64,000 bases of DNA from assembly GCF_012295615.1 (NCBI RefSeq), contig NZ_CP051183.1, positions 2,755,001 through 2,819,000 of the forward strand, read 5' to 3'. The position numbers and the translations under genes were made by a program. The stretch comes from Bermanella marisrubri. Its GTDB lineage: Bacteria; Pseudomonadota; Gammaproteobacteria; Pseudomonadales; Oceanobacteraceae. Position 1 is the stretch's first letter, and every line of letters begins with the position of its first letter. Below are positions 1 to 64,000 of this stretch, one piece after another. The notes under the pieces are model-generated. The model searched no databases. It saw only the letters and a list, made by a program, of their open reading frames with translations, and was not told the origin of the DNA.

Positions 1-378
1 GTGGGTATATTACTAGTTGGTCTTATTGTGCTGCGTCTCACGTGGCGTTTTCTTAGCAATACTCCCAAACCACTGTCCAGCCATAGAAAGTGGGAAATCA
101 AGTTAGCCCATATTACTCATGCAATGATGTACCTAGCTATTATTACTATCTTAGTCAGCGGATACATGATTGCGACTGCAGACGATCGTGGCATCGATGT
201 ATTTGGCTGGTTTACTTTTCCAGCCTTATTTGAAGCATTTGAAAATCAAGAAGACGTCGCGGGCTTCATCCACGAATGGGTAGCCTACATTTTAATGGCA
301 TTAGTGGTGCTACACGCATCAGGCGCCATCAAACACCATTTCATCGATAAAGATTCAACCCTAAAGCGTATGCTATAG
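1..378 (+). CDS. Cytochrome b561 family protein (5' truncated by window edge)
   Basis: The reading frame is open from the first base, so the true start lies outside the window; 125 residues are visible, whereas family members are usually about 180. Two hydrophobic spans (about residues 38-56 and 88-107) carry histidines placed like haem ligands (HAMMYLA, then [23 protein letters not shown]). Cytochrome b561 proteins are inner-membrane dihaem electron carriers. The next gene is yceI, a common partner (yceJ-yceI in enterics), which supports the family call. The physiological electron donor and acceptor cannot be read from the sequence. Confidence 0.85.
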
Positions 379-421
379 GTATATAACACTACACAAAAGA
401 AACGATACAAAAGGAGACAAC

Positions 422-1000
422 ATGAAGAATACATTAAAAGCCATCACAGCTGGTCTAGCCCTTAGCTTAAGTGCTCAAGCGTTTAGCGCAGAAAATTACC
501 AATTCGACATAAAGGGCATGCATGCCTTCATCGAATTTAAAATTAAGCACCTTGGCTACAGCTGGCTGAAAGGCCGCTTCAATGACTTTGATGGTCAATT
601 TGTTTATGACGGTGACAATGTAGAAAACTCTAGCGTTAATGTCACGATCAAAACCGCAAGCGTAGATTCAAACCATGCAGAGCGTGATAAGCACCTACGT
701 AGCGACGACTTCTTAAACGTTAAAAAGCATCCAACGGCCACCTTTAAAAGTACTAAAGTTGTCAGCAAAGGCGAAGGCATGGCTGATATTCATGGTGACC
801 TAACACTTAACGGAGTAACTAAAAAAGTAGTTATCGATGCCAAAGAAATCGGCGCAGGCGAAGATCCTTGGGGCGGTTTCCGTCGTGGTTTTGAGGGCAC
901 TACCGAAATTGCGTTAAAAGACTATGGTATCGATTTCAACCTTGGCCCAGCCTCTGAAACCGTACAACTGATTTTGAACATCGAAGGTGTACGCCAGTAA
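422..1000 (+). CDS. yceI: YceI family periplasmic lipid-binding protein
   Basis: This 192-residue protein begins with a Sec signal peptide (Lys near the N-terminus, hydrophobic core, predicted cleavage after AFSA at about residue 23). The mature part matches the YceI lipocalin-like beta-barrel fold, with the typical [20 protein letters not shown] opening and the [15 protein letters not shown] and [10 protein letters not shown] blocks. YceI proteins bind long polyprenoid or fatty-amide lipids in the periplasm. A GGAG ribosome site precedes the ATG. It follows the cytochrome b561 gene by 43 bp and the two are probably co-transcribed. Family assignment is firm; the ligand is unknown. Confidence 0.93.
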
Positions 1001-1040
1001 TCGAGCAAAAAGAATTACCTAAGCACCCCTAGGTAATGAA

Positions 1041-1072
1041 AGCGGTAAGCCCTAGGCTTACCGCTTTTTTTA
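1041..1072 (+). terminator. Intrinsic terminator after yceI
   Basis: A perfect 10-bp stem (AGCGGTAAGC / GCTTACCGCT) with a 5-nt loop is followed by a run of seven T on the + strand. It ends the cytochrome b561-yceI unit just before the convergent ATP-grasp gene. Confidence 0.9.
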
Positions 1073-1076
1073 TACT

Positions 1077-1916
1077 CTAAGATACCTTATCCCAGGTGCG
1101 AGAGTTGGCCGGTCCCATATCCGGTGTTATCGGTTCATCGGGCTCATCATCTTGCCACTGCTCATGAATATAAACTTGTATTGCTTCATCCACTTTTTTT
1201 TGCAATCCATTAATCCCTTGGTTTCCAAACAGGCGATTGAATTCAAATACATAGGGGTAATGTCCAATCATTGCAATATCAAAACCGCCATGATCAATAC
1301 CTAAGCCCGTTGCTAGAGTCTCCACAAGGTCACAGGCTTCTTTAGGGATAATGCCTTCTTCAGCCTGACCTCCTCGAGCCACATTATTGTAAAAGCCCTG
1401 CTGCGATTGCATACGCCAGTATCCCGCTATTATCTTGTTACCCACCCATATAATGCGCAGATCACGGTCGATTGGCAGGTATTCTTGCACATAAAGAACC
1501 GGCGTTAGAGAAAGATAATGCTGCCACTGCTGAAGCGTATCAATTAAAAAAACGCCCTCCCCCATGCTGCTCTTAGGTATTTTTGCAACAAAGGGCAAAG
1601 GCATTGTTTGCCAAATACGCTCGGCTTCGAAAGGAGAGTTGGCAACAATCAAAGTCCAAGGCACATGTCGAGGTGCAAGGGCTTGGAAACAGCGAGTCAT
1701 TTCTATTTTATTATGGCCAATATGGTAGCTAGCCGGGCTGGGGAAAATGCGCTTCTTTAAGGCGTAGTGCAGCGAATTAACCTGCCAATATTCAGGAAAA
1801 AGTATGCCCTCAGCATCGATCAACTGATCGATGCTTTGCTGCATAAGCTCGGGTTTGATATAGCGTACATCGGCAAAGCCCAAGGTTCTCAGGGCATCAA
1901 AGGTAATCAGTTTCAT
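1077..1916 (-). CDS. ATP-grasp domain protein (RimK-like)
   Basis: A 279-residue cytosolic protein with an ATP-grasp core: a FVAKIPKSSMGEGVFLI nucleotide loop (about residues 108-124), a YVQEYLP block (142-148), LRIIWVGNKIIAGYWR (153-168) and the metal/substrate segment FEFNRLFGNQGIN (224-236). These are the features of RimK-type carboxylate-amine/thiol ligases. The N-terminal ~90 residues are typical of the pre-ATP-grasp region. The substrate is unknown and the neighbours (a transporter and yceI) do not reveal it. The acidic C-terminus is proline-rich and looks disordered. ATG start; the gene stands alone. Confidence 0.8.
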   Translation of the reverse strand: MKLITFDALRTLGFADVRYIKPELMQQSIDQLIDAEGILFPEYWQVNSLHYALKKRIFPSPASYHIGHNKIEMTRCFQALAPRHVPWTLIVANSPFEAERIWQTMPLPFVAKIPKSSMGEGVFLIDTLQQWQHYLSLTPVLYVQEYLPIDRDLRIIWVGNKIIAGYWRMQSQQGFYNNVARGGQAEEGIIPKEACDLVETLATGLGIDHGGFDIAMIGHYPYVFEFNRLFGNQGINGLQKKVDEAIQVYIHEQWQDDEPDEPITPDMGPANSRTWDKVS

Positions 1917-2032
1917 CGCAGGATGCGTCGTCTATAAAGCGCTGTATTTTATGAATATCAGCGCTTATGCAAAGCAACACTTTTTAATCTTTACGATAAG
2001 CCAAGTTCGAGTTTCTATCCTTGGCTACAGGA

Positions 2033-2914
2033 TTATGCATCCACTTCCACTGGAACCTGAGTTTTGCGATGTAAAACCCACGCAAACAAACCGCCCGTTG
2101 CAAACATGATGAGGCTATAGGTGGTTGCCGCGATGGCCATTTGGTCGTTTTCCAGTAACGTTAAGGCGATGAGAATGGCCAAGGTACCGTTTTGAAAACC
2201 CACTTCAATGCCGATAGCCTTACTCTGTGCTTCATTTAGTTGGGCAAGCTTAGCAATTCCGTAACCCATCATCATGCAAGCGACATTCAATATCAATGTC
2301 ACCAAACCCGCCTGAGCCACATAGTCACCGATATGAGCACGGTTTTTGAAAACGATGGCGGCAATAATGACAAACAAGACAACTATCGAAAACAACTTAA
2401 CTGGTTTCTCTAACTTCTGTGATAATTCAGGTTTATAGCGCCGTATTAGCATGCCAAGACTAATAGGAATAATAGTAATGACCACAAGTTGCAAAATAGT
2501 TTTAAGAACAGGCAGTTTGATGTATTCCTCCTGACCCATGAGCAGCTCCATGAAGAAAACAATCAACAAAGGCACAGTAAAAGGTGCTATCAAGCTCACG
2601 ACGGAAGTTAATGTGACACTCAAAGCAATGTCGCCTTTTGCAAGATAGGTATACAAATTTGAGGTGGTACCTCCGGGACATAAAGCTAAAATCATCACAC
2701 CCACCGCAAGGCCACCTGTCATACCAAACCCTATCACAACTAAATAGGCCAACATGGGCAATAAAATCATTTGCGCAATTAGACCTAACACCACAGCTTT
2801 TGGCTTCACTATTACTAGTTTGAAGTCGATAGGCCTCAGACTTAGGCCCATTCCCAACATGATGATGAACAAGGATACAGGTAGAAATACCTTGGTAAGA
2901 AACTGAGCTTCCAT
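2033..2914 (-). CDS. Bile acid:sodium symporter (BASS/SBF) family transporter
   Basis: A 293-residue inner-membrane protein with nine or ten hydrophobic helices. It carries the BASS signatures CPGGTTSNLYTYLAKGD (about residues 79-95) and EVGFQNGTLA (about 237-246), which form the sodium/substrate crossing region in characterised members. Bacterial family members move organic anions such as pantoate, pyruvate-like acids or sterol acids with sodium. The substrate cannot be deduced here. It is monocistronic: a terminator for slyD lies upstream and the ATP-grasp gene begins 116 bp downstream. Confidence 0.88.
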   Translation of the reverse strand: MEAQFLTKVFLPVSLFIIMLGMGLSLRPIDFKLVIVKPKAVVLGLIAQMILLPMLAYLVVIGFGMTGGLAVGVMILALCPGGTTSNLYTYLAKGDIALSVTLTSVVSLIAPFTVPLLIVFFMELLMGQEEYIKLPVLKTILQLVVITIIPISLGMLIRRYKPELSQKLEKPVKLFSIVVLFVIIAAIVFKNRAHIGDYVAQAGLVTLILNVACMMMGYGIAKLAQLNEAQSKAIGIEVGFQNGTLAILIALTLLENDQMAIAATTYSLIMFATGGLFAWVLHRKTQVPVEVDA

Positions 2915-3057
2915 CTAACCCTCTGATTTCAATTTATTTTTATTCTGAATAGAGCTTACGATGTTTGTCTTCGTAGGCCAAGAAGGAATGTACCTACCAG
3001 CCTTTGCTGTCCTAAATTGCCATTAGATTGGCACAGGGCAGTATCAAATGCTAGGCA

Positions 3058-3083
3058 TAAAAAAAGGGCCATTCGGCCCTTTC
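3058..3083 (-). terminator. Intrinsic terminator after slyD
   Basis: On the minus strand an AAAGGGCC / GGCCCTTT stem with a GAAT loop is followed by a run of T. It lies 25 bp past the slyD stop codon. Confidence 0.9.
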
Positions 3084-3107
3084 TTCATCATTCAAACATT
3101 GTTTGAA

Positions 3108-3593
3108 TTAATGCTCGTGACCACCTGGTCCATGAACATGACCATGCTCTAATTCTTCAGCTGTCGCATCGCGAACGTCTTTTACTTCGCCTTCAAAAGC
3201 AAGAGTTACGCTTGCTAGTGGGTGATTTGCATCAACCGTAACGACTTTGTCGTCAACGCTTTTCACTTCAACAACAACAGGGCCTTGCGGGCCATCGGCC
3301 GTGAATTCCATACCGACTTGGATATTTTCAACACCTTGAAACATTTCACGAGGTACTTCTTGAATTAGGCTGTCATCATGTACACCGTAGCCCTCTTCAG
3401 GAGCAACTTGGACAGAGTAATTGTCGCCCACTGCCTTGCCTGTCAGCGCATTTTCTAATCCAGGAACCAGATTATTATGGCCGTGTAGGTACAATAATGG
3501 CTCGGCACCAACAGAGCTCTCGATTACTTCGTTCGTATCGGCATTTTTGACAGTAAATTCAATAGTGACAACTTTGTCTTTTTCGATGGTCAT
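3108..3593 (-). CDS. slyD: FKBP-type peptidyl-prolyl isomerase, SlyD-like
   Basis: A 161-residue cytosolic prolyl isomerase/chaperone. The FKBP domain with the inserted IF chaperone flap is clear: YLHGHNNLVPGLENALTG, then AYG-type residues (EEGYGVHDDSL), VPREMF and QVGMEF, followed by the HPLASVTLAFEGEV strand. It ends with a short histidine-rich tail (HGHVHGPGGHEH), much shorter than the metal-binding tail of E. coli SlyD. The frame stays open for 36 more codons upstream, but I chose the ATG at 3593 because GGGGGT sits 4-9 nt before it and homology begins there. SlyD acts in folding and nickel handling; the nickel role is an inference from the tail. Confidence 0.9.
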   Translation of the reverse strand: MTIEKDKVVTIEFTVKNADTNEVIESSVGAEPLLYLHGHNNLVPGLENALTGKAVGDNYSVQVAPEEGYGVHDDSLIQEVPREMFQGVENIQVGMEFTADGPQGPVVVEVKSVDDKVVTVDANHPLASVTLAFEGEVKDVRDATAEELEHGHVHGPGGHEH

Positions 3594-3633
3594 GGGATAC
3601 CCCCGTTTTTTGACCTGAATTTCATGCTTGCTC

Positions 3634-3652
3634 GTTGCACTGCCAGTGCAAC
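3634..3652. repeat. Perfect 8-bp inverted repeat upstream of slyD
   Basis: GTTGCACT and AGTGCAAC flank a 3-nt centre, 41 bp upstream of the slyD ATG. A second, weaker inverted repeat (TACCAC ... GTGGTA, 3661-3681) lies beside it. There is no T run on the slyD strand after the hairpin, so an operator or a 5'-UTR structure is more likely than a terminator. Confidence 0.5.
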
Positions 3653-3737
3653 TAAAAAAATACCACCTAACGTCAGTGGTAAATAGGACCCTTAGAGACA
3701 TAGCACTGATATTGTGACAGTCACACAGAGTCTAGGC

Positions 3738-3760
3738 TCAGGGCTCTCCATGAGCCCTGA
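3738..3760 (-). terminator. Terminator-like hairpin after pnp
   Basis: TCAGGGCTC and GAGCCCTGA form a perfect 9-bp stem with a 5-nt loop, 11 bp past the pnp stop. The following minus-strand sequence lacks a good U tract, so it may be an RNase-resistant 3' end or a weak terminator rather than a classical one. Confidence 0.5.
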
Positions 3761-3770
3761 TGAAACCTAA

Positions 3771-5867
3771 TTAGGCTTCAATTCCTTTCATGGTTAGTTT
3801 GATGCGACCTTTGTTGTCCACATCTAGAACTTTAACCTTGATCACTGCACCTTCTTGGATGTAGTCAGCAACATTTTCAACACGCTCATCTGAGATCTGT
3901 GAAATATGTACTAAACCATCTTTACCAGGAAGAATGTTTACGAATGCACCAAAGTCAACAATCTTGTTCACTTTACCTTCGTAGATAGTGCCAACTTCTG
4001 CTTCCGCAGTAACCGCTTCAAACATACCTTTGGCTTTTTCTGCTGCGTCTTTAGTCAAGGCGAAGATACTGATAACACCTTCTTCGCTAATGTCCACATC
4101 CGCACCTGTTTCTTCAGTAATGCCACGAATAGTCGCACCACCTTTACCGATAGCTTCTGCGATTTTGTCTGCAGGGATCTTAACGGTTAGGTAGGTTGGA
4201 GCATTGCTTGGCATTTCAGAGCGAGGTTCTGCAATAACTTCATTCATTTGCTTAAGAATGGTCATACGTGCATCAAGTGCTTGTTCAAGCGCGATTTCCA
4301 TAATCTGCTCAGTGATACCTTGGATTTTGATATCCATTTGCAGTGCAGTAATACCTGCTTCAGAGCCGGCTACTTTAAAGTCCATATCACCTAGGTGATC
4401 TTCATCACCCAAGATATCAGTAAGAACAGAGAAGCGTTCGCCTTCTTTCACAAGACCCATAGCGATACCCGCAACAGGTGCTTTAATCGGTACACCCGCA
4501 TCCATTAGTGCTAGAGATGCAGAACATACAGACGCCATAGAAGAAGAGCCATTTGATTCTGTAATTTCAGAAACCACACGCACTGTGTATGGGAAGTCTT
4601 CTAGGCTTGGCATCATGGCTTGAACACCACGACGAGCTAGACGACCGTGACCGACTTCACGACGGCCAGGTGCACCCATACGACCACACTCACCTACAGA
4701 GTAAGGAGGGAAGTTGTAGTGGAACAAGAAGTTGTCTTTTTGTACTTCGTGCAGGAATTCAACCACTTGCGCGTCGCGAGTAGAGCCTAAAGTAACTGTA
4801 CCGATTGACTGAGTTTCACCACGAGTGAATAGCGCAGAACCATGAGTGCCTTTCAGCACATCTGTTTGGATGTTTAAGTCACGAACCGTCTTGTTATCAC
4901 GACCATCGATACGAGGTTCGTTAGATAAGATACGCTCACGTACTACTTCTTTCTGAAGCTTCTTGAACAGTTTAGATAACTCTTCAGCGTTGCTTTCTTC
5001 TTCAGTATCAACCAAAAGCGCTTCTTTGAGTTTAGTGTTCGCTGCATCAACGGCATCTTGACGTGCTAGCTTATCTTTAATTTGATAAGCCGCTGTAAGA
5101 TCAGCAAACGCTACTTCTTTCATCTTGCCATACAATTCAGTATCAATTTCTGGCGCTTGCCAATCCCAACGCTCAGTACCTACCGCCGCTGCGAATTCTT
5201 TAACGGCATTCACAGCTACTTGGAATTCTTGGTGAGCGAACAATACGCCACCTAGCATTTGGTCTTCGCTAAGTTCTTTCGCTTCAGACTCAACCATCAG
5301 TACGGCGTCTTCAGTACCCGCAACCACCATGTCTAGTAAAGAGGTTTCTAGCTGCGCATACGTTGGGTTTAGAACATAGCCGTTTTCCGCATCATAACCC
5401 ACACGGGCAGCGCCGATAGGACCATCGAATGGGATACCAGAAATCGCAAGTGCGGCAGAAGCACCAATCATAGCTGCAATATCAGGATCATTTTCTTTAT
5501 CAGCCGATACCACAGTCAAAACCACTTGCACTTCGTTCATGTAACCTTCAGGGAACAGTGGACGAATTGGACGGTCGATTAGACGGCTAGTTAGAGTTTC
5601 TTTTTCGCTTGGACGGTTTTCGCGCTTAATGAAGCCACCTGGGATTTTACCCGCAGCATAATACTTTTCTTGATAGTTAACCGTTAGTGGAAAGAAGTCT
5701 TGACCAGGCTTAGTTTCTTTTTTACCAACCACAGTGGCCAATACTTGGATTTCGCCCATGGTAACAAGCACCGCACCAGAAGCTTGGCGCGCAATGCGTT
5801 GGGTTTCTAAAGTAACTTCTTGATTACCAAACTGAAACGTTTTCGTTACAGGTGTTAGATTTAGCAT
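3771..5867 (-). CDS. pnp: Polynucleotide phosphorylase
   Basis: A 698-residue phosphorolytic 3'-5' exoribonuclease, a core part of the RNA degradosome. It has two RNase PH-like domains (N-terminal about 1-230 and C-terminal about 310-545) separated by an all-helical linker, then a KH domain with the IGKGG loop (about 550-615) and an S1 domain (about 622-690: [31 protein letters not shown]). Length is normal for the family. It follows rpsO, as in most gammaproteobacteria. The long 5' leader contains a hairpin that could be a processing site. Confidence 0.98.
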
Positions 5868-5895
5868 AGCTTTCCTTTTAAATCACTTGAACGCC

Positions 5896-5946
5896 ATTAA
5901 TGCCTTACCTGACTTACTGTACTTCCAAGCATTAGCCCTTTCTCTA
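5896..5946 (-). promoter_or_regulatory. Possible structured leader of pnp
   Basis: On the minus strand TAATGCTT can pair with AAGGCATTA around a loop of about 21 nt, some 30 nt upstream of the pnp start. In E. coli the rpsO-pnp leader folds into an RNase III-cleaved hairpin that underlies pnp autoregulation. Position is analogous, but this structure is weaker and the equivalence is inference. Confidence 0.3.
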
Positions 5947-6062
5947 CCGCATGCTGCTGCAAAGGTGAAAAGGCGAATGGGTAGAAACACAGTTAAGTTG
6001 GATCAAGGTTATCTGACGTTATCTTAGTTATTTCAATATTTGTGAGGATTTTGACAGCATAT

Positions 6063-6086
6063 AAAAAGCCCCCTTTCGGGGGCTTT
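6063..6086 (-). terminator. Intrinsic terminator after rpsO
   Basis: An AAAGCCCCC / GGGGGCTTT stem with a 4-nt loop, followed by a T run on the minus strand, immediately after the rpsO stop. It separates rpsO from pnp and probably attenuates read-through. Confidence 0.92.
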
Positions 6087-6093
6087 CAGCGTA

Positions 6094-6363
6094 TTAGCGA
6101 CGTAGGCCAAGACGCTTGATAAGAGAAGCATAACGAGCAACATCTTTACGCTTAACGTAATCCAGCAACTTACGACGCTGGTTTACCATGCGAATCAAAC
6201 CACGACGAGAGTGGTGATCTTGCTTGTTCGCTTTGAAGTGAGGTTGTAGGTTGTTGATGTTATGAGTCAACAATGCAACCTGAACTTCAGGAGAACCGGT
6301 ATCACCTTCAGCCGTTTGATATTCTTTAATGATGGCTGCTTTAGTTTGTGCATCTAATGCCAT
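6094..6363 (-). CDS. rpsO: 30S ribosomal protein S15
   Basis: An 89-residue protein, the exact family length. It shows the S15 hallmarks [35 protein letters not shown] and [25 protein letters not shown]15 is a primary 16S rRNA binder at the central domain junction. An AGAGGA ribosome site precedes the ATG. It lies between truB and pnp, the standard order, and has its own terminator downstream. Confidence 0.98.
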
Positions 6364-6452
6364 TTTATATTCCTCTTTGTTATATGCGAAACAAATTTAA
6401 AGGGTCTCCACCGTGCATATAAACAGTGGGACTACCTACTGCCAATTCCCAA

Positions 6453-7436
6453 TTAAGCTAGCTCTTTTAAAAGCTCGTCTAATTGAGGAACCTTGAGTAA
6501 GCGCTTCGGTGCAATCACACCTTGAGCACTTAGCTCACCTATGCCCAAGAGTAGATCCCACTGGGCATAGCGCAAGCGCAATTGTACCTGAGCTATAGCT
6601 GGCTCACCAGCCTTGAATTGCTGCGAATTCAACTCAATGGCGCGACCAAATTGCAGGTCGTGGGCCTGCTTTAATGTCAGCTCGACCAAGGGCACGTCCG
6701 GTAACGCCGTTTGCGTTGGCATTAGGAGCTGGTCAAGATTAGAAAAATCCTCGGATTTATCTTTAATTTCAACAAGTTGCTCTAGTTCATGCATCATATC
6801 GGCATGATAGGGACCCGCGCCTAGGCGTCTCAATACCGCTACAAAACCTAGCGTCCCCAGTGCCTTGGCAACGTCTTCTGCAAGCGATCGAATATAGGTG
6901 CCTTTTGTACAGGTAACATCCAGTTCTAGCCAATCATCGCCAAAATCGAGTAATTCCAGTTTCAGAATTGAAACTTGCCGTGCTTTGCTTTGGATATCAA
7001 AGTCTTCCCCTGCCCGTGCCAGCTCATAAAGCTTTTTGCCTTGGTGCTTAAGCGCGCTGTACATCGGCGGTACTTGCGTGATTTCGCCGCGGAATTGCGT
7101 CAGAGCGGATTCTATTTTGTCCTGAGTAAGATCGGGAACATCTGCCCTATCCAAGATCTCGCCTTCAATATCGGCAGTATCGCGGGACTCACCCAGCTGA
7201 ACCTTTGTGATATAGCGCTTATCACTCTCAAGTAATCGCTGGCTGAACTTGGTTGCCTCACCCAAGCATATGGGCAGAACACCAGTAGCAATCGGATCAA
7301 GGGCACCGGTATGACCGGCTTTGGCGGCACCATAAAGGCGTTTTACTTGCTGTAATACGCCATTACTGGTCATGCCTGAAGGTTTATCTATAACAATAAT
7401 ACCGCTGATATCGCGGCCTTTGCGTCGGCGGCCCAA
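6453..7436 (-). CDS. truB: tRNA pseudouridine-55 synthase
   Basis: A 327-residue enzyme that makes Psi55 in the T-loop of tRNAs. The catalytic-aspartate motif GHTGALDPIATGVLPICLGEATKF is intact (about residues 41-64), as is the CTKGTYIRSLAEDVAKALG segment. The start is a TTG at 7436, supported by a GGAG site 7 nt upstream and by similarity of GRRRKGRDISGIIVIDKPSG to the usual TruB N-terminus; there is no ATG upstream of the conserved region. It lies 12 bp after rbfA, in the same transcript. Confidence 0.96.
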   Translation of the reverse strand: MGRRRKGRDISGIIVIDKPSGMTSNGVLQQVKRLYGAAKAGHTGALDPIATGVLPICLGEATKFSQRLLESDKRYITKVQLGESRDTADIEGEILDRADVPDLTQDKIESALTQFRGEITQVPPMYSALKHQGKKLYELARAGEDFDIQSKARQVSILKLELLDFGDDWLELDVTCTKGTYIRSLAEDVAKALGTLGFVAVLRRLGAGPYHADMMHELEQLVEIKDKSEDFSNLDQLLMPTQTALPDVPLVELTLKQAHDLQFGRAIELNSQQFKAGEPAIAQVQLRLRYAQWDLLLGIGELSAQGVIAPKRLLKVPQLDELLKELA

Positions 7437-7448
7437 ACTACTACTCCG

Positions 7449-7838
7449 CTATTGATCGTCTTCGCGTTTATCGGATTTAACCGCTTGATTGATAAGGTTC
7501 GTCAGTTTATGACCACGCTCTAGCGCAACATCATAATGGAACCTAGGTTGGGGGGTGATACGCGTACGTAATATCTGAGAGAGTTCGGTACGTAAAAAAC
7601 CAGACATATCATTTAGGATTTGCTCAGTTTCAGCCACGGTCTCATCGTCCGCTTCGACCATGCCAGACTTCATTACGGTGAAATAAATATCTGCATAACC
7701 CAAATCAGATGCGACCTTAACTGCATTAAGCGTTACGATCCCTAAACGAGGGTCTTTCACGTCAAATTGCAGCATGTGAGCCAGCTCGCGCTTAATTTGC
7801 TCACCCAGTCTTTGTGTTCGACTGTAATCTTTTGCCAT
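7449..7838 (-). CDS. rbfA: 30S ribosome-binding factor A
   Basis: A 129-residue KH-like 30S assembly factor, needed for 16S rRNA 5'-end processing and cold adaptation. Recognisable by RTQRLGEQIKRELAHMLQ, the DPRLGIVTLNAVKVASDLGYADIYFTV block and the RITPQPRFHYDVALERG strand. ATG start. It is preceded by a terminator-like hairpin that separates it from infB, so its expression may be lower than or uncoupled from infB. Confidence 0.96.
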   Translation of the reverse strand: MAKDYSRTQRLGEQIKRELAHMLQFDVKDPRLGIVTLNAVKVASDLGYADIYFTVMKSGMVEADDETVAETEQILNDMSGFLRTELSQILRTRITPQPRFHYDVALERGHKLTNLINQAVKSDKREDDQ

Positions 7839-7931
7839 GTTTATTTCTCAAAAAGAATCGCTCTCACTCCCTATCTATGGGAAAAGCCATTCGTATGCAT
7901 AAGGTATTACTTAAAAGTAGCGCAAAACACA

Positions 7932-7951
7932 AAAACCCCAAACGGGGCTTT
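7932..7951 (-). terminator. Probable attenuating terminator between infB and rbfA
   Basis: On the minus strand AAAAGCCCC pairs with GGGGTTTT (one bulged C) around a 4-nt loop and runs into a T-rich tail. It lies 38 bp past the infB stop, in the middle of the operon. Confidence 0.65.
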
Positions 7952-7988
7952 TGTATTTTGCATTGACGATTAAATCGACATTATAGAT

Positions 7989-10370
7989 TTAGATCGTACG
8001 AGCGAACTCTTTAACGTCAAAGACTTCGATTTGATCGCCTTCTTTCACGTCGTTATAGCTCTTCACGCCGATACCACACTCCATACCTTGGCGCACTTCC
8101 TGAACGTCATCTTTAAAGCGACGTAAGGATTCAAGTTCACCTTCGAAGACCACCACATTATCACGTAGAACACGGATCTTCTTATTGCGGTATACAGTGC
8201 CTTCGGTAACCATACAGCCCGCAATCGCACCCAACTTCGGAGAGCGGAATACGTCACGTACTTCGGCGATACCCACGATTTCTTCACGCAGTTCAGGTGC
8301 CAATAGACCGGACATGGCTTTCTTAACATCATCGATTAGATCGTAAATGATGCTGTAATAACGCATGTCTAAACCATTGGTTTCCACAACACGCTTGGCT
8401 GATGCATCAGCACGTACGTTGAAACCAAAGATCACCGCATTGGACGCAAATGCTAGGTTGGCGTCGGTTTCGGTAATACCACCTACACCACTTGAAACAA
8501 CCGTTACTTTTACTTCGTCTGTGGATAGTTGCTCTAGCGCACTAATCAGTGCTTCAAGAGAACCACGCACATCCGCTTTAACAACGATGTTCAAGCTAGA
8601 TGCATCAGCATCACCGCTCAAATTAAACAAGGCATCCAACTTGGCTGCTTGTTGTTTAGCTTGATGCTGCTCTTTTTCTTTCGCATGACGTAGCTCGGCT
8701 ACTTCACGAGCACGCTTTTCACTTTCCGCAACAAGGAAGTGATCACCTGCTCCAGGCGGCGTATCCAGACCAAGAATCTCTACAGGGATTGATGGACCTG
8801 CTTGTTCAATTGGCTGACCGTTTTCATCAAGCAGCGCACGAACACGACCGATAGATGTACCAGCCAATACGATATCACCTTTCTTAAGCTGACCGTTTTG
8901 CACGAGTAAGGTCGCTACTGGGCCACGGCCTTTATCAAGACGAGATTCAACAACCGTACCCGTCGCTGGGCCATCTTGAATCGCTTTTAGCTCAAGAATT
9001 TCAGACTGAAGCAATACAGCTTCTAATAACGAATCGATGCCCTGACCGGTATGCGCTGATACTGGAACAAACTGGATATCACCACCCCAGTCTTCTGGGA
9101 TAACGTCTTTAGCTGCCAGTTCGTTTTTGACGCGATCAGGATCAGCACTTTCTTTATCCATTTTGTTGATCGCGACAACGATAGGTACACCCGCTGATTT
9201 AGCGTGCTGAATCGCTTCTTCAGTTTGCGGCATAACGCCATCGTCTGCTGCAACTACTAGGATAACAACGTCTGTCGATTGTGCTCCACGAGCACGCATA
9301 GCAGTGAAGGCGGCGTGACCTGGTGTATCCAAGAAGGTCACCATGCCATTATCCGTTTCCACATGGTATGCACCTATGTGCTGTGTAATACCACCGGCTT
9401 CGCCACTGGTAACACGTGTTTTACGAATGTAATCAAGTAGCGAGGTTTTACCATGGTCAACGTGCCCCATTACGGTTACCACTGGAGCACGAGGGCCTTC
9501 TTCACCTTCGTATTTAACTTCTTCTAGGAAGCTATCTTCCACCTGGTTATCGCTAACAATCTTGTACTTGTGACCCATCTCTTCGATCACAAGAATCGCA
9601 GTATCCGTATCCAAAGCTTGGTTGATGGTTGCCATGACGCCAAGCTTCATCAGTTCTTTGATGACTTCACCGGCTTTAACCGCCATACCTTGGGCCAACT
9701 CACCTACAGTGATTGTTTCACCCTTCAGCTCTACTTCGCGAATAATAGGAGCTGTAGGCTGCTGGAAGCTATGCTCTGCATCATCGCGACCACGACGCAA
9801 TGGCTTACCACCGCGGGTTTTGCCACCAAACTCATCGTCAAATTTACTCTTGCGACCACGACCTTTACGATCGTTGCCTTTTTGTTTTTCTTTATCTTTT
9901 TTACGGAACTCTTTTTTCTTAGCTCGCTCTTCCTTTTCAGGAGAAGCAGGCGGCGCCGCTTGCTCAGGATTATGAGTAGGAGCACCGGCTTTTTTCTCAG
10001 GCTTGCGCTTAGCTTTTGGCTTACCATCCGCTTTGGCTTCAACCGCTGCTTTTTCTTTAGCTGCCTGCTCTTGCTCTTCTTGAACAATGGTGCGCTTTTT
10101 ACGAACCTCAATGTTCACTGCTTTCTTGCCAGAACCAGTGCTCAAAGTCGTTGTCGTTTTACGCTTTAAGGTAATTTTTTTCGGAGATGCAGACTCTGCA
10201 TTCTCACCATGACTTTTCTTCAGGTACTTCAGTAGTACTTGCTTTTGTTCGTCATTGACTTTTTCGTCACCGTCTGTGTGCGGTAAACCTGCATCGTTCA
10301 TTTGCGCCAACAAGCGCTCTACCGGTGAACCTACCGCTTGGGCTAACTGCTTTACTGTAACTTCTGCCAT
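7989..10370 (-). CDS. infB: Translation initiation factor IF-2
   Basis: A 793-residue GTPase that brings fMet-tRNA to the 30S subunit. The N-terminal IF2_N helical domain (about 1-50) is followed by a long, highly charged Lys/Glu/Arg linker (about 60-200), a second IF2_N-like segment, and the G domain with G1 GHVDHGKT (302-309), G3 DTPGHAAF and G4 NKMD. Beta-barrel domains and the C-terminal fMet-tRNA-binding domain follow. The linker is shorter than in E. coli IF2-alpha. It lies between nusA and rbfA, and the initiator tRNA gene heads the same block. Confidence 0.98.
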
Positions 10371-10399
10371 ATATTCATTCTCCTCCCGCCTAGGCCCAA

Positions 10400-11893
10400 T
10401 TACTCAGACTCTTCAAACCAAGGCTTTCTTGCGGTCATGATCAACTGTGCAGCCTTTTCTTCATCAAGACCCTCAAGGCTGGAGATGTCATCAACCCCCT
10501 GTTCCGCCAGGTCTTCCATGGTAACAATGCCATGGCTTGCCAGTACTAAGGCTAAGTGCTGGTCCATCCCTTCCATATTAAGCAGGTCTTCTGCTGGTTG
10601 GGCGTCTTCGAGTTTTTCCTCGCTGGCGATGGCTTGCGTTAACAGTACATCTTTTGCTCGAGCTTGTAGCTCATCGACCACTTCTTCATCGAAGCCATCA
10701 ATTTCCAACATCTCTTCACGAGGGACGTAGGCAACTTCATCTAGACCAGTAAAGCCTTCGCCTACTAGTACCGCTGCCATATCTTCATCAATGTCTAATG
10801 CATCCATTAGCTTTTGTACAAGACTGCCTTGCTCTTGTTGCTGTTTTTCACCAGCTTCTTCTTCGGTCATTACATTGATGACCCAGCCAGTTAATTCACT
10901 AGCCAGTTTAACGTTTTGCCCACCGCGACCGATTGCAATGGCCAATTGATCTTCTGCTACGGCAACATCCATAGAATTGGTTTCTTCATCCATTACGATG
11001 GATTCCACTTCTGCAGGGGCCAAAGCATTAATCACTAACTGTGCTGGGTTATCATCCCAAAGCACAATATCTACGCGTTCGTTTCCTAATTCATTTGATA
11101 CTGCTTGTACACGAGCACCACGCATACCTACGCATGCGCCAACAGGATCAATACGCTGATCGTTGGACTTCACTGCGATTTTTGCTCGACTGCCAGGATC
11201 ACGAGCAGCCGCTTTGATTTCGATAACTTCTTCACCGATCTCAGGAACTTCGATACGGAACAATTCAATTAACATTGAACCCGCTGCACGACTTAAAATA
11301 AGCTGTGGACCACGGTTTTCTGGATTTACCGATGTTAAAACCGCTCGCAAACGATCGCCGATACGGAATACCTCACGCGCCACAAGTTGTTCACGCGGGA
11401 GCAAACCTTCTGCGTTATTGCCTAGGTCAACAATAATATTATCGCGGGTTACTTTCTTCACTGTGCCATGGACAAGTTCGCCGATGCGATCTTCATAAGC
11501 TGCAGTAATTTTAGCTCGCTCTGCTTCGCGCACCTTCTGCATAATAATTTGCTTAGCGGCTTGTGCTGCGATACGACCAAACTCTGGGTTTTCAATCTGC
11601 TCTTCGTAAGAATCACCTTCTTTCAGATTCGTATCGATATCCGCTGCTTCCTGCATGTTCAATTCAGAACCCAGTGCAGGCACTACTTCATTGCTTACAA
11701 TAGTCCAATGACGGTATGTCTCGTATTCACCTGAGCGACGATCAATGGCAACTCGGATATCAGGCTCTTCGTCTTCGTAGCGTTTTTTCGCAGCAGCCGC
11801 TAAAGCCAACTCAATAGCTTCAAAAATGACTTCTTTCTCGACGCCTTTTTCATTAGAGACGGCTTCGGCAACCAGCAGTATTTCTTTGCTCAT
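10400..11893 (-). CDS. nusA: Transcription termination/antitermination protein NusA
   Basis: A 497-residue RNA polymerase-binding factor affecting pausing, termination and antitermination. In order: N-terminal RNAP-binding domain (about 1-125), S1 domain (about 135-200), two KH domains (with [22 protein letters not shown] and [17 protein letters not shown]), and two C-terminal acidic helix-hairpin-helix repeats (about 360-490) as in the enterobacterial type. Full length. ATG start; it lies 19 bp after rimP and 29 bp before infB in the same operon. Confidence 0.98.
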
Positions 11894-11912
11894 ATTTCTG
11901 CCCTCGGTGGTC

Positions 11913-12383
11913 CTATTTATCCTTGTTATCTCGGTATATTAAGTTGGCCTTATCAATGGAATCGATCGGCAAGAGATACTCGTGGTTATCCACATGTACA
12001 ACTATATCTTCACCATCTTCGATACCAACCAGCTTGCCTTTAAATTTGCGGCGTCCTTCAAACGCATAACGCAGCTTTATATCAACAAACTCACCAACAT
12101 AACGTTCAAAATGTTCTAGTGTGAATAGCGGTCGATCCAACCCTGGAGAGGATACTTCTAAGTTGTATTCACTGGTAATGGGGTCTTCTACGTCCATTAC
12201 ACCGCTTACTTGACGACTTACTGCCGCGCAGTCATCAACATTGACGCCGTTTTCACCGTCAATAAAAATACGAAGTAGGGAGTCTTTACCCTTAGCGATA
12301 TATTCTAGACCCCAAAACTCATACCCCATGGCTTCAACCACAGGCTGTAGCAATTCAACTAACTGCTGATCTTTACTGGCCAC
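11913..12383 (-). CDS. rimP: Ribosome maturation factor RimP
   Basis: A 156-residue protein required for 30S maturation. The family blocks are clear: [38 protein letters not shown] and [15 protein letters not shown]. The frame is open for 19 more codons to an upstream ATG, but I place the start at the GTG at 12383: GGAG sits 5 nt before it and homology begins with [13 protein letters not shown]. The upstream extension looks untranslated. It is the first protein gene after tRNA-fMet, as in the E. coli metY-rimP-nusA-infB operon. Confidence 0.94.
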
Positions 12384-12510
12384 ATTTACTCCAACAGATA
12401 CAAAAAATGGGCTAAAGGATAAACTGAACCGTACAGCCATCCGAGCCCAATTTTTAAGCGTATTCTTTTTGTCGCCTAAAACTCGCTTATCAACGAATTT
12501 TACGCCAACA

Positions 12511-12567
12511 AAAAACCCCTTATGGAAACCACCTTAGTCCATCACTAAAGCAGTCCCGTGAGGGGTT
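12511..12567 (-). terminator. Terminator between tRNA-fMet and rimP
   Basis: On the minus strand AACCCCT (12567-12561) pairs with AGGGGTT (12520-12514) and is followed by a run of T. A second hairpin (CTTTAGT / ACTAAG) nests inside the long loop. It should end or attenuate the tRNA transcript before rimP. Confidence 0.7.
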
Positions 12568-12612
12568 CCGTGATCCTAGGTTTACGCCTTGGCTTACCAA
12601 AACGACCTAAAA

Positions 12613-12668
12613 TGGTTGCGGAGGCCGACTTAAGTAGTGACCTTCCCTTGGTTAAAGAGTCGAGCCCG
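12613..12668 (-). pseudogene. Decayed second copy of the tRNA-fMet gene (3' part)
   Basis: Reading the minus strand, this stretch repeats the 3' half of the intact tRNA-fMet that lies about 90 bp away. It shows CGGGCTC of the anticodon arm, GAAGGTC of the variable region, then GGCCTCCGCAACCA of the acceptor stem with the encoded CCA. The middle is scrambled and the 5' half is missing, so no cloverleaf can form. The 16 bp at the acceptor end are identical in both copies. It appears to be the remains of a tandem duplication; a recombination scar is an alternative. Confidence 0.6.
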
Positions 12669-12701
12669 TGGGCTTTTTCTCTAACAATCACACCATCAAT
12701 A

Positions 12702-12778
<77 letters not shown>

Positions 12779-12792
12779 TCAAAACTGCGCTC

Positions 12793-12821
12793 ATTATAGA
12801 TTTTTTCGTTCCAATGAGCAA
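12793..12821 (-). promoter_or_regulatory. Sigma-70 promoter of tRNA-fMet
   Basis: On the minus strand TTGCTC (12821-12816) and a perfect TATAAT (12798-12793) are separated by 17 bp. The start point would fall about 8 bp upstream of the tRNA 5' end. This lets tRNA-fMet and rimP-nusA-infB be transcribed independently of secG and tRNA-Leu. Confidence 0.8.
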
Positions 12822-12835
12822 GGAACGATATAGTT

Positions 12836-12921
12836 TGGTGCGGATGGAGGGACTTGAACCCTCACGTGCATAGCACACAACGACCTCAACGTTGCCTGTC
12901 TACCAATTCCAGCACATCCGC
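12836..12921 (-). tRNA. tRNA-Leu (GAG)
   Basis: An 86-nt class II tRNA including CCA. The minus strand starts GCGGATGTGCTGGAATTGG and ends CCATCCGCACCA. The anticodon arm CAACG-TTGAGGT-CGTTG gives anticodon GAG, and a long variable arm follows. It lies only 8 bp past the secG stop, as leuU does in E. coli, so it is probably cut from the secG transcript. Confidence 0.97.
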
Positions 12922-12929
12922 TAAAACTA

Positions 12930-13292
12930 TTAATCGACTATCGGTGCATCCGTTTCAGGAGCAGACTCTTCAACGACAGGAACTTCACTCTCCTGCACAG
13001 CGTCTTCAATTTGCTGAACTTCTTGCACACTTGGCAAACCAGCATCAACCAAACCATCGGCTTTCTGCTTAGCCACATACGCCAACGCAAAGCTTGTTGC
13101 AAAAAACACAACAGCTAAAACCGAAGTCGAACGAGTTAAAAAGTTACCCGAGCCGGCGCTACCAAATACCGTCTGAGAGGCACCACCACCAAAGCTCGCG
13201 CCTGCTTCAGCACCCTTGCCCTGCTGAATCAATACCAAGCCGATAATGGCAATGGCAACAATAATATGAAAGATAAGAATGATACTTTCCAT
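12930..13292 (-). CDS. secG: Preprotein translocase subunit SecG
   Basis: A 120-residue inner-membrane protein with two helices (about residues 3-22 and 55-75) joined by the conserved loop GKGAEAGASFGGGASQTVFG. SecG joins SecYE and assists SecA-driven translocation. The C-terminal tail is acidic and low-complexity (many E, V, P and A), typical of gammaproteobacterial SecG. ATG start; it lies 9 bp after tpiA. Confidence 0.95.
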   Translation of the reverse strand: MESIILIFHIIVAIAIIGLVLIQQGKGAEAGASFGGGASQTVFGSAGSGNFLTRSTSVLAVVFFATSFALAYVAKQKADGLVDAGLPSVQEVQQIEDAVQESEVPVVEESAPETDAPIVD

Positions 13293-13301
13293 GGGTCCTG
13301 C

Positions 13302-14054
13302 CTAAGCTGCTGCATCGCAGATTGCTATAAAATCTTCCGCTTTAAGGGACGCTCCGCCCACTAAAGCCCCGTCTACATCTTGTTGAGCAAATATTGCAGC
13401 AGCGTTTTCTGGTTTTACGCTACCGCCGTAGAGGATCTGCATGGCTTCAGCCATTGCTATATTCGCTTCTGCTAATTGCGCTCTTATCGCAGAATGCACC
13501 TCTTGCGCCTGCTCGGGAGACGCTGTTTTACCTGTGCCTATTGCCCACACAGGTTCATACGCGACCACACCATTTGCAAACACATCAGAACCGACTAACG
13601 ACAATACCGCTTCGATCTGCTCTGAAATAATTCTTTGAGTTTCACCAGCTTCACGTTGTTCTAGTGTTTCACCCACACACAAAACAGGCACCAACTCAGA
13701 ATCAACCGCGGCCTTGAACTTCTCTGCCACTTGCTGATTAGATTCAGCGAATAATTCACGACGTTCACTATGACCAACCAATACATAGCGGCATTCAAAA
13801 TCTCTCAGCATCTGAGATGAAGTCTCACCGGTGAAAGCTCCACCAGTATGTTCACTGACGTTCTGAGCACCCCAAGCAACCGTACTACCACCTAGGATTT
13901 GCTGACACTGCGCCACGTAAGGCATGCTCGGAAATACCGCCATATCGATGTCTTGACGTTGCCCAAGCGCTGCGACCAAAGCCTCTAAACGACTTTGATT
14001 CTCGGCCTTTGAGCCGTTCATTTTCCAATTTCCTGCCACAAATGTGCGACGCAT
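13302..14054 (-). CDS. tpiA: Triosephosphate isomerase
   Basis: A 250-residue glycolytic TIM-barrel enzyme. Catalytic residues are present: Lys in NWKMNG (about residue 11), His in VGHSERR (about 95) and Glu in AYEPVWAIGTGK (about 165), plus the phosphate loop YGGSVKPENA. Placement between glmM and secG follows the Pseudomonas order rather than that of E. coli. Confidence 0.97.
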   Translation of the reverse strand: MRRTFVAGNWKMNGSKAENQSRLEALVAALGQRQDIDMAVFPSMPYVAQCQQILGGSTVAWGAQNVSEHTGGAFTGETSSQMLRDFECRYVLVGHSERRELFAESNQQVAEKFKAAVDSELVPVLCVGETLEQREAGETQRIISEQIEAVLSLVGSDVFANGVVAYEPVWAIGTGKTASPEQAQEVHSAIRAQLAEANIAMAEAMQILYGGSVKPENAAAIFAQQDVDGALVGGASLKAEDFIAICDAAA

Positions 14055-14084
14055 GATTTATTCCCCAACTTCAGGAAGGTGGCG

Positions 14085-14113
14085 ATACTACCTAAGAAGC
14101 CCATTAAGAGCAA
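14085..14113 (-). promoter_or_regulatory. Candidate promoter of tpiA-secG
   Basis: On the minus strand TTGCTC (14113-14108) and TAGTAT (14090-14085) are 17 bp apart, about 30 bp upstream of the tpiA ATG, in the 97-bp gap after glmM. The hexamers are imperfect. Confidence 0.35.
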
Positions 14114-14151
14114 GCCAGTTCTCGCCTTACACCTTGATTTGCCAGCCTTTT

Positions 14152-15483
14152 TTATTGCGCCGCTTGACTCACAATTTGAACTAGGCGATCGACTAACAGG
14201 TTTACTAAAGTTTTATCTTGTCCCTCTACCATGACACGTACGACAGGCTCAGTACCTGATGGGCGCAACAATACGCGGCCTTTACCTGCCATTTCTGTTT
14301 CCGCCTGCTCTACTGCCTTTAACACCTCGGCACTATCTACAATAGACTTATCTACCACCTTAACGTTTTTCATCACTTGCGGGAATTTCGACATACCTTG
14401 CTTATATTCATGCAAGTTTTTGCCATGACTTTGCAAAGACTTTAAAGCTTGCAATGCAGCCACAATACCATCGCCTGTAGTCGTAGAATTTAAGCACAAA
14501 ATATGACCCGAGCTTTCTCCACCCAAAGACCAGTTGTGCTCCGCAAGCTGCTGCAGAACGTAACGATCACCGACTTTCGCGCGAACGAAAGGAATACCCA
14601 TATCTTTTAACGCCAACTCCATCCCCATATTCGACATAAGTGTTCCGACAACACCACCTTGCAGGGTATCGGTTTCATACTGTTGACGAGCAATCATATA
14701 AATAATCTCATCGCCATCAACCACTTCACCTTTGTGATCGACCATAACTACGCGGTCACCATCACCATCAAAGGCAACACCCAAATCAGCTCTCAATTCG
14801 ACAACCTTCTGCTGAAGGGATTTAGGAGATGTAGAGCCCACCTGATTATTAATATTAAGGCCATCTGGCTCATTACCAATAACAAATACATCGGCCCCTA
14901 ACTCAGTAAAAACCGCGGGCGCTATTTGGTAAGTAGCACCATGGGCACAATCTAATACCACTCGCATGCCTTTGAGTGATAAACCAAAAACAGTACTTTT
15001 ACAGAATTCGATATAGCGACCCGCTGCATCTTCGATTCGCTTAGCCTTGCCCAATCGATCTGAGTTCATAACTTCCATTGGTTGATCAAGCAACTCTTCG
15101 ATTTGCTGCTCAGTAGCATCGTCTAACTTACTGCCATCTGCAGAGAAAAACTTAATACCATTATCGTAATACGGATTATGAGAGGCGCTGATGACAATAC
15201 CTGCATCGGCATGGAAGGTACGCGTTAGATAGGCAATACCAGGCGTCGGCATTGGACCTAAAATACCAATATCCACCCCCGCTGCAGACAAGCCTGCCTC
15301 TAAAGCTGACTCAAACATATAACCAGAAATTCGGGTATCTTTTCCGATTAAAATCTTCCTTTTGCCTTGGCTAGCAAATACGCGTCCCGCTGCCCAACCA
15401 AGCTTCATGACAAATTCCGGGGTAATTGGTGATTCACCAACGCGTCCACGGATACCATCTGTACCAAAATATTTACGGGACAT
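14152..15483 (-). CDS. glmM: Phosphoglucosamine mutase
   Basis: A 443-residue enzyme that converts glucosamine-6-phosphate to glucosamine-1-phosphate for UDP-GlcNAc, the precursor of murein and LPS. It shows [10 protein letters not shown] at the N-terminus, the phosphoserine loop [17 protein letters not shown] (about residues 99-115), the metal loop [11 protein letters not shown] (about 238-248), the GGESSGHI sugar loop and the [15 protein letters not shown] phosphate site. All catalytic parts are present. It lies 30 bp after folP. Confidence 0.98.
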
Positions 15484-15513
15484 GTTTTTCCTTAACTCTT
15501 AACCATTCTATTT

Positions 15514-16347
15514 CTATGCAAACTGTTTTGCTGCTTGCCACACTTTTAAGGCATCAGATGTTTCTTGAACATCGTGGACGCGCACTATTTGTGCGCCATT
15601 CATAACAGCTATTAACGCTCCAGCGACACTGCCGGATACTCGCTCATGAGGAGGCCGATTATCCAAAACCCCTCCAATCATGGATTTTCGAGATAAACCT
15701 ATCAGTAACGGCAATTTCAACTCTAAGAATCGATCTAACTGAGCAAGCAGCTGGTAATTATGCTCTAGGGTCTTGCCAAAGCCAAATCCGGGATCTATTA
15801 ATAATTGATCAAGAGCAATACCAAACTGCAAACAGGCTTCAATTCTTTCTGACAAATAGTCATAAACATCATTCACCACTTGTGCATATTCAGGATTGTT
15901 TTGCATCGACTTGGGATCACCCTGCATATGCATCAAACAGATCGGTAGACCTGTATCTTTTGCCGCCTGCATGGCACCTTCTCGAGTGAGAGCTCTGACA
16001 TCATTAATGAAATGAGCTCCTGCCTGTGCTGCTTCACGCATGACTTGCGGTGTACTGGTATCAACACTGATGCAGACATCCATATTGTTTGCCAACTTGG
16101 TCACCACAGGAATGACTCGATCTAATTCTTCTTGGACTGAAACAGGCTCTGCTCCAGGGCGGGTAGATTCTCCACCCACATCAATAATAGAAGCGCCCTG
16201 CTGCTGCATCTGCTGTGCATGGGCTAATGCTGAATCCAGTTGATTAAATTGACCACCATCACTGAACGAATCTGGGGTTACGTTAAGCACCCCCATGATG
16301 TGAGGATGGCTCAGATCAAGGATTTGATGTCCATATTGAAGCTTCAT
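15514..16347 (-). CDS. folP: Dihydropteroate synthase
   Basis: A 277-residue TIM-barrel enzyme of folate synthesis, the sulfonamide target. Seen: IMGVLNVTPDSFSDGG (about 18-33), DVGGESTRPGA, the D-S-T segment CISVDTS, FINDVRAL, LIDPGFGFGKTLEHN and LPLLIGLSRKSMIGG, all intact. It follows ftsH behind a strong terminator, so it may have a separate promoter or depend on read-through. Confidence 0.97.
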   Translation of the reverse strand: MKLQYGHQILDLSHPHIMGVLNVTPDSFSDGGQFNQLDSALAHAQQMQQQGASIIDVGGESTRPGAEPVSVQEELDRVIPVVTKLANNMDVCISVDTSTPQVMREAAQAGAHFINDVRALTREGAMQAAKDTGLPICLMHMQGDPKSMQNNPEYAQVVNDVYDYLSERIEACLQFGIALDQLLIDPGFGFGKTLEHNYQLLAQLDRFLELKLPLLIGLSRKSMIGGVLDNRPPHERVSGSVAGALIAVMNGAQIVRVHDVQETSDALKVWQAAKQFA

Positions 16348-16393
16348 GTCGTTTGTCTTAAATATCTAAAGGTCGTTTTTTACAGAGTACATA

Positions 16394-16426
16394 AAAGAAA
16401 AGGCAACCTATGGTTGCCTTTTCTTT
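16394..16426 (-). terminator. Strong intrinsic terminator after ftsH
   Basis: A perfect 15-bp stem (16394-16408 with 16412-16426) and a 3-nt loop. The outer part of the stem supplies an A run on one side and a T run on the other, so it can act in both directions. It lies between ftsH and folP. Confidence 0.88.
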
Positions 16427-16445
16427 AGACAGTTGAGAAGACCAT

Positions 16446-18380
16446 TTAGTGCTCGCTGGCCGGCTTGCCTTGGTTGTCTTCGCTAGAATCTTCGTCGAGC
16501 TTACTTTCCGTCTCTTCAGTGGCATCTGCACCTGCACCGCCTTTGTCACCATCATCGTCACTCCAAGACTTTGGTGGGCGAGGCTTCTGGCCGTTCATAA
16601 TGTCATCGATTTGGTCGGTATCAATGGTCTCATATTCCATTAAAGCGTCTTTCATTAGCTCCAGCTTATCGCGATTCTCTTCCAACAACTGATAAGCGGT
16701 CTTGTAACAACGATCTAACAAGTCCCTAACTTCAGCATCAATGGTTCTCGCTGTTTCATCTGATAAATGAGACAGCTGACCGCCACCGGAACTACCAAGG
16801 TAGGCGTTTTGATCTTCTTCAGCATAAAGCTGCGCGCCCAGCTTCTCCGATAAACCCCACTTAGTCACATAATTTCGAGCATATTGCGTAGCTCGCTCAA
16901 TATCATTTGAAGCGCCAGTGGTCACACCGTCCTTGCCGAGCGTCATCTCTTCGGCTATGCGACCGCCATATAAAGAACAGATATTACTCTCGATGCCACG
17001 CTTGCTAATGGAGTGGCGGTCTTCTTCAGGTAAGAACATAGTGACACCCAGAGCGCGACCGCGAGGAATAATCGACACTTTGTAAACAGGGTCGTGCTCT
17101 GGAACCAAGCGACCAACGATCGCGTGACCCGCTTCGTGATACGCCGTATTTTCTTTTTCTTTATCGCTCATGACCATAGACTTGCGCTCGGCGCCCATCA
17201 TGATCTTGTCTTTCGCTTTTTCAAACTCTTCCATGGTCACAGTTGTGCGGTTAGCACGTGCCGCGAATAGAGCCGCCTCGTTTACGAGGTTTGCTAAGTC
17301 TGCGCCACTGAAACCTGGAGTGCCTCGGGCAATAACTTTTGCATCGATATCGTCTGTCACAGGTACTTTGCGCATGTGGACTTTTAGGATCTGTTCGCGA
17401 CCACGAATATCGGGCAAACCAACCACGACTTGGCGGTCGAAACGACCCGGACGCATTAGCGCTGGATCCAATACATCCGGACGGTTGGTAGCCGCTATTA
17501 CAATTATACCGTCATTGCCTTCAAAACCGTCCATTTCAACTAGAAGCTGGTTAAGCGTCTGCTCACGCTCGTCATTGCCACCGCCAATACCAACACCGCG
17601 ACTGCGACCCACTGCGTCTATCTCGTCGATGAAAATGATACATGGGGCTTGTTTCTTAGCTTGATCGAACATATCACGTACGCGGCTAGCACCAACACCG
17701 ACGAACATTTCAACGAAATCCGAACCCGAAATTGAGAAAAACGGAACCTTAGCCTCGCCAGCGATGGCTTTAGCCAACAAGGTTTTACCTGTACCAGGTT
17801 GACCCACCATAAGAACGCCACGAGGAATTTGGCCTCCCAAGCGCTGATATTTGGCAGGGTCCCGCAAGAACTCCACAAGCTCTTGGACATCTTCTTTAGC
17901 TTCATCACAACCAGCCACATCGGTGAATGTCGTTTTGATCTGATCTTCACCTAAAAGCTTGGCTTTCGATTTCCCGAATGACATTGGGCCACTCTTGCCA
18001 CCGCCACCACCTTGCATTTGACGCATGAAAAACATGAAAACGGCAATAATCACAAGGATCGGGAATGATGCTACTAATAGTTGTGTCCAGATGCTTTGCT
18101 GCTCAGGTTTTTTACCTTGTACCTCAACATTATGTTCAAGTAGATCGTCCATCATTTTGGGATCGTGCCCTGGACGAATGGTTTCAAAGCGCTGGCCATT
18201 GTTGTATTCGCCTGTAATTGAGGCTCCAGCGATGGTGACTTTTTTCACCTGACCACTTTGCACACGTTCGATAAATTGGCTGTAAGCGATTTCTTGATTT
18301 GAAACCGGGCTATCAAGTTTTTGAAAGACGGTGAGCAATACCGCTGCGATAATTACCCATAAAATCAGATTTTTTGCCAT
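16446..18380 (-). CDS. ftsH: ATP-dependent zinc metalloprotease FtsH
   Basis: A 644-residue inner-membrane AAA+ protease that degrades misfolded membrane proteins and regulators such as LpxC (known in enterics). Two membrane helices (about 5-22 and 100-118) flank a small periplasmic domain. The AAA domain has Walker A GQPGTGKT (193-200), Walker [13 protein letters not shown] and the SRH region. The zinc site HEAGH (about 417-421) follows. The C-terminus is an acidic, low-complexity tail. Unusually, rlmE is not upstream. Confidence 0.98.
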
Positions 18381-18831
18381 TTTACTTTAGGTCCAACCCC
18401 AATAGTTTTCGTTCATATCCGCCAAGGTTACTACACTTGCAGACGATTCGTCGAATAATCTTAGTTTGGCAATAAAAAGCTTATTGCGCGAGCGTATGTA
18501 GCCGTTATACGCGTTTAAATGAGCTTTGGCTCTTCACTTGTTGCAATTACAGTGATAGCGCTGAACTATTGAGCTTACTGTGCCGATAGTTAGCCTAGTA
18601 TCTAATCCAAGATACCAGTTGATTGCAATATTCAACATCTGACTCAAAACCTTCGCCTTGAGTTCCTGCCACATGTGTATAAATGGGGCTGTATATTGAA
18701 AAAACAAGCTTAGAGTACAAACCAGCCACTGACGCTATAATATTTATGAAACCTTCATTTCTTAGCCCGCCAGTGGCTGCTATAATCCCTCGACAACTCA
18801 CATAACTGATTCTTACTGAGATTGAAAATTA
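18381..18831. other. 451-bp intergenic region between ftsH and yhbY
   Basis: No convincing gene. In most gammaproteobacteria rlmE lies here; the gap is too small for it (about 630 bp) and no RlmE-like segment is visible. The yhbY side holds two TATAAT boxes (18736-18741 and 18781-18786) next to the arms of an inverted repeat. An open frame on the minus strand (18595-18801) lacks a ribosome site and recognisable similarity. Confidence 0.6.
18723..18786 (+). promoter_or_regulatory. yhbY promoter region with inverted repeat and two TATAAT boxes
   Basis: CAGCCACTG (18723-18731) and its inverse CAGTGGCTG (18771-18779) lie 39 bp apart. Each is followed within 1-4 bp by a perfect TATAAT. The second box would start transcription about 38 nt before the yhbY ATG. 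The -35 regions are weak, which suggests activation or control through the repeats. Confidence 0.45.
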
Positions 18832-19137
18832 ATGCAGCTAACACAAGAGCGCAAAAAAGCCCTTAAAGCCATTGGTCACAAGCTGAACCCTGTTGTCACT
18901 GTAGCTGGCAATGGACTATCAGAAAGCGTCATTCTTGAAATTGATCGCGCCCTGGAAGACCACGAACTCATCAAAGTAAAGTTCGCGGTGGGCGATAGAG
19001 ACTTGAAAAAAGATTTATTGGTAGAAACTGAAAAAGTAACCCGTTCCACGTTGGTTCAGAGCATCGGCAATATCGGCTTGTTCTATCGCCCCGCTAAAGA
19101 GCCTCAACTTCGCAAATCAAACCTGCTTAAAGACTAA
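18832..19137 (+). CDS. yhbY: Ribosome assembly RNA-binding protein YhbY
   Basis: A 101-residue CRM-domain (CRS1-YhbY) protein that binds pre-50S particles. The fold is indicated by LTQERKKALKAIGHKLNPVV, the GxxG-like GNGLSESVILEIDRALEDHELIKVKF, and the C-terminal IGLFYRP. Length is normal. It is divergent from ftsH, a common arrangement, but greA and rlmE are not beside it. Confidence 0.93.
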   Translation: MQLTQERKKALKAIGHKLNPVVTVAGNGLSESVILEIDRALEDHELIKVKFAVGDRDLKKDLLVETEKVTRSTLVQSIGNIGLFYRPAKEPQLRKSNLLKD

Positions 19138-19154
19138 AAAAGAAATTAGCCAGA

Positions 19155-19197
19155 TAGAGCGTTTTTGAACCGTTAAACCTGAAAACGCTCTAGTTTT
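19155..19197. terminator. Shared hairpin between convergent yhbY and chemoreceptor genes
   Basis: TAGAGCGTTTT (19155-19165) and AAAACGCTCTA (19182-19192) form a perfect 11-bp stem followed by GTTTTT on the + strand. It fits a terminator for yhbY. The stop codon of the convergent chemoreceptor gene lies in the loop, so the last codons of that gene form one arm. Confidence 0.6.
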
Positions 19198-21197
19198 TCC
19201 AATAGGGAATCCGTTAGCCCCACAACCTCCCTAATAGCAGCCACGGTTTCCGCTGCATCATCCACAGTCGCACGACCAAGATCACTTATACTCACCACAT
19301 TTTGATCAATCGTTCGAGCAACATCTGTTTGTTCTGCCGCTGAAGCTGCAATCTGATTATTGGCTTGAGAAATGTCTTGTACAACATTCATTATCTCACT
19401 CAAAGCTTCTCTTACTTTACCAGAGGACTCAACCGTATCCTGTGCCATCATATGGCTATTGCCCATTACCTCCACAGCATTGCTGATGCCTTCGTGAATA
19501 GTTGTCATCACCTCATCAATTTCTTGAGCACTTGATTGTGTTCGACTCGCAAGGGTTCTCACTTCATCGGCGACCACTGCAAACCCGCGTCCCTGTTCGC
19601 CTGCACGCGCAGCTTCAATAGCTGCATTAAGGGCCAGTAGATTGGTCTGCTCTGCAATCCCTTTAATTACAGCCAACATATTCGCTATATTTTCGCTATT
19701 TTCAGAAAGCGTATTAATGACATTAGTACTACGCATGATTTCGTCAGCAAGTTGATTTATTTGACCCAAAGTATCACCGACTACCGAGTTCGCCTTGTTG
19801 GCTTGGTCAGTAGCTTTTGCGGCAGAACTCGAAGCATCAGAGCTTTGACGATTCACTTCTTCTGCCGATGCAGACATTTGTGTCACTGCTGATGCAACTT
19901 GCTCAGTTTGACGCAACTGCTCCTCGGCTGCCGTGCTGCTTTTTTCGGCGTTGCTACCAACTTGCGTCATAGCACTGCCTACGTCTCGAGCCGTTTTGTG
20001 TACTGCTTGTAAAAGGCTATGGATTTTATCCACCATGTCATTGAATTCACCTGACAATTCACCCATTTCATCTCGGCTATCTACCTTGACGCGTATGCGC
20101 ATGTCACCTCGACTGATTTTCTTAGCAGCGCCATGGAACTCCCCTACAGTCGAGCGAACAGACCAGAAAAAAGCAGCATAGAGGTAGACGATTAACAATA
20201 TAACGAGCGCGATCGCAACGACAACAGTCATCAACTTCTGCATCAATGCATCAACACGAACCTGCAAAATATCGTTAAGTATGCTCAAAGATTGATTTCG
20301 CACCGTCGTAAACGGTTTTAGCCTCTCAGAATAATGGTCACTATAGGCTTGCCATGTGGTCTCCACAGAAACTGCAGCGATCAACTCTTCATCAAGTTTA
20401 AACTTTATGTCTTCAGCATTTTTTTCTACTTTGGAGAATAACTCTGAAAACTGATCCTTAAACAGCGAGTTTTCCTCAAGTAAGGCATTATGATTTTGCT
20501 GCATGGCTTTAAAGCTTAAATCTAAGGCATCATAGGTATCATTCAAAAAATTATATGTCATCGTGCCAATATATTTTTCGATGATTGCATACACACCAAC
20601 CGCATGTGCAAAACCTAACTTCGCTTTATAGTTTGGGTAGTCGTTAGTAATCAGTTTTAATAATAGCTGCACACGATCATCAGTATCTTGAGCGACACCA
20701 GAATGCTGCGCAACCGAATAAGACAAAAACAAGATATCCTGAACAATACGATTATAAGCTTTATATTGATCCTGAACTGTTGGCTGCTTGTTTTCACCGG
20801 TGCGAGCAAAACCTTTTTTCCAACCAGCAATGCGTTGATCTAAATCTTCGACCACTTCTTGAAATTCAGGATTTTGCTCCATTTCAGTTAACTGAGCTTT
20901 TAACTGTGCTTCATATTTTTCGGTTTCTTGAGTTAATTCCGGACGAGGGAAAAAGGTCTCAGCTGTAGCCAAGTCGCGATATTTTGATGCAATATCAACC
21001 GTAACAAGAACCTTCTCAATAAGCTGCAATGATTCGCGAGCTAAGTCCGTATTATGCTTCTCTTGATAAGTTTCATTGACGATGACGCTACTCAGAAAAA
21101 GCAACGGCACAAAAAAAGTAAGACTGATCACGCCAAATTTTTGGGCGTAACTCAGTCTATTCATTAGGGCGATGGCCGGGGCTAACAATCCATGCAC
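19173..21197 (-). CDS. Methyl-accepting chemotaxis protein
   Basis: A 674-residue transmembrane chemoreceptor. TM1 is at about 20-41; a long helical periplasmic domain (about 42-330) follows; TM2 at about 330-352; HAMP about 353-405; then the cytoplasmic coiled coil with the conserved hairpin tip [20 protein letters not shown] near residue 520. The ~290-residue sensor is longer than the Tar-type four-helix bundle and could be a helical bimodular-like domain; I do not recognise a ligand motif. There is no C-terminal CheR/CheB-binding pentapeptide. No che or flagellar gene is nearby, so it is an orphan receptor. Confidence 0.92.
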
Positions 21198-21207
21198 GGT
21201 ACTACCT

Positions 21208-21246
21208 CATTTTTACGTCCTATTTTTTAGTGTAGACGTAAAAATG
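21208..21246. repeat. 12-bp perfect inverted repeat between aceF and the chemoreceptor gene
   Basis: CATTTTTACGTC and GACGTAAAAATG lie 15 bp apart. The repeat sits in the 57-bp gap, ending about 10 bp upstream of the chemoreceptor start and 9 bp after the aceF stop. There is no T run after it on the minus strand, so an operator for the receptor gene or an unusual aceF 3' hairpin are both possible. Confidence 0.5.
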
Positions 21247-21254
21247 AAATTTTC

Positions 21255-22898
21255 TCAAAGTAAAAGATGACGTACATCAGTCAAGAGTTCACATAGATAG
21301 CGTGTAAATCGCGCCGCTTCCGCCCCATCAATCACTCGGTGATCGTAGGATAGACTCAGTGGCAACATCAGACGCGGCTCAAACTCTTCGCCATTCCAGA
21401 CCGGTTCCATTTTTGCCTTGCTCACCCCCAAAATAGCCACTTGAGGTGCGGTGACGATCGGCGTAAAGCTGGTACCGCCAATCCCGCCTAGACTGGAAAT
21501 AGTGAAGCAACCACCTTGCATGGCATCCATGGGCAGTTTTTTATCCCGAGCCTTTTTCGCTAACTCGCTGCTATCTTGTGCGAGTTCAACAATGCCTTTT
21601 TTATCAGCATCCTTAATCACTGGAACCAGCAGGCCTTCAGGCGTATCCACCGCGATACCAATGTTGTAGTACTGTTTCAGAACCAGAGACTCACCCTGTC
21701 CCTTCAAAGAACTATTAAAGGTCGGATAAGCTTGTAGTGCTTTAACACATGCACGCGCAATAAAGGCCAGTGGTGATACTCGCACGCCTTCAGGAAGCAT
21801 GCTTTGCATTTTCCCTTTGCGATAAGCTTCAAGCTCAGTGATATCCGCTTGATCAAACTGGGTGACCTGAGGAATTTCACTCCAGCTTTTCACCATATTG
21901 CGGGCGGTCGCTTGCTTGATCTTATTGAGTGGCTGCTCGGTGATAGGACCAAATTTAGAGAAATCCTCATTGGATCCGACCACACCCATAGGACCGCCGG
22001 AGGCGACGGCTGGCTGTTTCACGCGCTGCTTAACAAATGCTTGGACATCTTCTTTTAGGATGCGTCCTTTGGGACCCGTGGCTGATACATCGGTTAAATC
22101 GACACCGAATTCTCGGGCCAATTTACGTACCGCAGGCCCGGCATGAACTTTTCCACTGGTAGTTTGCGTTTGCTGTGGTTCCGGTGAAGCTTTAGCCGGT
22201 GCTGACTTTTGAGTTGCTTGCGACGGTGACGACGTTTTTTCTGCTGGCTCTTGAGTCTTGGCTTTTGATGAGGAATCTGTCGGTGATCCTGAAGACCCTA
22301 CCACCTTCATTTTTGCAACCAAAGTATCTTGGGAGACTTTATCTCCCACTTTCACTTCGATGCTCACAAGCTCACCTTCTTGAGGCGCCGGTACTTCCAT
22401 GGTTGCTTTATCGCTCTCAAGCACCAGAATACTGTCGTCCTGCTGCAATTGATCGCCTTTTGAAACGGGTATTTCTATGACTTCGACTTCATCAATACCG
22501 CCCAAATCAGGCACGCGAACCTCTATCTCCTGAGGTTCTGCAGATGAGCTGGATGATTCTTGCTTACTTTCCGTTTGTGCTTGCTGATCTACTTGTTGCG
22601 GCTTAGGTTCGTCTGCGTCTTTTTGCTCCGGCGACGGGTTTTTCTCTCCAGCATCGGCTGAGTCTGAGTCCATTACCGCAACTTGTGAGCCAGTTGAAAC
22701 CTTATCTCCAACGGAAACACTAATCTCAGCAATGGTCCCAGCACTGGGTGCCGGCACTTCCATGGTCGCTTTATCACTTTCCAATACGACAATGGAATCA
22801 TCGGCGTCGACACTATCACCCTTGCCCACACTGATTTCGATTACTTCAACTTCTTCGATACCGCCTAAATCCGGCACCGTTACATTCACTTGCGCCAT
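21255..22898 (-). CDS. aceF: Pyruvate dehydrogenase E2, dihydrolipoyllysine acetyltransferase
   Basis: A 547-residue core subunit of the pyruvate dehydrogenase complex. Two lipoyl domains (about 3-76 and 125-198), each with a lipoyl-lysine motif ESDKATMEVPAP, are joined by Ser/Gln/Lys/Pro-rich flexible linkers. The E3/E1-binding domain follows (AGPAVRKLAREFGVDLTDV, about 252-285), then the acetyltransferase domain ending in the catalytic SLSYDHRVIDGAEAARF. I prefer the ATG at 22898 because AAGGA lies 6 nt before it; an ATG two codons upstream touches the same site. It follows aceE by 9 bp. Confidence 0.97.
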   Translation of the reverse strand: MAQVNVTVPDLGGIEEVEVIEISVGKGDSVDADDSIVVLESDKATMEVPAPSAGTIAEISVSVGDKVSTGSQVAVMDSDSADAGEKNPSPEQKDADEPKPQQVDQQAQTESKQESSSSSAEPQEIEVRVPDLGGIDEVEVIEIPVSKGDQLQQDDSILVLESDKATMEVPAPQEGELVSIEVKVGDKVSQDTLVAKMKVVGSSGSPTDSSSKAKTQEPAEKTSSPSQATQKSAPAKASPEPQQTQTTSGKVHAGPAVRKLAREFGVDLTDVSATGPKGRILKEDVQAFVKQRVKQPAVASGGPMGVVGSNEDFSKFGPITEQPLNKIKQATARNMVKSWSEIPQVTQFDQADITELEAYRKGKMQSMLPEGVRVSPLAFIARACVKALQAYPTFNSSLKGQGESLVLKQYYNIGIAVDTPEGLLVPVIKDADKKGIVELAQDSSELAKKARDKKLPMDAMQGGCFTISSLGGIGGTSFTPIVTAPQVAILGVSKAKMEPVWNGEEFEPRLMLPLSLSYDHRVIDGAEAARFTRYLCELLTDVRHLLL

Positions 22899-22907
22899 GT
22901 TCATTCC

Positions 22908-25583
22908 TTAATGATATAGGGGATCGAGTTTGTCTGATGAAATATTAAACTTCTTCATTGCCTCTGCAATCACATCGGCTTTGACTTTACCCTCTTTCAT
23001 CAAACCATAGAGCGCGGCCACTACAACGAAGTGACGGTCAACCTCAAAGAACTCACGGAGTTTTTCTCGACTATCACTGCGGCCGAAGCCATCGGTCCCA
23101 AGCGTAACGAAGCTCTTATCGCTGGGAAGATAAGGGCGAATCTGTTCGCTATATTGCTTAATGTAATCCGTTGCACAGATCACAGGGCCTTGCGTATCTT
23201 TCAAACATTGCTCGACGAAAGAGGTGCGCGCCACACTGTCAGGGTTAAGCATATTGTGTCGCTCACACTGACGGCCCTCACGAGCCAACTCATTAATGCT
23301 GGTAGCACTCCAAATATCCGCTGAGATGTCATATTCCGATTGCAGAATATCCGCTGCCGCAATGACCTCACGCAGAATCGTACCACTGCCCATGAGCTGA
23401 ACTTTCAAATCACTGTCGGCGGTTTCTTTGAATCGGTAAAGACCTTTAATAATGCCTTCTTCGGCGCCTTTTGGCATCGCCGGGTGGGCATAGTTTTCGT
23501 TCATGACAGTAATGTAATAGAACACTCTCTCATGCTCTTGATACATACGACGTAAACCATCTTGCATGATAACCGCCAGCTCATAAGCAAACGTCGGGTC
23601 ATAGGTAATACAATTTGGTATGGTATTCGCCAGGATATGACTATGGCCGTCTTGGTGCTGTAAACCCTCGCCATTCAACGTGGTTCGACCTGCGGTAGCG
23701 CCAATGAGGAAACCTTGTGCTTGGCAATCACCGGCGGCCCACGATAAATCGCCAACCCGCTGGAAACCAAACATGGAATAGAAGATATAGAACGGCACCA
23801 TGGCTTTATCATAAGTACTGTATGATGTAGCCGCCGCTAACCAAGCGCTAAAAGCGCCAGATTCGTTAATGCCTTCTTCAAGGATGCGACCCTTTTTATC
23901 TTCTTTGTAATACATCATTTGACCGAAATCCACTGGCTCATAAAGTTGCCCTTCAGAGCTGTAGATACCCAACTGTCTAAATAAACCTTCCATACCAAAC
24001 GTACGTGCCTCGTCTGGCACAATGGGCACGACTCGATCACCCATGGCTTTATCTTTTACGAGCGACGTTAGCATTCGAACAAACGCCATAGTAGTAGAAA
24101 TTTCCCGATCACCCGTACCTTCTAATTGTGCTTTAAATGCATCTAACTTAGGCACAGGTAAAGGTTCTTTGTTTTCTGTGCGCACTGGCATATAACCGCC
24201 CAAAGATTCACGGCGCTTACGCATGTACTGCATTTCGGGACTGTCTTCCGGCGGACGATAATAAGGGACTTGCTCTAGATCCTTATCGCTAATTGGGATA
24301 TCAAAACGATCTCGGAATGCTTTGAGATTGTCGATATCCAATTTTTTAACACCGTGGGCTTCGTTTTTGCCTTCAGCGGCATCACCCATACCATAACCTT
24401 TAATGGTATGCGCCAAAATCACGGTAGGCTGGCCCTTATGGTTCATGGCAGAATGATAGGCAGCGTAAACCTTGTAGGGATCATGACCACCGCGGTTTAA
24501 GCGATAAATTTCTTCATCGCTCATATCTGCCACCATTTCTTTTAACTCTGGATATTTTTCGAAGAAATGTTCTTTGGTATAAGCGCCGCCTTTGGCTTTG
24601 TAATTTTGGAACTCACCATCAACCACTTCATCCATGCGTTTTTGCATCAAACCTTTATGATCTTTTGCGAACAATGGATCCCAATGACGACCCCAAACCA
24701 CCTTAACGACATTCCAGCCTGCACCACGGAATTGACCTTCAAGCTCCTGAATAATTTTACCGTTACCGCGCACCGGTCCATCTAAGCGCTGTAAGTTACA
24801 GTTGACCACAAAAATTAGGTTTTCTAATTTCTCACGGCCAGCCAAGCTAATCGCACCTAGGGTTTCTGGCTCATCACACTCACCATCACCCAAGAATGCC
24901 CACACCTTACGATCCAGACGCGGCACCAAACCGCGCGCCGACATATACCGCATAAAGTGCGCTTGATAGATAGCTTGCATGGGACCTAAGCCCATAGACA
25001 CTGTTGGGAATTGCCAATAATCCGGCATGAGTCTTGGGTGTGGATACGAACTTAGACCCTTGCCATCCACCTCGCGACGGAAGTTATCTAGCTGCTCGGT
25101 ATTGAGGCGGCCTTCAAGGAAACTGCGCGCATAAAGCCCGGGGGAAATATGTCCTTGATAATAAACCAGATCACCATTAGGACAATCTCGACTTTCTTTA
25201 TTAGGTGCGCGGAAAAAATAGTTAAAGCCTACATCGTACAGTGTGGCGCTAGAGGCAAAACTGGCAATGTGACCACCCAACTCGTCACCACTTTGATTAG
25301 CACGCACAACCATGGCCAGCGCATTCCAACGAATCAAAGAGCGAATACGACGTTCCACAAATAAATCGCCGGGCATTTTCGCTTCTTCGGCGACTGGTAT
25401 AGTATTTCTATAAGGGGTAACAAATGCATAAGGAAGCGGCAAACCGTTTCTAGTGGCACGCTCTGATAGGCGTTCTAAAACAAATCGGGCTCGTTCAATA
25501 CCTTCCTCTCGGATAACGCTATCGATTGCGTCGAGCCATTCTTGAGTTTCAACCGGGTCCTGATCGTGATCAGTGGAATCCAT
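22908..25583 (-). CDS. aceE: Pyruvate dehydrogenase E1 component (homodimeric type)
   Basis: An 891-residue thiamine-diphosphate enzyme that decarboxylates pyruvate and acetylates the E2 lipoyl group. ThDP motif GDGECDEPETLGAISLAGREKLENLIFVVN, and the later HDP/GHDPYKVYAAYH, GYGMGDAAEGKNEAHG and QHQDGHSHILANTIPN segments, are typical of AceE. The frame is open for 36 codons further upstream, but the ATG at 25583 has AGGAAA 7 nt before it and matches the family N-terminus. No pdhR or lpd gene is linked here. Confidence 0.98.
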   Translation of the reverse strand: MDSTDHDQDPVETQEWLDAIDSVIREEGIERARFVLERLSERATRNGLPLPYAFVTPYRNTIPVAEEAKMPGDLFVERRIRSLIRWNALAMVVRANQSGDELGGHIASFASSATLYDVGFNYFFRAPNKESRDCPNGDLVYYQGHISPGLYARSFLEGRLNTEQLDNFRREVDGKGLSSYPHPRLMPDYWQFPTVSMGLGPMQAIYQAHFMRYMSARGLVPRLDRKVWAFLGDGECDEPETLGAISLAGREKLENLIFVVNCNLQRLDGPVRGNGKIIQELEGQFRGAGWNVVKVVWGRHWDPLFAKDHKGLMQKRMDEVVDGEFQNYKAKGGAYTKEHFFEKYPELKEMVADMSDEEIYRLNRGGHDPYKVYAAYHSAMNHKGQPTVILAHTIKGYGMGDAAEGKNEAHGVKKLDIDNLKAFRDRFDIPISDKDLEQVPYYRPPEDSPEMQYMRKRRESLGGYMPVRTENKEPLPVPKLDAFKAQLEGTGDREISTTMAFVRMLTSLVKDKAMGDRVVPIVPDEARTFGMEGLFRQLGIYSSEGQLYEPVDFGQMMYYKEDKKGRILEEGINESGAFSAWLAAATSYSTYDKAMVPFYIFYSMFGFQRVGDLSWAAGDCQAQGFLIGATAGRTTLNGEGLQHQDGHSHILANTIPNCITYDPTFAYELAVIMQDGLRRMYQEHERVFYYITVMNENYAHPAMPKGAEEGIIKGLYRFKETADSDLKVQLMGSGTILREVIAAADILQSEYDISADIWSATSINELAREGRQCERHNMLNPDSVARTSFVEQCLKDTQGPVICATDYIKQYSEQIRPYLPSDKSFVTLGTDGFGRSDSREKLREFFEVDRHFVVVAALYGLMKEGKVKADVIAEAMKKFNISSDKLDPLYH

Positions 25584-25775
25584 ATAGTGTATTTCCTTAA
25601 CCTTGATGGCAAAAGATGGAGAAAATTTTTGACTTACAAACCAGTATAGACAATTAGATGGTATTAACAGGGATTGCCACAAACAAGGCAAAGTGCGCCA
25701 GCTGCATACAAATTCAAAAATTAAGGAAAAACCTCGCCACGCTGAGCATACCCAAGGATTTAATTAGGCGATATT

Positions 25776-26360
25776 CTACCCATGAAACTTCAATTGATAT
25801 TGAAACGGTTCTTGCTCACTCACTTGCACTTGAGTACGACTAGCAAAAGGCACGTCCATGCGATTTAAATGTGTGAAAGGAAAGCCTAATACCTCTTTCA
25901 ATAACATGCGAATGACGCCACCATGACAAATGATCAAAATCTTGCTTTCGGGTCGAGCTAAGCATCCAAACCAAGCTTTTAATACTCGTCCCTCAAAATT
26001 TAAAACCGACTCGCCTTCTGGAGAGGCAAAGTTCATAGGGTCAGCCCACAAACCTTTTATCTGATCAAACTCATTAGCGAACACAGATTCCATATCTTGG
26101 TTTTCCCAAACTCCGAAATGGAATTCTTTTAGCCCCTCCGCAATGACGACATCAATATTCAACTCTTGTGCTAATACTTCAGCAAACGCCATGCAGCGCT
26201 TCAACGGACTAGTGATGATTAAATCCCATGATTGATTGGCACAAGCTTCTCGCATCTGCTGCCAACCCAATCTTGTTAGCGCATGATCTGTGTGACCACG
26301 GAACACATTGCCACCTTCGGGTTCGCCATGGCGTAGTAAATCAATGGTTTTATATTTCAC
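25776..26360 (-). CDS. cobC: Histidine phosphatase, probable alpha-ribazole phosphatase (CobC-like)
   Basis: A 194-residue member of the phosphoglycerate-mutase-like phosphatases. The catalytic motif LLRHGEPEGGN is at residues 8-18 and the second histidine is in ICHGGVIRMLL (about 147). In cobalamin synthesis CobC removes phosphate from alpha-ribazole-5'-phosphate or adenosylcobalamin-phosphate. The start is a GTG overlapping the cobT stop by 4 bp, showing translational coupling and supporting the role. By sequence alone it could be a general phosphatase; the context decides. Confidence 0.82.
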   Translation of the reverse strand: MKYKTIDLLRHGEPEGGNVFRGHTDHALTRLGWQQMREACANQSWDLIITSPLKRCMAFAEVLAQELNIDVVIAEGLKEFHFGVWENQDMESVFANEFDQIKGLWADPMNFASPEGESVLNFEGRVLKAWFGCLARPESKILIICHGGVIRMLLKEVLGFPFTHLNRMDVPFASRTQVQVSEQEPFQYQLKFHG

Positions 26361-27400
26361 GACGCTTTTCCATCCACACCAGCATCAGCGAACGTGGCCA
26401 TGGAATTATGTAATTCAACCGCACTGCGCAAGAGACTCACGACCACAGCTGCACCACTTCCTTCTCCCAGACGCATACCAATACTTAACAGTGGACTCGC
26501 ATCCAATGCACGCAACACCACTTGGTGACCTGGTTCAGCGCCAGCATGACTAAATATCAACCAAGGACGCACACTACTATTAATCGAAACCGCCATCAAT
26601 GCTGCAGTGGAGCTAATGAAACCATCCACCAGCACAGGTATACCAATTTGTGCTGCTCGAATGTAGGCGCCACACAAAGCTGCTATCTCGAAACCACCGA
26701 ACGTTTGCAAACGCTGCAACGGCGTTGCCAGGTCATAGCGTGCGATGGCTCGATCAATGACCTCACGTTTATGCTGCAATTGCTGTGCATCTACTCCTGT
26801 ACCCGGCCCCACGAGGTCAGCCACAGGAAGCCCCAATTGCGAAGCCGCTAAAGCTGTAGCTGAACTGGTATTGGCAATGCCCATTTCGCCACCAATGAAC
26901 AAATCACTGTTTTGTTGATGGGCACGATCTGCCGCTTCATGACCTAGTTGCAACGCCAAAAGCAACTCATCTTCGGCCATGGCTGGCTGAATTGAAAAAT
27001 CCGCCGTGCCTTTTGCAATAGGTTTATTAATTAAACCAATGGCATCGGATATCTCACCATTGCATCCACAGTTAACCACTTCTAACTCAGCTTGCATTTG
27101 CTGCGCCAAAACGGAGATCGCCGCGCCACCTGCCAAGAAATTGCTGATCATTTGTAACGTCACTGACTGCGGAAATGCAGAAACCCCTTGCTTAGCAATA
27201 CCATGATCTGCGGCAAAAATACTGATATGAATGCGATCAAGGGAAGGAGACTGTCGCTCTTGCATAGCGCTTAGTTGACACGCTACTTGCTCTAACTGCC
27301 CCAATGACCCGGGGGGTTTGGTGAGGTTTGACTGATGTGCTTGAGCTTGCTCAAAAAATTCAACAGAAGGGAGACGACAGGGTTGTTCAAACCAATTCAT
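26357..27400 (-). CDS. cobT: Nicotinate-nucleotide--dimethylbenzimidazole phosphoribosyltransferase
   Basis: A 347-residue enzyme that makes alpha-ribazole-5'-phosphate from NaMN and dimethylbenzimidazole for the lower ligand of cobalamin. Typical blocks: LTKPPGSLGQLE, IFAADHGIAKQGVSAFPQSVT, GEMGIANTSSATAL, LQTFGGFEIAALCGAYIRAA, PVLVDGFISSTAAL and the C-terminal SHAGAEPGHQ ... LGEGSGAA carrying the catalytic glutamate. Full length. It lies between cobU and the CobC-like phosphatase. Confidence 0.96.
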   Translation of the reverse strand: MNWFEQPCRLPSVEFFEQAQAHQSNLTKPPGSLGQLEQVACQLSAMQERQSPSLDRIHISIFAADHGIAKQGVSAFPQSVTLQMISNFLAGGAAISVLAQQMQAELEVVNCGCNGEISDAIGLINKPIAKGTADFSIQPAMAEDELLLALQLGHEAADRAHQQNSDLFIGGEMGIANTSSATALAASQLGLPVADLVGPGTGVDAQQLQHKREVIDRAIARYDLATPLQRLQTFGGFEIAALCGAYIRAAQIGIPVLVDGFISSTAALMAVSINSSVRPWLIFSHAGAEPGHQVVLRALDASPLLSIGMRLGEGSGAAVVVSLLRSAVELHNSMATFADAGVDGKAS

Positions 27401-27421
27401 GATGCTGCTTATCCTTAATCA

Positions 27422-27934
27422 TTATTTGATGACGCTTGGAATACCCGCCACCATGAGTGTGACATGTTGAGCCTCTCGTGCAATACCTTGGTGCAGTCGC
27501 CCTAGCTCATCCACAAACCGACGATTACTTTCACCGAGTGGAATGACCCCCATACTGATTTCATTAGAGACCAGAATGACGCGACCCTTTGAGCTTTTGA
27601 GTGCATCAATTAACGTTTGCGAGCGTGTAGCCATATTCTCAGGCTCACACATCAACAAATTACTCATCCATAGCGTTAAACAGTCCACTACAATCGTATG
27701 GCCTGGAACACTTAGCTCCGAGATTCGACGGGATAACTCAATGGGCTCTTCAAGCGTATGAAATCGCGCACTGCGGTCTGCTTGATGACGCTGAATCCGA
27801 GTCTGCATTTCATCGTCAAAGGCTTGTGCAGTAGCGATATAGTGCAGTGTATCCTTGGAGCCTAAGGCTAGCTGCTCGCTATAGGCACTTTTACCTGAGC
27901 GTGCACCACCCAAAACCAAGTGAATTTCCCTCAT
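27422..27934 (-). CDS. cobU: Adenosylcobinamide kinase / adenosylcobinamide-phosphate guanylyltransferase
   Basis: A 170-residue bifunctional enzyme that phosphorylates adenosylcobinamide and attaches GMP. Walker A GGARSGKS is at residues 8-15; the guanylylated-histidine region IQRHQADRSARFHTLEEP and the VDCLTLWMSNLL and LVSNEISMGVIPLGESNRRFVDELG blocks are present. I place the start at the ATG at 27934; a TTG seven codons upstream is possible but lies outside the homology. cobS, the remaining nucleotide-loop gene, is not in this cluster. Confidence 0.95.
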   Translation of the reverse strand: MREIHLVLGGARSGKSAYSEQLALGSKDTLHYIATAQAFDDEMQTRIQRHQADRSARFHTLEEPIELSRRISELSVPGHTIVVDCLTLWMSNLLMCEPENMATRSQTLIDALKSSKGRVILVSNEISMGVIPLGESNRRFVDELGRLHQGIAREAQHVTLMVAGIPSVIK

Positions 27935-28023
27935 ACGCTGGTGAACCTGACACAAAAGTCTAATCTTATAAGGTAAGCGTGCATCTCGCTAGCACCATGC
28001 GTTCAATCAAAATTGGGATTAAC

Positions 28024-28422
28024 ATGCAGGAACAAGCCAATTACAACGAAAAACGCCAGTTCGTTCGCAAAACACTCTACACTCAAGTTACGCTATTTGA
28101 GCAAAACTCCATGACCTGTCTTGGCTTAATGGCCGACTATAGTGAAGGTGGTTTAATGCTCTCCAGCTACCAGCCACTGGAAATAGAAAAAGAATATGAT
28201 GTGTTAATGATGGATCTCCCCAATAATATTGGCCGAAAACGTATTGGACATATCAAAATTAAAAGTGTTTGGTGCAAACAAATCAGCAATACGCAATATG
28301 GTGTTGGCTTTATGTTGATCTCCAGTGACAAGAGTGCACAAAGCATGTTTGCAAGTTATGATGCCGAATATTACGCATTACTAAAAAAACACCCGAATGA
28401 ATCCACAGACAAGTTCACATGA
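28024..28422 (+). CDS. PilZ domain protein
   Basis: A 132-residue protein consisting of one PilZ domain. The c-di-GMP-binding arginines are in KRQFVRKTLY (RxxxR-like, about residues 10-15) and the second motif is DYSEGGLML (about 38-46, D/N-x-S-x-x-G). PilZ proteins are c-di-GMP effectors that act on motility, pili or polysaccharides. The start is the ATG at 28024, preceded by a GGGA site; the frame is open a further 15 codons upstream. It overlaps the ROK kinase gene by 26 bp. With motif 1 slightly non-standard, binding should be tested. Confidence 0.82.
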   Translation: MQEQANYNEKRQFVRKTLYTQVTLFEQNSMTCLGLMADYSEGGLMLSSYQPLEIEKEYDVLMMDLPNNIGRKRIGHIKIKSVWCKQISNTQYGVGFMLISSDKSAQSMFASYDAEYYALLKKHPNESTDKFT

Positions 28423-29374
28423 GAACCCTCACAAAACGATTCACCTAGGTATAGATTTGGGCGGCACCAAAATTGAGGTCGCTGCAATCACTTCCACGGG
28501 TGAATGTCTCTTACGTGAGCGCATCACAACCCCAAAGCATCCAAATAAACAAACACAATACGAACAAATATTATCGTCTATCTCAAAGCTTGTAGATCGA
28601 GCAGAAACGGATTTAAAACAAACACGATTAACGTTAGGTGTGGGGATTCCTGGCACAATAGAAAAGCACTCCCAGCGAGTAAAAAATGCTAACACTGTCT
28701 GCCTCATAGGTCAGCCCTTACAAGATGATCTTGAGTTCCTACTAAAGCGACGCATTGCCATTGAGAACGACGCTAATTGCTTTGCTTACAGTGAAACTCA
28801 CCTAGGAGTAGGAAAGGAAACCAAATTTGAATCATTATTTGCGGTGATTCTTGGCACTGGCGTTGGCGGTGCCTGGGTTGTAAATGGTCAAGTTATCTCA
28901 GGCGCCAATGGAATCGCGGGCGAATGGGGACATAACTGCTTACCTTGGCTCGACGAAAAAGACAAACCTCTACAAAATTGCTATTGCGGTAAACAAGGCT
29001 GTATTGAAACCTATCTATCTGGACCTGGATACGCCAATTTGGCTCAACAACAATTTGGTATTACTGCCGACTCACACTTTTTATTTAGTAAAAAAGACCA
29101 CGACACATCTGCCGGACAAGCCTACAAAGACTATTGTCTGCGCTTGGCAAAAAGTCTTGCCCATGTCATTAATATAATGGACCCGAATTGTATCGTATTG
29201 GGTGGAGGGCTTTCTAACATCGATTCCCTGTATGAAGACGTACCAAAGATTTGGAAAAATTATATTTTTAGCGCAGGCTCAAAGACTAAAATCAACACCC
29301 AGTTGCTAAAGAACAAGCTGGGTGATAGCAGCGGCGTATTCGGCGCTGCATTATTAGGGGCTAAAGTGATATAG
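28397..29374 (+). CDS. mak: ROK family sugar kinase, fructokinase (Mak)-like
   Basis: A 325-residue kinase. The ATP-binding motif GIDLGGTKIEVAA is at about 18-30; the ROK zinc/substrate region GEWGHNCLPWLDEKD ... CYCGKQGCIETYLSGPG and the C-terminal VLGGGLSNIDSLY are intact. The overall pattern, including WLDE and SLAHVINIMDPNCIVLGGG, is closest to E. coli Mak (manno(fructo)kinase); an N-acetylglucosamine kinase remains possible. The ATG at 28397 lies inside the PilZ gene; I see no alternative ATG before the conserved region. There is a weak ribosome site, so it may be coupled to PilZ translation. Confidence 0.85.
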   Translation: MNPQTSSHENPHKTIHLGIDLGGTKIEVAAITSTGECLLRERITTPKHPNKQTQYEQILSSISKLVDRAETDLKQTRLTLGVGIPGTIEKHSQRVKNANTVCLIGQPLQDDLEFLLKRRIAIENDANCFAYSETHLGVGKETKFESLFAVILGTGVGGAWVVNGQVISGANGIAGEWGHNCLPWLDEKDKPLQNCYCGKQGCIETYLSGPGYANLAQQQFGITADSHFLFSKKDHDTSAGQAYKDYCLRLAKSLAHVINIMDPNCIVLGGGLSNIDSLYEDVPKIWKNYIFSAGSKTKINTQLLKNKLGDSSGVFGAALLGAKVI

Positions 29375-29391
29375 CATGTATATACACCTGA

Positions 29392-30234
29392 CTAAAACCC
29401 CGCAAAAATTGTCAAGAACGCCACCACTAACAACCAGAGAATAGCACAGCGCAACATCAGTCGATTACTTTCGTCTATCGTTCTGGCTGCACCCGCTTCG
29501 TCAAACCCTTTCTCTTGCTGATGATTGAATGTCTCCAGTGTATGACCCAGAGCTTGATCTGCATTGGTTTGAAAATCCGTCCACAATTTAGAGACAGTAG
29601 AAAAGCTTCGATTAAAATCACCCGCTAAAGACATACTCAAAGCCAACAACCTTGAAGGTAGCCACTCCATGGTGTCAAGTACACTCTTCATCCATGGAAT
29701 TTTACTTTCACTATAGAACCAATAGCTCAACAAACAGAACATGGCACCACCAATGCCTGCAAGTAAATACCAAAACACAAAAACAAAAAAGCGCATAAAC
29801 CAAGCACGTATGAGAGCTTTGCTTACCGTGGTATGTAAGGTGTACGGACTGGTTTGAGCTTGCTCCTCCAAGCTTAAAAAGTTTCTCGCGCAGTAAAATG
29901 CGGCTTGATAGTCTTGATTGTGCCAATGATTTTTATAATCTTTAAACTTCTGACTCACATTATCGCGGCCGAGAATATAGAGAAGCAACGCCACCTGAAG
30001 TAGCAACGAAACAAAACTGCCAAGCAAACCATCCATACGCTCAATTAATGCAGAGAGTGCTACACACGGCAAAACAACAACCCCTACATACATCATGATT
30101 TGCATAGTTTTACTTTGCTGCTCAAAATGGAAAGGGCTTAATAAGCGCTTGAACCATCTGCGATTGCGCTCATACCCCTCTTTTCGAGTTTGTCTTTGTA
30201 ACAGTACGGTAAATAGCAGAACGATAAATTTCAT
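29392..30234 (-). CDS. ampE: AmpE-like inner-membrane regulatory protein
   Basis: A 280-residue membrane protein with about four helices: an N-terminal hydrophobic span, a pair near residues 48-90, two around 165-190, and one at the C-terminus. The pattern YCARNFLSLEEQ, then ALIRAWFMRFFVFVFWYLLAGIGGA and ... MEWLPSRLLALSMSLAGDF, matches AmpE (CobD/CbiB-like fold). AmpE is linked to AmpD and beta-lactamase induction in enterics, but its activity is unclear. The start overlaps the ampD stop by 4 bp. Confidence 0.9.
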   Translation of the reverse strand: MKFIVLLFTVLLQRQTRKEGYERNRRWFKRLLSPFHFEQQSKTMQIMMYVGVVVLPCVALSALIERMDGLLGSFVSLLLQVALLLYILGRDNVSQKFKDYKNHWHNQDYQAAFYCARNFLSLEEQAQTSPYTLHTTVSKALIRAWFMRFFVFVFWYLLAGIGGAMFCLLSYWFYSESKIPWMKSVLDTMEWLPSRLLALSMSLAGDFNRSFSTVSKLWTDFQTNADQALGHTLETFNHQQEKGFDEAGAARTIDESNRLMLRCAILWLLVVAFLTIFAGF

Positions 30235-30782
30235 GCATTTTCCATTAGTTGTTTAAAGTAAGACCAGTCAAAGCTTGGGCCGGGATCTGTTTTGCGTCCG
30301 GGCGCAATATCACTATGACCGGTTATCTCCGAGTGAGAAATGTCATATCTGTCGCACAGCAATCTGGAGACATCTACGAGCTTGTGGTATTGCGCATCAG
30401 TATAAGCAATATCGTCGGTACCCTGTAGCTCAATACCTACAGAAAAATCATTACAGTTGTCACGACCAGCATAGCAGCTAACCCCTGCATGCCAAGCACG
30501 CTTATCAAACCCAACAAACTGAACCAAGCTACCATCTCGCTTAATCAATAAGTGACTACTCACTTTTAAGTCTTTGATTTTTTGAAAATATGGATGCTTA
30601 CTGCAATCAAGCTCATTGCAGAAAAAGTCCTCGACGTAATCATTATCAAACTCATTCGGTGGTAAGCTGATGTTATGAACGACAATTAAAGATATCTCCT
30701 GTTGTGGTCTCTCATTGTGATTAGGGCTGGGGCAATGCTTGGCAGACTGCAACCAATGTTTTTGAATTTCCAACTGGTTCAC
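30231..30782 (-). CDS. ampD: 1,6-anhydro-N-acetylmuramyl-L-alanine amidase AmpD
   Basis: A 183-residue cytosolic zinc amidase of murein recycling. Zinc ligands can be placed at the His of IVVHNISLPP (about 35), the His of TGHSDIAPGRKTDPGPSFDW (about 155) and its Asp (about 165). The RAWHAGVSCYAGRDNCNDFSVGIELQG block is the amidase_2 core. AmpD cleaves anhydro-muropeptides that otherwise activate AmpR; no ampR or beta-lactamase gene is seen here. The start is GTG. It is divergent from nadC, as in enteric and Pseudomonas genomes. Confidence 0.95.
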   Translation of the reverse strand: MNQLEIQKHWLQSAKHCPSPNHNERPQQEISLIVVHNISLPPNEFDNDYVEDFFCNELDCSKHPYFQKIKDLKVSSHLLIKRDGSLVQFVGFDKRAWHAGVSCYAGRDNCNDFSVGIELQGTDDIAYTDAQYHKLVDVSRLLCDRYDISHSEITGHSDIAPGRKTDPGPSFDWSYFKQLMENA

Positions 30783-30924
30783 TCACTTTTATAACGTCAT
30801 CGCTTAAGCATCACGAATTCACTCGCAGAGATCAAGGCCTAGGCCTAGCTTATGTCACAGGATTGATGCAAGCATGCTGCGCTCTGTGTAAAATACGCGC
30901 TTTTATTGCTCCCGTAGTGCCAAA

Positions 30925-31767
30925 ATGAATCTAGATCCAAGCCAATTACACCAAGATATTGAACAAGCTGTCACGCGCGCCCTCAGCGAGGACGTAGGTA
31001 CGGGCGATATTACTGCTATGTTGATCCCGGAAGAAAACACGAGTCACGCTAAAGTGATTACTCGCGATGATGCCGTTATCGCTGGTCAAGCATGGGTCAA
31101 TGAGACATTTAAGCAACTCGACGACGGTGTAGAGATCACTTGGCATGTACAGGACGGAGACCAAGTTGAGGCTGGTAGCACCCTCTTTGAACTGAGAGGA
31201 TCATCTCGTTCTTTATTGACAGGGGAGCGTACAGCATTGAATTTTTTGCAGACCTTGTCTGCTGTGGCAACCAAGTGTCACTTTTATAGTCAACAGGTGG
31301 CACACACTCAAGTAAAACTGCTGGATACTCGAAAAACCCTGCCTGGCCTTCGCATGGCTCAGAAATACGCGGTGAGTCAAGGAGGCTGCTATAACCACAG
31401 AATTGGTTTGTTTGACGCCTTCCTAATTAAAGAGAACCATATCCATGCTTGTGGTGGTATTCGACAAGCTATTGAAAAAGCGCAAGAGATAGCCCCGTTA
31501 AAGCCGGTTGAAATCGAAGTTGAAAGCTTTGCCGAGCTAGAGGAAGCTCTAGATGCTGGGGCTGACATCATTATGCTGGACAACTTCTCCATAGAAGAAA
31601 CCAAGCAAGCTGTCGATATGGCAAAAGACCAAGCCAAACTAGAAGCCAGTGGTGGCATTACGGATGACACCCTAGTCAAGATCGCCGAGACCGGTGTTGA
31701 TTACATTTCGATCGGTGCCTTGACTAAGGATGTTAAGGCCGTGGATTTAAGTATGAGGATGGTGTGA
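30925..31767 (+). CDS. nadC: Quinolinate phosphoribosyltransferase (carboxylating)
   Basis: A 280-residue enzyme of de novo NAD synthesis: quinolinate + PRPP to nicotinate mononucleotide. Seen: [26 protein letters not shown], the [22 protein letters not shown] substrate block, [44 protein letters not shown] and [12 protein letters not shown]...SIGALT. Full length. Its stop codon overlaps the GTG start of the next gene (GTGA), so translation is coupled to a membrane ligase of unrelated function. Confidence 0.97.
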
Positions 31768-33317
31768 TTAATTTACTCGCAAAACACGGTCATTTCACCG
31801 TAAACCATATACTAGCGTTAATCGCCACTACCTTCCCCCTTATTGCTTTGCTTGGTTGGCAGCAAAGTGACTTATTTGATTCACCTTTAAAGCACCGTCC
31901 AATTATTATTTGGTTAGAACTTTCGTTCGTATTGCTTCATATATTTCTGCCCGGAAAAGTAAGAGACATTAGCTGGCAAACGCTCGGGTTAGTTGGTGCA
32001 TTCGCACTTTTGGGATCACTATCATCCATAAACGCGGAAAACACGTATGCATCAATAGCAAGACATGCAGAAATTATATTGCATATTATATTTGGCATAT
32101 CGATATACCAACGATGCAATGACACGATTACTCGCTATACACTGACTATCGGTATAATTATCGCATTTATTTACACGGTACTTCATGTCGCCCTTTTGCT
32201 TTCTATTGTGCCCACCAACTACGACTGGGTGGCGCACTTTCCCATGTTTAGCAACATTAGGCACTGGGGATATTTACTCATACTGGTGATGTGTATTATT
32301 TACAGTCAAATTTTAAAAGAGCAGACCAGTAAATATCTTTACATATTATTATTCTTGACTGTATTCTGCATTTTTTGGAGTGGTGGGCGAGGAAGCTTCA
32401 TACCTGCCATGTTCCTGATTGTTAGTGCGAAATTTATTTGCAATATATCGTGGCGTACTTATCGCATAACAATTCTTGTCACAGTCGCCGCAGGCTTCTT
32501 AGCAAGCGCCCTTCCTGTTGAAAACGGTAGCCTAGGGATAGCCAGGCTTTTTTTCCTCGACCGATTAGACGCCGTCAGCAATCTCGATATAAATCGGATT
32601 TCAGCAAATCGCATATCTATTTATATCAGTTCTTTTAAAGAACAATTACAAAGTGCCCCTCTTCTGGGTATGGGAGCCGACAACTTTCGATACAGTTTTG
32701 CGCAAGACACCCACGGGATTCCCACCCAACCCCATAGCGTTTTAGTACAAATTATCTACGAGTATGGAATCATCGGGAGTTTGATTATTGCAGGATTGCT
32801 TTACCGATTTATTAATATGAGCTTAAAATGCGCCGAGAATAAACAAGAGAGGTTCGCCATATTATGTATTTTAGGCGCTTTCTTTTTCTCAGCGTCCGTC
32901 GATGGGCATTTCTACCATAGCTTTTCTTTATTATGTATTTCTCTTGTCGCGCCATTGCTAATCAACAGCCGCCAAGAAAATAATCATGGCAGAGTTCAAG
33001 TAAAACGAACTGCTATTTTTATCGGGATTATCCCTCTTCTATTCATTATGTACAAACACACGCAAACATTCATCGCGTACTCAAGCCCTCTTAAAAATAC
33101 ACAACAAATAGAAACCGTACGGTCTTTTCCATCTGTTATTCTGAATAACAATTGGTTGAATTCCGACAACCCAGATCTATTAAAAGCAGCGTTTGAACTA
33201 GCCATTGTGCGTTCTGATGTTCAGTGTGGAAATGCTGTAATGGCAAAATTAATGGGCATAGATATCGATGATATAATCCCGCCCGCCTGTGAAAATCGTA
33301 AAATATCGATCTGGTAA
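31764..33317 (+). CDS. O-antigen ligase / PglL-like membrane protein (Wzy_C type)
   Basis: A 517-residue inner-membrane protein with about ten to twelve helices. The Wzy_C signatures are SGGRGSFIP (about 206-214) and, after a periplasmic loop, [10 protein letters not shown] ... [19 protein letters not shown] (about 301-337), where His324 matches the conserved loop histidine of WaaL/PglL enzymes. Family members transfer lipid-linked glycans to lipid A (WaaL) or to pilin serine/threonine (PglL, TfpO). The position between nadC and pilA, where Pseudomonas carries pilin-modification genes, favours pilin glycosylation; that is inference. The start is GTG overlapping the nadC stop. Base composition looks more AT-rich than the flanks. 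Confidence 0.75.
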
Positions 33318-33327
33318 TTAACCGTAT

Positions 33328-35244
33328 ATGCATGTAAATACGAAAGGTACGCGCAAAAACACCACCCTAATTTTATTGTATGCGATACAGGTATCTTTGC
33401 TTTTTTTACCATTATTAAATGAAATCTACACAGCCCTAAACCTTACCAGTTCACTGTCAAACAATAGTAATTTTGATACGAACTCAATACTTCACAGCGA
33501 AGCAAAATACTATTTTATTCAATACATTCTCGTCATTATCGCGTCAGTAGCATTTTATATTTACTGTTTGCATTTACTTATCTCGCGACTCAGATCAGTC
33601 ATCCCAGCAAACAAAAACATACTGATCACACTCGTGAGTCTAATATGTTTTTTGTCACTTATAACAACCAATCAGTTTTTTTACCCTCAGTCCTCGTATC
33701 AACTGGCCTTATTTGAGGGGTATCATCTTCTGCCGTGGCTTTCATTTATCGTTCTAGGGTGCCTGTTATTGGCATCTATATTAAAGCACTACAAGGTCGC
33801 TTGCGTGGTTGCCGCGCTCGCAATCTTTAGCTTTATCAGCAACCCCGTCACAAGCGATTACAATAAAAAGAATGTTTTAATCATTGGTATAGATTCGCTG
33901 CGACCTGAATTGATCCATGAATACATGCCATTTCTATCTAAGCAATTATCGGACGCCATGGTTTTCGACAATGCGTACACGCCATTTGCGAGAACTTATC
34001 CTGCTTGGATGTCCATTATAACAGGAAGACACCCTGCCAATAATGGCGCTCGCTTTAACTTACAACCCGAAGATATGCTTGCAAAAGACAACCTGTATCT
34101 TCCAAAGGTCTTACAAGAACACGGATATACCACCATCTATGCTGCCGATGAACGCCGCTTCAGCAACCTTGGTTCGACTCAAGGATTTCAACATGTAATT
34201 GGGCCAAGAACAGGGGTAAGCGACTTTGTCTTGGGCGACTATGCAGACTTTCCTACTACCAATCTTTTATTATTGACGCCAGTTGGTAAATGGTTATTGC
34301 CCGAACTTTATGGAAACCGAGCGGCCGACCACTTGTATCGCCCAGAGCATTTCTCGAATTTGCTCACAAACGAATTAGATCATGTGATACATGATGATCC
34401 TATTTTACTGGCCACGCATTTTTGCCTGCCCCATTGGCCTTATACATTTGTCAATAGTCATCCAGTTGAAACTTATGAACAACAACCACTCTATCCATCA
34501 AATCTGCAAGCTGTCGACAATCAAATTCAAGACTTAATGCTATATCTGGAAGAACGAGGTATTTTGAAAAATAGCATTCTGGTTTTTCTCAGTGATCATG
34601 GCGAAAGCTGGGGGCATTTTGAAACAACATTTAAAGACAAGCACGGCATACCTTACGAATCATCTGATTATGGTCATGGCATGAATATACTAAGCCCGGC
34701 AAGCCACCAAATTTTGTTGGCGTTTAAGGGGATCGCAATTGACCCACAGCAAATGATCAGACCTACCTCGCTGACGGACGTTGCCCCGTCCCTGTTGTCA
34801 GGGCTAAACCTATCTAGCTCGTACGACAGCCAGAAAATGGATGGTAGAGATTTGACCGCTCCTGCAAACCAATCTTCGGAGCTTGCTTTTGAATCTGGCG
34901 TCATTCTCTCTGCGGCGAATACAGACAGCCCAGACCCAAGAGCTGTGGCTCGAGAGGGGGCGCATCGCTTCAAAGTCGATGGCAACGGCTATTTGCGCCT
35001 AAAGCACACGATGATCCCAAGCATGATCCAAAACAAGCAAGTTGGACTTCGCGTAGACAACAAAGGGCTATTTTTAGTCCATCACAATCAAAAACCACAG
35101 CTCATGCACATCGATTACGCAAATAACCATTATCAATGGATTAATCCCAGAGAAACCCATCATGTTGAAGAGACTCTAACAACTCGATTTTGCGCGCTTT
35201 ACCACAACACCGCCGCAGTAGGTATGCCGCAGCTATGTCAATAA
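33328..35244 (+). CDS. Membrane-anchored sulfatase / phosphoform-transferase family protein
   Basis: A 638-residue protein with five N-terminal helices (about 13-32, 62-86, 96-114, 135-152, 156-172) and a periplasmic alkaline-phosphatase-superfamily domain. Metal-site residues visible: Asp189 in IGIDSLRPE, nucleophile candidate Thr223 in ARTYPAWMSIITGRHP, Asp423-His424 in LSDHGESWG, and His450 in YGHGMN. A Thr in place of the Cys/Ser of true sulfatases is shared with phosphoethanolamine and phosphoglycerol transferases (EptA, LtaS, Neisseria PptA). A transferase of a phospho-group onto pilin, its glycan or LPS is thus plausible but unproven. It lies 10 bp after the ligase gene, in one operon. 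Confidence 0.7.
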   Translation: MHVNTKGTRKNTTLILLYAIQVSLLFLPLLNEIYTALNLTSSLSNNSNFDTNSILHSEAKYYFIQYILVIIASVAFYIYCLHLLISRLRSVIPANKNILITLVSLICFLSLITTNQFFYPQSSYQLALFEGYHLLPWLSFIVLGCLLLASILKHYKVACVVAALAIFSFISNPVTSDYNKKNVLIIGIDSLRPELIHEYMPFLSKQLSDAMVFDNAYTPFARTYPAWMSIITGRHPANNGARFNLQPEDMLAKDNLYLPKVLQEHGYTTIYAADERRFSNLGSTQGFQHVIGPRTGVSDFVLGDYADFPTTNLLLLTPVGKWLLPELYGNRAADHLYRPEHFSNLLTNELDHVIHDDPILLATHFCLPHWPYTFVNSHPVETYEQQPLYPSNLQAVDNQIQDLMLYLEERGILKNSILVFLSDHGESWGHFETTFKDKHGIPYESSDYGHGMNILSPASHQILLAFKGIAIDPQQMIRPTSLTDVAPSLLSGLNLSSSYDSQKMDGRDLTAPANQSSELAFESGVILSAANTDSPDPRAVAREGAHRFKVDGNGYLRLKHTMIPSMIQNKQVGLRVDNKGLFLVHHNQKPQLMHIDYANNHYQWINPRETHHVEETLTTRFCALYHNTAAVGMPQLCQ

Positions 35245-35245
35245 C

Positions 35246-35366
35246 TGACAAAAAATGTCACCCCAGATAAAACCATTGTGAGTGTTTTTTGTACGATTGT
35301 GAGAAAACTCACACAAAACATCTACTTATGTCAAAAAATCAGGCAAAAGACGTCTTTATTTTGTCA
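35246..35366 (+). promoter_or_regulatory. Cluster of TGTCA elements (possible PilR sites) upstream of pilA
   Basis: TGTCA occurs at 35256-35260 (within an inverted repeat TGACA-N5-TGTCA starting at 35246), 35329-35333 and 35362-35366. PilR of Pseudomonas binds TGTC-containing elements upstream of the pilA sigma-54 promoter. The whole 35245-35555 gap holds no gene, only these sites, the CRP-like palindrome and the promoter. Confidence 0.4.
35298..35313 (+). promoter_or_regulatory. CRP/Vfr-like palindrome upstream of pilA
   Basis: TGTGA-N6-TCACA, a perfect match to the CRP consensus half-sites and spacing, inside a 16-bp palindrome. It is about 100 bp upstream of the pilA -24/-12 promoter. In Pseudomonas the CRP homologue Vfr controls type IV pilus functions; binding here is inference. 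Confidence 0.6.
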
Positions 35367-35396
35367 TTTAAATCATGAATACTACCCATCAGTGAT

Positions 35397-35412
35397 TGGC
35401 ACATGGTATGCA
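35397..35412 (+). promoter_or_regulatory. Sigma-54 promoter of pilA
   Basis: TGGCAC-N5-ATGCA, one base off the -24/-12 consensus (TGGCAC-N5-TTGCA) with correct GG-N10-GC spacing. It lies about 145 bp upstream of the pilA start, giving a long 5' UTR of about 130 nt. RpoN/PilR control of pilA is established in Pseudomonas. Confidence 0.8.
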
Positions 35413-35555
35413 GTAATCAAAGCGATTACGCCGCCTAGGTGGCAAGCATCCAATTAATATGGTTCAGCTTTTAGCGTTGGATTAGATTAATCAAAACCAA
35501 AAATGGGACATCAAGAGCCCAGTCAACTCAAACTTAAAAAGTGGAGCGGTCTACT

Positions 35556-36020
35556 ATGAAAGGTCAAAAGGGTTTTACTCTGATTGAATTAATGATTGTT
35601 ATTGCAATCATCGGCATCTTGGCATCTGTTGCGATTCCTCAGTACCAAGATTACACATTACGTACTGACGCAACTAACTCTTTGAACGCGGTTCGCCCAG
35701 TTCAGCTAGCGGTTAGTGAATATGCGGCTCGCTACAGTGCTCTACCAGGCACAACCAGTGCCTTAGCAGACTATACTGGCATCTCAACCACGGCAACTGA
35801 TCACGCTGCAGGCAAGGTATCTCAAATTTCCATTAGCGCCAATGGCGTGTTAGAGGTTCAATTTGACACAACGTCTAACAACCCAGATGTTCCTGCTGGC
35901 CTATCTGGTACGACTTATCGTTTGACACCAACTATCAGCTCTACTGGTGTAGTAACCTGGGCGAGCTCTGCTGCGGGTTCAAGTCCTATCCCAGCAAAAT
36001 ACCTACCAAAGCTTAAGTAA
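35556..36020 (+). CDS. pilA: Type IV major pilin
   Basis: A 154-residue prepilin. The short leader MKGQKG is cut before Phe (G6|[22 protein letters not shown]), with the conserved Glu at mature position 5 and a hydrophobic assembly helix. The globular domain is rich in Ser, Thr and Ala and has no cysteine, so it lacks the C-terminal disulfide loop of typical Pseudomonas pilins. The tail [18 protein letters not shown] is a low-complexity region of the kind that is O-glycosylated in other pilins. I start at the ATG at 35556 (GGAG 9 nt upstream); a GTG five codons earlier would lengthen the leader. Confidence 0.93.
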
Positions 36021-36040
36021 ATCACTCAGTTGCTTGAATA

Positions 36041-36063
36041 AACCCGCTTCGGCGGGTTTTTTT
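36041..36063 (+). terminator. Intrinsic terminator after pilA
   Basis: AACCCGC / GCGGGTT stem closed by a TTCG tetraloop and followed by T7, 20 bp past the pilA stop. It lets pilA be made at much higher level than pilBCD. Confidence 0.93.
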
Positions 36064-36158
36064 ATGTCTATGGATCACGCTTTTGACCCACCTGACACTG
36101 TTCTCTTTAGGTAAATTCGGTATGATTAGCTCAACTTAAGAATAAGAATTGCGTTTAT

Positions 36159-37838
36159 ATGTCTATAGTTACAGGTATCGCCCGCCAGTTTGTCGAGCAA
36201 GGGCTTGTTAACGAACAAAAAGCCTCAGAAATCAGCAAAGATGCTCAGAAAGAAGGACAATCATTTATTGTTCAAAGCCTTCTGTCCAATGCTTGTACAT
36301 CAAAAGATGTTGCCTTGTTGGTCAGCAATGAGTTTGGCTTGCCGTATCTTGATCTATCAGCCATGGATCCTGAGCATTTTGCGGCAGACTTGATCACTGA
36401 GGACCTGTTGGAGAAACATCGTTCACTTCCGCTTTTTAAACGCGGTAACCGTCTGCACATTGCTCAAGCAGACCCCTCTGATATCGCTGCATTGGACGAC
36501 ATAAAGTTCGCGACAGGCATGACAGTTGACGCAGTAGTAGTGGAATACGACAAGCTCAATGTCATTTTAGAAAAACTGCTCGCAGGCAACAGCACGTTTG
36601 ATGATCTAGGGGATGACTTAGATCTCGAAGAAGATCCTGCCGAAGACAAACCCCAAGAAGAAGATAATACTGGTGATGACGCCCCTATCGTGCGCTTTGT
36701 AAACAAAATGTTGCTAGATGCGATAAAGATGGGCAGCTCCGATTTGCATTTTGAACCCTATGAAAAACGCTATCGCGTGCGTTTCCGAACTGACGGTGTC
36801 CTTCATGAGGTTGCATCTCCACCAATAAATTTATCTGGAAAAATCGCTGCCCGTCTCAAAGTTATGTCACGTATGGATATTTCAGAGCGTCGCGTGCCGC
36901 AAGATGGCCGAATCAAGATGAAAATTTCCAAATCTAAGGCGATTGATTTTCGGGTAAATACTCTGCCAACACTGTGGGGGGAAAAAATTGTATTACGAAT
37001 TCTAGACCCTTCAAGTGCACAAATGGGCATCGATGCACTGGGTTACGAGCCTGAGCAAAAACAACTATACATGGAAGCTCTAGCACAACCACAAGGGATG
37101 ATTTTGGTCACAGGACCGACTGGATCGGGTAAAACTGTATCTCTTTACACAGGCCTAAACATCCTGAACAAAGAGGGCACAAATATATCCACCGCAGAGG
37201 ACCCGGTAGAAATCAACCTGGAAGGTATTAACCAAGTCAACGTAAATACCAAAGTCGGTCTCGACTTTGCCGAAGCACTTCGCTCCTTCTTACGCCAAGA
37301 CCCGGATATCGTCATGGTGGGTGAGATTCGAGACTTGGATACGGCGGGTATTGCCATTAAAGCTGCACAAACTGGTCACTTGGTTTTATCAACACTGCAT
37401 ACCAATAGCGCGCCAGAAACCCTGACTCGTTTGATGAATATGGGAGTACCTGCGTTCAATATCGCGACTTCAGTCAGCTTGATCATAGCCCAGCGCCTCG
37501 GTCGGCGCTTATGTAGCCAATGTAAAGAACCAGCCGATATCCCAAAAGATGTATTATTAAAGGCTGGAATGACCGAAGAGATGCTAGCGGAAGCCGAGAT
37601 CTACAAGCCTGTAGGTTGCGATGCTTGTTCCGGCGGCTATAAAGGTCGAGTCGGTATTTATGAAGTGGTTAAAATAACCGATGCCATGTCCCGTATTATA
37701 ATGGAAGGTGGTAATGCGATGCAGATAGCCGATGTTGCACGAAAAGAAGGCTTTGCAAACCTGAGAAATTCCGCTTTAAAGAAGGTTTGCCAAGGTGTTA
37801 CCAGCTTAGAAGAAGCCAACCGCGTGACCGCTGAATAA
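36159..37838 (+). CDS. pilB: Type IV pilus assembly ATPase PilB
   Basis: A 559-residue hexameric secretion ATPase that powers pilus extension. The N-terminal T2SSE_N domain (about 1-150) is followed by an acidic linker (about 150-170) and the ATPase domain with Walker A GPTGSGKT (about 320-327), Asp box, Walker B GEIRD (about 388-392) and His box. A zinc-binding four-cysteine motif (CSQC ... CDAC, about 452-490) is intact. It lies 138 bp after the pilA gene and starts pilB-pilC-pilD. Confidence 0.97.
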   Translation: MSIVTGIARQFVEQGLVNEQKASEISKDAQKEGQSFIVQSLLSNACTSKDVALLVSNEFGLPYLDLSAMDPEHFAADLITEDLLEKHRSLPLFKRGNRLHIAQADPSDIAALDDIKFATGMTVDAVVVEYDKLNVILEKLLAGNSTFDDLGDDLDLEEDPAEDKPQEEDNTGDDAPIVRFVNKMLLDAIKMGSSDLHFEPYEKRYRVRFRTDGVLHEVASPPINLSGKIAARLKVMSRMDISERRVPQDGRIKMKISKSKAIDFRVNTLPTLWGEKIVLRILDPSSAQMGIDALGYEPEQKQLYMEALAQPQGMILVTGPTGSGKTVSLYTGLNILNKEGTNISTAEDPVEINLEGINQVNVNTKVGLDFAEALRSFLRQDPDIVMVGEIRDLDTAGIAIKAAQTGHLVLSTLHTNSAPETLTRLMNMGVPAFNIATSVSLIIAQRLGRRLCSQCKEPADIPKDVLLKAGMTEEMLAEAEIYKPVGCDACSGGYKGRVGIYEVVKITDAMSRIIMEGGNAMQIADVARKEGFANLRNSALKKVCQGVTSLEEANRVTAE

Positions 37839-37850
37839 AGGTAAACATTT

Positions 37851-39077
37851 ATGGCAAAAACAAAAACCGTGACGTTTCAGTGGGAAGGCCTGAACAAACG
37901 AGGCCAGAAAGTTGATGGGGAAATGCTCGGCGACAATCCTGCGCTCGTAAAAGCCCAATTACGAAAACAAGGTATTAACCCCAAAAAAGTACGTCGCAAA
38001 CAAGAAGGTTTGTTTGGTATTGGCGGTGGCCAAGGTAAAGGCAAAGTAAAACCCGCAGATGTCACATTATTTATGCGTCAATTAGCCACAATGGCAAAGT
38101 CTGGTGTGCCGCTTATGCAAGGCTTAGAAATCGTGGCCGATGGTTTAGAAAACCCCGCAATGCAAAAAGTCGTACTCAGTGTTAAAGATGAGGTGTCGGC
38201 TGGTAATGACTTCGCCTCTTGCTTAAAAAAACACCCACAACACTTTGACTCCCTTACATGCGCATTAATTGAATCCGGAGAGCAGTCAGGTGCACTAGAG
38301 CAGATGCTTGATAGAGTGGCTTTATACAAAGAAAAATCAGAGGCTCTCAAACAAAAAGTATCTAAAGCACTAAAATATCCAATTGTCACACTGATTATCG
38401 CAGCGATCGTAACCGTAATCCTGCTTGTAAAGGTTGTTCCGACATTTGAAAGCATGTTTTCTAGTCTAGGGGGAGACTTACCTGCGCCCACTCAAATGGT
38501 CGTCAATATATCCGAATGGATGCAAGCCAATTACTTGATTTTGCTCGGTGCAATTATTACCTTTGTATTTGGAACAAAAGAAGCGATCAAGCGCAGCCCC
38601 AAACTTCAAGAGCAAAAAGACAGACTCATACTTAAAATGCCGGTTATTGGCGAAATCTTAAAGAAAAGTGCCGTTGCCCGTTTTGGGCGAGTATTATCCA
38701 CCACATTCGCTGCGGGGGTCCCACTTGTTGATGCACTCGAGAGCGTCGCCGAAGCATCTGGTAACGTAGTCTATCGAGATGCAATATTGCGGATACGTGA
38801 TGACGTATCAACGGGCACGCAAATGAATGCGTCTATTCGCGCGACAGGGGTGTTCCCAAATATGGTAGCGCAGATGGTAGCGATTGGTGAAGAATCCGGT
38901 GCACTAGATGCCATGTTAGAGAAAGTAGCAAGCTACTATGAAGAGGAAGTGGACAATCTAGTAGATGGCTTAACAGCTATGATAGAACCTATCGTAATGG
39001 CCTTCTTAGGGGTGGTTGTTGGTGGCCTATTGATTGCCATGTACCTACCAATCTTTTCTATGGGCAATGCGATGTAG
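37851..39077 (+). CDS. pilC: Type IV pilus inner-membrane platform protein PilC
   Basis: A 408-residue protein with two GspF domains (about 70-195 and 275-395) and three membrane helices (about 175-197, 225-245 and 375-398). Typical motifs: LFMRQLATMAKSGVPLMQGLEI, LIESGEQSGALEQML, KMPVIGEILKKSAVARFGRVLST and MVAIGEESGALDAMLEKVA...EPIVMAFLGVVVGGLLIAMYLPIF. It anchors the assembly platform and couples to PilB. It lies 12 bp after pilB. Confidence 0.97.
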   Translation: MAKTKTVTFQWEGLNKRGQKVDGEMLGDNPALVKAQLRKQGINPKKVRRKQEGLFGIGGGQGKGKVKPADVTLFMRQLATMAKSGVPLMQGLEIVADGLENPAMQKVVLSVKDEVSAGNDFASCLKKHPQHFDSLTCALIESGEQSGALEQMLDRVALYKEKSEALKQKVSKALKYPIVTLIIAAIVTVILLVKVVPTFESMFSSLGGDLPAPTQMVVNISEWMQANYLILLGAIITFVFGTKEAIKRSPKLQEQKDRLILKMPVIGEILKKSAVARFGRVLSTTFAAGVPLVDALESVAEASGNVVYRDAILRIRDDVSTGTQMNASIRATGVFPNMVAQMVAIGEESGALDAMLEKVASYYEEEVDNLVDGLTAMIEPIVMAFLGVVVGGLLIAMYLPIFSMGNAM

Positions 39078-39115
39078 CCTGTTATCTGAAATCACTTCGA
39101 GATTTAGTAAGATAT

Positions 39116-39976
39116 ATGTTTGATTTCCTATTCCAAGATACCCTAGGTTTCTACCTAGGTGTATTTTTTGTCAGCCTATGTGTAGGCAGTTTTCTCAACG
39201 TCGTTATTTACCGTTTACCGGTAATGATGAAGTCTCAATTACAATTGGAGCATGATGAATTAATTGGCAAAGAGGTGAATCAACCCGAGCCTTTTAATCT
39301 AATGGTTCCATCTTCTACTTGCCCTAAATGCAATTCTAAAATCAAACCTTGGCAAAACATTCCAGTACTCAGCTATCTGTGGTTGAAAGGGAAATGCGCG
39401 AATTGCAAAACATCTATAAGCGTACGCTATCCGATTATCGAATTAATCACTGGGTTCATTCCATTAGGCATTGCCATACTATTGGGTCCTACATTAGAGG
39501 CCTATGCGCTCATATTAATGAGTTACTTTTTCATCGCCTTAACCATGATTGATTTGGATGAATTTTTATTACCCGATCAACTTACCTTACCTTTGATTTG
39601 GATTGGGTTATTGTTTAATTTACATGGCGCTATTGTGCCGCTGGAAGATGCAGTATTAGGTGCTGTATTTGGCTACATGTCACTGTGGAGTATTTTCTGG
39701 TTATTCAAATTGGCCACTGGCAAAGAGGGTATGGGCTACGGTGACTTTAAATTACTCGCCGCTATTGGCGCATTTATAGGATGGCAGCTATTACCTGTGG
39801 TGGTTCTACTTTCTAGTTTTGTTGGTGCGATTGTTGGTATCAGTATGATGATTGTACTAGGTAGAGATAAAAATATTCCTATTCCATTTGGACCTTACTT
39901 AGCAGCTGCTGGTTTACTAGCGGCACTTTGGGGTGAAGAAATATTAAATCATTATTTACGTTTCGCTGGACTCTAA
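39116..39976 (+). CDS. pilD: Prepilin peptidase / N-methyltransferase PilD
   Basis: A 286-residue polytopic membrane protein with about eight helices. It cleaves prepilins and methylates the new N-terminus. The cytoplasmic loop carries two CxxC pairs (STCPKCNSKI and GKCANCKTSI) typical of the methyltransferase part. The two catalytic aspartates are in MIDLDEFLLPDQLTLP and GMGYGDFKLLAAIGAF. It is 38 bp after pilC and 1 bp before coaE. Confidence 0.97.
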   Translation: MFDFLFQDTLGFYLGVFFVSLCVGSFLNVVIYRLPVMMKSQLQLEHDELIGKEVNQPEPFNLMVPSSTCPKCNSKIKPWQNIPVLSYLWLKGKCANCKTSISVRYPIIELITGFIPLGIAILLGPTLEAYALILMSYFFIALTMIDLDEFLLPDQLTLPLIWIGLLFNLHGAIVPLEDAVLGAVFGYMSLWSIFWLFKLATGKEGMGYGDFKLLAAIGAFIGWQLLPVVVLLSSFVGAIVGISMMIVLGRDKNIPIPFGPYLAAAGLLAALWGEEILNHYLRFAGL

Positions 39977-39977
39977 T

Positions 39978-40583
39978 ATGTCGAGCTTTGTTGTTGGTGT
40001 GACTGGCGGTATTGGCAGTGGTAAAAGCGCTGCCACAGCACACTTTGAAACTCTAGGAATTTCCGTCGTAGACGCAGACATAGTATCAAGACAAGTCGTC
40101 GCTAAAGGGACCCATGCACTTGAAACAATCGTCGAACATTTTGGTGAACATGTTATTTTAGATACGGGTGAGTTAAACCGCGCAGCTTTAAGAAAAATTG
40201 TTTTTGAGTCACCTGATGAACGCATTTGGCTAGAGCACTTAACTCATCCTCTTATTCGAGAAGCAATAATTACTGCTTTAACCAGTGCTGATAGTCCCTA
40301 TGCGATTCTTGCATCACCGCTATTATTTGAATCTGATCAATATAAAATGGTCAATCGGACTTTGGTGATTGATGTACCTGAAGCGCTCCAACTAAAGCGA
40401 ACTTGCAAGCGAGATGACAACTCTGAGCAACAGGTACGCGCCATAATGGCTGTACAGATGAGTAGACAAGACCGTGTGTCCAAGGCAGATGATGTTATTC
40501 AAAATGATCAAGATTTGGCTTATCTACATTCTCAGGTAGAATTACTACACACGCAGTATTTAGCATTAGCTAAGCAAAGTTGA
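39978..40583 (+). CDS. coaE: Dephospho-CoA kinase
   Basis: A 201-residue enzyme for the last step of CoA synthesis. P-loop [10 protein letters not shown] is at residues 10-19, then [11 protein letters not shown] and the HPLIREAI and SPLLFES blocks. Length and order after pilD are standard for the clade. Likely co-transcribed with pilBCD. Confidence 0.96.
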
Positions 40584-40593
40584 GAAATCCACT

Positions 40594-40794
40594 ATGAAAG
40601 TAAAGTGTCCGACCTGCAATAAACAGGTGGAATGGATTCAGAAGGAAAAACATCGTCCTTTTTGCAGTGAAAGATGCCGCATGATAGATCTCGGTGCTTG
40701 GTCTGCAGAGGAGCATGCTATTCCTGGTAAGTCTGTTGAAGAGGAAATGATGAGTGAAGAACTCAAACAAATTAATCCCCACTCTCTGCATTAG
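40594..40794 (+). CDS. yacG: DNA gyrase inhibitor YacG (zinc-binding)
   Basis: A 66-residue protein with four zinc-ligand cysteines: CPTCNK at the start and [15 protein letters not shown]. coli YacG binds GyrB and inhibits gyrase. The C-terminus is acidic. It follows coaE by 10 bp. The zapD gene usually nearby in enterics is absent, as in Pseudomonas. Confidence 0.95.
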
Positions 40795-40816
40795 TAGAAA
40801 CCACTTTCACGAGTAG

Positions 40817-41233
40817 TTAACTAGATGCGTTAGAAAGCTCTAAATAGTCTTCTAGCGCATCAAGTATAGCTCGGTTGGCTTCTGGAAAGTCACGCTCGCG
40901 TATTGCTTTACATGACACCCATTCAACCTCTTGTCCTTCAGCACCATGAGGTTCACCGCTAAAATCATTAACGATATAAACATCCAGTTCAATACATTTA
41001 TCAGAATAGTCGTGCTGCAATAAAATGAGCGGCTCAGTGCTAGCAACATGAATACCAAGCTCCTCATCCAACTCCCTAATCAAAGCAGCTTGTGCTGATT
41101 CTTGTGTTTCTCGCTTACCCCCGGGGAACTCCCAGAGCCCGCCCTGATGTGCATTCGCTTTTCGCCTTGCTAGAAAAACTTTCTCCTTGCAAGGAGATAA
41201 TATTACAGCAGCAACAACTTGAATCCGCTTCAT
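40817..41233 (-). CDS. mutT: Nudix hydrolase, 8-oxo-dGTP diphosphatase MutT
   Basis: A 138-residue enzyme with an intact Nudix box, GGKRETQESAQAALIRELDEELGI (GX5EX7REUXEEXGU, residues 37-60). MutT removes 8-oxo-dGTP from the nucleotide pool. The N-terminus VAAVILSPCKEKVFLARR is typical. Pseudomonas versions are often fused to a thiamine-phosphate-synthase-like domain; this one is a single Nudix domain. An AAAGGAAAA site precedes the ATG; it lies 12 bp after argJ. Confidence 0.9.
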   Translation of the reverse strand: MKRIQVVAAVILSPCKEKVFLARRKANAHQGGLWEFPGGKRETQESAQAALIRELDEELGIHVASTEPLILLQHDYSDKCIELDVYIVNDFSGEPHGAEGQEVEWVSCKAIRERDFPEANRAILDALEDYLELSNASS

Positions 41234-41245
41234 AAAGTTTTCCTT

Positions 41246-42463
41246 TTATGTACGATATTCAGCGTTGATCGTGACGTAGCCATGGGAAAGATCCGTCGTC
41301 CAAACCGTCTCCGATTCTTTACCACGCCCTAAGTGAATTCGAATCTGAATTTCATCTTGTGCCATGACTTTCGAACCTGCCTCTTCTGTATATGAAGCAG
41401 CACGACCTCCTTTTTCAACAATGCAAACATCATCTAAATAGATTTCAATATGATGCAGATCTAGATCATCAATTCCAGCACGGCCAACTGCCGCTAGAAT
41501 TCGGCCCCAATTCGCGTCACTTGCAAACAATGCAGTTTTAACTAACGGACTATGTGCAACCGTATAGGCAACATCCAACGCTTCCCGCTGAGTTTTTGCG
41601 GCTTCCACTTGTATCGTAACAAACTTAGTGGCGCCTTCACCGTCACGTACAATCGCTTGGGCCAAAAACTGGAAGGCTTCTAATAGAACCGACTTTAACT
41701 CACTATAGCCTTCACTTTTTTCAGACTCAATCGGCTTGTTTTGGGCTTCACAAGTCGCCATCAAGATACAAGAATCATTGGTGGATGTATCCCCATCTAC
41801 CGTAATACGATTGAAAGACTGCTCTCCCAGCTCTGAGCAAAGCTGTTCTATTATCTCCTGTGAAACAGTTGCATCCGTAGCGATAAAACCAAGCATAGTT
41901 GCCATATTAGGCTTGATCATGCCTGATCCTTTTGAGATACCAGAAACCGTGATGGTTTCCCCTTGAATCTCCACCTGCTTACTAAAGCCTTTTGGTTGTA
42001 TATCCGTTGTCATGATCCCACGGCTGGCATCAAACCAAATAGACTCGCTGAAATTCAAGTTACTTTTGACAACGGGTAAAATCTTTTGCATTGGTAAAGG
42101 CTCACCAATCACACCTGTTGAAAATGGCAGAATTTCATTCACCGCAACGCTATTAGCTTCAGCCAATACTTGGCAAAGTTCCATTGCATTATCAAAGCCA
42201 GTCTGACCTGTGCCCGCATTGGCATTGCCTGTATTGATTAACAGCATTCTTGCTTGTGTTTGCTGGAGGTGCTGTTTGCATATCGTAACCGGTGCAGCAC
42301 AAAATGCGTTTTGAGTGAAAATGCCAGCTGTTCGCGTATGCTCAGACAGTTTAAATACGACAATATCCGGTCGTTCAGTTTGCTTTATACCGGCGTTAGC
42401 AGTGGCGATTTCAATACCTTTGACCGCATGAAATTGTTCTAATACGTTGAGATTGACTGGCAT
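41246..42463 (-). CDS. argJ: Glutamate N-acetyltransferase / amino-acid acetyltransferase ArgJ
   Basis: A 405-residue self-cleaving enzyme of arginine synthesis that transfers acetyl from N-acetylornithine to glutamate. The autocatalytic threonine is in KGSGMIKPNMATMLGFIATDA (about residue 190). The early LLINTGNANAGTGQTG and the late LFASDANWGRILAAVGRAG and C-terminal AEYRT tail are typical. It occurs between secA and mutT, as in Pseudomonas, with a strong AAAGGAA site. Confidence 0.97.
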   Translation of the reverse strand: MPVNLNVLEQFHAVKGIEIATANAGIKQTERPDIVVFKLSEHTRTAGIFTQNAFCAAPVTICKQHLQQTQARMLLINTGNANAGTGQTGFDNAMELCQVLAEANSVAVNEILPFSTGVIGEPLPMQKILPVVKSNLNFSESIWFDASRGIMTTDIQPKGFSKQVEIQGETITVSGISKGSGMIKPNMATMLGFIATDATVSQEIIEQLCSELGEQSFNRITVDGDTSTNDSCILMATCEAQNKPIESEKSEGYSELKSVLLEAFQFLAQAIVRDGEGATKFVTIQVEAAKTQREALDVAYTVAHSPLVKTALFASDANWGRILAAVGRAGIDDLDLHHIEIYLDDVCIVEKGGRAASYTEEAGSKVMAQDEIQIRIHLGRGKESETVWTTDLSHGYVTINAEYRT

Positions 42464-42501
42464 TTTTGTTCCTTTACTTACACTCTAAAAGTGTCAAACC
42501 T

Positions 42502-42528
42502 AAAAAAGCCTAGCATGGCTAGGCTTTT
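42502..42528 (-). terminator. Intrinsic terminator after secA
   Basis: A perfect 11-bp stem (42504-42514 with 42518-42528) and 3-nt loop, followed by a T run on the minus strand. It closes the secA transcript before argJ. Confidence 0.92.
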
Positions 42529-42552
42529 AGAAATTAGAAAACTTTGTTGAGT

Positions 42553-45282
42553 TTAATCTAATTTACCATGGCATTGCTTATATTTTTTACCTGATCCACA
42601 TGGACAAGGTTCGTTTCGACCAACCTTTTTTCCATCCCGAACAAATGGTTTAGCTGTCGCATCCTCAGACTCGTCCGCCCCCTCGCCTTCAGCAAGAGCC
42701 GATGCAGATTCGTGCTGATACTGCATGGTCTGTTTTGCCGCTTCTGCTCGGGCTTGTTCTTCCATGCGCTTCATTTCATCATCTCGAACAAACTGAACAT
42801 GGCTTAGGTAGCGTATCGTTTCGTGTTTAATATCATGCAGCAATTGCTTGAAAAGCTCGAAGGATTCACGCTTGTATTCCTGCTTCGGGTTCTTTTGAGC
42901 ATAACCTCGTAGATGAATCCCCTGACGAAGGTGATCCATGGTGGCTAGGTGATCTTTCCACTGGTGATCTAGAATTTGCAGCATAATACGCTTTTCAAAT
43001 TCACGTAGTGCTTTCTCACCCACTTGCTCCTCTTTTTCCTTATAGGCAGATTTAACCTCTTCAAAGATACGCTCACGCAATGTTTCTTCGTAAAGGGCCT
43101 TGTCGTCATCAAGCCATTGTTGAACAGGCATTTCTTTAGCGAAAGAGGCGGCTAACTCTTTTTCTAAGCCTTCCACATCCCACTGTTCAACCATACTTTG
43201 CGGTGGAATATAGTCACTAATCACGTCATTGATAACGTCTTCACGTATAGAAGCTATCGTGTTCTCTATGGTTTCTGCTTCTAACAATTCGTTACGTTGT
43301 TGGTAGATAACGCGACGTTGATCATTCGCAACGTTATCGTATTCCAACAACTGCTTGCGCATATCGAAGTTACGACCTTCAACTTTGCGCTGAGCTTTCT
43401 CAATAGCGTTCGAAACCATCTTATGTTCAATCGCTTCGCCATCACGCATCCCCAGGGCCTGCATCAAACGCCGAGTACGATCGCTCGCAAAGATTCGCAT
43501 CAAACCATCTTCAAGTGATAAGAAAAATCGTGTCGAACCTGGATCCCCCTGACGTCCAGATCGACCACGCAATTGGTTGTCAATACGGCGGCTCTCATGA
43601 CGCTCAGTACCAATAATATGCAGACCGCCCGCTTCTAAAACAGTGTTATGACGCTCTTCCCATTCGGCTTTGGCTTTTGCTAACTTCTCATCGTTCGGAT
43701 TATTGATGTTCTCTAATTCGCGCTCAAGGTTACCACCCAATTTAATATCGGTACCACGACCCGCCATGTTGGTGGCGATGGTTACTGCGCCCGGTAAACC
43801 TGCGTCTGCGATAACTTGAGCTTCATTAGCATGGTTTTTAGCGTTTAGAACGTTGTGCTTAATCTTCGCGTCTTTCAAGGCTTTAGAAATAATTTCACTG
43901 CTTTCGATACTTGCTGTACCAACGAGTACAGGGCGCTTTTGTGCAGTAACTTCTTTAATTTCCTCGATAACAGCCTGATATTTCTCTTGCTCAGATAAGA
44001 ATACCAAATCATTGAAATCAACACGCGCTATCGGACGATTAGTAGGAATTACCACGACATCCAAGCCATAAATTTCTCGAAATTCAAACGCCTCGGTATC
44101 AGCAGTACCTGTCATCCCCGCTAACTTGGTGTACAAGCGGAAATAGTTCTGGAACGTTGTAGAGGCAAGTGTTTGACTTTCAGCCTGAATTTTCACGCCC
44201 TCTTTAGCTTCAATCGCTTGGTGTAAGCCCTCCCCCCAGCGTCGTCCAGGCATAGTACGGCCAGTGTGCTCATCAACAATGACAACCTGGCCATTACTAA
44301 CGATATAATCGACATTGCGGTGATACAACACATGGGCACGCAGCGCGGAATGAATATGATGTAGCATCAAAAGATTACTTGGCGCGTATAGACTATCACC
44401 TTCTTCAAGCAGACCTTCTTTGACCAAAAGATCTTCAACTTTTTCATGGCCCGATTCATTTAGCTCAGCACTTCGATTTTTGAGGTCGATGACAAAATCA
44501 CCTTCCTGCTCGACAACACCTTCTTCTGTTTCTTTGTGCTCGACTAACTGGGGTACGAGTACGTTCATACGCTTATAAAGCTCAGAGCTATCTTGCGCTG
44601 CTCCAGAGATCACAAGTGGTGTGCGTGCTTCATCTATTAAGATTGAGTCCACTTCATCTACAACAGCGAATGCCAAACCACGTTGAACGCGGTCTTCTTT
44701 ACTCAAAGCCATGTTATCGCGCAGATAATCAAAGCCAAACTCGTTGTTGGTACCGTAAGTGATGTCGCTATTATAGGCCTCTCGCTTGGTCTGCGGGTCT
44801 TGACCAGACAGACTCACCCCAACAGTAAGCCCCATAAATTCGTACAACGGACGCATCCAATCAGCATCACGTTGAGCAAGGTATTCATTCACAGTAATGA
44901 CATGTACGCCTAAGCCATTCAGAGCGTTAAGGTAAACAGCCAACGTCGCCACCAGAGTTTTACCTTCACCTGTCTTCATCTCGGCAATTTTGCCGTTGTG
45001 CAGTGACATACCACCGATCATTTGCACATCAAAGTGACGCATGCCCATTACACGTAGGCTCGCTTCACGCAATGCGGCAAATGCTTCAGGCAAAATACCA
45101 TCTAGTGTTTCGCCTTTCTGTAGTCTGTCTTTAAACTCTTGCGTCTTTGCGCTCAAGTCTTCATCGGAGAGGGCCTGAAAGCTTGCTTCAAGCTCATTGA
45201 TTTGTTGAACGGTTTTTCTCAAACGCTTGAGTTCACGCTCGTTTTTACTACCAAGGATTTTTGTAAGTACATTAACCAACAT
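42553..45282 (-). CDS. secA: Preprotein translocase ATPase SecA
   Basis: A 909-residue motor of the Sec system. Walker A MKTGEGKT is at 102-109, [15 protein letters not shown] is the Walker B region, and the preprotein cross-linking, helical scaffold and [11 protein letters not shown] motifs are present. The C-terminus ends in the zinc motif [14 protein letters not shown] after a flexible linker. The frame extends 17 codons further upstream, but the ATG at 45282 matches the family start ([18 protein letters not shown]). No secM precedes it; a hairpin lies in the leader. Confidence 0.98.
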
Positions 45283-45332
45283 GTGCGACTTCTTAATAAT
45301 AATTATTGGAATAACAAGTTTTGAATCATACA

Positions 45333-45360
45333 AGAATATGACCGAGTACGGTCATATTCT
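45333..45360 (-). promoter_or_regulatory. Perfect hairpin in the secA leader
   Basis: AGAATATGACCG and CGGTCATATTCT form a 12-bp stem with a 4-nt loop, 25 bp past the upstream M23 gene and 50 bp before the secA ATG. There is no T run after it on the minus strand, so a regulatory or processing hairpin is as likely as a terminator. Confidence 0.5.
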
Positions 45361-45385
45361 AGAAGGCTAGAGAGAAGAGAATTAT

Positions 45386-46315
45386 TTATCGGCGAGTGCG
45401 ATGAATATAAGCTGCAGGATCAACGGTGCGACCGTTTTTATACACTTCAAAGTGAACGTGCGGGCCAGTGGAGCGGCCTGTGCTCCCCATTAAAGCGACG
45501 ACTTGTCCTTTACGAACCACATCGCCAACTTTCACGACAATTTCGTCGCAATGGGCATAACGAGTTTTGTATCCGTTACCGTGATTTACTTCCACTAACA
45601 AGCCGTAACCATATCGTTTGCTAGCCCAAGTCACCACACCAGATGCCACTGAAATAATGTCAGAGCCAGTTTTACCTGCAAAGTCGACACCTGAGTGCCA
45701 CGCCAAGCGACCAGTAAACGGATCCGTACGCTGCCCGTAGCGCGAAGACATCCAGCCCTTACGAATAGGTAAACCAGCCACGAAGGTATCACTAGTAATT
45801 TTCTTTTCACCCAAGATGCTGTCGAGCACCTCAAGTTGCTGTTCTCGACTATCTATTTGCTCGCTAAGACCATCTAATACAGAAATGATATCGGGTGCTT
45901 GGTAAACTGAACCGATTTGACCTGAAGGGCCGCCAATTGCAGGGTTACCGGAGAAATCGAATTCCCCCTTGTCTAAGTCTGAGCGATCAATAAGACGCTC
46001 ACCCAGTGCATCTAGGCGCGTAAGACGTGTTTGCAATTCGGCCATACGAAGTGTGAGACCTACTAACTGTTCGTCAGTATGTTCACGAATTTGCTTTAGC
46101 TCTTTACGTTGCTGAACTAAGTCTTGCTCCCAAGCCTTAGTCGTCTCGGGACTAAACAGACCTTCATCAGCAAGCATCATCGACAGGTAATAGCCCGCAG
46201 CTCCCAACGAAAAAGGGAGGACTGCCAGCATAAAGATGAGCATCCAACGGGCCATGGGGCCCAAGGATATCGTCTTTGAACGTCCGTGGCGTTTTCCGAC
46301 AATAATGATATTCAC
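45386..46315 (-). CDS. M23 (LytM-domain) peptidase or murein-hydrolase activator
   Basis: A 309-residue envelope protein. One N-terminal helix (about 25-47) anchors it; a coiled-coil region (about 60-105) follows; the LytM/M23 domain occupies about 180-300. The zinc-site motifs HSGVDFAG (H-x(3)-D, about 207) and HVHFEV (H-x-H, about 281) are both intact, so it could be an active endopeptidase rather than a degenerate activator. The start is GTG with TAGGAT 6 nt upstream. It replaces secM between lpxC and secA, as in Pseudomonas. Confidence 0.9.
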   Translation of the reverse strand: MNIIIVGKRHGRSKTISLGPMARWMLIFMLAVLPFSLGAAGYYLSMMLADEGLFSPETTKAWEQDLVQQRKELKQIREHTDEQLVGLTLRMAELQTRLTRLDALGERLIDRSDLDKGEFDFSGNPAIGGPSGQIGSVYQAPDIISVLDGLSEQIDSREQQLEVLDSILGEKKITSDTFVAGLPIRKGWMSSRYGQRTDPFTGRLAWHSGVDFAGKTGSDIISVASGVVTWASKRYGYGLLVEVNHGNGYKTRYAHCDEIVVKVGDVVRKGQVVALMGSTGRSTGPHVHFEVYKNGRTVDPAAYIHRTRR

Positions 46316-46390
46316 GGCAGCATCCTACAAATCAAGTTAATTACTAAAATGTTATTCATTAGACAGTTTAGACGTTAACTCACTCACAAT

Positions 46391-46408
46391 TTGAGAGATA
46401 TCTCTCAA
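46391..46408. repeat. 18-bp perfect palindrome between lpxC and the M23 gene
   Basis: TTGAGAGATATCTCTCAA lies about 75 bp upstream of the M23 start, between the lpxC terminator and the gene. It looks like a dyad operator. Confidence 0.4.
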
Positions 46409-46430
46409 GGCTACTTAACTTTACATACGG

Positions 46431-46464
46431 TAAAAATAAATAATGGCACATATGTGCCATTATT
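46431..46464 (-). terminator. Terminator after lpxC
   Basis: The 26-bp perfect palindrome AATAATGGCACA/TATGTGCCATTATT (46439-46464) begins 4 bp past the lpxC stop. It is followed on the minus strand by TTTATTTTTA. Confidence 0.75.
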
Positions 46465-46468
46465 AGGA

Positions 46469-47383
46469 TTACGCGGCTGAAACTGGTTTGGCATATGAAA
46501 TGGGAGCCACTTTGTCGTCGTCATAAGAGACGAACTCCCAACACTCAGGCTGCTCTAACAAAGCACGTAGAAGCTGATTATTAAGCCCGTGACCTGATTT
46601 AACACCCACGTATTCACCAATTAAACTATGACCCAGTAGATACAAGTCCCCTACTGCGTCTAAAATTTTGTGTTTTACAAACTCATCCTCATAGCGCAAA
46701 CCATCTTCGTTTAGGACACGGTAATCATCCACCACAATCGCATTGTTAACACTACCGCCCAAAGCTAGATTTTGGCTGCGCAAATACTCAATATCTCGCA
46801 TGAAGCCAAAAGTACGGGCTCGGCTCACTTCTTTTACAAATGATGTCGTAGAGAAATCTAGGCTCGCAACTTGATTTTCTGGATCAAACAGAGGATGGTC
46901 AAAGTCTATTGTAAAACTAACTTTAAAGCCGTCATAAGGTTGGAAACTGGCTGATTTATCGCCATCTTCAACGGTTACTGGCTTATTGATACGAATGAAT
47001 TGCTTCGCTTTACTTTGCTCTTCTATACCTGCTGACTGCAGCAAAAATACGAAGGGCCCAGCACTACCGTCCATTATCGGTACTTCAGCGGCGCTAAGTT
47101 CAACATAAACGTTATCGATACCTAAACCTGCCATAGCTGACAAAAGGTGTTCGACAGTGGAAACCTTAACCTCACCGTTGCTCAAACTAGTTGATAACGT
47201 GGTATCGCCCACATTTGTGGCTTTAGCTTGAATCTCAACAGCAGGTTCCAAATCAGTACGCACGAATACGATACCTGTGTCTACAGGCGCCGGACGCAGG
47301 GTAAGGTAGACCTTCTCACCTGAGTGAAGGCCAATACCCGTGGCACGAATTGGGTTTTTAAGTGTACGCTGCTTTATCATCAA
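46469..47383 (-). CDS. lpxC: UDP-3-O-acyl-N-acetylglucosamine deacetylase LpxC
   Basis: A 304-residue zinc enzyme for the committed step of lipid A synthesis. Zinc and catalytic motifs are present: [15 protein letters not shown] (about 77-91), [15 protein letters not shown] (about 235-249) and the [11 protein letters not shown] loop. Presence shows an LPS-bearing outer membrane. FtsH, which degrades LpxC in enterics, is also in the window. It lies after ftsZ at the end of the dcw cluster. Confidence 0.98.
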
Positions 47384-47498
47384 TCATTCGCTTCATTCTG
47401 AATAGCAATTAACCATTGTAACCTTAATTAAGAACAATGGCCAAGTATTGCTAATATCGATCAGTAACCCTTATTTACATTGAGTTAAGATCTGTTAA

Positions 47499-48674
47499 CT
47501 AATCTGCCTGACGTCGCAAAAAAGCTGGAATATCAAGGTAATCCAAGTCTTTGTTGCTGTGTGACTCAGGTTTCGCGCTCTCTGCTGGCTGCGCGTTAGA
47601 AGAACGCATCACCGTTGGGCGGTCCAATTTTTTGTAATCTACACTGCCGTCCGCTTTAGAGACAGTATTGTCGACCACTTTTTTCGGAGAAGATTCAATT
47701 TGTCCCAGACCGGTGGCAACAACTGTCACACGCAACTCGTCAGTCATAGACTCATCGATAACTGTTCCCACAACAATAGTGGCGTTATCAGAAGAAAACT
47801 CTTCGATTGTGTCACCTACTTCGGTGAACTCACCTAGTGATAAGTTAGTCCCAGCAGTGATGTTTACCAAAATGCCGCGAGCACCTTGCAAGTTCACATC
47901 CTCTAGCAGTGGGCTGCGAATGGCGGCTTCTGCTGCTTCACGAGCACGATTTTCACCGGTTGAATGACCAGTACCCATCATAGCTTGTCCCATCTCAGAC
48001 ATGACGGTACGCACGTCGGCAAAGTCCACATTGATCATACCTGGGCGAATAATCAGGTCTGCAATGCCTTGAACTGCGCCCAAGAGCACGTCATTAGCAG
48101 CCGAGAACGCATCAAGCAAAGATGTGCTTTTACCCAAAACGGCCAATAGTTTTTCATTTGGTATGGTAATCAGAGAGTCAACATGCTTTGCTAACTCAGA
48201 TAAGCCACCATCTGCCACATTGATTCGCTTACGACCCTCGAACGGGAATGGTCGAGTGACCACAGCTACTGTAAGAATTCCTAATTCTTTTGCCACCTCA
48301 GCGACAACAGGTGCTGCACCCGTACCAGTACCACCACCCATACCAGCTGTGATGAATACCATGTCGGCACCAGCCAAGGCCTCAGCAATTCGCTCACGGT
48401 CTTCCATTGCCGCTTGACGACCCACTTCAGGATTAGCGCCTGCGCCTAAGCCTTTAGTTACCGTTGACCCTAACTGCAACACAGAACGCGCTGACATATT
48501 TTTTAATGCCTGAGAATCCGTGTTAGCGCAGATAAAATCAACACCGTTCACATCATTCGTGACCATATGCTCTACAGCATTACCGCCACCGCCGCCAACA
48601 CCAACGACTTTAATTACTGCATGGTGCTGAGGCTCGTCTACTAATTCGAACATATCCCCATCTCTTTGAGTCAT
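47499..48674 (-). CDS. ftsZ: Cell division protein FtsZ
   Basis: A 391-residue tubulin-like GTPase that forms the Z ring. The GTP-binding loop [13 protein letters not shown] (about residues 110-122) and T7 loop [11 protein letters not shown] are intact. A variable linker ends in the conserved peptide [14 protein letters not shown] that binds FtsA and ZipA. The start ATG at 48674 has AAGGAG 8 nt upstream; an internal ATG seven codons later is closer to the E. coli start. It is last of the division genes, before lpxC. Confidence 0.98.
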
Positions 48675-48734
48675 CGCCCTTCTCCTTATTATTCGCCAGG
48701 CGCTCTACTTCTTTATATTAGCGCCTATTTAATC

Positions 48735-49970
48735 TTAAAAATTCCCTTTTATCCAATTTTTTACGCGTGAATAAAAGCTAATTGGATCTTCTTCCTTTCG
48801 AGCAAACACTAATTCACCCAGTTGATGCTTCGCGCCATAGATCAAGAGCCCAACAGAAGTTGCATAAATCGGGTTTGCAACTACATCAGTCAAGCCTTCA
48901 ACACCTGATGGCTTAGCCAGCCTGACTGGCACGTGGAAAATTTCTTCTGCCAATTCAACAACTCCCTCCATTTTTGAAGTGCCTCCGGTGAGAACGATGC
49001 CAGCTGCGATCATATCTTCATAACCACTGCGTCGAAGCTCAGCTTGTATTAACGTGAATAGTTCTTCGTATCTGGGTTCAACCACCTCCGCCAGTGCTTG
49101 TCGAGATAAACTTCTGGGAGCGCGCTCTCCGACGCTTGGCACTTTGATCAATTCCTCTGGACCTGCTAATTGTGTTAGCGCGCAAGCATATTTAATTTTT
49201 ATTTCTTCAGCATGTTGAGTCGGTGTTCGCAACGCCATTGCTATGTCGTTTGTTACTTGGTCGCCAGCTATAGGGATTACCGCGGTATGACGAATAGCAC
49301 CTTCGGTATAAATGGCAATATCGGTAGTTCCACCACCGATATCCACCATGCAAACACCCAACTCTTTTTCATCGTCCGTTAAAACAGCATAACTTGAGGC
49401 TAACTGCTCCAAAATAATATCGTCAATCGCAAGTCCGCAACGCTGTACACATTTTTCGATATTTTGTGCCGCATTTAGTGCACCACTTACCATATGTACT
49501 TTTGCCTCTAATCGAACTCCAGCCATACCAATTGGCTCTTTCACACCTTCTTGCATGTCAATCACATATTCTTGAGGCAACACATGCAAAATACGTTGAT
49601 CAGCAGGAATCGCTACCGCTTTTGCTGCATCTAAAACGCGTTCGATATCTGATTGCACAACTTCACGATCTTTAATCGCTACAATACCGTGACTATTCAT
49701 AGAGCGTATATGACTACCCGCAATACCCGCATACACGCTATGAATTTGACAACCCGCCATGAGTTCAGCTTCTTCGATCGCGCGCTGAATCGACTGCACT
49801 GTGGATTCAATATTAACCACAACACCTTTTTTCAATCCCCTGGATGGATGGCTTCCCAAACCCACGATCTTAATACTGCCTGTTGGCGAAACCTCACCCA
49901 CAATTGCCACAACCTTGGAAGTGCCAATATCTAAACCAACAATCAATTTGCTATCAGTAGCTGCATTCAT
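48735..49970 (-). CDS. ftsA: Cell division protein FtsA
   Basis: A 411-residue actin-like ATPase that tethers FtsZ to the membrane. Phosphate motifs GLDIGTSKVVAIVGE and VDIGGGTTDIAIY are present, along with the 1C subdomain and ADENOSINE region GGTSKMEGVVELAE. The C-terminal amphipathic helix SRVKNWIKGNF is the membrane-targeting sequence. It lies 3 bp after ftsQ. Confidence 0.97.
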   Translation of the reverse strand: MNAATDSKLIVGLDIGTSKVVAIVGEVSPTGSIKIVGLGSHPSRGLKKGVVVNIESTVQSIQRAIEEAELMAGCQIHSVYAGIAGSHIRSMNSHGIVAIKDREVVQSDIERVLDAAKAVAIPADQRILHVLPQEYVIDMQEGVKEPIGMAGVRLEAKVHMVSGALNAAQNIEKCVQRCGLAIDDIILEQLASSYAVLTDDEKELGVCMVDIGGGTTDIAIYTEGAIRHTAVIPIAGDQVTNDIAMALRTPTQHAEEIKIKYACALTQLAGPEELIKVPSVGERAPRSLSRQALAEVVEPRYEELFTLIQAELRRSGYEDMIAAGIVLTGGTSKMEGVVELAEEIFHVPVRLAKPSGVEGLTDVVANPIYATSVGLLIYGAKHQLGELVFARKEEDPISFYSRVKNWIKGNF

Positions 49971-49973
49971 AAA

Positions 49974-50696
49974 TTATCCCTGCACATCCTCGCTATCGTG
50001 TTTCCAAGCTACTGCAAAACCTTGTTCATATCTCATATCGATTGACGATACTCTTTCGATTTGGAAACGATCAATTACCGACTCAAGTTTTTCTAGTTCT
50101 TTCATAGCAGTGTTACTATCCAGCCTTATCGTTAACCCATTATCGTAACTTAACAACCAACCCGCGCCTTTGCTTAATTCCGTCAAATTTAAGTTATGTC
50201 GTTTGCTCCAACGATTAAAAAGCAAATAATGCTCCATAACCAGCTCACTCGCCTGTCCTCGCAAAGATGGCAAAGATAAACCAGACAAACTTATCGGAAT
50301 GACCTCTCCGTGTTCACTTAACATGTGGCTGCCATTCCAACGCGCCACCGGCACTTCTTCTGTTAACGCCACAGATAGAACATTGGGCCATATTTTTTTC
50401 ACACTTGCTTTGGCAATCAATGGATGTCGCAATAATGTCTGTTCGATCTCATGAACATCCAAAGTTAAATAACCGCTAGGAAACAGCTCTCCCAATTGGT
50501 TTACTATATCCACTTTAGTAATGTGAGACTGATTGCCAACCACTTGCAATTGCTCAACCGGTTTATTCGCAACGTACGTAATCAAAAGCACAACGGCCAA
50601 CAATAAACTAGCTGCCGTCACTGTAGCGGAAACAGGTTTAATATAAGTAGACCAAGGGATCGCCTGTTTGCTTTTGTTTCGCGTTGCGCCTTTCAT
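49974..50696 (-). CDS. ftsQ: Cell division protein FtsQ
   Basis: A 240-residue bitopic protein with one helix (about 24-44), a POTRA domain (LQVVGNQSHITKVDIVNQLG, about 53-120) and the beta domain with the VALTEEVPVARWNG block. FtsQ recruits FtsL-FtsB and holds the divisome in the periplasm. It is directly after ddlB and before ftsA; the 1-bp spacing suggests coupling. Confidence 0.95.
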   Translation of the reverse strand: MKGATRNKSKQAIPWSTYIKPVSATVTAASLLLAVVLLITYVANKPVEQLQVVGNQSHITKVDIVNQLGELFPSGYLTLDVHEIEQTLLRHPLIAKASVKKIWPNVLSVALTEEVPVARWNGSHMLSEHGEVIPISLSGLSLPSLRGQASELVMEHYLLFNRWSKRHNLNLTELSKGAGWLLSYDNGLTIRLDSNTAMKELEKLESVIDRFQIERVSSIDMRYEQGFAVAWKHDSEDVQG

Positions 50697-50697
50697 T

Positions 50698-51603
50698 TTA
50701 AAGCGTTGTCTCCAAAATGTTTAACACCAATGCTTCAAAACTCATACCTCGTGCTTTGGCAGCCATTGGCACCAATGAATGATCCGTCATTCCTGGTATG
50801 GTATTAACCTCAATTAACCAAAAATCACCTTTTGCATCTTGCATTACGTCCACTCGACCCCAACCATGACAATCCAATGATTGGTAAGCTTGCAAGGCAA
50901 GACTTTGTAAACACGCTTCTTTTTCAGACTCTAAGCCACAGGGTACTATGTACTGAGTGTCATTCTGTAAGTATTTAGCGTTGTAATCGTAAAAGTCATT
51001 GGCTGCTTTTAGTTGAATAGCGGGCAATGCTTTTCCATCCAAAATACCAACAGTGAACTCTAACCCTTCTACAAATTGCTCAGCTAGAACGCTTGAGCCT
51101 GTTTGTTTAGCATCCACAAAAGCTCTTTCTAGTTGTGCTTCGCTTGCTACTTTTGAAATTCCGATACTAGAACCCTCTAGTGACGGTTTAACCATGAGCG
51201 GGTAACCTACTTGGTTTGCAAACTCTTTCAAATCAGACAGACTTTCTACCAATGTAAATTTTGGCGTCGGCAAAGACAATCCTTGCCAGATAAGCTTGCT
51301 GCGCCACTTATCCATACAAATTGCACTGGCTTTAACACCACTCCCTGTATAAGGAATGCCATAAAACTCCAGCAGACCTTGAATCGTGCCATCCTCACCA
51401 CCCACACCATGCAAAGCAATAAAAGCACGATCAACTTTCTGCTCTGCCAATTGCCCAATGAGGTTTCTCGCACTATCAATTTTGACTGCATCAATATCTT
51501 GTGCAATTAATGCTTGATAAATGGCTTCACCACTTCTCAACGATACTTCGCGCTCTGCGCTATTCCCACCAAGGATGACCGCAACTTTACCAAAGTTAGC
51601 CAT
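50698..51603 (-). CDS. ddlB: D-alanine--D-alanine ligase
   Basis: A 301-residue ATP-grasp enzyme that makes the D-Ala-D-Ala terminus of the pentapeptide. Seen: [17 protein letters not shown], the ATP loop [23 protein letters not shown], and the metal/substrate site [16 protein letters not shown]. Full length. The start overlaps the murC end by 8 bp. Confidence 0.97.
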
Positions 51604-53053
51604 GGTTTCTTTGCTCCAAAATAGCAGGTAAATTCTTTGCTAGATCGATCGCCATTGAACCAACATCACCAGCACCTTGTGTAATTAAAATGTCTCCAGG
51701 CTGCACAATATCTTTTAGTACATCACCTACATTGGCACTGCGCGGAACAAATATCGGATCAACTCGACCGCGACCGCGAATACTGCGCGCCAAACTGCGT
51801 CCATCAGCCCCTGGAATTTCATCTTCACCAGCCGAATAAACATCCAACAGAACCAAGCTATCCACTTCACTTAGAATCTGTACGAAATCATCATATAAGT
51901 CTCGTGTCCGAGTGTAGCGATGAGGCTGAAATACCATAAGCAGTCGTTTTTCTGGCCAGCCTTTGCGAATGGCATCAATGGTGACAGCAACTTCTGTTGG
52001 GTGATGTCCATAATCATCCACCAACATGACAGAATCATCTTGTAATGGATATTCACCACAAATTTGGAAGCGGCGTCCCACACCTTGAAATTTTTCCAAT
52101 GCTCGAATAATCGCATCATCAGCGATGCCTTCATCGGTAGCAACAGCGATAGCAGACAACGCATTTAATACATTGTGCCGCCCAGGCATACGCAAACGTA
52201 TCTGCAAGTCCTTGTTATCCCCCGGTCTTTTGACGGTAAAAGACGTATAGATACCTTCTTGTTTAATTTCCTGTGCATAGTAATCCGCTGAATCACTAAA
52301 GCCATATGTCACCACAGGACGACTCACTTCCGGCAAAATCTCTCGAATTGTTTCATCTTCGATACACAATACAGCCAGTCCATAAAAGGGAAGATTATGA
52401 AGAAATTCTATAAAGGTTTTTTTCACTCTATTAAAATCGCCACCATAGGTATCCATGTGATCTGCTTCGATATTGGTAACAATGGAAACCATGGGTTGCA
52501 GATGCAAAAAAGACGCATCGGATTCATCTGCCTCAGCGACTAAATAGCGACTTCCACCTAGTTGCGCATTGGTTCCCGCACTGGTCAGGCGTCCACCAAT
52601 CACAAACGTTGGATCTTTATCACCCTCGGCTAAAATAGATGCCACCAAAGATGTTGTTGTTGTTTTTCCATGAGTACCGGCCACTGCAATACCGTGACGA
52701 TAACGCATCAGCTCGGCCAACATTTCTGCACGACGCACGATGGGGATGCGATTCTGCTGGGCATATTGAATCTCTGGATTTTCCACATTAATCGCGGTGG
52801 ACACTACGACGACGTTGGCTTCTTTAACATTTTCGGATTGATGACCAAAAAAGATAGTAGCACCCAAAGACATCAAGCGATCAGTCGCTGCACTCTGACG
52901 TAAATCAGACCCTGAGATTTCATAGCCTTGATTAAGCAGCACTTCCGCAATGCCACACATACCAACACCGCCGATACCAATAAAATGGATTCGGCGGATA
53001 CGCCTCATTTCGGGAATTTCCCATTTTGTTAGTGCTTTATTACTTTCAGCCAT
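51596..53053 (-). CDS. murC: UDP-N-acetylmuramate--L-alanine ligase
   Basis: A 485-residue Mur ligase that adds the first L-Ala to UDP-MurNAc. The Rossmann motif [19 protein letters not shown] loop [21 protein letters not shown] and [10 protein letters not shown] are all intact. I start at the ATG at 53053, with GAGG 6 nt before it; a TTG four codons upstream is possible. It overlaps the murG end by 8 bp. Confidence 0.97.
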
Positions 53054-54131
53054 TGGCAACCTCAATACATATACTTGCTACTACCTTGGCTGCGTTCGGC
53101 TGTGCTTTTTCCCTTGCCGCATTTGCCATAGCGATTAATTCTTGCTTATTACTAAAAAAGTGCGTTAATTGTCTTTGCAGAAACTCTGTTGTTAATTCTG
53201 CCTGAGGACATAACACTGCCGCATTATGCTCACTTAAAAATCGAGCGTTGGCTGTTTGATGATCATCCACTGCGTATGGGAATGGCACCAAGATGCTAGC
53301 AACACCGCCTGCCATTAATTCAGACACGGTAAGCGCACCACTGCGACAGATAACAATATCAGCCCACTGATAAGCCTCAGCCATGTCTGCAATGAAAGCA
53401 GCCACTCTGACATGCTTGATGCCCTTCTCGTGATAATCGTTTTTCACCGCTTCATAGTTTCGCTTACCAACCTGATGCCATAACTGAATAATCCCGTCTG
53501 CAACCAGTTTTTCAGAAGCCGCAATCACCGCATCATTTAAGGCTACCGCTCCCAAGCTCCCGCCAACCACAAGGACATTTAAAGGCTCATCCTTTTGACT
53601 AATTCGGTCTTCTGCATCTGGCAAGTTGGCAATAGAGGACCGTACCGGATTCCCAACTGTTTTCACACCAGCGGAATGAGGGAACGTACCGTCAAATGCT
53701 TGCAAAAGCTGCCGACTAAATTTACTCAATACTTTATTGGTCAAACCTGGAATAGCATTCTGCTCATGCAATACCAGAGGTACACCTCTGAGGCGTGCTA
53801 CAATACCACCCGGCCCAGATGCAAAACCGCCCATACCCAAAGCCACAACAGGCTTGATATCTTTAAATAATTTGTATGCTTGAACGACGGCTTTTGCTAT
53901 CGCAAAAGGCGCCTTCAGTTTACGAACAAGTCCATTTCCTCGTAATCCTGTTACTTGAATGCGATGTAATGAATAACCCGCATCTGGCACTAGATCGTTC
54001 TCTATACCATGCTCACTACCCAACCAATGAATCTTGTAGCCTTTCTCTCGTAGCTCTGTTGCAACACTCAGCGCAGGAATTACATGGCCACCAGTACCAC
54101 CAGCCATAATCATCACATTACCTTTGCTCAT
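53046..54131 (-). CDS. murG: UDP-GlcNAc:lipid I GlcNAc transferase MurG
   Basis: A 361-residue GT28 glycosyltransferase at the inner face of the inner membrane that makes lipid II. The [11 protein letters not shown] glycine loop lies near the N-terminus, [11 protein letters not shown] follows, and the donor site [11 protein letters not shown] ... [14 protein letters not shown] is intact. I chose the ATG at 54131, which has AGGAG 6 nt upstream; a longer frame of nine codons exists. It overlaps ftsW by 14 bp. Confidence 0.97.
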
Positions 54132-55299
54132 GATGATCTCCTGTTTCATGATGTACACGTAGCAACAAACCGATACCTATAAAACTTGCTAACAAACTAG
54201 AACCGCCAAAACTAACGAAAGGTAAAGTAAGACCTTTTGTAGGCAAAAGGCCCATATTCACACCTAAATTAATAAACGCTTGGAAACCAATCAATAGAGT
54301 AATGCCGTAGGCAATAAATGCGGCAAAATAAAACTCTTTTTGATAAGCCGTTCTCGCAATCTTAATCCCTAAATAAAATAAGTAGGCAAAAATCGAAATG
54401 ATCAACAATGCACCTACAAGACCAGTCTCTTCAGCCCAAATTGCAAAAACAAAGTCAGTGTGGGCTTCTGGTAGGTAAAATAATTTCTGAATGCTATCGC
54501 CAAGTCCCACACCGGTATATTCACCGCGTCCAAAAGCAATCAAGCTCTGTGTCAATTGATAGCCGCTACCATATACATTTTCTGGCGTCCATGGTTCCCA
54601 AAAACCGGTCAAGCGCTTCAAACGATAAGTCTGTCCGGCGAGAATAAACACAGAAGCAGAAACTGCTATGATGGCCGTTAAAAAGAACTGCCCTGCTTTA
54701 ACACCCCCTAAAAATAACAGCGCTAAAGCTGAAAGCATCAAAACGACCACTGCTCCAAAGTCAGGTTCTAATAGCAGGAGCATAGCAAGCAGGGATAAAA
54801 TAAATAATGGCTTAATAAAGCCTGACCATTTGCTTTGCACTTCGTCTCGACGACGCTCTAAAAAACTTGCCATGTACAAAACCGTTGCTAACTTAGCAAA
54901 TTCACTCGGCTGTACATTCATGATACCTAATGAAAGCCATCGCGTGCTGCCATTAATTTCACGACCTACACCCGGAATTAAAACTAGAATCAAGCTCACT
55001 ACCGCCAAAATAATCGCAATACCACTTAGTCGCCTGAATACGCTCAAAGGTGTACGCATTACAAACCAAGCAACAGCAATTGACACCGATAAATAAATGA
55101 AATGACGAATACTAATGTGAAAGCGATTGTCAAAATTCTTTTGTGCCCAATCCATGCTGGCAGAAGTCACCATCAACCAACCAAGAGCCGACAATATTAA
55201 AACCGCCCAAATAAGGCTATGATGCAAGCGTGCTGGCTTGCTGAGCTCCAGCTCTTGCCAAATCGGAGTTGATGTCCTCAATGGTGTTGCGGAACTCAT
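54118..55299 (-). CDS. ftsW: Peptidoglycan glycosyltransferase FtsW
   Basis: A 393-residue SEDS protein with ten helices that polymerises septal lipid II with FtsI. Family markers: GREINGSTRWLSLGIMNVQPSEFAKLA (which includes the essential Asn/Arg loop), EPDFGAVVV and PEAHTDFVFAIWAEETGLVGA, and the C-terminal PFVSFGGSSLLASFIGIGLLL. N-terminal 30 residues are cytosolic. It overlaps murD by 4 bp. Confidence 0.97.
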   Translation of the reverse strand: MSSATPLRTSTPIWQELELSKPARLHHSLIWAVLILSALGWLMVTSASMDWAQKNFDNRFHISIRHFIYLSVSIAVAWFVMRTPLSVFRRLSGIAIILAVVSLILVLIPGVGREINGSTRWLSLGIMNVQPSEFAKLATVLYMASFLERRRDEVQSKWSGFIKPLFILSLLAMLLLLEPDFGAVVVLMLSALALLFLGGVKAGQFFLTAIIAVSASVFILAGQTYRLKRLTGFWEPWTPENVYGSGYQLTQSLIAFGRGEYTGVGLGDSIQKLFYLPEAHTDFVFAIWAEETGLVGALLIISIFAYLFYLGIKIARTAYQKEFYFAAFIAYGITLLIGFQAFINLGVNMGLLPTKGLTLPFVSFGGSSLLASFIGIGLLLRVHHETGDHHEQR

Positions 55300-56636
55300 A
55301 ATGCCTCCACCATCGATTTAAAGGCCTCACCTCTAGCCTCAAAACCAGAAAACATGTCGAAGCTCGCACAAGCAGGTGAGAAAACCACGGCACCTTTATG
55401 ATCAGCGTTACGATATGCCATTTCGAATGCTTGTTCGAAACTTTCTGCTCTGTCTAAATCAACACCGCTTAAATCCTTGGCAATAATATCTTGGTCCTGT
55501 CCATAAACGATCACTTTCGAAACGTATTGATCAATGACTGGGCGCAGAACTTTAAAGTCCGCATCTTTACCAACACCACCTAGCATCAATACGATACGCT
55601 TAGCATATTCTGGTCCGAGTCCTTTGAGGGCAGCCTCCGTAGCACCAACATTCGTCCCTTTAGAATCATTATAAAAATCAACCTCATCAACTTGCTTAAT
55701 CCATTGACAACGATGATCTAAACCTGGAAAAGATTTCAGCGCTTTTAACATTCCATCCATATCTAAACCAAATCCATGACCAAGTGCCAAAGCAGCTAGG
55801 GCGTTGCTGTAATTGTGCAAACCTTTAATTTTTAACTGATCAACACTCAGCAAGGCATCACCTTCTACAATTAATTGCCACGGTTGAGCTGTACGATCCA
55901 AAACAAAATCAGCACCTTTTCCATCTATACTAAAACCAATTTGCTCAGGGCAATTAAGTGTTTTAGGTTGGGCTAAATTATCATCCAGGTTAATAACCGC
56001 TTTTTCGCAACCATTAAATATTTTGTACTTGGTTTGATAATAGCCCTCATAACTATCATAACGATCAAGATGATCTGGACTGATGTTCAAAACCGTCGCG
56101 ACTTTTGCATTTAAATGCTCAGTGGCCTCCAATTGAAAACTGCTCAACTCCATCACATAAACATCAATATCGCTGTTTAGCAGCTCCAATGCAGGCGTCC
56201 CTAGATTACCTCCAACTGCGGCTTTTAAACCGCATTGCTTTGCCATTTCACCCACAAGTGTTGTCACAGTGCTTTTGGCATTTGAACCAGTTATCGCAAT
56301 AATCGGGGCATTAGCAGCTTCTGCAAACACCTGAATGTCACTGACGACTGGTACACCGGCATCAATAGCACGTTGAATTTCATCAGTCGCTAAAGGAATT
56401 CCAGGGCTTGCTATGATTCTTGCTGCATTTATTAAAACCGAGGCATCCAAGCCACCTTCAATAAGTTGAAGATCAGGATAAGTAGCTCGTAACTCACTCG
56501 CAAATGGCGCCTCTTCCCTTGTATCCATGGCAATCACGTTCTCACCCTGAGCCAATAAATGGCGCACAGCACTGTCACCCGTTTTACCTAAACCGATAAC
56601 AACATGATAATTTGTTAGTGCGTTTACTTGACTCAT
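55296..56636 (-). CDS. murD: UDP-N-acetylmuramoyl-L-alanine--D-glutamate ligase
   Basis: A 446-residue Mur ligase that adds D-Glu. N-terminal VVIGLGKTGDSAVRHLL, ATP loop ITGSNAKSTVTTLVGEM, NISPDHLDRYDSYEGY and the C-terminal NDSKGTNVGATEAALKGL and FSPACASFDMFSGFEARGEAF are clear. The frame extends 33 codons into mraY, but homology begins at the ATG at 56636, which lies 11 bp past the mraY stop. The ribosome site is weak (AATAAG). Confidence 0.96.
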   Translation of the reverse strand: MSQVNALTNYHVVIGLGKTGDSAVRHLLAQGENVIAMDTREEAPFASELRATYPDLQLIEGGLDASVLINAARIIASPGIPLATDEIQRAIDAGVPVVSDIQVFAEAANAPIIAITGSNAKSTVTTLVGEMAKQCGLKAAVGGNLGTPALELLNSDIDVYVMELSSFQLEATEHLNAKVATVLNISPDHLDRYDSYEGYYQTKYKIFNGCEKAVINLDDNLAQPKTLNCPEQIGFSIDGKGADFVLDRTAQPWQLIVEGDALLSVDQLKIKGLHNYSNALAALALGHGFGLDMDGMLKALKSFPGLDHRCQWIKQVDEVDFYNDSKGTNVGATEAALKGLGPEYAKRIVLMLGGVGKDADFKVLRPVIDQYVSKVIVYGQDQDIIAKDLSGVDLDRAESFEQAFEMAYRNADHKGAVVFSPACASFDMFSGFEARGEAFKSMVEAL

Positions 56637-56647
56637 ATGCTTATTAA

Positions 56648-57730
56648 TCAACGTATTTTTAACGTGGCCATACCCAATAAAACTAAAAACAAAGTGATAA
56701 TCCAAAAGCGAACAATTACGCGCGGCTCTGGCCAACCTTTTAATTCAAAGTGGTGATGCAAAGGCGCCATACGAAAAATTCGTTTTCCGGTCAGCTTGAA
56801 GCTCGCAACCTGTAAGATAACGCTCACCGTTTCTGCTACGAAGATCCCTCCCATAATGAACAGTAAGATTTCCTGACGTACTATTACAGCCATAACACCT
56901 AGGGCAGCACCCAAGGCTAATGAACCTACATCGCCCATGAATACTTGTGCGGGGTACGTGTTAAACCATAAAAAGCCTATACCTGCACCAACCAGTGCAG
57001 CACAGAAAATTGCCACTTCTCCTGCCCCTTCGATGTATGGTAGGAATAAGTAATCAGCAAAATTTACATTACCGACTAAATACGCACATGCACCCAATGC
57101 CGCACCAACCATTACCGTGGGCAAAATTGCCAATCCATCCAAACCATCGGTTAGGTTTACAGCATTGCTTGTCCCTACAATTACAAAGTAGGTCAGTACG
57201 ATGTAAAACCAACCAAGATCAATAATGATGTCTTTGAAAAATGGCACTATTAACGTGGTTTCCGCTGGTGTAGCTGCGCTGGCGTATAAAAATATGCCAG
57301 CAACTAAAGCGATAATACTCTGCCAGAACATTTTCCAACGAGCAGGTAAACCTCGGGAATTCTTTTGAACAACCTTTCGATAATCGTCAATAAAACCGAC
57401 CAATCCTGTCGACATTGTGACTAGCAGCACTATCCATACATAGTGATTGGTCAAATCACCCCACAATAGAGTACTTACAGCAATACCCAAAAGAATCAGC
57501 GTTCCGCCCATCGTAGGCGTACCGGCTTTACTTAAATGCGATTGAGGACCGTCATCACGCACCGACTGACCAATTTGTTTCTCTTGCAACTTTCTAATCA
57601 CGTATGGCCCAGCCCAAAGGCCAATAATAAGCGCCGTTAACGTGGCTAAAATTGCTCTTAGAGACAAGTAATTTACAACAGCAAATCCGCTATGAAACTG
57701 TTGTAAAAACTCTGCTAGCCAAAGCAACAT
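56648..57730 (-). CDS. mraY: Phospho-MurNAc-pentapeptide translocase MraY
   Basis: A 360-residue integral membrane enzyme with ten helices that makes lipid I on undecaprenyl phosphate. Active-site motifs: [30 protein letters not shown], and the magnesium/nucleotide loop [14 protein letters not shown] and [21 protein letters not shown]. Full length and in the usual place between murF and murD. Confidence 0.98.
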
Positions 57731-57751
57731 GTGTGTATCCCCAAATAATTT

Positions 57752-59110
57752 TTAATCTTGATTATGTTCAACAATATCGTTTACAACTCGGTCCATGTGA
57801 GAACTACGAGAGCCCTTTACAAGAACCGTAACGTCTTTGTTAAGTTTCTTTGTTAAAAAACGAATTAAGTTATCATGACTGGCAAACCAGTGTGCATTGT
57901 CACCAAAAGCATCCGCAGCTTTTCGGCTAAACTCACCTAGGGCGAAAAATTCATCAATACCTGCTTCGCGTGCATAAGCACCAACTTCAGCATGCGCTAA
58001 ATGTGTTTCGACACCAAGTTCAGCCATATCACCTAAAACAAAGATCGTGTGACTGCTACGACTTGCTAACACATCCACTGCCGCTCGCACGGAAGCCGGG
58101 TTAGCATTGTAACTATCGTCAATGATTCTCGAACCATTTAACCCCTGTTTTTCAAGTAGTCGCCCTTCAACACCTTCAAACAATTGCAACCCACTAACAA
58201 TAAGTTTTGGTGGCATATCTAAAGCGACACAGGCCGCCGCGCAAGCCAGAGCATTAAATACATTGTGCTTTCCCATCACCGAAAGCTGAACCTGTGATTG
58301 CTCATCATTAATATGCAAAGTAAATGCACAGCATCCATTGGCATTACTTTGGATATCCGTGGCACGAATATCTGCCGAAAGAGTCTCGCCGAAACTAATA
58401 ACGCGACGGGATCCTGCTCTTTTCTGCCATTCCTCGAAATAAGGGCTATCTGCATTCAACACAGCGACGCCATCATCTGCTAACGCATCAATGATTTCGC
58501 CTTTAGTCTTAACGATTCCTTCAACGCTACCAAAACCTTCCAAGTGTGCGTTACCAGCATTGGTCAAAATCGAAACGGTAGGACGAGCCAACTCTGCAGT
58601 GTAAGCAATTTCACCAAGTCCACTTGCACCCAATTCAATCACTGCATAATCATCACTATCACTCAAACGCAGTAAAGTCAGTGGCGCGCCGATGTGATTA
58701 TTTAAATTACCTCGGGTAACCAAAACCTCGTTTTGCTGACGTAATAGCGTGGCCATCATGCCTTTTACTGTGGTTTTACCACTGCTACCTGTAATGGCGA
58801 CAACAGGATTTTCAAAACGCAAGCGATTGTACAAACCTAAACGCCCGAGAGCCTCTGTAGTATCAGCAACCTGCAGAAACGGTACTGTCACCTCCATGCG
58901 TTTGCTTATGAGTACGGCGCTCGCCCCTTTTTCAATGGCCTGCTGCACATACTCATGACCATCAAAGCGGTCGCCTATCAAAGCAACAAACAGATCACCT
59001 GGTTGCAGGGTGCGTGTGTCCGTACTCACGCTTTGAAACGGTATATTTGCACCTCTGTGTTTGGCGTCTAAAAAATCGGCCACGTCCGCTAAACGAATTG
59101 CGCCTATCAT
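57752..59110 (-). CDS. murF: UDP-MurNAc-tripeptide:D-Ala-D-Ala ligase
   Basis: A 452-residue Mur ligase that completes the pentapeptide with the D-Ala-D-Ala made by DdlB. It shows STDTRTLQPGDLFVAL, ATP loop AITGSSGKTTVKGMMA, NAGNAHLEGFGS and DDSYNANPASVRAAVDVL. It overlaps murE by 4 bp. Confidence 0.97.
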   Translation of the reverse strand: MIGAIRLADVADFLDAKHRGANIPFQSVSTDTRTLQPGDLFVALIGDRFDGHEYVQQAIEKGASAVLISKRMEVTVPFLQVADTTEALGRLGLYNRLRFENPVVAITGSSGKTTVKGMMATLLRQQNEVLVTRGNLNNHIGAPLTLLRLSDSDDYAVIELGASGLGEIAYTAELARPTVSILTNAGNAHLEGFGSVEGIVKTKGEIIDALADDGVAVLNADSPYFEEWQKRAGSRRVISFGETLSADIRATDIQSNANGCCAFTLHINDEQSQVQLSVMGKHNVFNALACAAACVALDMPPKLIVSGLQLFEGVEGRLLEKQGLNGSRIIDDSYNANPASVRAAVDVLASRSSHTIFVLGDMAELGVETHLAHAEVGAYAREAGIDEFFALGEFSRKAADAFGDNAHWFASHDNLIRFLTKKLNKDVTVLVKGSRSSHMDRVVNDIVEHNQD

Positions 59111-60579
59111 GTATTCTCCTGCCTCAGCTGAGACCTTATCTGCAACGCTTCTCGAGCGGTTTCTTGATCACTAAATGGATATTTAACACCATGAATTTCT
59201 TGATAATCCTCGTGTCCTTTACCCACAATCACAATTAAATCGTCGGACTTCGCATTTAATATCGCGCTTTGGATAGCTTGTTTTCGGTCCAGTTCCGAAG
59301 GAACTTCTTTTTTGAGACCTTGTACCATATCGGCCAATATTTGCTCAGGAGATTCACTTCGAGGGTTATCACTGGTAAGCAGTACACTGTCAGCAAAATT
59401 TATAGCGGCCTGAGCCATAAGCGGGCGCTTTCCGCGATCTCGATCACCGCCGCATCCAACCAAACAAACTAAATTACCTTTGCAATGCTTTCGAGCAGAC
59501 TTCAAGACTTGCTCAACTGCGTCCGGCGTGTGCGCATAATCAACAAGAACATTTGGCTGTGAGTCATTAGAATCTATTAACTCCATTCGACCACTCACTG
59601 GTCGCAATGCTGTGACAGCCTTGCACGCACTAGAAAAGTCAAACCCCATGGCGATAACCGACAATACAGAGGCCGCAGCATTGTATGCATTGAACTCACC
59701 CAGTAACGGCAAAAAGACTTCTTGTTCTTGCCCATGAAAACGAAGCGCTAATTGCTGACCAGTATCAGTGGTTCTTGTGATGCAAAAATGTAAATCCGAT
59801 TTTTCATCTGTACCATAAGAGTAAGATGAGTAAGACACGGGTTCGGATAGTAATTTTTTTCCGTAGTCGTCATCTTGATTTATGACGGCCCATTGCAAAC
59901 CTGGCTCTTTGAATAGTAAGCGCTTTGCATCAAAATAAGCGTCCATGGTGCCGTGATAATCTAAATGATCGCGGCTTAAATTAGTAAAAATAGCACCATT
60001 AAACGCGACTCCGGATAAACGTTTTTGATGCAATCCATGACTGGATACTTCCATAGCTATCGCTTTACAGTCTTTTTTCACATCCGCTAACGCTTGATGC
60101 AAACGTGGCAAAGGTAAGGTGGTCATGCCTGTTGGCTTTAAATCATTCCAAAAGCCATAACCAAGTGTCCCCATTACTGCGCAAGAGTGACGCAATTCTG
60201 TCAGCAGCTGGGCTACGTAAAAAACGATGGAAGATTTACCATTGGTTCCCGTGACACCAATTACATCCATGTGTTGACTAGGCGAGCCTAATTCATGGTT
60301 CAGCACGCTGGCTGCAAACGTCATGACATCTGATACTCTACAATAATTGTGCGCGCTATATTCTATTTCACCAATCACCAACACCGCTCGTTTTTCGAGC
60401 GCCTGCTCAATGTAAGCAGCTTCATCGCCGGCCACTGATGGCAATACAATTAAAGCATCCCCGTCTTCAACGTCTCGACTATCAAATACAATGCGATTCA
60501 GAGTTTGTGCTTGACCCAGTAATTCTGCAGGGCATTGCTTACCAAGCCACTTGACGATAGAGGTTCCAATATTAATCAT
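59107..60579 (-). CDS. murE: UDP-MurNAc-L-Ala-D-Glu:meso-diaminopimelate ligase
   Basis: A 490-residue Mur ligase. ATP loop GVTGTNGKSSIVFYVAQ, and DNPRSE, the motif that recognises meso-diaminopimelate in Gram-negatives, are both seen, so the murein is DAP-type. The frame extends 16 codons upstream; the ATG at 60579 is chosen because a strong GGGAGGGG site lies 2-9 nt before it and the extension falls within ftsI. It overlaps ftsI by 8 bp. Confidence 0.97.
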   Translation of the reverse strand: MINIGTSIVKWLGKQCPAELLGQAQTLNRIVFDSRDVEDGDALIVLPSVAGDEAAYIEQALEKRAVLVIGEIEYSAHNYCRVSDVMTFAASVLNHELGSPSQHMDVIGVTGTNGKSSIVFYVAQLLTELRHSCAVMGTLGYGFWNDLKPTGMTTLPLPRLHQALADVKKDCKAIAMEVSSHGLHQKRLSGVAFNGAIFTNLSRDHLDYHGTMDAYFDAKRLLFKEPGLQWAVINQDDDYGKKLLSEPVSYSSYSYGTDEKSDLHFCITRTTDTGQQLALRFHGQEQEVFLPLLGEFNAYNAAASVLSVIAMGFDFSSACKAVTALRPVSGRMELIDSNDSQPNVLVDYAHTPDAVEQVLKSARKHCKGNLVCLVGCGGDRDRGKRPLMAQAAINFADSVLLTSDNPRSESPEQILADMVQGLKKEVPSELDRKQAIQSAILNAKSDDLIVIVGKGHEDYQEIHGVKYPFSDQETAREALQIRSQLRQENT

Positions 60580-62311
60580 GTCCCCTCCCAATCGCATTCT
60601 GTGCGAGCGCCTTCTCTGAAAAAACATTGGGAGCTATGTTTAGCAAACGCAAACTGGCTTGCGCTACGCGAGAGAAAACAGGCGCAGCAACTTCACCCCC
60701 ATAATACTCTCGACCTGCAGGCTCATCGACAACGATGATGGTAGCGATTCTTGGGTTATCCGCAGGGGCTATACCCGCAAACAAAGACAGATAACTTTCA
60801 TCTTTATAACCTTGCGCGCCCACCTTGTGCACAGTACCCGTTTTACCTGCCACCCGATAACCATCTACTCGGGCGCGACGTGCGGTACCTTTGGGGCCAA
60901 CGACGGTCTCTAACATGGCCACTACATCGTTGGCCACCTTATTTGAAATAATGCGTTCACCACGAACCTTGTTTTGCTTAACTAATGTGAGTGGCATTTT
61001 AATACCGCCGTTCGCTAACACTTGATAAGCTTGCGCCAACTGCAAAGGTGTAACTGCCAAGCCATAACCAAAAGACATGGTCGCCGTTTGCAAATTATCC
61101 CAATGAGCCCCTCGTATTGAGATCTTACCTCCCTGTTCACCGGGTAATCCTAAACCAACAGGCTGGCCCAATCCTAAACTTTGATAAAACTGCCACAACG
61201 CATTACCGCCCATTTCCAAGGCCAATTTGCTGACACCAATGTTGCTAGACTTGGTCAAAATGCCAGTGATGTCCAAACGTCCGTAATCGCGATGATCACG
61301 AATAGTTTTGCCTTTTAAACGCATAAAACCCGGATGAGTGTTAACAATGCTTTCAGTTTGTACAATGCCATTGCTCAGTGCCGCCGCCACCGTGAATGGC
61401 TTGACAGTGGAACCAGGTTCAAAAATATCGGTAGCAACTCGATTCCTCACAGAATCAGCCACCAACTCCACTCGGTTATTTGGATTAAAAGCAGGTTGAT
61501 TGACAAGTGCTAAAATCTCACCTGTTTTAACATCCACCATAATAAGTGATCCGGCTTTTGCGCCGTGTTGCGTTACTGACGCCTTCAATTCGCGATAGGC
61601 TTGATATTGCAAACGTAAATCTAAACTTAATACAAGCTCTTTACCGGCTTGTGCAGGTTCAACCACGCCTAAGTCTTTAACCAAACGCCCCAAGCGATCT
61701 TTAACTATTCTCCCAACCCCAGGCGTGCCTTCTAAATAGTCATTAAAGGCTAACTCAACGCCTTCAATACCACTCTCATCAATATTGGTAAAACCCACTA
61801 CATGACTAGCAACCTCACCAGCAGGGTAAAAACGTTTAAACTCTTGCTGCACTCCTACACCGGGTAATTCGAGCGCTTGAATCGCCTTAGCAAGCAAAGG
61901 AGTTTGCTGGCGCTCTAAGTACATAAACTCTTTTTGTTTATTGAGCAAAACTCGATTTTTCAACTGCCAAAAGCTTTGTGACAAATGAAAGGCAAGTTGA
62001 CGTAAATCCCCTTCAATATCTTTGGAGTCCTGCAGAAACTGTTTAGGATTGATCCAAATACTTTTAACAGGAGTACTAACAGCCAAGGGTTCGTTATTGC
62101 GGTCCACAATCATGCCACGATAAGCGTGGATTAGTTGATCGCGAACTGTTCGTTTTTCACCTTCACTCTGCAGGAAGTCTTGCTCAAATGTTTGCAACTG
62201 AACCAAACGACCGGCTAACACGACAAACAGCAGCAAACCAAGCGTCATCACTAAATAGTGACGCCAAGCACGCGCTCCTTGTGAGTTGGCATATTGGTTC
62301 TTATTGCTCAT
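60572..62311 (-). CDS. ftsI: Peptidoglycan D,D-transpeptidase FtsI (PBP3)
   Basis: A 579-residue septal transpeptidase. One N-terminal helix (about 20-40) anchors a pedestal domain with RGMIVDRNNEPLA and the transpeptidase domain. Active-site motifs: STVK (301-304, catalytic Ser301), SSN (355-357) and KTGT (490-493). All are intact, so it is a penicillin target. It overlaps ftsL by 11 bp. Confidence 0.98.
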   Translation of the reverse strand: MSNKNQYANSQGARAWRHYLVMTLGLLLFVVLAGRLVQLQTFEQDFLQSEGEKRTVRDQLIHAYRGMIVDRNNEPLAVSTPVKSIWINPKQFLQDSKDIEGDLRQLAFHLSQSFWQLKNRVLLNKQKEFMYLERQQTPLLAKAIQALELPGVGVQQEFKRFYPAGEVASHVVGFTNIDESGIEGVELAFNDYLEGTPGVGRIVKDRLGRLVKDLGVVEPAQAGKELVLSLDLRLQYQAYRELKASVTQHGAKAGSLIMVDVKTGEILALVNQPAFNPNNRVELVADSVRNRVATDIFEPGSTVKPFTVAAALSNGIVQTESIVNTHPGFMRLKGKTIRDHRDYGRLDITGILTKSSNIGVSKLALEMGGNALWQFYQSLGLGQPVGLGLPGEQGGKISIRGAHWDNLQTATMSFGYGLAVTPLQLAQAYQVLANGGIKMPLTLVKQNKVRGERIISNKVANDVVAMLETVVGPKGTARRARVDGYRVAGKTGTVHKVGAQGYKDESYLSLFAGIAPADNPRIATIIVVDEPAGREYYGGEVAAPVFSRVAQASLRLLNIAPNVFSEKALAQNAIGRGHD

Positions 62312-62567
62312 TTAATTCGATCACCTGAGTGTTATTTTTATCTGGGAATTCCATATTCAATTTTTGTCGAGCGATATACTCAACCCGACTTGGTGCCGCC
62401 AAGGTGCTGTATTCCAACATCAAGCGACCATACTCTTCCTGCAACTGATCATGCTCTTCGCCAAGAGCTTGCCATTCATGCGCCAGCTCTCGATTTTCAA
62501 AACTCACCAAGATGACCGCCAGTGCATTGGTAAACAATACGAATGCTGCAATTCCCGTTTTCAGCAC
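62301..62567 (-). CDS. ftsL: Cell division protein FtsL
   Basis: An 88-residue bitopic protein with one helix (about 4-22) and a periplasmic coiled coil (about 23-65), ending in YIARQKLNMEFPDKNNTQVIELNEQ, the FtsL family pattern. It forms the FtsQLB complex. The start is GTG, only 3 bp after the rsmH stop, with a weak ribosome site, so it likely depends on coupling. Confidence 0.9.
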   Translation of the reverse strand: MLKTGIAAFVLFTNALAVILVSFENRELAHEWQALGEEHDQLQEEYGRLMLEYSTLAAPSRVEYIARQKLNMEFPDKNNTQVIELNEQ

Positions 62568-62570
62568 GAC

Positions 62571-63497
62571 TTATATCCGTTTTTCTGCTACTCGCATAAT
62601 GGCACTGCGAGATCTTACATTTTGCTCTACTTCTTCTTTACTTGCTTTTATTGCCTTACCAATATGTTTCAGCGGACGCGGAGCGTCTTGTTCCATAATG
62701 GGTAAATCAGGTGGAAGCTGGGGCCCCTTCTCTTTATCTCGAATGAAGCGTTTTACTATCCGGTCTTCTAGTGAGTGGAAACTAATCACGACCAAGCGAC
62801 CACCTTTGGCAAGCATCTCTACGGTCTCATCTAATACGCTTTCTAAATCACCTAATTCATTGTTAAGAAAAATGCGCAAACCTTGGAAGCTACGAGTTGC
62901 TGGATGCTTATTTTTTTCCCATCGCGGATGTGCATGCTTAATGACTTCTGCTAAATCTAACGTCCGCGTAAAGGGTTCAATTGCGCGACGCTCAACGATG
63001 GCACGCGCCAAGCGGCGACTAGCACGCTCTTCACCAAACTCGTAAAACACATTGGCGATTTCTTCTTCACTGGCGGTAGCAATCCATTCTTGAGCAGTGA
63101 TACCCGCTTCGGTATTCATCCGCATATCTAAGGGACCATCTTGCATAAAGCTAAAGCCGCGTTCGGCCTCATCTAATTGAGGACTACTCACCCCTAAGTC
63201 CATTAACACACCAGACAATTCCTTACCTTGACCATGAGCTTCCACGAATTCTCGCAACTGAGCAAAAGAGCCATGGCAGATCTGAAAACGCTGATCTTGT
63301 GCCATTAACTCTTGACCCGTAGCAATAGCTCTTGGGTCTTTGTCTATACCAATAACACGACCTTGTTCACTCAGCTGATCAAGCAATAACTTGGTGTGCC
63401 CACCACGCCCAAATGTGCAATCCACATATAAGCCATCCGGGTCCTGATTCAGAGCCTCGACCGCTTCGTGCAATAAAACCGTGATATGTTTGCTCAT
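62571..63497 (-). CDS. rsmH: 16S rRNA (cytosine(1402)-N4)-methyltransferase
   Basis: A 308-residue SAM-dependent methyltransferase (MraW). The SAM loop [15 protein letters not shown] (about 25-39), [22 protein letters not shown] and the C-terminal [16 protein letters not shown] are intact. It modifies C1402 at the ribosomal P site. The start overlaps the mraZ stop (ATGA), the usual arrangement. Confidence 0.97.
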
Positions 63498-63949
63498 AGG
63501 GATAAATTCATCAGTTCATCGGGCATTTGTGCATCATCTTTCATGGCGTCCAAGTACTCTTGGCGACACTGATTCCAATGATCTTCATCCCATAGTTCAA
63601 ATTTGTTGCCTTGCCCCATCAATACAACTTTCTTATTTAGGCCGGCATATTCGCGTAGTGGACCAGGTAAAAGCATGCGGCCATTTGTATCCATATCCAC
63701 ATCCGTGGCATGGCCAATGATTAGACGCTGAATACGTCGAGCAGCAGGATTAAAACTGGGAAGGGCTTCTAGTTTGGCCTGAATAGGCTCCCATTCATGC
63801 AGTGGATACACTAATAAACAACGCTCTTCAGTATCAATCGTAACAACCAGAGCTCCATCGTTGCTCTCATGCAACAATTGGCGGTAGCGGGTGGGCACAA
63901 CCATACGGCCTTTTGCGTCAAGATTAATATGATGCACGCCTCGAAACAT
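63494..63949 (-). CDS. mraZ: Transcriptional regulator MraZ
   Basis: A 151-residue protein of two AbrB-like SpoVT domains. Each has the DxxxR motif: [14 protein letters not shown] (about residues 9-22) and [18 protein letters not shown] (about 85-102). MraZ binds repeats upstream of its own gene and represses the dcw operon. It is the first gene of the cluster; its operator lies just upstream at the window edge. Confidence 0.96.
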
Positions 63950-63976
63950 GATTTTTGCGCCTTTGTTAGCCTACAA

Positions 63977-64000
63977 GCTCACAATTTCCCACTTTTACCC
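63977..64000 (-). promoter_or_regulatory. mraZ: MraZ operator (partial, at window edge)
   Basis: On the minus strand (reading toward mraZ): GGGT at the edge (its T probably lies outside), 5 bp, TGGGA, 5 bp, TGAGC. MraZ boxes in E. coli are TGGGN direct repeats with 5-bp spacers; two fit and the third is degenerate. They end 28 bp before the mraZ ATG. Confidence 0.7.

Follow-up and report, generated by a model that had tools for sequence, protein, structure and literature searches.

A sigma-54-type pilA promoter with a candidate direct CRP/Vfr-cAMP input in Bermanella marisrubri

Described pilA promoters and the Bermanella locus

Several PilR sites lie upstream of pilA in Pseudomonas aeruginosa, and pilus function and cAMP are linked in Pseudomonas. 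The hallmarks of PilR recognition described for P. aeruginosa are a NifA-like TGT-N11 element and GTCT elements, Vfr-dependent effects are reported there on other pilus genes, such as those of the minor pilins, and loss of PilA lowers cAMP (PMC6058289). The Vfr site has been given as ANWWTGNGAWNYAGWTCACAT, in which TCACA is the more conserved half (PMC8160232), and the CRP-family protein Clp is reported to bind the pilA promoter region directly in Lysobacter enzymogenes (as cited in PMC8160232), which provides a precedent for direct binding of a CRP-family protein at pilA. In E. coli, CRP-cAMP inhibits the sigma-54 promoters dctA, glnAp2 and Pu via AR1 and alpha-CTD, and IHF has an architectural place at Pu (PMC3900584).

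The window analysed here, a stretch of 64,000 nucleotides (C1:2755001-2819000) from a genome of 3.55 Mb, contains a pilA gene with the following features.

35556-36020, + strand: pilA, type IV major pilin of 154 amino acids (Pfam N_methyl and Pilin above cut-off)
36040-36059, + strand: terminator-like hairpin after pilA (1 found, 0.9 expected in shuffled sequences)
35397-35412, + strand: sigma-54 -24/-12 promoter TGGCAC-N5-ATGCA, letters TGGCACATGGTATGCA, with 1 mismatch to TGGCACN5TTGCA
35423, + strand: predicted pilA transcription start, from the -24/-12 numbering

The ATG of pilA lies at 35556, whereas the list of open reading frames begins the gene at a GTG at 35541. On the 3' side of pilA lies pilB, followed by ORFs that, from their translations, are presumably pilC and pilD; the closest match of a PilB query among named contigs was an uncultured Thalassolituus (83% identity). 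The genes directly 5' of pilA (31764-35244) encode a Wzy_C (O-antigen ligase-type) protein and a sulfatase-family membrane protein, possibly pilin-modifying enzymes. A search of a plasmid collection with the promoter and gene returned six records, with short matches only near the pilin start. Two family relatives (L046 and L053) carry two tandem pilin genes before pilB, with a sigma-54 site at the first; by the rule used, the second pilin is without such a site in L046 and has its only match inside the first gene in L053.

The sigma-54 promoter and the phased upstream array

A sigma-54 site with -24/-12 spacing had been claimed for pilA in an earlier note on this DNA, and a scan for TGGCAC-N5-TTGCW with GG at -24 and GC at -12 confirmed it at 35397-35412; rpoN, which that note had proposed to look for, is present in the genome (TIGR02395, 516 bits, cut-off 277). 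Two genus relatives yielded a pilA promoter, G005 (L026) and G003 (L028), and both carry a sigma-54 site at the corresponding place before pilA; searches for further genus relatives, by promoter DNA and by the N-terminus of PilB, added no other pilA promoter. Sigma-54-like sites at up to 2 mismatches number 26 in the window against 26.4 expected, so the letter match alone is little proof, and the site derives its weight from its position before pilA and from its recurrence at pilin genes. A scan of 35100-36200 with the sigma-70 consensus found no sigma-70-type promoter. The predicted leader is long (35423-35555, 133 nt), the distance from the sigma-54 site to the pilA ATG being 159 bp here compared with 91-99 bp in L026 and L028, and RNA structure in this 5' leader was no better than in shuffled sequences (z -0.38). 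Just 5' of the sigma-54 site lies a 32-bp AT-rich block (35352-35383), well conserved with L026, which matches no scanned IHF or sigma-70 consensus.

Further upstream, the following TGTCA-type elements were found.

35236-35260, no strand assigned: phased array TGTCA-N5-TGACA-N5-TGTCA, candidate PilR upstream activating site, with half-sites at 35236-35240, 35246-35250 and 35256-35260
35329-35333, + strand: isolated TGTCA half-site, with no counterpart at the aligned place in L026
35362-35366, + strand: isolated TGTCA within a conserved block that L026 shares, with TGACA at this place

The half-sites of the array recur every 10 bp (one helical turn) in alternating orientation, and the first of them falls within the final codons of the ORF upstream. 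The earlier count of three TGTCA elements between 35246 and 35366 was right, but a fourth TGTCA and the inverted TGACA had been missed, and with them the array (TGTCA at 35236, 35256, 35329 and 35362; TGACA at 35246).

Recurrence of these elements was assessed in the 330 bp upstream of pilin genes of the order. The first set was drawn from loci L025-L134, leaving out L027, L029, L034, L050, L054, L055, L074 and L096, in which no pilin was identified by motif, and gave 108 regions, or 99 after removal of near-identical ones; the held-out set of 48 loci, 8 of them without a usable pilin and with 7 duplicate regions dropped, gave 44 regions, some of which precede minor or second pilins. Among inverted repeats of 5-base half-sites separated by 0-12 bases, TGACA-N5-TGTCA was the most common, present in 43 of the 99 first-set regions (82 at up to 1 mismatch and 92 at up to 2); the held-out regions had 14 exact copies, 23 at up to 1 mismatch and 27 at up to 2. 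Over both sets the exact core occurred in 57/143 regions, while the best of 59 permuted dyads reached 1. A third half-site, TGAC, follows exactly 5 bp on in 25/143 regions, any other gap of 0-13 giving at most 2, and the full triple is confined to 4/143 regions, namely this promoter, L026, L028 and one other. Among held-out regions the core at up to 1 mismatch accompanied 22 of the 29 with a sigma-54 site by the rule used and 1 of the 15 without; the first set was less clean (73/86 with and 9/13 without), which counts against the association. Here the core begins 151 bp before the sigma-54 site, and 59 of 73 first-set values of this distance fall between 100 and 157. Genome-wide, the exact core has two places, the pilA promoter and C1:1376495, the latter lying inside an ORF and looking like chance.

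The array is the most conserved upstream element of these pilin promoters, and its recurrence and its distance to the sigma-54 site match what a binding site for a sigma-54 activator would show. PilR probably binds there. Of the sigma-54 activators in the genome (six full and three weak matches, one of them NtrC above cut-off), PilR is favoured by the surroundings of its gene and by the tie between the array and pilin genes. PilS-PilR-like genes, the presence of which the same note had suggested checking, are found beside the minor pilin genes: the PilR-like protein has a receiver, a sigma-54 AAA+ domain and a Fis-type HTH, and its gene adjoins the minor pilin genes, and a nearby kinase has a PilS-like 6TM domain barely above cut-off (29.6 against 27). 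Counting against the assignment, none of the NCBIfam models among the 25 listed for the PilR-like protein was above cut-off. Between the PilS-like kinase and PilR-like genes, all on one strand, lies an OsmC/YcaO-domain gene (TIGR03549, 1414 bits); this locus is L166:6635-12004, or C1 at about 911634-917003 in the genome's own coordinates. No report of TGACA-N5-TGTCA as a PilR site was found in the accessible parts of the open-access literature, and the phased array lets the pilA activator site be defined sharply, and in a form open to test, throughout the order.

The CRP/Vfr-type palindrome and its proposed role

The 136-bp spacer between the array and the sigma-54 promoter contains the following sites.

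35298-35313, no strand assigned: perfect CRP/Vfr-type palindrome TGTGA-GAAAAC-TCACA, letters TGTGAGAAAACTCACA, with 0 mismatches to TGTGA-N6-TCACA
35277-35281, + strand: an additional half-site by its letters, TGTGA, two turns (21 bp) 5' of the palindrome

The perfect palindrome claimed earlier was thus found as described, and is centred at about -117.5 from the predicted pilA start. A crp/vfr gene, the absence of which had been named as counting against the claim, is present: the genome has one CRP above curated cut-off (365 bits, cut-off 266), closest to P. aeruginosa Vfr (358 bits, compared with 295 for E. coli CRP), together with a class I adenylate cyclase (376 bits). No report of a sigma-54 pilA promoter with a CRP/Vfr box was found in the accessible parts of the open-access literature.

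On balance, we consider it somewhat probable that PilR and sigma-54 drive this pilA promoter and that cAMP acts on it directly through CRP/Vfr, by an input that is labile in evolution. Phosphorylated PilR would bind the array at 35236-35260 and contact sigma-54 RNA polymerase at 35397-35412 through DNA looping, and a cAMP-loaded dimer of the Vfr-like CRP would sit on the palindrome in the spacer, where it would bend the DNA and so tune the contact between PilR and polymerase, making pilin output depend on cAMP. The protein at each site, the role of looping and the sign of the cAMP effect are what we infer in this scheme. No IHF site with 1 or no mismatch to the consensus was found between the array and the gene (35231-35560), and CRP may therefore take over here the architectural role of IHF at Pu. 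Such a promoter would give a one-step link between pilin synthesis and cAMP, and if CRP acts directly on pilA, the PilA-cAMP circuit would be closed at the pilin gene itself.

A serious rival to activation is the opposite sign, in which CRP-cAMP on the same box would hold the polymerase poised via AR1 and alpha-CTD, high cAMP then lowering pilin synthesis as negative feedback. This is a tentative reading, somewhat less than evenly probable, and agrees with the inhibitory effects of CRP-cAMP at dctA, glnAp2 and Pu, but these cases come from work in E. coli, and Pu reportedly lacks a potential CRP site (PMC3900584). The sequence here does not fix the sign, and there is a slight lean towards CRP helping the loop, and thus towards activation, rather than blocking.

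Recurrence of the palindrome and comparison with known systems

Both of these readings presuppose that the palindrome is functional. That it is instead a chance match or a relic, with PilR and sigma-54 alone governing pilA and cAMP acting indirectly as is usually described for Pseudomonas, is judged unlikely. Within this genome, abundance favours chance: TGTGA-N6-TCACA at up to 1 mismatch occurs at 2 sites in the window against 2.4 expected and at 71 sites genome-wide against 82 for the reversed control, and perfect sites are without excess, the pilA palindrome being one of 7 in 3.55 Mb, compared with 8 for one permuted dyad. Placement argues the other way, since 6 of the 7 perfect sites lie wholly outside ORFs of the tiling used and the seventh overlaps just the last bases of one, compared with 1/8 for the permuted dyad; 5 of ten 1-mismatch sites examined (of 64) were outside ORFs. 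Seven sites per 3.55 Mb also correspond to odds of only about 6 in 10,000 of finding one in the roughly 300 bp 5' of a given gene. The other six perfect sites (L008-L012 and L014, at position 1501-1516 in each) are themselves candidate CRP targets, five of them wholly outside ORFs.

Within the genus the palindrome is poorly conserved. Pairwise alignment with L026 gave ATTGA-TTTACT-TCACA at the aligned place, with 8/10 letters kept, one half intact and two mismatches in the other, and in 420 bp of L028 no TGTGA-N6-TCACA better than 3 mismatches was found, so the palindrome is conserved in neither of the two close relatives (n=2). Lack of conservation in relatives was the other outcome that had been named as refuting the claim, and it applies in part, the site being degraded in L026 and absent from L028. 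The degraded L026 site lies 100 bp before its sigma-54 site, compared with 99 bp here, an agreement that counts in favour of a functional site. On present data the perfect palindrome appears to be particular to this species, or to have been lost elsewhere.

Across the order, a dyad with the same spacing recurs at related pilin genes, in counts made after the best array match in each region had been masked. In the first set the dyad at up to 1 mismatch was present in 14/99 regions (29 permuted dyads: mean 1.14, maximum 7), other gaps of 0-12 giving 0-5 compared with 14 at gap 6, and was perfect in 4/99, with 0 for the controls. Masking took out TGTCA-type matches in L037, L038 and L044, and 1-mismatch sites beyond 330 bp in L032 and L033 were left uncounted. 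Held-out support is thin: the dyad was present at up to 1 mismatch in 3/44 regions (controls: mean 0.34, maximum 2), one of which (L202) lies before a second pilin that lacks a sigma-54 site; none of the 44 was perfect, one control reaching 1; and at 2 mismatches gap 4 equalled gap 6 with 11 each, which counts against the dyad. Because many regions came from Marinobacter (25 regions, 9 with the dyad) and Microbulbifer (12 regions, 2 with the dyad), counts were also made per lineage, using 59 lineage labels assigned by hand from record titles and handles. The dyad at up to 1 mismatch was found in 17/143 regions and 7/59 lineages, whereas 29 permuted dyads averaged 1.28 lineages and reached at most 4; the 52 of 59 lineages without it count against a general role. 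In the 16 regions with both sites, the dyad lies 46, 47, 50, 54, 54, 66, 66, 67, 67, 67, 68, 70, 77, 99 (here), 145 and 145 bp from the sigma-54 site. The difference between 99 bp here and 67 bp in the Marinobacter group is 32 bp, about three turns, and this agreement in phase is suggestive only.

It is very improbable that the palindrome is a further site for PilR or another activator, since, for all the similarity of its letters to the array half-sites and the several PilR sites upstream of P. aeruginosa pilA, its orientation and spacing differ (TGTGA-N6-TCACA compared with TGACA-N5-TGTCA), each dyad has its own preferred gap, and the CRP-type dyads were counted under masking of the array.

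Returning to the direct CRP/Vfr input, the proposal that the pilA promoter ties pilin production to cAMP through a direct CRP box is supported by the sigma-54 promoter, the regulator genes and the recurrence of the dyad above controls, and is weakened by the poor conservation in the genus. For the order as a whole, we regard it as an even chance that the sigma-54 pilA promoter of several lineages, this genome's included, receives a direct cAMP input via a CRP/Vfr dimer in the loop between the PilR array and the polymerase, with the input repeatedly gained and lost.

Of the known systems, Clp of Lysobacter enzymogenes differs from the case proposed here in belonging to another order of bacteria and in answering to c-di-GMP rather than cAMP. 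The P. aeruginosa pilA promoter, which is governed by PilS-PilR and RpoN, is alike in its sigma-54 site before the major pilin gene, in the PilS-PilR-like genes next to minor pilin genes and in TGTC-type elements upstream, and differs in having TGT-N11 and GTCT elements where the Bermanella promoter has a TGTCA/TGACA array with 10-bp phasing (PMC6058289). With dctA, glnAp2 and Pu the locus shares the combination of CRP-cAMP with a sigma-54 promoter and an upstream-bound activator (PMC3900584). It differs from these inhibitory cases in that a perfect palindrome occupies the spacer of its pilin promoter. If CRP does bind there directly, pilA would be a natural example, complete with binding site, of CRP acting at a sigma-54 promoter.
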